Source of the DNA: Planctomycetota bacterium
GTDB lineage: Bacteria > Planctomycetota > B129-G9 > JAJDCN01
Direction of reading: 5' to 3'
Length of the DNA: 39,279 bases
NCBI GenBank assembly: GCA_029260815.1
Contig: JAJDCN010000078.1
Coordinates: 1-39,279 of the forward strand
Shown: in pieces, positions 1 to 39,279 of the stretch
Position numbering within the stretch: the first letter of the stretch is position 1
How the letters are laid out: every line of letters begins with the position of its first letter
Translations under genes and position numbers: made by a program
The notes under the pieces: generated by a model
The model's input: only the letters and a program-made list of their open reading frames with translations
What the model was told of the DNA's origin: nothing
Database searches by the model: none

Positions 1-107
1 CTACCTACGTTAGTAGGTGGCGGAGAGCCTCCGCTGGCATTTTCCGCGAAGCGGCGACTTGGGCTTGCACACGATTTCTGCCGCGGCGCGCTCGTTGATT
101 TTGGTTT
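1..107 (+). repeat. Spacer-type repeat related to the rRNA operon ITS modules
   Basis: No gene is supported here. The stretch ending in CGCTCGTTGATTTTGGTT (about 88-105) also closes the third rRNA spacer module (about 30709-30726), and related strings with GATTTTAGTT lie in the first two modules. The GC hairpin-like text near 21-37 resembles the GCGGAGCCTCTCCGC words found just before both tRNAs in the rRNA spacer. It may be the tail of a tRNA or rRNA-associated spacer lying mostly outside the window. It runs directly into the next dispersed repeat at about 108. Confidence 0.5.
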
Positions 108-430
108 TTCCAACCCCGAAGGGAGCGGCAGAGGCCCGCAACAAAATCATTCATCAACAGGGCCTAAACGGATTGTTTACACAAAATATACTGAGAACAT
201 AAAAACGGCAGTCATTCTGAGCGAAGCGAGGAATCTAGTCCGTGAACCTTTTCCGCTCGCAAGCAAGATCCTTCGCTTCGCTCAGGATGACAAAAAATTG
301 CCTTTTGTTTTCTCTGTGTATTCTGTGGTAAAAGATTGTTTTGGCCCCTGTTGTTAAATGGTTGTATGGCGGGGCCCTTCCGCCCCCTACGTGAGCCACG
401 CCCGTGGCTCCCTTCGGGGTTGCCTATAGT
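108..430. repeat. MITE-like dispersed inverted repeat, copy A (complete)
   Basis: The element has two arms in inverted orientation. The left arm starts CCAACCCCGAAGGGAG and contains CATCAACAGGGCC; the right arm is GGCCCCTGTTGTTAAATGG and ends CTCCCTTCGGGGTTGCC. Inside lies a second inverted pair built on GTCATTCTGAGCGAAGCGAG and CTTCGCTTCGCTCAGGATGA. Partial copies lie at about 15400-15671 and 24190-24420. No transposase is present, so this looks like a non-autonomous or REP-like element. The inner motif resembles intergenic repeats seen in many environmental bacterial genomes. Short open frames inside it are not credible genes. Confidence 0.7.
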
Positions 431-442
431 TAGGAGTACGGC

Positions 443-730
443 ATGACGATTGACGAGTTTCAGGGATTGATCGAGAAGATCTATCACGAGCGGGACATGG
501 CGCGGGGGGTGTCGGGGACGTTCATGTGGTTCGTCGAGGAGGTGGGGGAGCTGGCCCGGGCTCTACAGCGAGGAGAACTGGACAATCTCCACGAGGAGTT
601 CGCCGATGTGTTCGCCTGGATGGCCACGCTGGCCAGTCTCAGCGGGGTGCGGCTGGCCGAGGCGGTCGACAAGTACGCCGAGGGGTGCCCCGTGTGCCAC
701 GAGGTGCCGTGCGACTGTCCGATAAAGTAA
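443..730 (+). CDS. MazG-like nucleotide pyrophosphohydrolase
   Basis: This 95-residue protein fits the single-domain MazG-like, all-alpha NTP pyrophosphohydrolase group, which removes pyrophosphate from (often damaged) NTPs or dNTPs. The metal-binding pattern is visible: E32-E33 and E36 in the VEEVGEL segment, then E52 and D55 in the EEFADVFAWM segment. The C-terminus adds a Cys-rich tail with C82, C85, C90 and C92, which could bind a metal. The ATG is preceded by TAGGAGT at a suitable distance. The gene sits alone between repeat copy A and the clpC promoter, so the context says little about its substrate. The family call is good; the exact substrate is unknown. Confidence 0.85.
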   Translation: MTIDEFQGLIEKIYHERDMARGVSGTFMWFVEEVGELARALQRGELDNLHEEFADVFAWMATLASLSGVRLAEAVDKYAEGCPVCHEVPCDCPIK

Positions 731-813
731 ACCCGTCCGAAATGGCTTAACCGAACCGTGAATCACCACTTAAGCCGCTCACGAGATCTGCCGATAACAA
801 GTACAACTTCCAA

Positions 814-842
814 TTGCAATCATTTCCGCCGTTGTGTAGAAT
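814..842 (+). promoter_or_regulatory. Sigma70-like promoter of clpC
   Basis: TTGCAA (814-819) and TAGAAT (837-842) are separated by 17 bases, about 85 bases before the clpC ATG. I see no obvious CIRCE-type inverted repeat in the leader. Confidence 0.6.
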
Positions 843-926
843 AGTAGATACCAAAGGCCGCCTAGCCAGACGTGAGGGCGCGGCCGGAAGGTATTCGCTC
901 TGCCTCACCCGTTCCCGGAGGATAGA

Positions 927-3431
927 ATGTTTGACAGATTTACGGACAGGGCACGCAAGGTCATGAACTATGCGCGCCAGGAAGCGCAGAAGCTCAACCA
1001 CGACTACATCGGTACAGAACACATCCTGCTCGGCTTGATCCAGGAAGGGTCCGGCGTCGCGGTCACTGCGTTAAAGAACCTGGACATCGACGTGAAGAAG
1101 GTCCGAATGGAGGTGGAGAAGCTCGCCAAGAGCGGCGGCTCCATGGTTACCATGGGGCAGCTTCCCTTTACACCCCGCGCCAAAAAGGTTTTGGAGCTGT
1201 CCTCGGAGGAGGCCAGCAACCTGAACCATAACTACATTGGAACCGAGCACCTGCTCTTGGGCCTGCTGCGCGAGAGCGAAGGCATTGCCGCGCGCGTGTT
1301 GATGAACTTGGGCGTGCGCCTGGAACAAGTCCGCGAGGAGGTGCTGGAGCTTTTGGGCGCCGACATTTCCCAGGACTTCTCCGAGAAGCAGCCCAGCGGT
1401 GGTTCGGCGACCAAGTCCAAGACCCCCGCGCTCGACTCCTTCGGCCGCGACCTTACCGAGCTGGCCCAAGAAGACAAGCTGGACCCGGTCATCGGTCGCC
1501 AAGACGAAATCGAGCGCGTCACCCAGATCCTTTCCCGGCGGACCAAGAACAACCCGGTTCTGCTGGGCGAAGCGGGTGTGGGCAAAACCGCCATCGTGGA
1601 GGGCCTGGCTCAGATCGTCGTCAGCGGCAACGTGCCGGAGATCCTGCGAGAGAAACGGATCGTCGTGTTGGATTTGGCGATGATGGTGGCGGGGACCAAA
1701 TACCGCGGTCAGTTCGAGGAGCGGATCAAGGCGGTCATGACGGAAGTGCGACGCGCCAAGAACGTGATCTTGTTCATCGACGAATTGCACACCCTGGTCG
1801 GCGCCGGCGGTGCGGAAGGCGCCATTGACGCCTCCAACGTACTCAAACCCGCACTGTCCCGCGGCGAGGTGCAATGCATCGGCGCCACGACCCTGGACGA
1901 ATACCGGAAATATATCGAGAAAGACGGCGCCCTGGAGCGACGGTTCCAGACGATCAATGTCGACCCGCCCTCGGCGGAAGAGACCGTGGCCATCCTCAAG
2001 GGCCTGCGCGACAAGTACGAGGCCCATCACCGTGTCCGCTTTACTGACAAGGCCCTGGAGGGGGCGGTGGAAATGTCCAATCGCTACATCACCGGTCGGT
2101 TCCTGCCGGACAAGGCGATCGACGTGATGGACGAAGCGGGCGCCCGGGTACGATTGAGCGCCACCACCAAGCCGCCGGACCTGCGCGATCTGGACCAGGA
2201 GATCACCCGGCTCAACAAGGAGAAGGACGAGGCGGTCGCCAGCCAGGACTTCGAGCGAGCCGCGCGCCTGCGAGACAACGCCTATCAGTTGAGCAAGAAG
2301 CGCGAGACCATCCAGAAAGAATGGGACAGCAACTCCACCGAAGAAGCCGACGTGGTGGACGAGAACATCATCGCCGAAACGGTCTCCAAGATGACCGGCG
2401 TTCCTCTGACCCGTCTGGAAAAGAAAGAGGCCGAGCGGCTGCTACAGATGGAGAAAGAGTTGCACAAGATGGTGGTCAGCCAGGACGAGGCCATCACCGC
2501 GATTGCCAAGTCGGTCCGCCGGTCCCGCTCGGGCATGAAGGATCCGCGGCGTCCGGTGGGTTCGTTCATCTTCGTGGGGCCCACCGGCGTGGGCAAAACA
2601 CTGTTGGCCAAGGCCCTGGCGAAGTTCATGTTCGGCGACGAAGCGGCGCTGATCCAGATCGACATGTCGGAGTACATGGAGAAGCACAACGTCTCCCGCC
2701 TGGTGGGCGCCCCCCCCGGGTACGTGGGCTACGAAGAGGGCGGACAATTGACCGAGAAGATCCGTCGCCGACCCTATTCGGTAGTGCTGCTGGACGAGAT
2801 CGAAAAGGCCCACCATGACGTGTTCAACATGTTGTTGCAGATCATGGAAGAGGGCCGGTTGACCGACAGCTTTGGCCGCAACGTGGACTTCAAAAACACG
2901 ATCCTGATCATGACCTCCAACGTGGGGGCCAACGCGATCAAGAACCAGACCACGCTGGGCTTCCGTCAGCAGACCGGCGACATGACCTATGATGTGATAA
3001 AAGAACAACTGGGGACCGAGGTGCAAAAGGCCTTCCGTCCCGAGTTCCTCAACCGGGTCGACAGCGTGATCGTCTTCCGTCCGTTGGACAAAGACAATAT
3101 CAAAGAGATCATCGATATCGAGATCCAAGGCGTCGTCAAGCGAATGGCCGAACGCAGCATCGAGCTGCAGTTGACCGACCAGGCCAAGGAGCTGCTGCTG
3201 GAGAAAGGATTCGATCCGGAGTATGGAGCCCGGCCCATGCGGCGCGCCATCGAGACGCTGCTGGAGGATCCGTTGTCCGAAGAGATCCTTAAGGGCGGTT
3301 TCGAAGACAAAGACTTGGTCAAGATCCGCGTCAAGGACGGCCACTTCTTCTTCGACTCTACGACCAAGAAGAAATCCACCCCGCCGCCAAAGGAGGAGGA
3401 AAAACCCGCCGAACCGGCGCCCTCCAAGTAA
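927..3431 (+). CDS. clpC: ATP-dependent Clp protease ATPase subunit ClpC
   Basis: This is the Hsp100 unfoldase that feeds proteins into the ClpP chamber; it is cytosolic and works as a hexamer. The 834 residues show the whole family order: two Clp N-terminal repeats (about 1-145, each with an IGTEHLLLG-type motif), a first AAA+ module with Walker A GEAGVGKT near residue 214, a UVR-like coiled middle segment near 421-455, a second AAA+ module with Walker A GPTGVGKT near residue 551, and the ClpB-type C-terminal domain. A charged Pro/Glu/Lys tail of about 25 residues follows. The ATG has a GGAGG site just upstream. The gene has its own promoter and a strong terminator. ClpC partners such as McsB or CtsR are not adjacent; an McsA-like protein lies at 24513. 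Confidence 0.97.
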
Positions 3432-3460
3432 CACCGCGGCGACAAACGCCAAAACGAAGG

Positions 3461-3494
3461 CGGGCTGAGCATTGCTGCTCAGCCCGCTTTTTCG
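3461..3494. terminator. Bidirectional intrinsic terminator between clpC and the K+ channel gene
   Basis: A perfect stem pairs GCGGGCTGAG (3461-3470) with CTCAGCCCGC (3479-3488), followed by a T run. It lies between two convergent genes and can serve clpC clearly; A-rich sequence before it (CAAAACGAAG) may let it work in the other direction as well. Confidence 0.85.
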
Positions 3495-3518
3495 TTATAA
3501 ATAGAGCGGGCTGTGGAT

Positions 3519-4565
3519 CTAGGAGACGAGGGCGGCCAGATCTCGAAAGCGCGTGATCGACGAGGGCTCGCAGAAGATGATCAGGGTGGTATTGCTCTCA
3601 ATAACCGTCTCGGGAGGCGGGTTGTAATGACCGTCCCGCGGTTCCACACTGTTCGATTTTTGAATGGCCAACACGCTGAAGCCGTCGCCGTTGCAGAGGC
3701 CCGCTTCGCTCAGCGTCTTTCCTACGATGGACGCGTTTTCCGTGATGTGAAGACCACGAACGTCCGGGGTTCCCTGGCGACCGGAGGAAAGCATTTCCAT
3801 GAAGTGGGACGCCAGGGGTCGCAGCACAAGGGACGCAATCTGATTGCCGCTGGTCTTGCTGGGGCAAATTGCTTCGTCGGCTCCGGCTCGTAACAGTTTT
3901 TCCAGCGTGGCATCTTCGAAAGCTCGAGCCACGATTCTTATCTTCGGGTTTATAAAACGCGCGGAAAGTACGACGAACAGATTGTCTGTATCGGAGGAAA
4001 GAACCGAGATCAGGCCTTTGGCTTTGTGAATCCCCGCCATAATTAGCGTTTCGTCATCCAAGGCGGAGCTACAAAATACGGGCAAAGAACTGTGTTTTTC
4101 GATCAGCCGCTGCACGCGGTCTTCATTGATTTCGATCACGACCAGTTGCATATGATGGTGGATGAATTCTTCAACGATCGGTGCGCCGGTCAATCCGGCT
4201 CCACACAGAATGTAATGATTCTGCATGCCTTCCGCCAGCTTGGTCATCTTCTTTCTCCTGAACGGGTCTTTTAGCTGACCTTCCACGACAACGCTGGTAA
4301 TCATGCCAAGCCAGGTGGCGATCAGAATCATACTGAGTAGGATCAGAGCAATGGTGTGAATCATGCCCAGCTGCGAAGGCGGCTGCATCTCGCGAAAGCC
4401 GACCGTCGCGATGGTGATGACGGTCATGTAAAGAGAATCAAGGAAGGACCAGCCTTCAATGGCCTCGTAGCCGATGGTCCCGACCATGATCAGAGTCGCA
4501 AAGCTCAGGCCCAATGAAATTAGCCTGCGGCTTGCATGATTGGTGATTCGAAGGTTCACGGACAT
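3519..4565 (-). CDS. Two-TM potassium channel with RCK (TrkA-N/TrkA-C) domain
   Basis: This 348-residue protein has the MthK/Kch-like layout: TM1 near 14-33, a pore loop near 46-62, TM2 near 66-92, then a cytoplasmic RCK domain that starts with the nucleotide-binding glycines CGAGLTG (122-127), and a TrkA-C-like end. It should conduct K+ under control of a ligand bound at the RCK ring. The selectivity filter is odd: it reads TVGFR at 54-58, so the usual second glycine of GYG or GFG is Arg. This could mean altered conduction or a specialised subfamily. The start is ATG with only a weak ribosome site (GTGAG). It is convergent with clpC and divergent from gatE. Confidence 0.88.
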   Translation of the reverse strand: MSVNLRITNHASRRLISLGLSFATLIMVGTIGYEAIEGWSFLDSLYMTVITIATVGFREMQPPSQLGMIHTIALILLSMILIATWLGMITSVVVEGQLKDPFRRKKMTKLAEGMQNHYILCGAGLTGAPIVEEFIHHHMQLVVIEINEDRVQRLIEKHSSLPVFCSSALDDETLIMAGIHKAKGLISVLSSDTDNLFVVLSARFINPKIRIVARAFEDATLEKLLRAGADEAICPSKTSGNQIASLVLRPLASHFMEMLSSGRQGTPDVRGLHITENASIVGKTLSEAGLCNGDGFSVLAIQKSNSVEPRDGHYNPPPETVIESNTTLIIFCEPSSITRFRDLAALVS

Positions 4566-4700
4566 ATCTCACAAGTTAATAAAACTAGCAGAGCTATTTA
4601 TCGGACCTTTCCGACCTCCGCTTTAGGCCCCTCCGGCTGGGTACGGCCGGGCGTGGACGGGACTGCCGCTCCCAGGCCCGGCGGGTGATCCGCTTCTCCT

Positions 4701-4728
4701 TTGACCGAATTCGCAAATATGTTACAAT
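4701..4728 (+). promoter_or_regulatory. Sigma70-like promoter of the gatE-gatD-glutamine synthetase operon
   Basis: TTGACC (4701-4706) and TACAAT (4723-4728) have a 16-base spacer and lie about 46 bases before the gatE start codon. It is a bacterial-type promoter in front of genes of archaeal type. Confidence 0.65.
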
Positions 4729-4774
4729 ACACGCTTGAACGACTCACAAGGAATGCTGCAAAGCGGAGACAGGA

Positions 4775-6658
4775 GTGGAATCGGTTAACTACGCGCAACT
4801 GGGTCTGAAATCCGGCGTCGAAATCCATCAGCAGATCCTCACCGACCACAAAATGTTCTGTCGCTGCCCGGCGGGACAATACTCGGACACCTACGATGCG
4901 GAAGTTCTGCGTCACATGCGCCCGACCCTCTCGGAGATGGGCACCTACGACGGCACCGCCCTGATGGAATTCAAAACGAAAAAAGAAGTCGTCTATCAGA
5001 TCAACAAAAAGTCGGTCTGTACCTACGAACTGGACGACACCCCGCCGTTTCTCGTCAACGCCCAGGGCCTGGATATCGCCATCGAGATCGCGCTGCTGCT
5101 CAATTGCAAACTCGTGGACGAGCTGTTCATCACCCGCAAGCAATATCTGGACGGCTCCATCCCCGCCGGCTTCCAGCGCACCGCCATCGTCGGTGTGGAC
5201 GGCTGGATCCCCTACAAGGACCGCAAGATCAAGATCGTCCAACTCGGCTACGAAGAGGACGCCTGTCGCGAGGTCTCCGACGTGGGACATCGCATTGTAT
5301 TCCGTACCGACCGGCTGAGCATGCCGCTCATTGAGGTGGTTACGGCCCCCGACATGCACACGCCGGAGGAATTCGCCGAGGTGGTCACGCGCCTGGGTCG
5401 CTTGTTGCGGGCCACCGGAAAGGTCCGTCGCGGCATTGGCTCGGTTCGCCAGGATGTCAATGTTTCCATCGCCGGCTCCACCCGCGTGGAGATCAAGGGC
5501 GTGCCGCGCATCGGATACCTGCCCGCCTTGGTCCACACCGAGGCCATGCGGCAGAAGGCTCTCCTGGAAATCCGCGATGAACTGAGCCGTCGCAAGATTA
5601 CCGAAGAGACCCTTCAGGCACCAACCGCTTCGGTCACCGACCTGTTTTCTGACACCGCTTGCGAACCGGTTCGCGCCGCGGTGGCCGCGGGCGAATCCGT
5701 GCGAGCCATCAAGTTGTCCGGCTTTGCCGACGTCCTCAACCATCCGGTCCAGCCGGGTCGCACGTTCGCCACCGAGTTTGCCGGCCGCGTGCGCGTAGTC
5801 GCCTGCATCGATGCGGAACCCAACTTGATCCACACCGATGCACTGCCCGAAGAAATTACCGCCGAAGAACACGAACGATTAAGACAAGAACTTGACGCGA
5901 CGGAACAAGACGTGATCGTCGTGACCTTTGGCGCCGATGCAGACACGCAGACTGCGGTCGAAGAGATCCGCCTGCGCGCCATCGAGGCGATCCACGGCGT
6001 ACCCAACGAGACCCGCCAACGGCTCGACGGCGGCTTGTCCGACTTCGAGCGGATTCTGCCCGGTCCCGACCGGATGTATCCGGACACCGATTCGCCGCCC
6101 ACGAAAATCACTGCCGAGCGCGTTGCGCGTATCCGCGCCCAACTGCCCGAACGCCCGTGGGAGCGGGAGGAACGGTACGCCACCTTGGGTATCCCCCAAG
6201 GCGTCGGCTACGCGTTGGCCATCAGCCCTTATGCGAAACTGTTCGATCGGCTCGCCGAGCGGCATCCGAAGTTCGCCACCCGCGTCGCCGTTACTTTGAC
6301 GCAGACCACGAAGGCCCTGCGTCGAGCGGGCATACCGGTCGAAAATCTGACCGACGCACACTTCGAGGCTCTCTTCGACGCCCACGCGCAGGGGACACTG
6401 GAACGCGAAGCAATTCCGGACACTTTGCGCGAGCTTGCCGCCCATCCGGATAAGAGCGTGGAATCCCTGGGCCTGGCTCGGCCCGACCCGTCGCGCATCG
6501 GAGAAGCGATCGACCAGGTTTTGAGCGAAGATTCCTATACCGGGCGTTCCGTAGACGGCAAGGTGGATTACTACGTGGGCAAGGTGCTGCACCGGCTCAA
6601 GACCTCCATCGGCGGCCGCCAGATCGCGGAGCGGGTTAGAAAGAAACTCCAGGCATGA
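4775..6658 (+). CDS. gatE: Archaeal-type Glu-tRNA(Gln) amidotransferase subunit E
   Basis: GatE phosphorylates Glu-tRNA(Gln) and accepts ammonia from GatD to form Gln-tRNA(Gln). The 627 residues are full length. The start reads like GatE, not GatB: LGLKSGVEIHQQ followed by the KMFCRCPA cysteine motif near 26-33. The cradle region has VRQDVNVSI and VEIKG. An AspRS-type GAD insertion covers about 290-405 (LFSDTACEP, SGFADVLNHP); this insertion separates GatE from bacterial GatB. A GatB/YqeY-like helical tail ends the protein. The start is GTG, chosen because GGAG lies 6 bases upstream and the GatE similarity begins at once. Its stop overlaps the gatD ATG. GatDE is regarded as archaeal, so its presence here is exceptional. 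Confidence 0.95.
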   Translation: MESVNYAQLGLKSGVEIHQQILTDHKMFCRCPAGQYSDTYDAEVLRHMRPTLSEMGTYDGTALMEFKTKKEVVYQINKKSVCTYELDDTPPFLVNAQGLDIAIEIALLLNCKLVDELFITRKQYLDGSIPAGFQRTAIVGVDGWIPYKDRKIKIVQLGYEEDACREVSDVGHRIVFRTDRLSMPLIEVVTAPDMHTPEEFAEVVTRLGRLLRATGKVRRGIGSVRQDVNVSIAGSTRVEIKGVPRIGYLPALVHTEAMRQKALLEIRDELSRRKITEETLQAPTASVTDLFSDTACEPVRAAVAAGESVRAIKLSGFADVLNHPVQPGRTFATEFAGRVRVVACIDAEPNLIHTDALPEEITAEEHERLRQELDATEQDVIVVTFGADADTQTAVEEIRLRAIEAIHGVPNETRQRLDGGLSDFERILPGPDRMYPDTDSPPTKITAERVARIRAQLPERPWEREERYATLGIPQGVGYALAISPYAKLFDRLAERHPKFATRVAVTLTQTTKALRRAGIPVENLTDAHFEALFDAHAQGTLEREAIPDTLRELAAHPDKSVESLGLARPDPSRIGEAIDQVLSEDSYTGRSVDGKVDYYVGKVLHRLKTSIGGRQIAERVRKKLQA

Positions 6659-8049
6659 GTGACACCGGCGAAGATTACAAAGGGTACCGTGGCGAAGCGC
6701 TGGCGAAGCTCAAGGCGATGGGCGCGCGCGTCTGGGGAGAGACGATCATCACGAACGAGCGCGGCTCCTATCAGGGCATCATCCTACCTCGCTCTGAAAC
6801 CGATGACGACAAACACATCGTGTTGAAGCTGGAGACCGGCTACAATATCGGCCTAACCGCGGCGGGCATCACCAAAATCGAAGAGGTTGGATACCGCAAG
6901 GCGAACTACAAGATCCCCGAGTCGGAGTTTCCCACCGACGCGGGCAAGCCGAACATCACGTTGTTGGGCACTGGCGGCACGATTGCTTCCCGTCTGGACT
7001 ACCGCACCGGCGCGGTGATCCCGGCCTTTTCGCCCGGCGAGCTGTACGGCGCGGTGCCGGAGCTGGCGGACATCTGCAACCTCAAGACCCGAAAACTGTA
7101 CGGCGTATTCTCCGAAAACATGGGACCCGAACAGTACATCGCCACCGCCAAGGCGATCGCGGAGGAGGTCGCCGCCGGCGTGCACGGCATCGTCATCGGC
7201 CACGGCACCGACACCATGCACCACACCGCCTCGATCTTGTCCTTCATGGTGCAGGACCTGCCGATACCAGTGGTCATGGTCGGCTCCCAACGTTCGTCAG
7301 ACCGGCCCTCCTCCGACGCGGCCCGCAACCTGATCTGCGCAGTTCGCACCGCCGCGGACGCCGACATCGCCGAAGTAGTCGTGTGCATGTTTGGGCCGAC
7401 CTCCGACCAGTTCAACCTGCTCCATCGCGGCACGCGCGTGCGCAAGATGCACTCCAGCTACCGTTCGGCCTTCCGCACCATTGGCGACATCCCCCTGGCC
7501 CGCGTTTGGCCCGACCGCCTGGAGATGCTGACTGACGACTACATCCGCCGTGACCCGGCGCGCACCGTCAAGCTGGACACCGCCTACGAAGAGAAGGTTA
7601 CCATTCTGTATTACTACCCGGGGATGCGGCCGGATCTGGTAGAGGCGATCGTCGAGAAAGGCTACCGGGGAATCGTGATCGCCGGCACCGGCCTGGGCCA
7701 CGTCAACCGTCCGATTAACGACGTGCTGGCCGCGGCGATCCGCGACCACGGCGTCCACGTGATCATGACTGTGCAGACCCTGTGGGGCTACGTGCAGATG
7801 TACGTGTACGATACCGGCCGCGACCTGCTGGAACTGGGCATCGTGCCCTGCGCCAATATGCTGCCGGAGGCCGCGTTTATGAAGTTGAGCTGGGTGTTGG
7901 GTCATACCGACGACCCCGCCGAGGTCAAGCGTCAGATGCTCGAGCCGATCAATCATGAGATCACGCCCGGCGAGCCCCACAACGGCTACTTGGTCTTCCA
8001 GGGCGGCATCCCGGAAGTGGAGGCGTTTGTCCGCTCGATCCTGAAGTAG
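6655..8049 (+). CDS. gatD: Archaeal-type Glu-tRNA(Gln) amidotransferase subunit D (asparaginase-like)
   Basis: GatD releases ammonia from glutamine (or asparagine) and channels it to GatE. The 464 residues have the GatD layout: an N-terminal barrel domain (about 1-90), then an L-asparaginase-type domain. Asparaginase-family active-site residues are in place: T109 in LLGTGGTIAS, T185-D186 in GHGTDTMHH, and K264 in TRVRKMHSS. The SENMGPEQY motif near 153-161 and the GSQRSSDRPSSD motif near 210-221 also match GatD rather than free asparaginases. The ATG overlaps the gatE stop as ATGA, so the two subunits should be made in equal amounts by translational coupling. The glutamine synthetase gene follows after 22 bases. 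Confidence 0.95.
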   Translation: MSDTGEDYKGYRGEALAKLKAMGARVWGETIITNERGSYQGIILPRSETDDDKHIVLKLETGYNIGLTAAGITKIEEVGYRKANYKIPESEFPTDAGKPNITLLGTGGTIASRLDYRTGAVIPAFSPGELYGAVPELADICNLKTRKLYGVFSENMGPEQYIATAKAIAEEVAAGVHGIVIGHGTDTMHHTASILSFMVQDLPIPVVMVGSQRSSDRPSSDAARNLICAVRTAADADIAEVVVCMFGPTSDQFNLLHRGTRVRKMHSSYRSAFRTIGDIPLARVWPDRLEMLTDDYIRRDPARTVKLDTAYEEKVTILYYYPGMRPDLVEAIVEKGYRGIVIAGTGLGHVNRPINDVLAAAIRDHGVHVIMTVQTLWGYVQMYVYDTGRDLLELGIVPCANMLPEAAFMKLSWVLGHTDDPAEVKRQMLEPINHEITPGEPHNGYLVFQGGIPEVEAFVRSILK

Positions 8050-8071
8050 AAACGCAACCTGGAGAAACACC

Positions 8072-9622
8072 ATGGGAACCGACGGATTTGTAGACCTCAA
8101 TGCCAACCCGCTGGTGGTCCGGTTGGGAAAGCCCCCCGGCGAATTCCAGCGCAAAGACCTGATCCAGTTCATCGCCGAGGACCAGATCCGCGCAATCCAT
8201 TTCCGATACGCCGGCGGCGACGGACGCCTCAAGGAACTCAAGCTACCGGTAAACAACCGCCGCGATCTGGAGGTGATGTTGGCCGAAGGCGAGCGAGTCG
8301 ACGGCTCTAGCCTGTTCAAAGGGATCATGCTGGCCGAGTCGAGCGATTTGTACGCCGTACCCGTCTACCGTTCCGCATTCGTTGATCCCTTCGACCCGAC
8401 GACCCTGCATCTGTTCTGTCGCTTCTTCGACCACTCCGGCGAGCCGTTCGCCCACAGCCCGGCCAACATTCTCGCGCGAGCCGCCGAGCAGATGCGGGAG
8501 AAGACCGGCGTCGAGCTCCACGCTCTGGGCGAGTTGGAGTTCTTCCTCATCCTTGATCCGACGGACCAGGACCTGTTCCCGCCCACCGCGCAGGCCGCCT
8601 ACCATGAAAGCGCGCCATACACCAAGGGCGACTTGATCACCAGCGAAATCCTCCGACACGCCGCGCGGATTACCACCGGCCACGTCAAATATTGCCACGC
8701 GGAGGTCGGGGCGATTGACAGCCTCGAATCCCAGATCAAGGCCCTGGCCGGCAAGCGGTTGGAGCAACACGAGCTGGAGTTCCTACCTGCGCCGGTGGAG
8801 GACACGGCCGATTTCCTGGTGACCTGCCAGTGGCTGATCCGTCGCGTGGCCGCGCAGTACGGCGCCGGCGTGACATTTGCGCCCAAACTGGATGACGGCA
8901 TCGCCGGCAACGGGCTGCACATCCACATGGCCGGCGTTCGTGACGGGCGCAACGCCATGCTCGACGACGGCGCTCTGTCGGAAGTCGCAAAGAGAATGAT
9001 CGCCGGGACGCTCAAGCACGCCGCGTCCCTCACCGGCTTTGGCAACACGGTGGCCTCCGCCTACCTGCGGCTGGTGCCCGGCCAAGAAGCGCCCACGCGG
9101 ATCTGCTGGAGCGAGCGGAATCGTTCGGCCTTGGTTCGCGTGCCGCTGGCTTGGGGCAACACGCCGGACATGGCCAGCCGCGTCAATCCGGAGCAGTCGG
9201 CCGCGCGCCAGAAAGGAGACGGACTGCAGACCGTAGAGTTCCGCGCGCCGGACGGCTCGGCCGATATCTACCTGTTGCTGGCCGGCCTGTGCAAGGCGGT
9301 GACCGATGGACTGACCGCCGCCAACAGTCTGGAGCGCGCCAAACAACTGCACGTCCAGGGCAACTTCCTCCAGGACGCCGCTGTGGCCGGCTCCCTGGAT
9401 GCCTTGCCCGCCTCCTGCCACGCCTCAGCCGGTGCGCTCGAAGCCGACCGGACCTTCTACGAAGCCGACGGCGTCTTTCCGCCCGCAGTCATCGACTTCG
9501 CGCTGCGCCGGCTCCGGGAGAACCGGGACGAATCCCTCAACGCGGAGTTGGATCGCCTGGCCGACCGAAACCGGGCCGTCTTCGCCCGCAAGATCATGCA
9601 CCGCGTCGCGTTGCGACTCTAG
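8072..9622 (+). CDS. Divergent type I glutamine synthetase-like protein
   Basis: Glutamine synthetase makes glutamine from glutamate, ammonia and ATP. The 516 residues keep the main family marks: DGSSLFKG, the ExE metal motif in LGELEFFL, QHELEF, the nucleotide-site histidines in GNGLHIHM, the long RLVPGQEAPTR...NRSALVRVP block, and VEFRAPD. Differences from ordinary GlnA include SADIYL where SANPYL is usual, and no recognisable adenylylation-site Tyr loop. Glutamine synthetase-like ligases with other amines exist, so the substrate is not proven. TGGAG precedes the ATG. Its place 22 bases after gatD suggests that it supplies, or once supplied, the amide donor used by GatD. Confidence 0.85.
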   Translation: MGTDGFVDLNANPLVVRLGKPPGEFQRKDLIQFIAEDQIRAIHFRYAGGDGRLKELKLPVNNRRDLEVMLAEGERVDGSSLFKGIMLAESSDLYAVPVYRSAFVDPFDPTTLHLFCRFFDHSGEPFAHSPANILARAAEQMREKTGVELHALGELEFFLILDPTDQDLFPPTAQAAYHESAPYTKGDLITSEILRHAARITTGHVKYCHAEVGAIDSLESQIKALAGKRLEQHELEFLPAPVEDTADFLVTCQWLIRRVAAQYGAGVTFAPKLDDGIAGNGLHIHMAGVRDGRNAMLDDGALSEVAKRMIAGTLKHAASLTGFGNTVASAYLRLVPGQEAPTRICWSERNRSALVRVPLAWGNTPDMASRVNPEQSAARQKGDGLQTVEFRAPDGSADIYLLLAGLCKAVTDGLTAANSLERAKQLHVQGNFLQDAAVAGSLDALPASCHASAGALEADRTFYEADGVFPPAVIDFALRRLRENRDESLNAELDRLADRNRAVFARKIMHRVALRL

Positions 9623-9657
9623 TGGGGCTCGGCTGCCGCCTGTGGCTGAGAAATGGC

Positions 9658-9686
9658 TTGAAAAGGGGGAGCCACTTCGCTAGCAT
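9658..9686 (+). promoter_or_regulatory. Possible promoter of the HEAT lipoprotein-accBC-pfp run
   Basis: TTGAAA (9658-9663) and TAGCAT (9681-9686) are 17 bases apart in the 115-base gap after the glutamine synthetase gene. The -10 is only a partial match. Confidence 0.4.
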
Positions 9687-9737
9687 TACCTACTTATTTA
9701 TCGATGCGGTTTCACTTTACACACGCCAGGGAGGCGT

Positions 9738-10976
9738 ATGGCCCCGCGAAAACAAACAGTCCTCTTGCTACTCGTGATGCTCGGTCTGACCGGATGTCGG
9801 GCGCTGGTTGTGGATCTCAAACAGCGCGTGGGGCTGATGCCCACCCCACGCGACAGCGAGCGCATGATGCGGTCGAGGAACCCTGACGAAGTGCGTGAGG
9901 GAATCTTGGGCATCATCGACCGTCAGGACTCTGATCCGTACTTGGTCGGCCTGTTCGTCGAGCGATTGACGCAACTGCTGGCCGCCCACGACAGCCAGTT
10001 GGTCCGTTCCGCCGCCGCCATCGCCTTGGGCAATCTGGGGGAGAAGACCCTGTCGGTCCCGGCCCTGCTGACCGCCCTGGAGGATGAAGGCAACCGGCCG
10101 GTCGTTCTGGCCGACGTGGCCGCTGCCCTGGCAAAGCTGGGCGCGGAGGATGTACGGGTCCGGCCCGCGATGATCAAGCTCTTCGACGCCTCGCCCGACG
10201 CTACCGTCCGCCGCGCGGCGGTGGTCACCCTGGGCATCGTGGGTGGCGAGGACGATCTGTTACTCCTGCTCAAGGCGCTCGAAGACGACAATTCCCTGGT
10301 CAAATACGGCGCCGCCGAGTCGCTACGTGCTCTGACGGGCATGCCCTTCGGAGCCGATACGGACCTCTGGCAGGAATGGTACGACACCAACAAGAAAGAA
10401 GAACTGCTGACCAAATGGCAGGCCGAGCAGGACCGCATCGAAGCGGAACAGGGGGCCGCCAAAGGCGGTTTTTTCGACAACACCGGCGAATCGGTAGACC
10501 GGGTTGGCTCGGCCATCTTTGACGAGATCGGTCTAGGTCTGCACGAGCTTCTGCTGGCCTACAAGCGGGCCAAACGCGATCTGTTGGACCCGCCCGGCCG
10601 CACGCCGCCTGACCGGGAAGCGTTGCCCCAGATCGATCTGGAGGCACCCGCACCGTCAGACAGACCCGAAGAGCAAGGTCCTAAACCCTCCGAGCCAGTG
10701 ATCACAACACCTGAAGACGGTTCGCAGCCCCCGACCTGGGAGACCGAGCCCGGGGTGGAACCGCCGGAGTTCGAGCCTCCGCCGGAATCCGGCGTCGAAG
10801 GAGAAGAAGAAATCGAGGAAGAGCCGGAAATCTGGGAATATCCCATCGTGGGCATTGCAAAAGGCGCCGAAGGGGTCTACGACGGCGCGGCTTGGCTGGG
10901 CGATAAGGTCGTGACTTATCCGATCGAAGCGGTAAAATGGATCGGCGATCAGGCGATCTTTTGGGACGAGGAGTAG
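9738..10976 (+). CDS. HEAT-repeat lipoprotein
   Basis: This 412-residue protein starts with a signal peptide and lipobox LTGC (Cys20), so it should be anchored to a membrane on the outside of the cytoplasm. Residues about 70-200 hold HEAT/PBS-like helical repeats, seen as recurring blocks such as VRSAAAIALGNLG, VLADVAAALAKLG and VRRAAVVTLGIVG; these usually bind other proteins. The region about 290-365 is rich in Pro and Glu and probably unstructured. The C-terminus is conserved-looking (YPIVGIAKGAEGVYDGAAW and YPIEAVKWIGDQ), perhaps an amphipathic membrane-contacting segment. GGGAGGCG precedes the ATG. It starts the run that includes accBC. No function can be assigned beyond a scaffold-like role. 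Confidence 0.85.
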   Translation: MAPRKQTVLLLLVMLGLTGCRALVVDLKQRVGLMPTPRDSERMMRSRNPDEVREGILGIIDRQDSDPYLVGLFVERLTQLLAAHDSQLVRSAAAIALGNLGEKTLSVPALLTALEDEGNRPVVLADVAAALAKLGAEDVRVRPAMIKLFDASPDATVRRAAVVTLGIVGGEDDLLLLLKALEDDNSLVKYGAAESLRALTGMPFGADTDLWQEWYDTNKKEELLTKWQAEQDRIEAEQGAAKGGFFDNTGESVDRVGSAIFDEIGLGLHELLLAYKRAKRDLLDPPGRTPPDREALPQIDLEAPAPSDRPEEQGPKPSEPVITTPEDGSQPPTWETEPGVEPPEFEPPPESGVEGEEEIEEEPEIWEYPIVGIAKGAEGVYDGAAWLGDKVVTYPIEAVKWIGDQAIFWDEE

Positions 10977-10979
10977 GAG

Positions 10980-11540
10980 ATGCCGCTGGCCAAGGCGTTT
11001 CCCGCGGAGGAGGTCTTCTACGACGGGAGCCAGATCCGCGGCCACTGGGCCCTGGAGACCTTCGACCTGGAAGGGGACAGCGCGGTCTGTTTCGTGGGCG
11101 GCTGCGACGTGGCGCCGGAGCACATGGCCGACCTGGAGGACAAGCGGGCGGGCAGCCGGATCTGTGGGGCTCGGATGCTGCACATTGTCGTGGAGCATTT
11201 CGACTGCGACCTGCGGCTGGTAACCACCCGGCAGCGCTTGCTGGCTGCCTTGGCCGCTGCCGAATGGGCGGCCCGGACCGGAGCGAAGATTACCCGGCGG
11301 GGCGACGACCTGTATGACGCGGAAGCGAAGCTATCGATCTCGGTCGGGGTGCGGACCCGGGTTTCGGGCAAGATTCACTTCGGCGTGAACGTGACCAACG
11401 AAGGCACCCCCGTACCGACCCGAGCGCTGAGCGACTACGGGATCGAGCCGATGGATTTCGGCCGGGCCCTGGTGGAGCACTATGAACGGGAGCTGGACGG
11501 CATTGAACGGGCCATGACGCTCGTCGTAGGCGTAGACTAA
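10980..11540 (+). CDS. DUF366-like conserved protein
   Basis: The 186 residues resemble the DUF366 family, which is best known from archaea and has no settled function. The recognisable marks are IRGHWAL near the start, a [13 protein letters not shown] strand, a DLED motif, and [13 protein letters not shown], where the HIVVEHFD string is the clearest. It looks cytosolic, with no signal peptide or membrane segment. The ATG lies 3 bases after the stop of the HEAT lipoprotein gene and has a GGAG in that junction, so the two are translated from one message. The gene is followed by accB after 22 bases. The family call rests on remembered motifs, not on a search. Confidence 0.7.
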
Positions 11541-11562
11541 AACAGGAGAGGATCTGCCACAG

Positions 11563-12030
11563 ATGAATCTAAGCGAGATCAAAGAGCTCGTCACCTTGAT
11601 GAACGACAACGACCTGCTGGAGCTTGAGGTAGAAGACGGCGATCAGAAGGTCCGTCTGCGCAAGCTGTATGAAGGCGTCCGGGAAAAGATCGTGGCCATC
11701 CCGTCTGCGCCGATCGCCGCGATCTCGGCCGGCGCTGTCGCTCCGGCCGCCGCCGCTCCGGAAGGCGGTACGGTCGCCGCGGAGGGAGCCCAGAAAAAGA
11801 TTCCTGCGCCTATGGTCGGTACGTTCTATCGTGCCCCGTCACCGGACTCTCCACCCTACGTGGAGGTCGGCGATGTGGTGACCAAGGACACTGTCCTGTG
11901 TCTGGTCGAAGCGATGAAAGTGATGAACGAGATCAAGACCGAGTGCGAAGGAACCATCACGGAAGTTTTGGTGGAAAATGGCAAGGCCGTCGAGTTCGGA
12001 CAGGCCATGTTTGTCGTCGCTTTGGGCTAA
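11563..12030 (+). CDS. accB: Biotin carboxyl carrier protein of acetyl-CoA carboxylase
   Basis: BCCP carries the biotin that AccC carboxylates, so that AccAD can make malonyl-CoA, the first step of fatty acid synthesis. The 155 residues match AccB: an N-terminal region with an [13 protein letters not shown] core, an Ala/Pro-rich linker (about 50-80), and the biotinyl domain with EAMKVMNEI, in which K119 is the expected biotinylated lysine. The [18 protein letters not shown] stretch is the thumb-containing segment typical of acetyl-CoA carboxylase BCCPs. It is 19 bases upstream of accC, the usual accBC pairing. Confidence 0.97.
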
Positions 12031-12049
12031 CCGCGGGGAAAATCAGATT

Positions 12050-13393
12050 ATGTTCAGCCGAATCCTAATTGCCAACCGCGGTGAAATCGCCCTGAGAATC
12101 ATCCGGGCCTGTCACGAACTGGGCGTGGAGACCGTAGCGGTCTACTCCGAGGCGGATGCGGACGCCATCTATCTGCGCCACGCAGACGACGCGATCTGCA
12201 TTGGTCCGGCTCCGTCGGCCGAGAGCTACCTACACATCCCCGCGATCATTGCGGCTGCGGAGATCGCCGACGTGGAAGCCATTCATCCGGGCTACGGATT
12301 TCTGGCGGAGAACGCGCACTTCGCCGAGGTGTGCGCTTCGTGCAATATCGAATTCATCGGTCCCAAACCGTCGGTCATCGCCCAAATGGGCGACAAGGCG
12401 GAGGCCCGAAAGGTCGCACACCGGTGCAAGCTGCACCTGATCCCCGGCAGTGGCGATATTGTCAAATCGGTGGAAGAGGCTCTCACTGTGGCTCGCGAAG
12501 TCGGCTACCCGGTGGTGATCAAGGCGGCCTCTGGAGGTGGCGGGCGGGGCATGCGCCTGGCCCACAACGACGCCAGCCTGACGAGCGCCTTCCACCAGGC
12601 GCAATCCGAGGCGGAGATCGCCTTCGGCAACTCCGCTCTCTACGTGGAGAAGCAACTGACCCAGGCGCGGCACATCGAGATCCAACTACTGGCCGACCAC
12701 CACGGCTCGGTGATCCACTTGGGCGAACGGGACTGCTCCCTGCAGCGACGGTACCAGAAACTTATCGAAGAGGCCCCATCGCCGGTGGTCTCGCCGCAAC
12801 TTCGCGAGAAGATGGGCGATGCGGCCAAGCGACTGGCCCATGAGGTGAACTACACCAACGCCGGGACCGTGGAGTTCCTCCTGGACGAGGCGGGCAACTT
12901 CTACTTCATGGAGATGAACACCCGCGTGCAGGTAGAGCATCCTGTCACCGAGATGGTTACCGGCGTGGACATCATCAAGGAACAGATCCGCATTGCCTGC
13001 GGACAGCCTTTGCGTTTGAAGCAGTCGGACGTCAAGATCAACGGTGTGGCGATCGAGTGTCGGATCAACGCGGAGGACTCGGAGAACGGGTTCAAGCCGT
13101 GCCCCGGCACCGTGGGAAAATACTACCCGCCCGGGGGCGTCGGCGTGCGACTGGACTCCCACGTGTACAGCGGCTACACGATCCCGCCGACCTACGACTC
13201 CATGGTCGGCAAACTGATCGTCCACCGGCGCAACCGAGAGAGCGCCATCTCGTGCATGCGGCGGGCGCTCAGCGAGTTCGTCTTCGAGGACATTAAGACC
13301 ACGATCCCGTTGTATCGAAAAATCTTTGGGCACAATCGCTATCTGAGCGGGGACCTGTACACCGGATTCATTGAAGACTACTTTACGAAATAG
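12050..13393 (+). CDS. accC: Biotin carboxylase subunit of acetyl-CoA carboxylase
   Basis: AccC uses ATP and bicarbonate to carboxylate BCCP-bound biotin. The protein of 447 residues has the usual length for AccC. It begins [16 protein letters not shown], keeps [10 protein letters not shown], the ATP-grasp glycine loop [11 protein letters not shown], the [15 protein letters not shown] catalytic block, and the C-terminal biotin carboxylase domain. The start was set at 12050, where family similarity begins, rather than at an in-frame ATG inside accB (11978). The gap to accB is 19 bases and pfp follows after 35 bases, so fatty acid synthesis and glycolysis genes share this transcription unit. 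Confidence 0.97.
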
Positions 13394-13428
13394 AGCCTCG
13401 TGAAATTGAAAAGCAAGGAGAACGTATT

Positions 13429-14466
13429 ATGACGACAGTCGGTATCCTCACCGGTGGGGGCGACTGCCCGGGCCTCAACGCCGTAATTCGCGGCGCCGTC
13501 CGGAAGCTGTCCAATAACAATGTGGAAACGATCGGCATCATGGAAGGCTGGCGGGGCATGTTGGAGCAAATGGCGATGCCGCTGACGGTCTCCAACACGG
13601 ATGGCATTCTGGCCGAAGGCGGCACGATCCTGGGAACCTCGCGCACCAATCCCTACAAAGAGCCCGATACGGCCGTGCCGAAGATCCAGGAAACCTTCGC
13701 GGCGCTCGGACTGGATTCCCTGATCGCCGTTGGCGGAGACGACACCCTGGGCGTGGCCAACAAGCTGTATCTGGAGCACAAGCTGAACACCATTGGCGTG
13801 CCCAAGACCATCGACAACGACCTGTCGGGCACCGATGTCACTTTTGGCTTCGACACCGCGATTAATATCGCCATGGAGGCCATCGACCGGCTGCACACCA
13901 CTGCAAAGTCCCACCGCCGCTGCGTGGTGGTGGAGATTATGGGCCGTCACGCCGGCTGGATTACCGCCTTTGCGGGGCTGGCCGGGGCCGCCGACGTAGT
14001 CCTGGTCCCGGAACGGAATGTGTCGATCGAACAGGTCTGCGACATCCTCAAGCGCAACCGCGCCGACGGCCAGATCTATAACATGGTCGCCGTCTCCGAA
14101 GGGGCTGTCCTTGCGTCCAGCGACATGGTGACCCAGGACGGGGAAGTGGACGAGTTCGGCCACGTGCACCTGGGTGGTATCGCCAAGAATTTGGCGGAGC
14201 TGATCGAAAAACACACCGGCTACGAGACGCGCCACGTGGTCCTGGGCCACACCCAGCGCGGCGGAAAGCCGACCGCTTTCGACCGCATGCTGGGCACTCG
14301 CTACGGCATCAAAGCGGCCGAACTGGTCCTGGCGAAAGATTTCGGAAAGATGGTTGCCCTGCACGGCAACACGATCGTGGGCATCCCGTTGGCCGACGGC
14401 GTGGGCGAGACCAAGGTCTTGACCGCGGACTTTCTCGCCGTGCTCGACGAGTTTCATAGTACCTGA
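13429..14466 (+). CDS. pfp: 6-phosphofructokinase, predicted pyrophosphate-dependent
   Basis: This 345-residue PFK-A family enzyme interconverts fructose 6-phosphate and fructose 1,6-bisphosphate. Family motifs include GILTGGGDCPGLNAVIRG at the start, PKTIDNDLSGTD, the substrate-binding MGRHAGW and the HTQRGG motif. Two positions decide the phosphoryl donor in this family: the residue after the GGD aspartate and the residue before TIDND. Here they are D105 (GGDDT) and K126 (PKTIDND), the pair typical of pyrophosphate-dependent enzymes, which would make the reaction reversible. ATP-dependent PFKs with Lys at the second site also exist, but they keep Gly at the first. AAGGAG precedes the ATG. 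Confidence 0.9.
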   Translation: MTTVGILTGGGDCPGLNAVIRGAVRKLSNNNVETIGIMEGWRGMLEQMAMPLTVSNTDGILAEGGTILGTSRTNPYKEPDTAVPKIQETFAALGLDSLIAVGGDDTLGVANKLYLEHKLNTIGVPKTIDNDLSGTDVTFGFDTAINIAMEAIDRLHTTAKSHRRCVVVEIMGRHAGWITAFAGLAGAADVVLVPERNVSIEQVCDILKRNRADGQIYNMVAVSEGAVLASSDMVTQDGEVDEFGHVHLGGIAKNLAELIEKHTGYETRHVVLGHTQRGGKPTAFDRMLGTRYGIKAAELVLAKDFGKMVALHGNTIVGIPLADGVGETKVLTADFLAVLDEFHST

Positions 14467-14507
14467 CCGATCTGGTACGCAGGCCCGACCGCATCCGAGG
14501 CAAACCG

Positions 14508-15098
14508 ATGGTTCGCACCGTTTCTTCAACCCTGTTGGCACTGGTCTTCCTGACGGTTTGCGGATGTCGGATCCTTCCGGACACACGCCCGGAAACCGCA
14601 GAAGAAGAACGCGCCCTCCTGGAAGACGACCAAGTCCTGCTCTATACCGAAAAGATCGCGGCGGGCCAGGGCCGCGATGCCACGGCTATTACGCTGGTGA
14701 ACGCGCGACCCGAGGCGGCTTGGAAGGTCCTGACGGATTACAACGGGTACGATCGATTCTTTCCCCGCACCGAGCGCAGCCTGGAACTTCTGCGTGACGA
14801 GGAGGTCCTGGTCTTTCTCCATGTGGATTCGGTGATGTCGAGTCAGCCCGAGTGGTTGTTGCTGTCGCTTACTGAAGACGCCGACGCCTACACGATCCGG
14901 TTCGAGCAGATCCAGGGCAAGGCCCGGAGTCTTGCGGGATCCTGGACGATCGAGCAATACGCCGAGTGGACGAAGCTTACGTTTCACACCCGGCTTGATC
15001 TGGGATTCGACATGCCGGACTTTTTCTGGGACTTGATGCAGGGCTGGTTATTGCGTAGTGTATTGTCTGACGCGCGCGAAGTCATCGAAGACGAATAG
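14508..15098 (+). CDS. SRPBCC/START-like lipoprotein
   Basis: This 196-residue protein has a signal peptide ending in a lipobox-like VCGC (Cys20). The remainder resembles the SRPBCC (polyketide cyclase/START) fold: ITLVNARPEAAWKVLTDYNGYDRFFPRTERSLEL is the standard first helix-grip segment (V..ARPEAVW.VLTDY), and the C-terminal helix near 165-190 would close the ligand pocket. Such proteins bind lipids or other hydrophobic molecules. A lipid-anchored version next to accBC could handle a membrane lipid or isoprenoid, but that is inference. The gap to pfp is 41 bases and the next gene starts 9 bases after its stop. Confidence 0.75.
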   Translation: MVRTVSSTLLALVFLTVCGCRILPDTRPETAEEERALLEDDQVLLYTEKIAAGQGRDATAITLVNARPEAAWKVLTDYNGYDRFFPRTERSLELLRDEEVLVFLHVDSVMSSQPEWLLLSLTEDADAYTIRFEQIQGKARSLAGSWTIEQYAEWTKLTFHTRLDLGFDMPDFFWDLMQGWLLRSVLSDAREVIEDE

Positions 15099-15107
15099 GG
15101 GGTACCC

Positions 15108-15386
15108 GTGGCAAAGAAAACCAAAACCAATAAGACCCAATCCGACCCGGCGGCGGAGAGCGGGCAAATGGCCCGAGCCATCTTCAATAAGGTCCGTCAG
15201 ATCAAAGAATCTAACCCGGCCATCTCCCGGTCGGTCAACCAAAGCGAGGTCGAGATCAAGAAGCATCTGATGAAGATCAGGGTCCAGATCGACAAGCTGG
15301 ACCTCCACGACCGAGACCTGGCCTCGATTATGGTCCTCAACGGACTGCAAAAAACCGCCGAGGAGATCCTCGCCAACGACGCGTGA
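15108..15386 (+). CDS. Small charged protein of unknown function
   Basis: I do not recognise this 92-residue protein. It begins with a Lys/Thr-rich tail (MAKKTKTNKTQ) and continues as predicted helices with alternating charges (about 22-92), including VEIKKHLMKIRVQIDKLDLHDRD, likely a coiled coil. It has no signal peptide. The start is GTG, chosen because AGGGGGT lies just upstream and it falls 9 bases after the previous stop. It is the last gene of the run and is followed by a degenerate dispersed repeat. Confidence 0.7.
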   Translation: MAKKTKTNKTQSDPAAESGQMARAIFNKVRQIKESNPAISRSVNQSEVEIKKHLMKIRVQIDKLDLHDRDLASIMVLNGLQKTAEEILANDA

Positions 15387-15671
15387 TGCAAAAGCGTCTG
15401 AACGATTTTTGCTACACAGAGCGCTGAGTAAAGAGGGGCCGATTCTGTGTCATTCTGAACAGCGCAGAGAATCGAATTTGCGAATCTTTGCTGCTTGCAA
15501 GCAAGATCCTTCACTTCGTTCAGGATGACACAGAGAAGTTTTTCTCAGAAAATTCGGCTTCTTTGCAGAGGAACGCCCTTTTAGGCCCTTGTTGTTGAAT
15601 GATCGTATCTGCGGGCTGCTTGCCGCCATTTGCGCGCAGGCCACGTCCATGGCCTACTTTGGGGTTGCCTA
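15387..15671. repeat. MITE-like dispersed repeat, copy B (left arm lost)
   Basis: The region has no gene. It holds the inner motif (CTGTGTCATTCTGAACAGCG, then CTTCACTTCGTTCAGGATGA) and a right arm GGCCCTTGTTGTTGAATG...TTTGGGGTTGCCTAC that matches copy A. The CCAACCCC-type left arm is absent. It lies between two convergent genes, and its last bases include the stop codon of the histidine kinase gene. Confidence 0.6.
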
Positions 15672-17078
15672 CCCGGCGCTTGCCTCGGCCGGTAAGCGCA
15701 CGGTGAAAGTGGTGCCGGTCCCGACCGTGCTTTCCGCCGTGATCGAGCCACCGTGAGAATCCACGATCCATTTGCAGATACTCAACCCCAGCCCGTTGCC
15801 CGTGATCGTCTTGGCGCGCGCCGGGTCTACCCGGTAGAACCGGTCGAAGATGCGCGGCAGATCCTCCTGGGGGATGCCGATCCCAGAGTCGGCAATCGTA
15901 ACGACCGCATCGTTTTCCTGTGGAGTCAGCTCCAGCCGGATCGCGCCACCGTTGGGCGAGTACTTCACCGCGTTGTCCACCAGGTTCATGAACAGTTGCG
16001 TCAGTCGGTTGCGATCGCCCAGGACTTCTACCGATGGGAAAGAAGCGGCTTCCAGGGACAGCCCCTGGGCTTCGGCCAGCACCCGCATGTGTTGATGTAC
16101 GTCGGTCAACAAATCGCCCAGATCCACCGGCTCCAGGCTTAGGTCGCTGCGCAGCTCGCTGCGGGAGAGAATCAACAGGTCTGAGACGATTGAAGAGAGA
16201 CGGTCGATCTCCTCCAGGATGCTTCCCAAGGTGTCCTTATACTCCTCCGGCGCCCGTTCGGCGCGCAGGGCTAATTCGGCCTCGCCGCGCATGGAGGTCA
16301 GTGGCGTGCGCAACTCGTGGGACGCATCCGCAGTGAACCGGCGTGTCCGTTCAAAAGACGCCTCCAACCGCTCGATCATTTCGTTGAGGGTTTCCGATAG
16401 CAGATCCAACTCGTCGCCCGCCGCCGACACACTCAGCCGTCCACTGAGATTCTGCGCGCTGATTCGCCGCGCGGTCTGTGTGATTTCGGTAATCGGGTTC
16501 AGGGCCTTTTTTGCGATGGACAGCCCGCTAACGATCGTGATTGCGATGACCAGGGGAAACACGACGATCATGGCCGTCGTGTAGTTGGACAGGGTCCGGT
16601 CCATCGCGGCCAGCGAGTAGCCAATCTGCAATGTTCCGCCGCCGACCGCCGGGGCCAGGGGAAAGCTTGCCAGACGAATCCGGTAGTCGAAGCCTTTGAC
16701 CTCCACGGTCTCGAAGGATTCCTCAAGGATCCGGGAATCATCGTGTTGTATGGGGATGGGCAGGACTCGCGGTCGCCCGTCCGTGCCGTTGAGTGCCCGC
16801 GAAGTCTTCTGCACGCGACCTTCGCCATCGACCCACTGCATCAGCCGCTGGGTGCGCTGCGGGATGCTGCCGGCGCTCTCGGCGCGGACCTGGCGAAGAT
16901 TGTCGTCCACCAGTTCCAACGTATTATGCGCATGCCACCGGTACAGCAGGGTGTAGAAGCCCAGGATCACGATGGACAAGAACAGACAATAGATCACCGT
17001 GATCCGGAAGCTGAGAGTCTTGTGCAGAGCGGGGCGGCGAAAGCCTTCGGGGCCGCTCGGATCGGCGGCAGAAGCCAT
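15669..17078 (-). CDS. Membrane sensor histidine kinase
   Basis: This 469-residue protein is a classical transmembrane histidine kinase. TM1 is near 22-44 and TM2 near 168-188, enclosing an extracytoplasmic sensor of about 120 residues. A HAMP linker follows (ALNPITEITQTARRI onward), then the HisKA H-box DASHELRTP with phosphorylated H254, and an HATPase_c domain with the N-box (NLVDNAVKYS), G1 (DSGIGI), F-box (FDRFYRVD) and G2 (GLGLSI). The ATG is 3 bases after the stop of the response regulator gene, so the pair is one system. The stimulus is unknown. The C-terminus ends at the boundary of repeat copy B. Confidence 0.95.
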   Translation of the reverse strand: MASAADPSGPEGFRRPALHKTLSFRITVIYCLFLSIVILGFYTLLYRWHAHNTLELVDDNLRQVRAESAGSIPQRTQRLMQWVDGEGRVQKTSRALNGTDGRPRVLPIPIQHDDSRILEESFETVEVKGFDYRIRLASFPLAPAVGGGTLQIGYSLAAMDRTLSNYTTAMIVVFPLVIAITIVSGLSIAKKALNPITEITQTARRISAQNLSGRLSVSAAGDELDLLSETLNEMIERLEASFERTRRFTADASHELRTPLTSMRGEAELALRAERAPEEYKDTLGSILEEIDRLSSIVSDLLILSRSELRSDLSLEPVDLGDLLTDVHQHMRVLAEAQGLSLEAASFPSVEVLGDRNRLTQLFMNLVDNAVKYSPNGGAIRLELTPQENDAVVTIADSGIGIPQEDLPRIFDRFYRVDPARAKTITGNGLGLSICKWIVDSHGGSITAESTVGTGTTFTVRLPAEASAG

Positions 17079-17081
17079 GGC

Positions 17082-17762
17082 TTAGTCCGCCTCAGAATCT
17101 TTCATCACGTACCCGACACCGCGCACGGTCTGGATCAGCTTGTTCTCGTGCCCGTGGTCGATCTTTTTGCGCAGAAAGTTGACGTAGACGTCGATCACGT
17201 TGGTAAAGGAGTCGAAGTTGTACCCCCACACGTGCTCGGAAATGTGCGGGCGCGTCAGCACCGTGCCGGCGTGGCGCATGAAGTATTCCAGCAGTGCGTA
17301 CTCCTTCTGCGTCAGGTCGATCTCCTTGTCCGCGCGGGTGACCTTGCGCGTGACTGGGTCGAGCAGTAGATTGGCCACCTGCAGCTTTTCTACCGCCAGC
17401 CCGGAGTCGCGACGCAGCAGGGCGCGAATGCGCGCGTGCAGTTCAGAAAACGCGAACGGCTTGATCAAATAATCGTCTGCGCCGGTGTCGAGCCCTTTGA
17501 CCTTGTCGTCGGTCTCGTCTTTGGCGGTGAGAACGATCACCGGGGTGGAGTTGTTGTCCGCGCGCAGATGCCGCAGCACTTCCAACCCGTCCATCTCCGG
17601 CAGCATCAAATCGAGGACGATGATGCTGTACTCGTTTTTCATTGCGAGGTCCAGGCCACTCTTTCCGTCGTTTGCGATTTCGACCTCGAAGTTCTCCTCC
17701 GCAAGTCCCTTCGCGACAAAGTTGGCGACCTTCAGCTCGTCTTCCACGACTAATGCTTGCAT
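17082..17762 (-). CDS. OmpR/PhoB-family response regulator
   Basis: This 226-residue protein has a receiver domain with acidic E7-D8, phosphorylated D51 (VLDLMLPEMDG) and the conserved Lys of LIKPF, then a winged-helix DNA-binding domain (about 130-222) with the typical LTQKEYALLEYFMRHAG and YVNFLRKKID segments. It should bind DNA when phosphorylated by the neighbouring kinase. The start was placed at 17762 because GGAGGGGAT lies directly upstream and MQALVVEDE begins the domain; an in-frame ATG 66 bases further upstream lies beyond that site. It is the first gene of the two-gene operon. Confidence 0.95.
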   Translation of the reverse strand: MQALVVEDELKVANFVAKGLAEENFEVEIANDGKSGLDLAMKNEYSIIVLDLMLPEMDGLEVLRHLRADNNSTPVIVLTAKDETDDKVKGLDTGADDYLIKPFAFSELHARIRALLRRDSGLAVEKLQVANLLLDPVTRKVTRADKEIDLTQKEYALLEYFMRHAGTVLTRPHISEHVWGYNFDSFTNVIDVYVNFLRKKIDHGHENKLIQTVRGVGYVMKDSEAD

Positions 17763-17799
17763 ATCCCCTCCTTGACCACTGGAACATTTAATGAAAGGG

Positions 17800-17828
17800 A
17801 ATGTAACGCCGTGCGGGGCCGGAGTCAA
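17800..17828 (-). promoter_or_regulatory. Sigma70-like promoter of the two-component operon
   Basis: On the minus strand TTGACT (17828-17823) and TACATT (17805-17800) are separated by 17 bases and lie about 38 bases before the ATG. Confidence 0.65.
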
Positions 17829-17929
17829 AGAAAATTTTCATTAGAAAGGTTGTTTAAGGACAGGGCCAAGCTTAGTATCTTGAAGTGCATAGGTTTAAGT
17901 CTTAGGCCTATGCCGGAAAAAGATTCTTG

Positions 17930-17980
17930 TCGCTCAGGGCTTTAGCTCTGAAGACCAGGGCTGAAGTCCTGAGCTACATT
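17930..17980. repeat. Imperfect inverted repeat, REP-like
   Basis: CGCTCAGGGCTTTAGCTCTG is followed by CAGGGCTGAAGTCCTGAGCT, its imperfect reverse complement. It lies in the gap between the MBL hydrolase and response regulator genes, after the end of hemW-nnrE-MBL. Confidence 0.6.
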
Positions 17981-18002
17981 CGATGAGGAGAATGGTTTTT
18001 GC

Positions 18003-18764
18003 TTACTGACATTCGATTTCTAATGAATCGTAGGCCATTACCACTGAATCCGGCAGGCCGGCGCTGGTTTCTTCGTGCCCCAAGTCGTGGGACATATGGG
18101 TTAGATACGTGCGCCGCGCCGCGATCCGCTCAGTCGCCGCAAGACTTTCGCTCAAGCAAAAGTGCGTCGGGTGCTTCTTGTGACGCAACGCATCGAGAAC
18201 CAAAACGTCCAGTCCTTCGAGCAATGCGTAGGATGTTTCCGGAATGCCGTTGGTGTCCGTCAGATACGCCGTGTCGCCGATCCGAAAGCCGAAGATCGTG
18301 CGCCGGCCGTGGGTGAGCGGGATCGGTGTCACTCGGATATCGTCTACGTCGAAGGGTCCGTCGATCTCGATCAGATTGATCTGCGGAATCCCGCCGCCGA
18401 TGTCGCCGCCGGCGAAGACGTATTCAAAGCTCTTGCGGATGTTCTCCGCCGTATCCGGCGCCGCGTGGCAATCGATCGGCGCCTTTTGGATGAAGTTGAA
18501 CGTGCGCAACTCGTCCAGTCCGCGCGTGTGATCGGCGTGTGCGTGGGTGTACAGCACCGCGTCCACGCGCCGTAGACGGTTGTTGAGCGCCTGCATCCGC
18601 AAATCGGTTGAGGTGTCCACCAGCAGATTTTTGCCGTCGATTTTATAGACCACCGACGCGCGCAGGCGCCGGTTGCGTGGGTCTTCGGAAGTGCATACGT
18701 CGCAGTCGCACCCGATAATCGGAACGCCCACCGAGGTGCCGGTCCCGAGAAAGAGCAGTTTCAT
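18003..18764 (-). CDS. PhnP-like MBL-fold metal-dependent hydrolase
   Basis: This 253-residue protein is in the metallo-beta-lactamase fold, close to PhnP-type phosphodiesterases. It begins with FLGTGTSVGVPIIGCDCDVC, where the Cys residues can bind a structural zinc as in PhnP, and keeps the active-site motif HAHADH. Later His/Asp residues (LTHG, LTDTNG, HMSHD) complete a two-metal site. PhnP acts on cyclic phosphates in phosphonate breakdown, but no phn genes are nearby, so a broader cyclic-nucleotide or phosphodiester role is possible. Its ATG overlaps the nnrE stop by ATGA. It is the last gene of the hemW-nnrE-MBL operon. Confidence 0.88.
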   Translation of the reverse strand: MKLLFLGTGTSVGVPIIGCDCDVCTSEDPRNRRLRASVVYKIDGKNLLVDTSTDLRMQALNNRLRRVDAVLYTHAHADHTRGLDELRTFNFIQKAPIDCHAAPDTAENIRKSFEYVFAGGDIGGGIPQINLIEIDGPFDVDDIRVTPIPLTHGRRTIFGFRIGDTAYLTDTNGIPETSYALLEGLDVLVLDALRHKKHPTHFCLSESLAATERIAARRTYLTHMSHDLGHEETSAGLPDSVVMAYDSLEIECQ

Positions 18765-19447
18765 ATATTTTCTCTCGTCAATTCAGCCGGAATGCCAATG
18801 TCGATCACATGGAGGGTCCCCACGTGGCGCGGGCCCTCGTTTTCAAAGAATCCCACCTTTGGCAGCCCGAACGTCGCCGTCTCGGCCGCCACCACCGCCG
18901 CACCCAGCGGGTGGCCGGTATCGCAATCCAACCCGGATGGCACGTCTACCGCAATGACCGGGGCCGCCGCGGCATTGATCGCCTCGATCAGCCGGCGGGT
19001 TTCGGGCCGCACCTCGCCTTTGAGGCCCAAGCCCAACAGAGCGTCCACGATCAGCGAGGCCTCGCCCAGTCGCGGCTTGATACCGTCGCACGAACTGATC
19101 GGGATGCCCTGCTCCTGCGCGATGTTGAAATTCGTCTCGGTCTCCTCGCTCAACGGACCCGGTTTGTTCGGGTCGCCGTCGAAGAAGATCTCCACCCGGT
19201 GCCCCCGGTTCGCCAAGTGCCGCGCGAGGACGAACCCGTCGCCGCCGTTATTCCCCCGGCCGCAGACCACGGCGATGGGGCCGCCCGAAAGTCCTTCGTT
19301 CATGGCGAACCGATCGATGATTTGCCCCGCGCCGCGCCCGGCATTTTCCATCAGCACGATGGCTGGGATGTCGTATTCGTCGATCGTGCGTGCGTCCAGT
19401 GTCTTCATCTGGGCTGACGTTACGCGCGGATATTCGCTTGCTTCCAT
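18761..19447 (-). CDS. nnrE: NAD(P)H-hydrate epimerase (YjeF N-terminal domain)
   Basis: NnrE converts the R form of damaged, hydrated NAD(P)H into the S form for repair. The 228 residues cover only the YjeF_N domain: PAIVLMENAGRGA near 28-40, the GRGNNGGDGFVLARHL motif that marks the family, and VDALLGLG and DVPSGLDCDTG in the second half. The NnrD dehydratase domain, often fused at the C-terminus, is absent and must be elsewhere if present. The ATG follows the hemW stop directly and the stop overlaps the next ATG, so expression is tightly coupled on both sides. Confidence 0.93.
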   Translation of the reverse strand: MEASEYPRVTSAQMKTLDARTIDEYDIPAIVLMENAGRGAGQIIDRFAMNEGLSGGPIAVVCGRGNNGGDGFVLARHLANRGHRVEIFFDGDPNKPGPLSEETETNFNIAQEQGIPISSCDGIKPRLGEASLIVDALLGLGLKGEVRPETRRLIEAINAAAAPVIAVDVPSGLDCDTGHPLGAAVVAAETATFGLPKVGFFENEGPRHVGTLHVIDIGIPAELTRENI

Positions 19448-20575
19448 TCAGATCAGCCTCATCATCACTTCGTCCGCGACCTCCAGCCCGCGTGGGGTCA
19501 GGCGGATCCGCCGGTCCGGCTCGCGTACCAGCAGGCCGCCGTCCACCAGCGCCTCGACCTCGCCGTCGTAGACCGCGTCCGCGCGCAAGCCCGTGCGCGT
19601 CTCCACTGCGTCCACCGCTACGCCGTCGCACATTCGCAGGCCCAGCGCCACCGCCTCGCGGAAGGACGCGTCTGGCGCCAGGGTTTCCTCGAAGTCCGCC
19701 CCGTCACCGTCGTTGGCGATGCGTCGGGCGTAGTCCGCCGGGTCGTTCGCATTGCGGTAGCGGCGGCCGTTGATGTAGGAGGTTGCGCCCGCGCCCAGTC
19801 CGTAGTATTCCTCGTTACGCCAGTAGATGAGGTTGTGCGCGCATTCCCGGCCGGGCTGCGCGTAGTTGGAGATTTCGTAGCGGTGGTAGCCCGCTTGGCG
19901 CAGGCCCTCCACGGTCCGGCGCAGCATGGCCAACTCCGTGTCCTCGTCGGCCTGGGCCACTTCGCCCCGCGCGGCGGACGCGGTCAAGGGCGTGCCGTCT
20001 TCGTAGGTCAGGCAGTAGGCGGAGATATGTTCGGGCTTCAAGGCCACGGCTTGTTCCAGTGTGTGATTCCAGTCACCGAGTGTCTGATCGGGCAGCGCGA
20101 AGATCAGATCCAGGCTCAGGTTGTCGAAGCCGGCTTTCCGCGCGATTTGCACGGTTTGCACGATCTGCGAAGCGTCGTGGATGCGACCGAGTTGTTTCAG
20201 CTGCGTGGCGTTGAAGGATTGTGCGCCGATGGAGATGCGGTTGACGCCATGAGCGCGTAGGACGTCGAGCTTCTTCGGCGTCACCGTGCCGGGGTTCGCC
20301 TCCACACTGAACTCCTTGACGCGTGCCAAGTTCACGGCATGCTCCAGATGCGTCAGCAGCTCGTCCAGTTGTCCTGCGGCCAGGGCCGTGGGCGTCCCGC
20401 CGCCAAGGAAAACCGTTCGCGGCGCGAAGCCGGTGGGTAGCCCGTCGATCTCTTGTTTCAGCGCGACCAGATAGCGCTCCGGTCGCGCCCCTTCAATGGG
20501 TGCGGAGTTGAAGTCGCAATAGGTGCACTTGTCGTAGCAGTATGGGATGTGGATGTAGAGCCCCTCGGGCGGCAT
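19448..20575 (-). CDS. hemW: Radical SAM HemW-like protein
   Basis: HemW is a heme-trafficking radical SAM protein, formerly called oxygen-independent coproporphyrinogen III oxidase-like. The 375 residues start with IHIPYCYDKCTYCDFN, giving the CxxxCxxC cluster at C13, C17 and C20. FLGGGTPTAL, the EANPGTV segment, and RISIGAQSFN also match the family. The C-terminal HemN-like domain ends near the stop. The Cys pattern without an extra N-terminal Cys fits HemW better than HemN. The first ATG coincides with the start of similarity. It leads the hemW-nnrE-MBL operon. Confidence 0.93.
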   Translation of the reverse strand: MPPEGLYIHIPYCYDKCTYCDFNSAPIEGARPERYLVALKQEIDGLPTGFAPRTVFLGGGTPTALAAGQLDELLTHLEHAVNLARVKEFSVEANPGTVTPKKLDVLRAHGVNRISIGAQSFNATQLKQLGRIHDASQIVQTVQIARKAGFDNLSLDLIFALPDQTLGDWNHTLEQAVALKPEHISAYCLTYEDGTPLTASAARGEVAQADEDTELAMLRRTVEGLRQAGYHRYEISNYAQPGRECAHNLIYWRNEEYYGLGAGATSYINGRRYRNANDPADYARRIANDGDGADFEETLAPDASFREAVALGLRMCDGVAVDAVETRTGLRADAVYDGEVEALVDGGLLVREPDRRIRLTPRGLEVADEVMMRLI

Positions 20576-20607
20576 GGCGCAGCGTCCTCGTTCCGGTGAA
20601 AGGCCGT

Positions 20608-20636
20608 ATTTTACCTTGTTTCACCGACGCGGACAA
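20608..20636 (-). promoter_or_regulatory. Sigma70-like promoter of hemW
   Basis: On the minus strand TTGTCC (20636-20631) and TAAAAT (20613-20608) are separated by 17 bases, 33 bases before the hemW ATG. A short GCGGAC/GTCCGC inverted repeat overlaps the -35 (about 20629-20646). Confidence 0.6.
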
Positions 20637-20655
20637 CCCCCGTCCGCCTGGCAGG

Positions 20656-20775
20656 TCAGCCAAACACCTTGAGAAACAACGAAATGAGCCATGAGATGAG
20701 CCAGCCCAGGAGGGCGATGAACGGAATGATCCACAACGGCAGCAGGTCCCAAAACTTGTACCAGCCCCATTTCAT
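20656..20775 (-). CDS. Small 39-residue membrane peptide coupled to the ankyrin lipoprotein
   Basis: Translation of 20775-20656 gives a 39-residue peptide starting MKWGWYKFWDLLPLW and ending SLFLKVFG. It is rich in Trp, Leu, Ile and Phe, with one membrane span over about residues 10-35 and Lys at both ends. Its ATG overlaps the TGA of the preceding ankyrin lipoprotein gene as ATGA, which is the main evidence for translation. I do not recognise a family. Small Trp-rich membrane peptides can be complex subunits, membrane anchors or toxins; nothing here decides between them. Confidence 0.6.
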   Translation of the reverse strand: MKWGWYKFWDLLPLWIIPFIALLGWLISWLISLFLKVFG

Positions 20776-22409
20776 TTTTGATCGAAGAATTTTTTCATCG
20801 AGGTATTATGATTACTGTCATGTGGCCACGAGCCGTGTTTTCCGCCATATTTTTTAAGCAGCGCGGCAACCTCCAAGTAGGCGTGCGCGGGGAGGTAGTA
20901 TTTGCGACCGACATTGCAACCGATAGAATAACGGCCGCGTTCTTTTATCATTTTCTCGCGGAACTGACGCTCTTCTTCATGGTGCGCGTCGGCCACGCGA
21001 TAGAGATCCAACATGCGTGCGAGCGTTGTCCTGCGGTGGTGGTCTCGTTCGTTGGGATCCGCGCCTTTATTCAGCAGCATTTCGATAAGAGCCAGGTTGA
21101 ACGGCCAGCTTCGGCGATGCAATGCAAGCTCCAGGGCCGTGGCACCTGCTGTGTCGCGTGCACGAACATCGGCTCCATTGGCTAGAAAAAACTGCGCATG
21201 GTGCGGTTGTTTCCAGCGGATCGCATGCAATAGGGGCGTTGCCCCCTGCCAATCTTTCACATTGACATCGGCGCCGACTTGAATAAGTTGTTGTCCGATC
21301 TCTTGCCATGGGCCGTACCGAGAACGTGGGAGGAAAAAAATTGCTGTTCCGCCATTCTTCAAGGGGAGGTTGACATCCGCTCCGTGCTCGAGCAGAAGCT
21401 CGAACACGTCAATTTTTCCTCCTCCAACCGCATTGATAAGCCCTGTGTTGGGATCAGCACCTAGCTCAATAAATCGCTCTATGGCATCCAGCGGGTAACT
21501 ATATCGAATAATAAGTTGCAGGGGCCGTTCTTCTGTGTCGAATTCTCGTAAAGAGACGAGGTATGGATTGGCTTCGATAAGATCCTCGACTTCGTCCCAC
21601 TGGCGCTTGCGTAAAGTCGCAAAGAAGCTTTGCAGTTCGTCCTGTGTACAGGGGCTGATCCCTCCCAATTCGCGCAGAGTCTTGACACACGCTTGAACGG
21701 TTTGTAATTCCTTTCTCCTGTTGGCAAGCGTGGCTGCACTGTACTGTTCTTTCTTTTTCCGCTCGAGATCTTCTTCAGCACTGCGTTGGCGCCATTCGCC
21801 GCGATATAGAGGCGTTTCTCCATCACGGTTCTTAGCATTCACGTTGGCTCCGTGCTCAACCAGGAAGAGAATCATCCGAGGCTCCCGCGCAAAATATAGA
21901 GGCGTGTAGCCATCCTTGTCTTGAGCATCGATCTTGGCGTTCACCTCGATCAGTAGCCCGGTGAGATCAAAATCTCGATTGTCTACCGCATGGTGCAACG
22001 GTGTCCAACCTTCGAGATCCGAGGCACTCGGATTAGCGTCATGCTCAAGCAGTAAGCTCACGATCTGACGTTGTGCAACCCGGCGTTGAGGTTTTGGCAG
22101 AAAAGCAATGGTTCCGGTGAGCAACGTACGGCCCAAGTTGTCGCGGGTACGCACCAAGTCGGGCGTTTGCCGGATCGAATCGACAAGTTGTTTGATGTCC
22201 TCGACGGGTCGTTGCTCACGGAGAATACCGGCAATCATTCCCGACGCATAGTTGGTCAGGTTTTGCAGCATTGGATCCGTTTCTAAAGGCGGATCCAAAG
22301 TAGAGATGCTTTCAGGGGGTGTTTGCGGTGGAGCGCTCGTGGATGGACTCGAACAGGCCGCCAACAGCGTCAGCGCCATGGACAGGGATACAGCGATAAA
22401 CACTTTCAT
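20772..22409 (-). CDS. Ankyrin-repeat lipoprotein
   Basis: This 545-residue protein begins with a signal peptide and lipobox LLAAC (Cys19), so it is probably membrane-anchored outside the cytoplasm. Ankyrin repeats start near residue 120 (GWTPLHHAVDNRDFDLTGLL, GYTPLYFAREPRMILFL, GETPLYRG) and a second block runs from about 270 to 450 (GATPLLHAIRWKQ, GATALELALHRRS). A charged helical segment separates the blocks. Ankyrin arrays bind protein partners; none is evident. The start at 22409 was chosen because AAGGAGG lies a few bases upstream and the signal peptide starts there. Its stop overlaps the ATG of the 39-residue membrane peptide. Base use looks less GC-rich than in the hemW genes. Confidence 0.85.
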   Translation of the reverse strand: MKVFIAVSLSMALTLLAACSSPSTSAPPQTPPESISTLDPPLETDPMLQNLTNYASGMIAGILREQRPVEDIKQLVDSIRQTPDLVRTRDNLGRTLLTGTIAFLPKPQRRVAQRQIVSLLLEHDANPSASDLEGWTPLHHAVDNRDFDLTGLLIEVNAKIDAQDKDGYTPLYFAREPRMILFLVEHGANVNAKNRDGETPLYRGEWRQRSAEEDLERKKKEQYSAATLANRRKELQTVQACVKTLRELGGISPCTQDELQSFFATLRKRQWDEVEDLIEANPYLVSLREFDTEERPLQLIIRYSYPLDAIERFIELGADPNTGLINAVGGGKIDVFELLLEHGADVNLPLKNGGTAIFFLPRSRYGPWQEIGQQLIQVGADVNVKDWQGATPLLHAIRWKQPHHAQFFLANGADVRARDTAGATALELALHRRSWPFNLALIEMLLNKGADPNERDHHRRTTLARMLDLYRVADAHHEEERQFREKMIKERGRYSIGCNVGRKYYLPAHAYLEVAALLKKYGGKHGSWPHDSNHNTSMKKFFDQK

Positions 22410-22450
22410 AACGACCTCCTTCTTAGATAGAAGGTAGCGGCCCTGAAACA

Positions 22451-22479
22451 ATTCTACAGAAAGAAACCTTCGCGTTCAA
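22451..22479 (-). promoter_or_regulatory. Sigma70-like promoter of the ankyrin lipoprotein gene
   Basis: On the minus strand TTGAAC (22479-22474) and TAGAAT (22456-22451) are separated by 17 bases, 41 bases before the ATG, in the short gap after the 69-residue protein gene. Confidence 0.6.
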
Positions 22480-22503
22480 GCTTCGTCCTTCTGGATGCTG
22501 TTT

Positions 22504-22713
22504 CTATCCCTTTTTGCGGCGGAAGAGCTCGGGGACCATCCAGAAAGGTGCGGTGAGGAACCAGACGATGGTGGAGATCAACAGCGTGGTTTTGTATTGG
22601 GCAAAGGCGTCGCCCCCGACAATGCCGTTGGAGAAGACCGAGATGGCCGACCCCAGGCCGGTGGCCAGGGAGGCCAGGGAGACGACGAAGCATACAATCC
22701 GGAGCGCTTTCAT
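22504..22713 (-). CDS. Small two-TM membrane protein coupled to the NCS1 transporter
   Basis: This 69-residue protein has two hydrophobic segments (about 3-25 and 42-62) and ends in a basic tail FRRKKG. The ATG overlaps the stop of the transporter gene as ATGA, so it should be made from the same message and in proportion. I do not recognise a family. Its size and coupling suggest a small accessory subunit of the transporter, as some symporters have, but this is inference. Confidence 0.75.
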   Translation of the reverse strand: MKALRIVCFVVSLASLATGLGSAISVFSNGIVGGDAFAQYKTTLLISTIVWFLTAPFWMVPELFRRKKG

Positions 22714-24110
22714 GACGTCACCTCCGCCGCCGCGGGACCGCGCCAAACATAACTCAGGCCCAGGTACAGCCCCATAGCGATAAACCAGCCGGGCAGCCAC
22801 ATGAAGAACAGATGAATGGCCTCGATTTCGTACACCAGCAACCAGCCAAGGAACAACGTGACGACCCATGTGATTAGAACCGGCCAACTCATGAACCAGC
22901 CTTCTTTTTCCGCGCGATATTGGATGAGTCCCAATCGCGGGACCAACCAATGCTCGGCAAACACCACTGCGCCGATGGGCATCAGGAGCAGGCCGTACAC
23001 GGCGACGAAGTCAAGAAGGTTCATCACGAAGACGGGAAAACACGCGACAATTGAAGTCACAATGCCAGCCGCCAGGGTCACCTTCCAGCGGGGCCAGTTC
23101 GGCGTGACGGCCTGCAGGGCCAGGCCCGCGCGGTACATTGTCGGGTTCGAAGTTGTCCAACCTGCCAAAACCACCGCGAGAGCACCGGACAAACCAGCGG
23201 CGGTAAAGGCCATCATCCCCGGCTCGATTTCGGTGTTGTTTACCGCAGCCATCATGATGCCCGAGCAGATCCACGCGAGAAAGTGGCCCGGGAACATGCC
23301 CAGCGCGGAGAACAGGCCGTACTTCCAGGAGCGGGCGTAGCGGAAGACCGCCATGTCCGAAAGGTCCACGTGCATGGCTAGGTTGCAGAACCAACTGAAA
23401 AAGAGCACGTGCCAGAAGCCGAGTTTTTCCTTGCCTTCATGGGGCACACCGTTCCAAATCTTCGTCTCCGCAATGCGCCAGAAGTCCGACAGGCTGTTGA
23501 TCTCGCCAAACCGCGGGAGCATGGCGATCGCCCCGGCGATGAAGATCATGAACATCCACGGACTGCACACGATGGCAAACTGGCTCAGCTTCTTGAAGCC
23601 CAGGATCGCCAACAGCGTCACCACGCCGCCCACCGCCAGGGTTGTGATCACCCAGCCGACGCTGGTGGGCGTGGTGGCCTTGAGCGTCGGCATCTCGATG
23701 TTGAAGGCGAGGCCCACGGCCGTAGAGGCCACCGCGATCATCGCGCCGGCCAGGATGCAATACAGCCCGCCGTTGACCACGTTGTACAGGTTGGTGATCC
23801 CCGGCCCGGCGATCTTGCGCAGGTACCAGTACAACGTCAGGCGCGTCTGGACCGCGATGGGCGCGCAGATGAAGGTCCAGGAGGCCACCGCGAGAATGTT
23901 GCCGCAGATCAGGCCTAAAAACAGGTCCTTCGCAGAAATGCCGTGGAGGATGAAGAAGGCCCCGATGATGAACTCCGTGGCGGCCACGTGTTCGCCCGCG
24001 AACAGGGCCGCGAAGCGGCGGGGTGGGTGAAGGTGATCTTCGGTAACCGGTTCACGCTCAAACTCGTTGAGCTGGTCCAGCGCACTGGTTCGGGCGTGTT
24101 GATCGGCCAT
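22710..24110 (-). CDS. NCS1-type (cytosine/purine/allantoin permease-like) transporter
   Basis: The 466-residue protein has about 12 membrane spans and resembles the nucleobase-cation symporter 1 family within the LeuT fold. The supporting marks are an N-terminal charged stretch, the FAGEHVAATEFIIGAFFI region in TM1, the NVVNGGLYCILAGAMIAVAST segment, and the SNPTMYRAGLALQAVTPNWPRWKVTL loop between late TMs, which is typical of NCS1 permeases. The substrate (cytosine, purine, uracil, hydantoin or another) cannot be read from sequence. The gene overlaps the small two-TM protein gene. No metabolic gene nearby hints at the substrate. Confidence 0.85.
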   Translation of the reverse strand: MADQHARTSALDQLNEFEREPVTEDHLHPPRRFAALFAGEHVAATEFIIGAFFILHGISAKDLFLGLICGNILAVASWTFICAPIAVQTRLTLYWYLRKIAGPGITNLYNVVNGGLYCILAGAMIAVASTAVGLAFNIEMPTLKATTPTSVGWVITTLAVGGVVTLLAILGFKKLSQFAIVCSPWMFMIFIAGAIAMLPRFGEINSLSDFWRIAETKIWNGVPHEGKEKLGFWHVLFFSWFCNLAMHVDLSDMAVFRYARSWKYGLFSALGMFPGHFLAWICSGIMMAAVNNTEIEPGMMAFTAAGLSGALAVVLAGWTTSNPTMYRAGLALQAVTPNWPRWKVTLAAGIVTSIVACFPVFVMNLLDFVAVYGLLLMPIGAVVFAEHWLVPRLGLIQYRAEKEGWFMSWPVLITWVVTLFLGWLLVYEIEAIHLFFMWLPGWFIAMGLYLGLSYVWRGPAAAEVTS

Positions 24111-24189
24111 CCGCTCTCCGCAATCGGTTTGTGAGATCCGACACTATGAAACGGCATGGTGATCTCGGAGTCAAGAAAAATAAGCGGAG

Positions 24190-24420
24190 AGCCAACCCCG
24201 AAGCAAGCCACGGGCGTGACTTGCGAGGAGGGCGGCAGGGCCCCGCAATGCCATCATTCATCAACAGGGGCCGAAACCATTGAATCCGCAGATCGCGCAG
24301 ATTTCACAGAGAGCTTCCATTCCCCGTCATTCTGAATGCAGTGGAGAGTCTAGTCCGCAAACCTTTTCCGTCTGCAAGCCAGATTCTTCGCTTTGCTCAG
24401 AATGACGAAGAGGGACCGGG
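24190..24420. repeat. MITE-like dispersed repeat, copy C (right arm lost)
   Basis: The 402-base gap between the transporter and the zinc-ribbon gene is mostly this element. Its left arm (CCAACCCCGAAGCAAGCCAC to CATTCATCAACAGGGGCC) matches the reverse complement of the right arm of copy A. The inner motif follows (GTCATTCTGAATGCAGTGGA, GTCCGCAAACCTTTTCCG, CTTCGCTTTGCTCAGAATGA). The closing right arm is missing. Confidence 0.65.
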
Positions 24421-24434
24421 GCTTGTGCCTGCCC

Positions 24435-24463
24435 TTGATCGGCTCTGGAGGCTTTGATAGGAT
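24435..24463 (+). promoter_or_regulatory. Possible promoter of the zinc-ribbon gene
   Basis: TTGATC (24435-24440) and TAGGAT (24458-24463) are separated by 17 bases, 49 bases before the ATG. Confidence 0.5.
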
Positions 24464-24512
24464 GTGGTTTGCGTCACCGTTTCACGGAAACCCCGCATGT
24501 CGGAGGCCCTCC

Positions 24513-25001
24513 ATGCTGTGTCAAATCTGCAACAAAGAACTCGCCACGGTACACGCCACAGAAGTGAGAGAGGGCAAGCATTCCGAGGAGCGCCATCTGT
24601 GCGCGCTCTGCGCCAGCCAAGGCGAGCCGCGCCTGTTTCCCATCCTGGAAAGCGTGGACAAGCTTCAGAAAGAAAGACCCGGCGCGCTGATTGTGTTTTG
24701 CACGAAGCCCGGTGGATTCGATCCCTTTCTACGGTTTCTGGAAACATTGCATCTGGAAAGTCCCTTGCCCGCCGAAGTGGTCGGCCTGGATCCCACCGAG
24801 TTCAACCCGAATTTGAACGCGGACGCGAAGCAGTGGATGAACCGGGTGACCGGTGTTCTTCAAGACTGGTTCGCAGAGCTCGCTACGGCGGACAAGGAAA
24901 AAATCCAGGAAGGCTATCGAACGAATCCCGCGTTATTTAAATTGAATTCCCCACTCGCCGTCTTCACCGTCGGTGCGAGCGCTTCGCCAGTCTCTCAGTA
25001 G
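24513..25001 (+). CDS. McsA-like zinc-ribbon protein
   Basis: The protein has 162 residues. Its N-terminus (MLCQICNKELATVHATEV, then HLCALCA) has paired CxxC motifs at C3/C6 and C30/C33 and closely resembles the zinc-binding start of McsA, the activator of the McsB arginine kinase that marks proteins for ClpC. The UVR coiled part of McsA is not visible; the C-terminal two thirds look unrelated and I do not recognise them. The start was set at 24513 because GGAGG lies just upstream and the zinc motif begins at once. It could be an adaptor for the ClpC encoded at 927, but that is inference. A tRNA-like 3' end follows the stop. Confidence 0.65.
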   Translation: MLCQICNKELATVHATEVREGKHSEERHLCALCASQGEPRLFPILESVDKLQKERPGALIVFCTKPGGFDPFLRFLETLHLESPLPAEVVGLDPTEFNPNLNADAKQWMNRVTGVLQDWFAELATADKEKIQEGYRTNPALFKLNSPLAVFTVGASASPVSQ

Positions 25002-25032
25002 GGTGACGGGGTTCAATTCCCTCGCCTCCCCC
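25002..25032 (+). other. tRNA/tmRNA-like 3'-end remnant
   Basis: The text GACGGGGTTCAATTCCCTCG followed by CCTCCCCCA looks like the T-arm, acceptor strand and CCA of a tRNA-Ser or tmRNA. The T-arm stem is one pair short and no matching 5' acceptor (GGAGGCG-like) lies within about 400 bases upstream, so it is not a whole gene. It may be an attachment-site scar of an integrated element or a chance match. Confidence 0.4.
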
Positions 25033-25043
25033 AGTCTCTATTC

Positions 25044-26264
25044 TTACGGCCCGTCGGGCAGGTGTACCAACTCCATGCCGTCGTCGAGATCCTGCACGCA
25101 CAGCACGACGATCGTTGCCAACTCATCGACGACGCTGTCGACCTGGAGCGTGAGCGTGACGACCCGGAAGGTCCCGTCCGCGTTGGGCACCGAGGGCATC
25201 ACGTCCACGCGCGGGTCGTCCAGGGTAATGATCTCCCGATCGCCACGCTGGCGGCGGAAGCCGAGTCGGTAGACGCCGCCATCCCGCGGGTGGGTACGGA
25301 TGTGATGGACCGGCACAAAGCGTCCGTTGCCCAGAATCGCGCCGAACTGCCAGTGCCGATCGCCCTCGGTCAGGATTGACACCCCGACCCGTGGATTGTC
25401 CGCCCCGCTGTGAGTTGCGATCGCGTTGGGCAGCTTAGGGAAAGAGATCTTGTAAACTTTGCCCCCATCCGCGTTGCAAGCGAACAGATCCCCGTTCGTA
25501 TTGAATCCCAGCCCCCTAATTCCGCTAGAGAAGCCATTTGCAAAAATCGTAGCGTTCTTGTCGGGGTCAATTTTGTGAATGACCTCAAGGTGAAAGCCAT
25601 TCGCGTATAGGTTCCCAGCAGAATCAAACGCAAGGTACTCCGCACCCGAAACACCCAGTTTGAAGATCGTCACCTCACCCGCGGTGTTGATGCGGTAGAT
25701 TGTATTTAAGCTTCGATTTGCCACGTAAATGAAACCGTCGGGCCCTGCGGCGATACCGACGATGCCGACTCCGAGACCTTCGGCGAATACGCTGGTGTTG
25801 CCACTGAGATCGGAGCGAATGACTTTCCCCGTAAAAAATTCAGTGTAATAAAGGAAGCCGTCGTGAAACGTAATTCCATTCGAGACCGGGCCTGTGATAA
25901 ATTGTAGCTTGGCACCACCCACGATCTCCCAAATCGTAGGATTCTCGGTATCCCCTGTACCACTTACGACGAACAAACGCCCATCCGACGAGTGTACGGG
26001 CTGATGAGGCCGAACGATGCCACCAAGTACCGGAGTAATTGTGCTATCGGGATCCACCCGATAAATAAAACCTGATCCTGCAGCCGAGAGGAACATTTGG
26101 CCAGCTGAGTTGAAGTCGAATGCAACAGGCCCGTTTAGCCCGCTTACGAACTCTTCAATGAGGTAGCCCTCAGGCACACTAGGCGCAGCGTGAGCGGTTG
26201 GTATGTTGGGCCCGAGCAGGCAGAGGAACAGAACAGCAAAAGCCGGAATCAGTTTGCACAGCAT
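25044..26264 (-). CDS. Secreted NHL/SMP-30-like beta-propeller protein with shared C-terminal domain
   Basis: This 406-residue protein has a signal peptide (LLGPNIPTAHA, cleavage before APSVP). Residues about 25-275 contain repeated six- or seven-bladed propeller units of the NHL/SMP-30 kind (GPVAFDFNSAGQMFLSA, GIAAGPDGFIYVANRS, YLAFDSAGNLYANGF, GLGFNTNGDLFACNAD). The last 127 residues, from NAIATHSG to VHLPDGP, are a separate domain that is also found at the end of the neighbouring lectin protein. The start at 26264 is preceded by AAAGGAA. Base use of the propeller part looks lower in GC than that of the C-terminal domain. It lies directly downstream of the lectin gene in the same orientation. 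Function unknown. Confidence 0.8.
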   Translation of the reverse strand: MLCKLIPAFAVLFLCLLGPNIPTAHAAPSVPEGYLIEEFVSGLNGPVAFDFNSAGQMFLSAAGSGFIYRVDPDSTITPVLGGIVRPHQPVHSSDGRLFVVSGTGDTENPTIWEIVGGAKLQFITGPVSNGITFHDGFLYYTEFFTGKVIRSDLSGNTSVFAEGLGVGIVGIAAGPDGFIYVANRSLNTIYRINTAGEVTIFKLGVSGAEYLAFDSAGNLYANGFHLEVIHKIDPDKNATIFANGFSSGIRGLGFNTNGDLFACNADGGKVYKISFPKLPNAIATHSGADNPRVGVSILTEGDRHWQFGAILGNGRFVPVHHIRTHPRDGGVYRLGFRRQRGDREIITLDDPRVDVMPSVPNADGTFRVVTLTLQVDSVVDELATIVVLCVQDLDDGMELVHLPDGP

Positions 26265-26303
26265 CTGAGTTTCCTTTCGTTGTTTTGACGAACAGCAAGA
26301 CAT

Positions 26304-27611
26304 TTAAGGACCCTTCGGCAGGTGGACGGGTTCCAGGCCATCGGCAAGGTTTCGGACTTGGAGGATCACTTCCCGCTCGAGTACGTCATCGTCATCCACG
26401 TTGAGGGTCAGCACGACGCGCCGGAACGTGCCGTCGGGTTGTTCGCCGCCGGTTTCGACCGCCACGCGCGGGTCGTCGAGGGGGATGACTTCGCGGTCCG
26501 CACTCTTGCGACGGAAACCAAGTCTGTGGATTTTACCGTCGCGCGGATGCGTGCGGGTAAAGCGAATCGGAGCAAAGTGTCCATTGCCCAGGATCGCGCC
26601 AAATTCCCAATTCCGATCGCCCACGCTCAGAATCGACACCCCGACCCGCGGGCTGTCCGACCCGCTGTGCGTCGCGATGGCGTTGGAGATGCGGCGCTCG
26701 ACAATGCCGGGAAGACTATGGCCGCCCTTCCAGTCGTTCCACTGAATGGGGGTGTCAGAGATAGAGGTGTATATGTGTCCGTAGTCCTCAATCCCTCCAT
26801 TGTCGTTTGGCACATTCGGCTTCCAGTTGACGTACGTGACAGGTTCACCGCTAATCCAGCGGAATGCACCCTCTGTTTCGCCGTCCCATATGCCTATCCA
26901 CGCCCCAATATAGGCTGGTGCTGCTGGCAGGAGAGTGTTGAAAATCCAGTTGTTTTCATCAGCATCGTTGATTGTAACAAGGTGTGCTCCATTTGCGCGT
27001 GCTTGGAACTCCGCAGCCGTCCAATTCATAGGCGCCGTCATGCGGTATTCGTTGCCATTGTGCTCGATCCAGTCGGTCAGCCATGCATGAGTTACCACGG
27101 GTCCTGGGTCGGAGCCCGACAGGGGGCGTTCAAGAATTGCCACTAGTGATTGTTCCGGTGGGAAATCATTCCACTTCGAGGAGCTAGCGTGGGTAGGTCC
27201 TGTCATATGGACGCAATCCTCCCATGCGTTAAGATTATTCGGCTCACCCGTCATCCAATTTGTGTAAGCTACCGGTTCGCCATTGACCCACACGAAGGAG
27301 CCCTCTTGCTGACCGTCCCACATTCCAATCCAAGCTCCGTTCTTCTGATCAGAAAACAAGGGTGAGAACGTATTAAATACCCAGGCGTTTTCGTCTCCGG
27401 TATTAATTGTAACCAAGTGCGCATTGTTTTTCTGTGCGAGGAACTCGGCGACGGTCCAGTTCATGGGTCCCGTCATGCGGTACTCGTGTCCGTTGTGTTC
27501 GATCCAGTCGGTCAGCCATAGCGCATCGCCCGCGCCTTGTGCAGTCTCCATGCTGGACCCGAGCAGGCAGAGGGTCAGAACAAAAAGGGTTGAGATGAGT
27601 TTGCGTGTCAT
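26304..27611 (-). CDS. Secreted double C-type lectin-like protein with shared C-terminal domain
   Basis: The 435 residues start with a signal peptide (MTRKLISTLFVLTLCLLGSS, cleavage near QGAG). Two C-type lectin-like domains follow, about 30-160 and 178-305. The first keeps WIGMWDGQQEGSFVW, an EPN motif in TGEPNN, and the ED...WND calcium and core residues. The second has the same frame (WIGIWDGETEGAFRW, NDNGGIEDY, WNDW), but VPN replaces EPN, so sugar binding may differ. The two domains are tandem duplicates that remain similar in DNA. The last 126 residues, starting NAIATHSG, match the C-terminus of the next gene. AAAGGAA lies upstream of the ATG. It probably binds an extracellular polymer or ligand. 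Confidence 0.85.
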   Translation of the reverse strand: MTRKLISTLFVLTLCLLGSSMETAQGAGDALWLTDWIEHNGHEYRMTGPMNWTVAEFLAQKNNAHLVTINTGDENAWVFNTFSPLFSDQKNGAWIGMWDGQQEGSFVWVNGEPVAYTNWMTGEPNNLNAWEDCVHMTGPTHASSSKWNDFPPEQSLVAILERPLSGSDPGPVVTHAWLTDWIEHNGNEYRMTAPMNWTAAEFQARANGAHLVTINDADENNWIFNTLLPAAPAYIGAWIGIWDGETEGAFRWISGEPVTYVNWKPNVPNDNGGIEDYGHIYTSISDTPIQWNDWKGGHSLPGIVERRISNAIATHSGSDSPRVGVSILSVGDRNWEFGAILGNGHFAPIRFTRTHPRDGKIHRLGFRRKSADREVIPLDDPRVAVETGGEQPDGTFRRVVLTLNVDDDDVLEREVILQVRNLADGLEPVHLPKGP

Positions 27612-28062
27612 TGTGTTATGTTCCTTTCGGCGGTCACGGCCTCAAGCGGAGTTGTGGAAAAATGAGTCTCTACATATGTGGTGGTGGCGCACGAGAGAAT
27701 TAGTAGGAGGTTTTTGGATGCAGTACATTAGGTGTCGGTGTGTCGGCATGGATTGGACCATTTTCTTTCTCCCCGCATCGAGGACGCGAAGGGGGCAGTT
27801 TAGCAAAATCGGCGGTATTTCTCAACAGTTTTATTGGAAAACCGCCGGGCTTTACAAGGTTTTGCAAAGTCTTGCGTTTTGGCGGGTTTTTGTGTCCAAA
27901 CGATGTCTGAACTATGCTTGCGCCACGCGCGGGCCGTGCGGGGAAGTAAAGAGAGTTTACACAAAAAGGGTGTTTTTCGCGTTTAGCAAAGGAGTGTCAT
28001 GTTAAATATAAGGTTTTTGTTCGGGCCGAATTTCAGTGTGGAAATCTTTCTGATTTTTCCTG
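27612..28062. other. Intergenic region upstream of the rRNA promoter
   Basis: No gene is convincing here. It is less GC-rich than the coding flanks, with T-rich tracts close to the rRNA promoter (about 28040-28062) that could act as an UP element. Open frames on the plus strand run into the promoter or overlap the lectin gene and have no family resemblance. The divergent start of the lectin gene lies at its left edge, but I see no clear promoter for it. Confidence 0.5.
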
Positions 28063-28090
28063 TTGACAGTTTTGCGCGTCGTGCTACACT
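28063..28090 (+). promoter_or_regulatory. rRNA operon promoter
   Basis: TTGACA (28063-28068) matches the -35 consensus and TACACT (28085-28090) is a good -10, with 16 bases between them. The region before it is T-rich, suggesting an UP element. Transcription should start near 28097, about 360 bases before 16S. Confidence 0.85.
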
Positions 28091-28202
28091 GTGCGTCTGG
28101 AATGACCACCGGGTCTTCTGAAATAGTTAGTAGCCGAGCGAAGCATTTGGTTGCAAGCAATTTTTATCGGCAAGCGCCAAAGGCTTCATTTTTTTTCGGT
28201 GA

Positions 28203-28221
28203 ATCGATCTTTGAAAATTGA
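28203..28221 (+). promoter_or_regulatory. Leader motif shared with the 23S leader (possible antitermination site)
   Basis: ATCGATCTTTGAAAATTGA in the 16S leader is nearly identical to ATCGATCTTTGATAACTGA at 30798-30816 before 23S. Position and repetition before both large rRNAs suggest a boxA/nut-type or processing signal. Confidence 0.5.
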
Positions 28222-28459
28222 GGCGAAGTCGTGAGACGTGAGGATGTGGATTGGTAACGATCCAGCGATCCGGCGCATTTAGCGCTGGATGTTTTGGAAG
28301 CCGGCCGATCGATCACAACCTGTACGCAAGGGACTTGTTTGCGCCGCGAGCAATCGCGGGGTGGCGAGTCCATGTGAGTAGTAACTTGCGCACGTCTTCA
28401 TGCAATACGTGCGAGTTAAGTTTTGCGCAAAAGTATGAAGATTGTGCCAGACATATCAA

Positions 28460-30032
<1,573 letters not shown>

Positions 30033-30121
30033 CACTTAGACGTGTGGAGCGCCGAAAGGTACCGCACGATTATCGGCGCATCCCCTACGTCCGCGACTCG
30101 CCTTAATCTATATAACGATAG

Positions 30122-30312
30122 CACCGGACGCAGTCCGGTTCTTCTGACGCGAAGGAGCGGGGGCGGTTTGCAATACGCCTTGCCGCGACAAACTCGTCGA
30201 TTTTAGTTGTTCAAAAAATCAGAATCGAAGAGCCTTTCCGCGGCAAAGGCTGTCGGCGTAATCAAGCGCTGGGTTCGCGGTTCATGGCAGCGGAGCCTCT
30301 CCGCCCGGCTGG
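30122..30312 (+). repeat. ITS repeat module 1, before tRNA-Ile
   Basis: This module starts CACCGGACGCAGTCCGGTTC, which includes the perfect hairpin CCGGAC-GCA-GTCCGG, continues through GATTTTAGTTGTTCAA and AATCGAAGAG, and ends with GGCAGCGGAGCCTCTCCGC shortly before tRNA-Ile. The same order is repeated at 30387-30570. Bases 30026-30121, between 16S and the module, are ordinary processed spacer. Confidence 0.8.
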
Positions 30313-30389
30313 GGGCTTATAGCTCAGTTGGTTAGAGCGCGCGCCTGATAAGCGCGAGGTCGGAAGTTCGAGTCTTCCTAAGCCCACCA
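30313..30389 (+). tRNA. tRNA-Ile (GAT)
   Basis: The 77 bases fold as a tRNA with acceptor GGGCTTA paired to TAAGCCC, D-arm AGCTCAGTTGGTTAGAGC, anticodon GAT in GCCTGATAAGC, T-arm GAAGTTCGAGTCTTC, and an encoded CCA. It lies in the usual place between 16S and 23S. Confidence 0.97.
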
Positions 30390-30570
30390 CCGGACGCAGT
30401 CCGGTTCTTCTAACGCGAAGGGGCTGGGATGATTCTTGACACGCCGCGCCGCGGCCGACTCGTTGATTTTAGTTCTTCAAGCAGCCTGAATCGAAGAGTT
30501 TTTCCGCGGCAGTGTCGGTGGGATTATCGAACAATGGCCTTCGCGTTACATGGCAGCGGAGCCTCTCCGC
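30387..30570 (+). repeat. ITS repeat module 2, before tRNA-Ala
   Basis: It repeats module 1: CACCGGACGCAGTCCGGTTC (its first bases overlap the CCA of tRNA-Ile), AACGCGAAGG, CTCGTTGATTTTAGTTCTTC, TGAATCGAAGAGTTTTTCCG and CATGGCAGCGGAGCCTCTCC directly before tRNA-Ala. The middle differs by substitutions and small length changes. Confidence 0.8.
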
Positions 30571-30646
30571 GGGCGTGTAGCTCAGTTGGGAGAGCGCCTG
30601 CCTTGCACGCAGGAGGTCGCAGGTTCGAACCCTGTCACGTCCACCA
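30571..30646 (+). tRNA. tRNA-Ala (TGC)
   Basis: The 76 bases fold with acceptor GGGCGTG paired to CACGTCC (one G-U), D-arm AGCTCAGTTGGGAGAGC, anticodon TGC in CCTTGCACGC, T-arm GCAGGTTCGAACCCTGT and an encoded CCA. It is the second tRNA of the standard bacterial rRNA spacer. Confidence 0.97.
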
Positions 30647-30735
30647 CCGTCTAGTTTTTTTAACACGAAGGGACGGGGATGATTCACGGCACGCCTCACC
30701 GCGACACGCTCGTTGATTTTGGTTGAGCGGTTGCT
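30644..30735 (+). repeat. ITS repeat module 3 (partial), after tRNA-Ala
   Basis: After the CCA of tRNA-Ala comes ACCGTCTAG and a T run, then AACACGAAGGGACGGGGATG, ATTCACGGCACGCC and CGCTCGTTGATTTTGGTT. This matches the first half of modules 1 and 2 and the text at 50-107. The second half and a following tRNA are absent. The T run after a short stem could also pause polymerase. Confidence 0.65.
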
Positions 30736-30797
30736 TGGTAATTCGTAAGTCGTAGTTTGTGATTACGGTTTACGAATTCCCAAGTATAGCTTGGGCT

Positions 30798-30816
30798 ATC
30801 GATCTTTGATAACTGA
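30798..30816 (+). promoter_or_regulatory. 23S leader motif matching the 16S leader motif
   Basis: ATCGATCTTTGATAACTGA repeats the motif at 28203-28221 and is followed by ATAG. It lies about 100 bases before 23S and is a candidate antitermination or processing signal. Confidence 0.5.
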
Positions 30817-30915
30817 ATAGTGGGAAATTAGTGGTCTCTTGTGCATCACCTTGAGCCATATTTAAGGATATTATCGCGCGATGCGTTTTCGCAAGGCGCG
30901 GTGGATTGAGAAAAT

Positions 30916-33914
<2,999 letters not shown>

Positions 33915-33984
33915 TTTGAATTCACAAGCGATCACGAAATCCCACTATTTAGAATATACGCGCAGGAAACTGCGCCACAAAAAT

Positions 33985-34094
33985 TTCGGTGACTATAGTG
34001 CAGGGGTCACACCCGTTCCCATCCCGAACACGGTAGTTAAGCCCTGCATGCCGATGATAGTGCGTAAAGCGTGCGAAAGTAGGTCATCGCCGGA
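33985..34094 (+). rRNA. 5S ribosomal RNA
   Basis: About 110 bases contain the loop text CCCGTTCCCATCCCGAACAC, GTTAAGCCCTGCATGCCGAT, and GCGAAAGTAGGTCATCGCCG, and the two ends pair. It lies 70 bases after 23S and before the operon terminator. Confidence 0.93.
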
Positions 34095-34104
34095 TTTTAT
34101 TCAG

Positions 34105-34135
34105 AGGCCCGTGGCAATCCGCCACGGGCCTTTTT
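34105..34135 (+). terminator. rRNA operon terminator
   Basis: AGGCCCGTGGC pairs with GCCACGGGCCT around a short loop and is followed by five T residues (34131-34135). Confidence 0.9.
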
Positions 34136-34159
34136 AACACCCTTTATGTCTCTGCGCCC

Positions 34160-34864
34160 ATGGCACGACGTGGTCTTTTCGAATCGGCCGCAATCTACTA
34201 CGCGCGCTACCGCCGTAGCTATCCCAATGCTCTTTTTGAGCCCTTAGTCAACGACTATCAACTCGATGGCGCAGGTCGCCTATTGGACTTGGGTTGCGGA
34301 ACGGGACCACTCGCCCTGCCACTGTCAGCTCATTTTCAGCATGTCGTTGGCGTCGATCCAGAGCCTGAAATGTTGACGCAGGCCAAGCGCCTCGCAAACG
34401 AAAACAAGATCGTCAACGCAACCTGGTTAGAGCAATCCGCAGAGCAATTGACCCCCGTGATTGGAACCTTTCGCTTAACAACGATTGGATACGCGTTTCA
34501 TTGGATGAATCGCGACGCGGTCCTGCGGTTTGTTTGCCGTCAAACCGAACCCCATGGCGGACTGGCCATCATCGATGCGGGCAATCCTCAAAAATGGACC
34601 ACCACCGAATCCTATCAAAAGGTCACAAAAGAAATTATTCGGCGCTGGCTTGGCGACCGGCGACGAGCCGGAAGTGGGTATCGCACGCCTCCCTCTGAAA
34701 ATCACGAAGCCGTGGTTGCCCGCTCTCCATTTTGTCGACACAAAAAACGCCAGTACACTTGTGAGCGCTGCTGGACGATCGACCAGATTGTGGGATATTG
34801 CTATTCAACTTCTTACTGCAATCCCAAAATCTTAGGAGACAAAAAAAAGCCCTTCGAGCGCTGA
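34160..34864 (+). CDS. Class I SAM-dependent methyltransferase, possibly shortened at the C-terminus
   Basis: The 234 residues carry motif I LLDLGCGTGPLALPL (about 41-55), motif II VGVDPEPEM and the downstream AFHWMNRD pattern common to small SAM methyltransferases of the UbiE/type 11 kind. The later WTIDQIVGYCYSTSYCNPKILG block is typical of one group of these enzymes, and it usually continues with a further short segment; here the frame stops soon after KKPFER. This may be a recent truncation or a natural end. The ATG lies just 24 bases after the rRNA terminator, with no room for a clear promoter, so it may depend on readthrough. The methyl acceptor is unknown. Confidence 0.75.
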   Translation: MARRGLFESAAIYYARYRRSYPNALFEPLVNDYQLDGAGRLLDLGCGTGPLALPLSAHFQHVVGVDPEPEMLTQAKRLANENKIVNATWLEQSAEQLTPVIGTFRLTTIGYAFHWMNRDAVLRFVCRQTEPHGGLAIIDAGNPQKWTTTESYQKVTKEIIRRWLGDRRRAGSGYRTPPSENHEAVVARSPFCRHKKRQYTCERCWTIDQIVGYCYSTSYCNPKILGDKKKPFER

Positions 34865-34880
34865 CCTCTCCCCGGATTTA

Positions 34881-34980
34881 GCACCAGCCTCTATGAGAGG
34901 GTCGGTTGGTGATTTTGTGCCAACGGGGACGTAGGGAGGCCCGGAGGGCCGACCGGAGGACTCCGTTGGCTGACACCGGT
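34881..34980. repeat. Nested inverted repeats between methyltransferase and SGNH genes
   Basis: GCCAACGG (34919-34926) pairs with CCGTTGGC (34963-34970), and inside it GGCCC pairs with GGGCC. A second pair, ACCAGCC and GGTTGGT, flanks the left side. It lies between two convergent genes and may act as a terminator or folded spacer; no clean T run follows. Confidence 0.5.
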
Positions 34981-35037
34981 TGCCCCCAAGCGCCGAACGG
35001 CACTCACAGACCTGAAAAACCATTGCAGAGAGCGCCT

Positions 35038-36126
35038 CTACGAATCCGGCGCACCTTTCGCGATTTCTAACAACGGCTCCTCGCCGGTTGCGCTGAATAA
35101 GTTGTCTGTGAATTGCTCCATGGCCGCGGCCGTAAAGTGGCAGATGTCAGTGAAGTTTTTCCCCGCCGCGTCGATCAGAGCCGTCTGATCGACGAAATAA
35201 GTCTCCCGCTCCCGGGCCACTTGGCGAATCACCCCGTTGTGCGCGTCCAGAGCCTTGATGACATTGGCCGGCTGACCCCACAACTCCACCGGGTATGAGT
35301 ACTTGTCCGCTGTGTAATCCAGCGCACCCGCCTTGTAGCGCTCGTGAGTGTAGTCGGTGGGCACGTAGTAGGCGAAGCTCATGAGCACCACCTTCGCACC
35401 CTGCTCGCGCGCCAGGTCCACGGTCGCGCGCAGGTTGTTGCGAAAGGCATCGGTTGTCTTGATCGTCGCCCCATGCTTTAGCCAGGCCTTCATGTGCAAC
35501 TGAGGGATTGCCTGCCCCCGGGGCTCCAACACAAAGTGGCTCCACAGGTACTGCCCCATCACGGGCAACAGAAAGTCGGGCGACCCGCCGTCCATCACCT
35601 GCCGTGCCATACGATATTGCGTCACGTGCGTGTAGTCCGGTTGGTACACCGCATCCGGGCAGTTATTCGCTCGTACGTCGTTGATCCCGTGATATACGAT
35701 CACCAGGTCAAACGACTTGTCCCGCACCCGACGCATCTTGTAGAGCGTATCGAGTGTTGTGTGACCGGGTTCGGCCAGATGAAAGATTCGAAACCGTCCC
35801 TTATAGAACTTGTTGAGGCCCTTATATATCGCGCCTGAATCGTGCGCCCGACGCATCACCGATCCGCCCAGCAGAAGAATATTCAGCACCCCATCGTCCT
35901 GCGCCACCGGCGCCGTCTCTACCGGCTCCAGGGTTTTGTACAACTGGTAAACCACCCGACCCGGGTGCAACGGCGAGACGTCGTACTGGCTCCACCAGAA
36001 CACCCGCGCCCCGACCTCCAGCAGGAGCAGCAGAAACACAGCGGAGCCGCACAAGCGAAGCGCGCGCTTGCGCCATCGAACCGCTTTGCGTGGCACGGAA
36101 ACGGTGGAATCATTTGAAACGCTCAT
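35038..36126 (-). CDS. Membrane-anchored SGNH/GDSL hydrolase-like protein, paralog 1
   Basis: The 362-residue protein has a cytoplasmic Arg-rich start, one TM near 25-45 (LCGSAVFLLLLLEVGARVF), then an extracytoplasmic domain. SGNH marks are present: the serine block ILLLGGSV near 83-90, block III YHGINDV with Gly and Asn, and the DxxH pair in DICHF near the C-terminus. These enzymes hydrolyse or transfer ester-linked acyl groups, often on cell-surface glycans. YDVSPLHPG after the TM, the NNCPDAVY segment and DYTHERYKAGALDY are shared with its neighbour at 36223. GAGGTG precedes the ATG. The substrate is unknown. Confidence 0.8.
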   Translation of the reverse strand: MSVSNDSTVSVPRKAVRWRKRALRLCGSAVFLLLLLEVGARVFWWSQYDVSPLHPGRVVYQLYKTLEPVETAPVAQDDGVLNILLLGGSVMRRAHDSGAIYKGLNKFYKGRFRIFHLAEPGHTTLDTLYKMRRVRDKSFDLVIVYHGINDVRANNCPDAVYQPDYTHVTQYRMARQVMDGGSPDFLLPVMGQYLWSHFVLEPRGQAIPQLHMKAWLKHGATIKTTDAFRNNLRATVDLAREQGAKVVLMSFAYYVPTDYTHERYKAGALDYTADKYSYPVELWGQPANVIKALDAHNGVIRQVARERETYFVDQTALIDAAGKNFTDICHFTAAAMEQFTDNLFSATGEEPLLEIAKGAPDS

Positions 36127-36222
36127 AACACCTCATATAACACGACCCCTGCGGGCAGACAGCCGAGATCTTTGCTCAAGCTCCCGCGCTCCGCATGTGT
36201 GCACGCGGGTTCTGCCGGGGAA

Positions 36223-37281
36223 CTATGGAGCGTCCGCCCGCTGCAGCGGACGAATCCCGGCACGCTCAACCGCCTCGTAAATAGCCGGCAGGAGGTTGGC
36301 CACGAAGCGCTCAGTCCCAGCCTCCGAGTAGTGACAGATGTCACGGAATAGGTCCCCGCGCTGGGGAATCCGCGCCGCCTGGTCGATAAAGACAACCCCC
36401 TCTTCGGTCCCGACGCGCCGAATCACCTCGTTGTGCGCCTCCAACCCCTTGACGATGTTTGACGGTAGTCCCCAATACTCCACTGGAGCGAAAGTCTCTT
36501 CGTCGTAGTCCAACCGCGCCGCTTCATATTTTTCCCGCGTGTAGTCCGGCGGCAGGTAATAGGGAAACGTCATCAGGATCACCCGCGTCTCCCGCTCCCG
36601 GGCCAGGCGGATGATCGCCCTTAGATTGGCTTCCAGCGAAGGACCTGTCTTTATGCGGGCGCCGTGCGCGGCCATCGCTAGGTTCTCCGACGAAACCGAT
36701 TCGCTCCATGGCTCCTTCACCAACGCCTTGCGAATGCCCTCCCGCAAAATGGGCAGCGCAAAATTAAACGACCCGCCCTCGACGCGTTGCCGATAGATGC
36801 GCAGACGATCCAGGTGCGAGTAGTCCGCTCGAAACACGTCGTCCGGACAGTTGTTCAGGCGCAACTCGTTGATCGATTGACACAGAACGATCAGATCAAA
36901 TGGCTTGTCCTCCAAGAGCTGCAGTTGGAACAGGCTGTCCAGGGACGTCATCCCGCCGTGGGTGAACCCGAATAGGCGCGTCTGCCCCCCGTAACGATCC
37001 GCCAACGTCGCCTGGAGTTTCTTGCTGTGATAGACCTGCTGCAACACAGACGCACCGATCAGGGCGATGTCAAATTGCCCGTCGGACTTGGTGATTTGCA
37101 CACCGTCCACGGCCTGAAGGCCTGGATACATCACCCACAACAGCTCGTCCGGGTGCAGCGGCGACACGTCATACCGGTACCAACAGAAAAGACGCGCGCT
37201 GACTTCCAACAAGAGCAGCACACACATGCCCACAAAGAGTAGTTTCAGAAAACGCTTGCGCCGTTTTTTCGACTGTGTCAA
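36223..37281 (-). CDS. Membrane-anchored SGNH/GDSL hydrolase-like protein, paralog 2
   Basis: This 352-residue protein is a paralog of the one at 35038, with the same TM (LLFVGMCVLLLLEVSARLF), YDVSPLHPDE, NNCPDDVF and DYTREKYEAARLDY segments and the same DICH motif. Its serine block reads IALIGASV and block III reads SINEL, so the usual Gly of block III is replaced by Ser and the Asp by Glu; catalysis may be altered. The start is uncertain: no ATG fits, and I chose the TTG at 37281, with GGGGAA upstream, over a TTG at 37362. A small membrane protein gene lies just upstream. Confidence 0.75.
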   Translation of the reverse strand: MTQSKKRRKRFLKLLFVGMCVLLLLEVSARLFCWYRYDVSPLHPDELLWVMYPGLQAVDGVQITKSDGQFDIALIGASVLQQVYHSKKLQATLADRYGGQTRLFGFTHGGMTSLDSLFQLQLLEDKPFDLIVLCQSINELRLNNCPDDVFRADYSHLDRLRIYRQRVEGGSFNFALPILREGIRKALVKEPWSESVSSENLAMAAHGARIKTGPSLEANLRAIIRLARERETRVILMTFPYYLPPDYTREKYEAARLDYDEETFAPVEYWGLPSNIVKGLEAHNEVIRRVGTEEGVVFIDQAARIPQRGDLFRDICHYSEAGTERFVANLLPAIYEAVERAGIRPLQRADAP

Positions 37282-37386
37282 GTGATTCCCCGCGAGGCGA
37301 TTGATCCGATGCCACCCGATTACTATAGCATCAAGGCTGAAGGTGTTCAACGACTTGCACAAGCGCCTGGATGCTTCGCGAACGCC

Positions 37387-37743
37387 TTAGGATTTATCTT
37401 GTCGCGGCCAGATCTCGAATTCGTACAGGTCGGAGCGCACGTAACGCCGAAGGGTCCGTATTTGGACCTTGGACACAATCGAGATCCCTACGCCTCCGCC
37501 CAACCCGGCACCCCAAGAGCTTGGCTTCAAGAACGCCTCCGCCGAGCCGGGTCCGAAAAGCGCCTCCGCCGTGAGCATGCCACCCAGTGCGCAAAGTCCT
37601 GCCAGTGGGATGAGCAATGCCCAGGTTTGCCAGCGCAACCGGGCCCACCGACTGGCCGATCGCCACACACCTTCCCGCTGGCTGGCCGGAACCTCCGCCA
37701 GTTCGGGAATCACTTTGCACAACTTGTCCATATCAATTTTCAT
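37387..37743 (-). CDS. Small membrane protein of unknown function
   Basis: From the ATG at 37743 the product has 118 residues. It begins with a short soluble part (MKIDMDKLCKVIPELAEVPA), has a hydrophobic span near 43-66 (LLIPLAGLCALGGMLTAEAL), a second weak Gly-rich span near 78-95 and a basic then acidic C-terminus. I do not recognise a family. It is in line with the two SGNH genes and may share their message. A start 51 bases upstream (37794) is possible but lies in a region without a ribosome site. Confidence 0.6.
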   Translation of the reverse strand: MKIDMDKLCKVIPELAEVPASQREGVWRSASRWARLRWQTWALLIPLAGLCALGGMLTAEALFGPGSAEAFLKPSSWGAGLGGGVGISIVSKVQIRTLRRYVRSDLYEFEIWPRQDKS

Positions 37744-37903
37744 CTCATGCCTAATAGAGCATCGTTTGACCACATAAGCAAAGGCTTTTCTCAAAGTATA
37801 GACAGGGAAAAAGGTGGAACTTCTTGGCTTCCAGTGCGTCTAACAATAGAGAAGCGATTGGTTGGATTCCTTCGTCGGTAATGATTTGTCAGGGAGCCGC
37901 GTG

Positions 37904-39279
37904 ATGATGGATCGAAGGTGGGCGTTGCTTTTGTTGGTGCTGGGTGGGCTTGGCGCGTCGGCGCCGGCAATGGCGGGTAAGCCGGTGGAAGATCTTGCAC
38001 CGGTATTGGTCGCACTTCGAGACCGGCATTTTAAGCAGGCGAAGGCGTACGTCGAGAAAGGCCCGGACCAACTGAAGGTGCAGGACTGGAACGGCGAAAG
38101 AGCCATTCATTACGGCGTCCGGCACGGGGACATGGAGATGCTTAAGTACCTATTGCGCAAAGGCGCTGATCCAATGGCGCGCAACAACGTGGAGACCACG
38201 CCCCTGCATCTCGCTGCGGTTCGCGGGAAGCTTCCGATGATCGAGCTTCTCCTGAAACACGGAGCGAAGCTGACCACAGATCGGGGATACGGGCAGACCG
38301 CGTTCCACATGGCGGCGAGCAATGGCCATGAACATGTGGTCCGGTTCTTCCTCGCCCGTGGTGTGGATGTAAACAGCCCTGGCCGGTACAAATCGACGGC
38401 GCTCAGCCTCGCTGCCCAAAGCGGCAACTACGACATGGCGCGCTTGCTGCTCTCGCGCGAAGCTGACGTCGACGCCCCCGACGAATACGGAAGAACGCCA
38501 TTGCATATGACCGTCTCGAAAGACGATCCATTAATGGTCGCTCTGCTAGTCGAGCGTGGAGCGACGGTCGATGCCCGAAACCGGGAAGGGAGCACCCCAT
38601 TTTTCTGGGCCGCTGTAAACGGCTCGACCCAGGTAATGAAACTGTTGCGCGAGTATAAGGCGGACATCCAGGCGCCCTCAGCCATGGGCCGAACGCCTCT
38701 GCACCTTGCCGCGGCCCGCGCGCAAACGGACGTAGTTCGCCTGCTGCTGCAATGGAAAGTAAACGTGAACGCTCGGGACCGCGAAGGCCGCACACCGTTG
38801 CACGACATCGCCACCGTAGAGGTGGGCAAGCTTCTGCTGAAGCACGGAGCAGAGTTGAACGCCAAAGACAAAAATGACAAGACGCCCTTGTGCTACGCCG
38901 CCGCGCGCGAGCCTCATTGGTTTTCCACGCCCCAGGATCTCGTCGGCTTTTTCCTCGCACAGGGAGCCAGTACGGAGGGCATTTCCCTGGCGTCGGCGGC
39001 CACATCCGGCTCCCTAGAGCTGGTCAAACGCCTGATCGAATCGGAAGCGCACATCAACAACAAAGACAGCTATGGAAACACCGCTTTGCACAACGCGCGC
39101 GACTTCGAGATGGCCGAGTACTTAATCAAAATGGGCGCCGATCTCGAGGCGAGAAACGAGCAAGGCTGGACCCCGTTACATTTTACCGCCAGGTGGCGCC
39201 GCACGAACGTGGTCCGGGCGATCCTTCAAAAGACGGAGAATGCAGAAATCAAAGACCGGAAGGGGTACACGCCGCTGCA
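37904..39279 (+). CDS. Secreted ankyrin-repeat protein (cut by window end)
   Basis: Translation from ATG 37904 stays open to the window end (about 458 residues visible). It has a signal peptide, MMDRRWALLLLVLGGLG and onward, with likely cleavage after AMA. From about residue 60 on there are some ten to twelve ankyrin repeats with the usual TPLHLAA, HVVRFFLARG and ADVDAPDEYGRTPLHM phrasing. There is no lipobox, so it is probably periplasmic or secreted. AGGGAG lies upstream of the start. It differs from the ankyrin lipoprotein at 20772, but both suggest exported ankyrin scaffolds in this organism. Partners and function are unknown. Confidence 0.85.
   Translation, partial: MMDRRWALLLLVLGGLGASAPAMAGKPVEDLAPVLVALRDRHFKQAKAYVEKGPDQLKVQDWNGERAIHYGVRHGDMEMLKYLLRKGADPMARNNVETTPLHLAAVRGKLPMIELLLKHGAKLTTDRGYGQTAFHMAASNGHEHVVRFFLARGVDVNSPGRYKSTALSLAAQSGNYDMARLLLSREADVDAPDEYGRTPLHMTVSKDDPLMVALLVERGATVDARNREGSTPFFWAAVNGSTQVMKLLREYKADIQAPSAMGRTPLHLAAARAQTDVVRLLLQWKVNVNARDREGRTPLHDIATVEVGKLLLKHGAELNAKDKNDKTPLCYAAAREPHWFSTPQDLVGFFLAQGASTEGISLASAATSGSLELVKRLIESEAHINNKDSYGNTALHNARDFEMAEYLIKMGADLEARNEQGWTPLHFTARWRRTNVVRAILQKTENAEIKDRKGYTPL

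Follow-up and report, generated by a model that had tools for sequence, protein, structure and literature searches.

The window, by which we mean the whole 39,279-nucleotide stretch that was analysed (GenBank assembly GCA_029260815.1, contig JAJDCN010000078.1), is confirmed to carry an intact, resident GatDE in a Planctomycetota bacterium, and to judge from its sequence the gatE-gatD pair probably encodes a working glutamine-dependent Glu-tRNA(Gln) amidotransferase from a deep-branching bacterial lineage of GatDE. The gene for the Glu-tRNA(Gln) amidotransferase subunit GatE (4775..6658, forward strand, GTG start, 627 aa) is followed on the same strand by that for the glutaminase/asparaginase-type subunit GatD (6655..8049, ATG start, 464 aa), and the two open frames overlap by 4 bases. 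Both proteins are full length, as a sequence-only reading of this DNA had held, and each lies well over the curated GatDE equivalog cut-offs of NCBIfam: GatE scored 569.6 bits with NF003107 (cut-off 456) and 507.4 bits with TIGR00134 (cut-off 319.55), and GatD scored 502.7 bits with TIGR02153 (cut-off 324) and 502.0 bits with NF003217 (cut-off 310). The Pfam domains of GatE are GatB_N (PF02934), the GAD insertion (PF02938, residues 300-394, 5672..5956, +) and the GatB_Yqey tail (PF02637, residues 489-625, 6239..6649, +); in GatD, the N-terminal domain GatD_N (PF18195, 51.6 bits, residues 32-76, 6748..6882, +) precedes both asparaginase domains. The catalytic sites of GatD are present and conserved: T109 (6979..6981, +) is identical in P. 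abyssi and M. thermautotrophicus and is kept in 78 of 79 aligned GatD rows, the remaining row reading X, and T185-D186 (7207..7212, +) and K264 (7444..7446, +) are found in 79/79 rows. The GAD insertion, the GatD N-terminal domain and these four residues had already been picked out by the earlier reading and all of them stood, but the FCRC motif, offered as a mark specific to GatE, was rejected, as the genome's own GatB reads FCSC at this motif and P. abyssi GatE is without the cysteines.

The pair shares subunits, domains, catalytic residues and fold with the archaeal GatDE of P. abyssi (1ZQ1) and M. thermautotrophicus (2D6F, with tRNA-Gln), to which GatE is 36.6% and 34.9% identical and GatD 48.9% and 45.7%. 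With phmmer, the window GatE matched P. abyssi GatE (1zq1_C) at an E-value of 8e-116, and GatD matched 1zq1_A at 2e-122. The AlphaFold2 model of GatE has a mean pLDDT of 83.6, its top Foldseek matches were 1zq1_C (3.4e-46) and 2d6f, and the predicted fold fits solved GatDE best. Bacterial GatCAB performs the same reaction on Glu-tRNA(Gln) as GatDE, and its GatB has catalytic and Yqey parts in common with GatE; however, GatA is an amidase whereas GatD is an asparaginase-type protein, GatB is not known to have a GAD insertion, and the window GatE falls far under both GatB cut-offs (155.1 bits against 338 and 120.8 against 314.8). The type I asparaginase family has a catalytic domain in common with GatD (TIGR00519, 377.1 bits), but GatD adds the N-terminal domain, scores higher with the GatD models and has gatE as a partner gene.

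These scores and domains rule out a GatB next to a free asparaginase, and a true gatB lies elsewhere in the window genome. Such a reading, taken together with an artefact of assembly or binning, is extremely unlikely. The window comes from a draft assembly in 352 contigs, and the GatE records among the best 80 of the at least 587 stretches confirmed in our GTDB genome scan are metagenome-assembled; but gatE was matched in 4/4 genomes of the class (the window genome included; in one the gene is split in two pieces at contig ends) and was over the cut-off in 20 of 392 sampled Planctomycetota genomes, on which grounds chimerism and contamination were rejected. In addition, bacterial genes of similar composition flank gatDE on both sides, and gatDE was found in four records with 'chromosome' in their titles (L163, L172, L192, L233), one of them also titled 'complete genome'.

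The GC contents of gatE (0.617) and gatD (0.628) are within the 0.602-0.652 of clpC, the glutamine synthetase (GS)-family gene, accC and pfk, so that composition like the neighbours is borne out, though the third-position GC of gatE (0.76) is the lowest among the six genes, the other five having 0.797-0.849. The rRNA operon on the window is indeed bacterial. The proposed bacterial promoter (4701-4728) is one match where shuffled sequences yield 0.9 on average; it is therefore no evidence and was discarded. The GS-family gene (8072..9622, +; PF00120 171.1 bits, PF03951 42.7 bits) starts 22 bases past gatD and scored 199.9 bits with the GlnA equivalog, under its cut-off of 429.15; it is a possible supplier of the amide donor, and GS-family genes occur in the stretch around gatE in 10/100 other loci. 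Other recurrent neighbours were a secretion-tail protein, a histidine kinase, PhoH and UbiA (10, 9, 7 and 5 of 101 loci), which look generic.

Two papers, in the parts that bear on this, describe GatDE as archaeal only, and passages of a review state that it is absent from bacteria (PMC9499178). The sequence-only reading had adopted this rule, which does not agree with our counts: besides the Planctomycetota genomes mentioned above, bacterial titles stand on 79 of the best 80 of at least 587 GatE stretches. Since many further bacterial phyla have draft genomes with relatives of the pair, the archaea-only rule looks wrong. Loci L159-L238 were located with a Planctomycetota GatE alignment and its motifs and are therefore biased to this clade; L159 and L160, being copies of L077 and L097, were excluded from trees and neighbour counts, and L079 and L080 represent a single gene in two parts. 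GatD was found near gatE in 81 of 100 other loci by best match (window excluded) and in 79 of 101 by clustering, and gatD frequently overlaps gatE there too, as it does in the window; GatD and GatE may form one enzyme. Some of the 19/100 loci without GatD in the stretch around gatE are at contig ends, yet L086, L186 and L222 are not. Archaeal GatE was not found in viral contigs, and the plasmid search gave one archaeal GatE, spread over two reading frames. One archaeal contig, L162 of Thermoplasmata, bears a GatDE of the bacterial clade, with a tRNA-Gln gene between gatE and a GS gene.

For the trees, GatE rows of at most 560 aa and GatD rows of at most 380 aa were left out and overlong rows were end-trimmed by script, and rows were selected, giving 48 in the GatB-rooted GatE tree (6 of 17 GatB) and 34 in the GatD tree. 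In the former, the three archaeal GatE form one clade (100/98) and the bacterial GatE with L162 the other (97/96). In both trees the window falls in the bacterial clade and is separate from the archaeal references available (3 GatE, 2 GatD), and the bacterial clade is not nested in these few archaeal sequences. Of the proposed resident, working copy obtained by transfer, the intact and resident part is retained and transfer from archaea finds no support in either tree. A recent transfer of archaeal gatDE into the window lineage is accordingly very unlikely. The family was described from archaea, L162 has a GatDE of the same clade, and in an AU test, whose groups were named after sight of the first tree, grouping L162 with the three archaeal GatE was not rejected (p 0.183). 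However, besides the separation of archaeal and bacterial GatE and the neighbour-like composition of gatE and gatD, the GatD tree places L162 inside the bacterial side, paired with a Gemmatimonadota row (95/84), suggesting transfer into the archaeon. Lateral movement of GatDE between bacterial phyla is also indicated.

Apart from its bacterial host and separate clade, the window pair differs from archaeal GatDE in two sequence marks. Clade GatE reads DGSIP[TA]GFQ (DGSIPAGFQ at residues 126-134 of the window GatE, 5150..5176, +), whereas the three archaeal references read DGSN..GFQ. I129-P130 is present in 97/97 clade rows, L162 included, and in 0/3 archaeal rows, and it is also present in the 18 aligned relatives found by profile, a less biased test; the AlphaFold2 model is uncertain here (pLDDT <50 at residues 123-133). 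The second mark is an extra GatD C-terminal tail conserved in the bacterial clade (EPHNGYLVFQGGIPEVEAFVRSILK, 7972..8046, +), with [ND]GYx[IVLF] within the last 45 residues of 77/77 GatD rows. P. abyssi GatD aligns up to residue 445 of the window GatD and runs 2 residues beyond, and that of M. thermautotrophicus aligns to 436 and runs 11 beyond.

The window genome has one GluRS, which is bacterial, an AsnRS over its cut-off, and gatC-gatA-gatB together on another contig, C322. GlnRS had no match in this draft or in the 3 class-mate genomes (73-79% complete), and an indirect route is therefore needed. The suggested search for gatCAB and glnRS thus left GlnRS alone unfound, and the earlier idea that Gln-tRNA(Gln) is made without GatCAB falls: because gatCAB is also present, GatDE adds a second amidotransferase to this genome and is no detour round GatCAB, and it may be redundant. 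Because no GlnRS was found, we infer that the single GluRS would charge tRNA-Gln with glutamate. GatD, through T109/T185-D186/K264, would hydrolyse glutamine, for which the GS-family neighbour may be a source, and the ammonia would then reach GatE, which by analogy with the archaeal enzyme would use ATP to activate the tRNA-bound glutamate and amidate it to Gln-tRNA(Gln), its Yqey tail presumably holding the tRNA. GatDE would do this beside GatCAB.

Two other roles must be weighed against this one. As in archaea, GatDE could serve glutamine with GatCAB retained for asparagine, which we consider unlikely. Both enzymes are in the window genome, and in a survey of 60 of the 392 Planctomycetota genomes GatA was rarer in GatE-positive ones (12/22 vs 32/38, p 0.017), but at >=85% completeness the difference was 11/17 vs 29/33 (p 0.07); moreover, the window genome has AsnRS, so asparagine has no need of GatCAB, and tRNA-Asn was not found in its assembly. 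Somewhat less improbable, though short of probable, is a proofreading or rescue role, in which GatDE corrects Glu-tRNA(Gln) that a loose GluRS has produced, most of the charging being left to GlnRS or GatCAB. GlnRS was over its cut-off in 10/22 GatE-positive Planctomycetota of the 60-genome survey and in 39 of 50 further GatE genomes (completeness not stated; L161-L210, drawn from the best 80 of at least 587, one being the archaeon L162), so the route through GatDE is frequently not required and a different role is conceivable. Three of the 4 GatE-positive genomes of one Planctomycetota family have a gene for a GlnRS-YqeY fusion that overlaps gatE, with gatE in turn overlapping gatD; this ties GatDE to tRNA-Gln charging and speaks for the amidotransferase reading as well. 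In L212 a GlnRS gene adjoins gatD. On the other hand, GlnRS was not seen in the window class, in 8 of the same 50 genomes neither GlnRS nor GatA reached its cut-off, and the chemistry is identical to that of the preferred amidotransferase reading, the role alone differing. Coexistence with GatCAB in the window genome, and with GlnRS in many other bacteria, is in any case a difference from archaeal GatDE.

The tRNA substrate is a further difference. Archaeal tRNA-Gln has A1-U72 as its first pair, according to parts of the same review (PMC9499178), whereas the two tRNA-Gln genes found in the window genome both have the bacterial pair U1-A72, so the archaeal-type first pair is not seen, a point against the amidotransferase reading. 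All bacterial tRNA-Gln genes read, with first pairs assigned by eye, keep U1-A72, both in GatE-positive bacteria (the window genome, G054, G098, G396, G397) and in GatE-negative ones (G006, G012 with two genes, G016, G042). The survey is small, since the pattern matched in 21 of 60 genomes (32 matches) and 8 of 30 scanned loci hold a tRNA-Gln. Discriminator A73 was rejected as a mark of GatDE hosts because it also ends, by eye, the tRNA-Gln of the GatE-negative G012 and G042. U1-A72 in the host bars the name 'archaeal system' and leaves membership in GatDE intact; the window GatDE should therefore accept the bacterial first pair, unlike the archaeal GatDE described.

More broadly, we put forward as a tentative and rather doubtful proposal that bacteria own an ancient GatDE lineage that diverged from its archaeal counterpart close to the family root, reads U1-A72 tRNA-Gln and moves between phyla. 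In the relevant parts of the review, the absence of GatDE from bacteria is used to explain how the glutamine pathway arose, and it enters the treatment of the last universal common ancestor and of how archaeal tRNA-Gln and GatDE evolved together (PMC9499178). With catalytic sites conserved across a bacterial clade whose hosts carry U1-A72 tRNA-Gln, these arguments become testable by ordinary biochemistry. A genome survey, in the portion concerned, counted GluRS, GlnRS and gatCAB only (PMC3927822), and surveys limited to these overlook a third enzyme, GatDE.

The window genes gatE (4775-6658) and gatD (6655-8049) make up a genuine and intact bacterial GatDE. Both are full-length open frames, overlapping by four bases, and their products each exceed the curated equivalog cut-offs of the GatE and GatD profile models, while GatB models stay far under theirs, so that the alternative named beforehand, a GatB plus a free asparaginase, does not describe them. 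Pfam finds the expected domains, among them GAD and Yqey for GatE and the N-terminal one for GatD, and the two GatDE structures, 1zq1 from P. abyssi and 2d6f from M. thermautotrophicus, are the closest solved relatives by sequence. The same two rank first, with GatB after them, in the structure match of the AlphaFold2 model of GatE (mean pLDDT 83.6, pTM 0.82; segments below 50 include residues 123-133). The GatD catalytic residues singled out in the sequence-only reading are kept in 78 or 79 of 79 alignment rows, which bears out its claim of an intact GatD catalytic site, and GatE E16, H18, E160 and E161 are kept in 100 of 100. Thus, by every family feature decidable here, the pair belongs to the GatDE family. 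The window also encodes a DUF366 protein downstream of the cluster of gatE, gatD and a glutamine synthetase (GS)-family gene (10980-11540, forward strand) and an ankyrin-repeat protein (20772-22451, reverse strand).

GatDE is also resident in this lineage, as had been proposed. The window corresponds to contig C328 in a draft genome (3.53 Mb, 89.4% complete), the base composition of gatE and gatD is close to that of neighbouring genes, and a GatE match at E 1e-60 was found in all four available genomes of the class, its own included; three of them pass the cut-off, and the fourth has the gene split in two at contig ends. In the Planctomycetota sample, GatE exceeded the cut-off in 20 of 392 genomes and matched at E 1e-60 in 22.

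The view that GatDE is restricted to archaea, from which the sequence-only reading started, no longer holds. In the parts of the sources available, GatDE is described as now found in archaea only (PMC9499178) or as only in archaea (PMC8007984), and GatCAB is assigned to bacteria and GatDE to archaea without the word "only" (PMC7373986). When the GTDB genomes were scanned with a GatE alignment, a search biased by design to the bacterial GatE clade, there were at least 589 pattern matches, at least 587 of them confirmed by tblastn, and 79 of the best 80 of these at least 587 bear bacterial titles; the other, L162, is titled a Thermoplasmata archaeon. The bearers among these best 80 include Ignavibacteria, Bacteroidota, Aminicenantes, Acidobacteria, Calditrichota, Planctomycetota, Gemmatimonadota, Latescibacteria, Krumholzibacteriota and others. 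The listed records are titled metagenome-assembled. Four of them (L163, L172, L192 and L233) bear the title chromosome, in one case complete genome, and therefore binning error is unlikely as the source of the entire pattern. Pipelines using NCBIfam models probably already name bacterial gatE and gatD. Among the titles and abstract openings listed from the open-licence literature, none reports bacterial GatDE, which is no proof of absence; the words amidotransferase and GatDE do not occur in an article on Caldithrix abyssi (PMC5317091).

Trees of both subunits with homologs place the window proteins in a bacterial clade separate from archaeal sequences. The 48-row tree rooted on GatB divides GatE into a clade of the three archaeal sequences (100/98) and a second clade that joins L162 to the bacterial ones (97/96), and a 100-row GatE tree without GatB gives the same split; the 34-row GatD tree again separates the bacterial side with L162 (100/100), and there L162 and a Gemmatimonadota row form a pair (95/84). 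Bacterial GatE rows without L162 form one side of a weakly supported branch (70/50), and constraining L162 to archaeal GatE was not rejected (p 0.183). The 14 Planctomycetota GatE rows do not form a single clade (rejected at p 1e-7), a sign that GatE has moved laterally among bacteria. The bacterial clade may reflect either an ancient split or an early transfer from an archaeal lineage outside the sample, and the few archaeal sequences available do not discriminate between the two. On a Natrinema plasmid there is a gatE copy with a broken frame and no annotation (L239:3001-4652).

The clade has marks of its own: the GatD tail is conserved in 77 of 77 rows, and GatE reads I129-P130 in all 97 rows, where the three archaea have N. 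At the corresponding position, matched by eye, a proline also stands in GatB of the window genome (ADIPKNYQ), which makes the loop of bacterial GatE look closer to that of GatB. We infer that it is this loop that recognises the first base pair of tRNA-Gln. Archaeal GatDE is described as contacting the D-loop and A1:U72 (PMC9499178, in part), and the portion of a GatFAB paper at hand (PMC4027206) goes no further than to say that U1-A72 can be recognised by the cradle domain. The archaeal pair A1-U72, raised in the sequence-only reading as a check on the host tRNA-Gln, is absent from both tRNA-Gln genes found in the window genome (CUG and UUG), which have U1-A72. Both carry discriminator A73; G73 is given for bacterial tRNA-Gln in the available part of a review. 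tRNA-Asn was not found among the 44 tRNA hits of this genome, though AsnRS is present, probably as a result of incomplete assembly.

Gene company also ties GatDE to tRNA-Gln. In the stretches analysed around gatE at 100 loci, the window aside, GatD lies in 81, a GS-family gene in 10 and GlnRS in 4; the other 19 stretches show no GatD, partly because of contig ends. In one Planctomycetota family, a GlnRS-YqeY fusion gene overlaps gatE, which in turn overlaps gatD, in three of four GatE-positive genomes (G030, G054 and G073; loci with the fusion directly before gatE-gatD, L089, L091 and L095; GTGA junction read in L091 only), and in the fourth, G107, GlnRS is on a different contig. At locus L212 a GlnRS gene faces gatD, and on L162 gatE and a GS gene flank a tRNA-Gln gene that is readable with A1-U72. 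Such gene orders are consistent with a role in Gln-tRNA(Gln) synthesis. The assembly of L162 (G393; GatDE stretch L162:137-5210) also has a strong GlnRS match (731.7 bits); archaea lack GlnRS according to the part of a review at hand, and contamination or a transfer may explain the finding.

The genome search recommended in the sequence-only reading gave a mixed outcome. The idea that GatDE lets the cell dispense with GatCAB is unsupported, since gatC, gatA and gatB form a cluster on contig C322, each over its cut-off, and GatCAB by itself could supply Gln-tRNA(Gln). In this cluster gatA is separated from gatB by an extra 229-aa frame (L037:6116-6805, reverse strand). GlnRS was not found in the window genome (89.4% complete) or in three class-mates (73-79% complete), and therefore the cell must reach Gln-tRNA(Gln) by some indirect route. 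The window genome encodes AsnRS and a bacterial AspRS, and the class I E/Q synthetase domain occurs in a single gene, a bacterial-type GluRS (contig C82; L051:2361-3686, reverse strand). This GluRS seems about 40 residues short between the catalytic-domain halves (the gap spans roughly positions 101-140 in the PF00749 and TIGR00464 models), where bacterial GluRS carries its zinc-binding subdomain.

Co-occurrence was scored over curated cut-offs, and sub-cut-off partial hits leave G017 (GatA), G435 and G437 (GlnRS) unsure. GlnRS with GatA, GlnRS only, GatA only and neither were found in 6, 4, 6 and 6 of 22 GatE-positive Planctomycetota, in 16, 4, 16 and 2 of 38 GatE-negative ones, and in 18, 21, 3 and 8 of the 50 GatE-positive genomes of L161-L210 (archaeal L162 included; counted without completeness values), most of which thus have GlnRS. 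In Planctomycetota, GlnRS does not differ with GatE (10/22 with it vs 20/38 without, p 0.79), and GatA is rarer with it (12/22 vs 32/38, p 0.017), but at completeness of at least 85% the difference is 11/17 vs 29/33 (p 0.07), so substitution of GatDE for GatCAB is suggested at most. Of the six GatE-positive Planctomycetota with neither, only G123 (88%) and G248 (90%) reach that completeness, at which "neither" stands at 2/17 vs 1/33 (p 0.26). Researchers have sorted 366 bacterial genomes into five groups by GluRS, GlnRS and gatCAB, none of which, in the part of the article available, lacks both GlnRS and gatCAB (PMC3927822); the word GatDE is absent from it. The window GatDE would be active on Glu-tRNA(Gln), with the bacterial-type GluRS as its likely partner, and may have a role beside GatCAB. 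It is a bacterial variant, more widely spread than the sequence-only reading or the available parts of PMC9499178 and PMC8007984 suppose.
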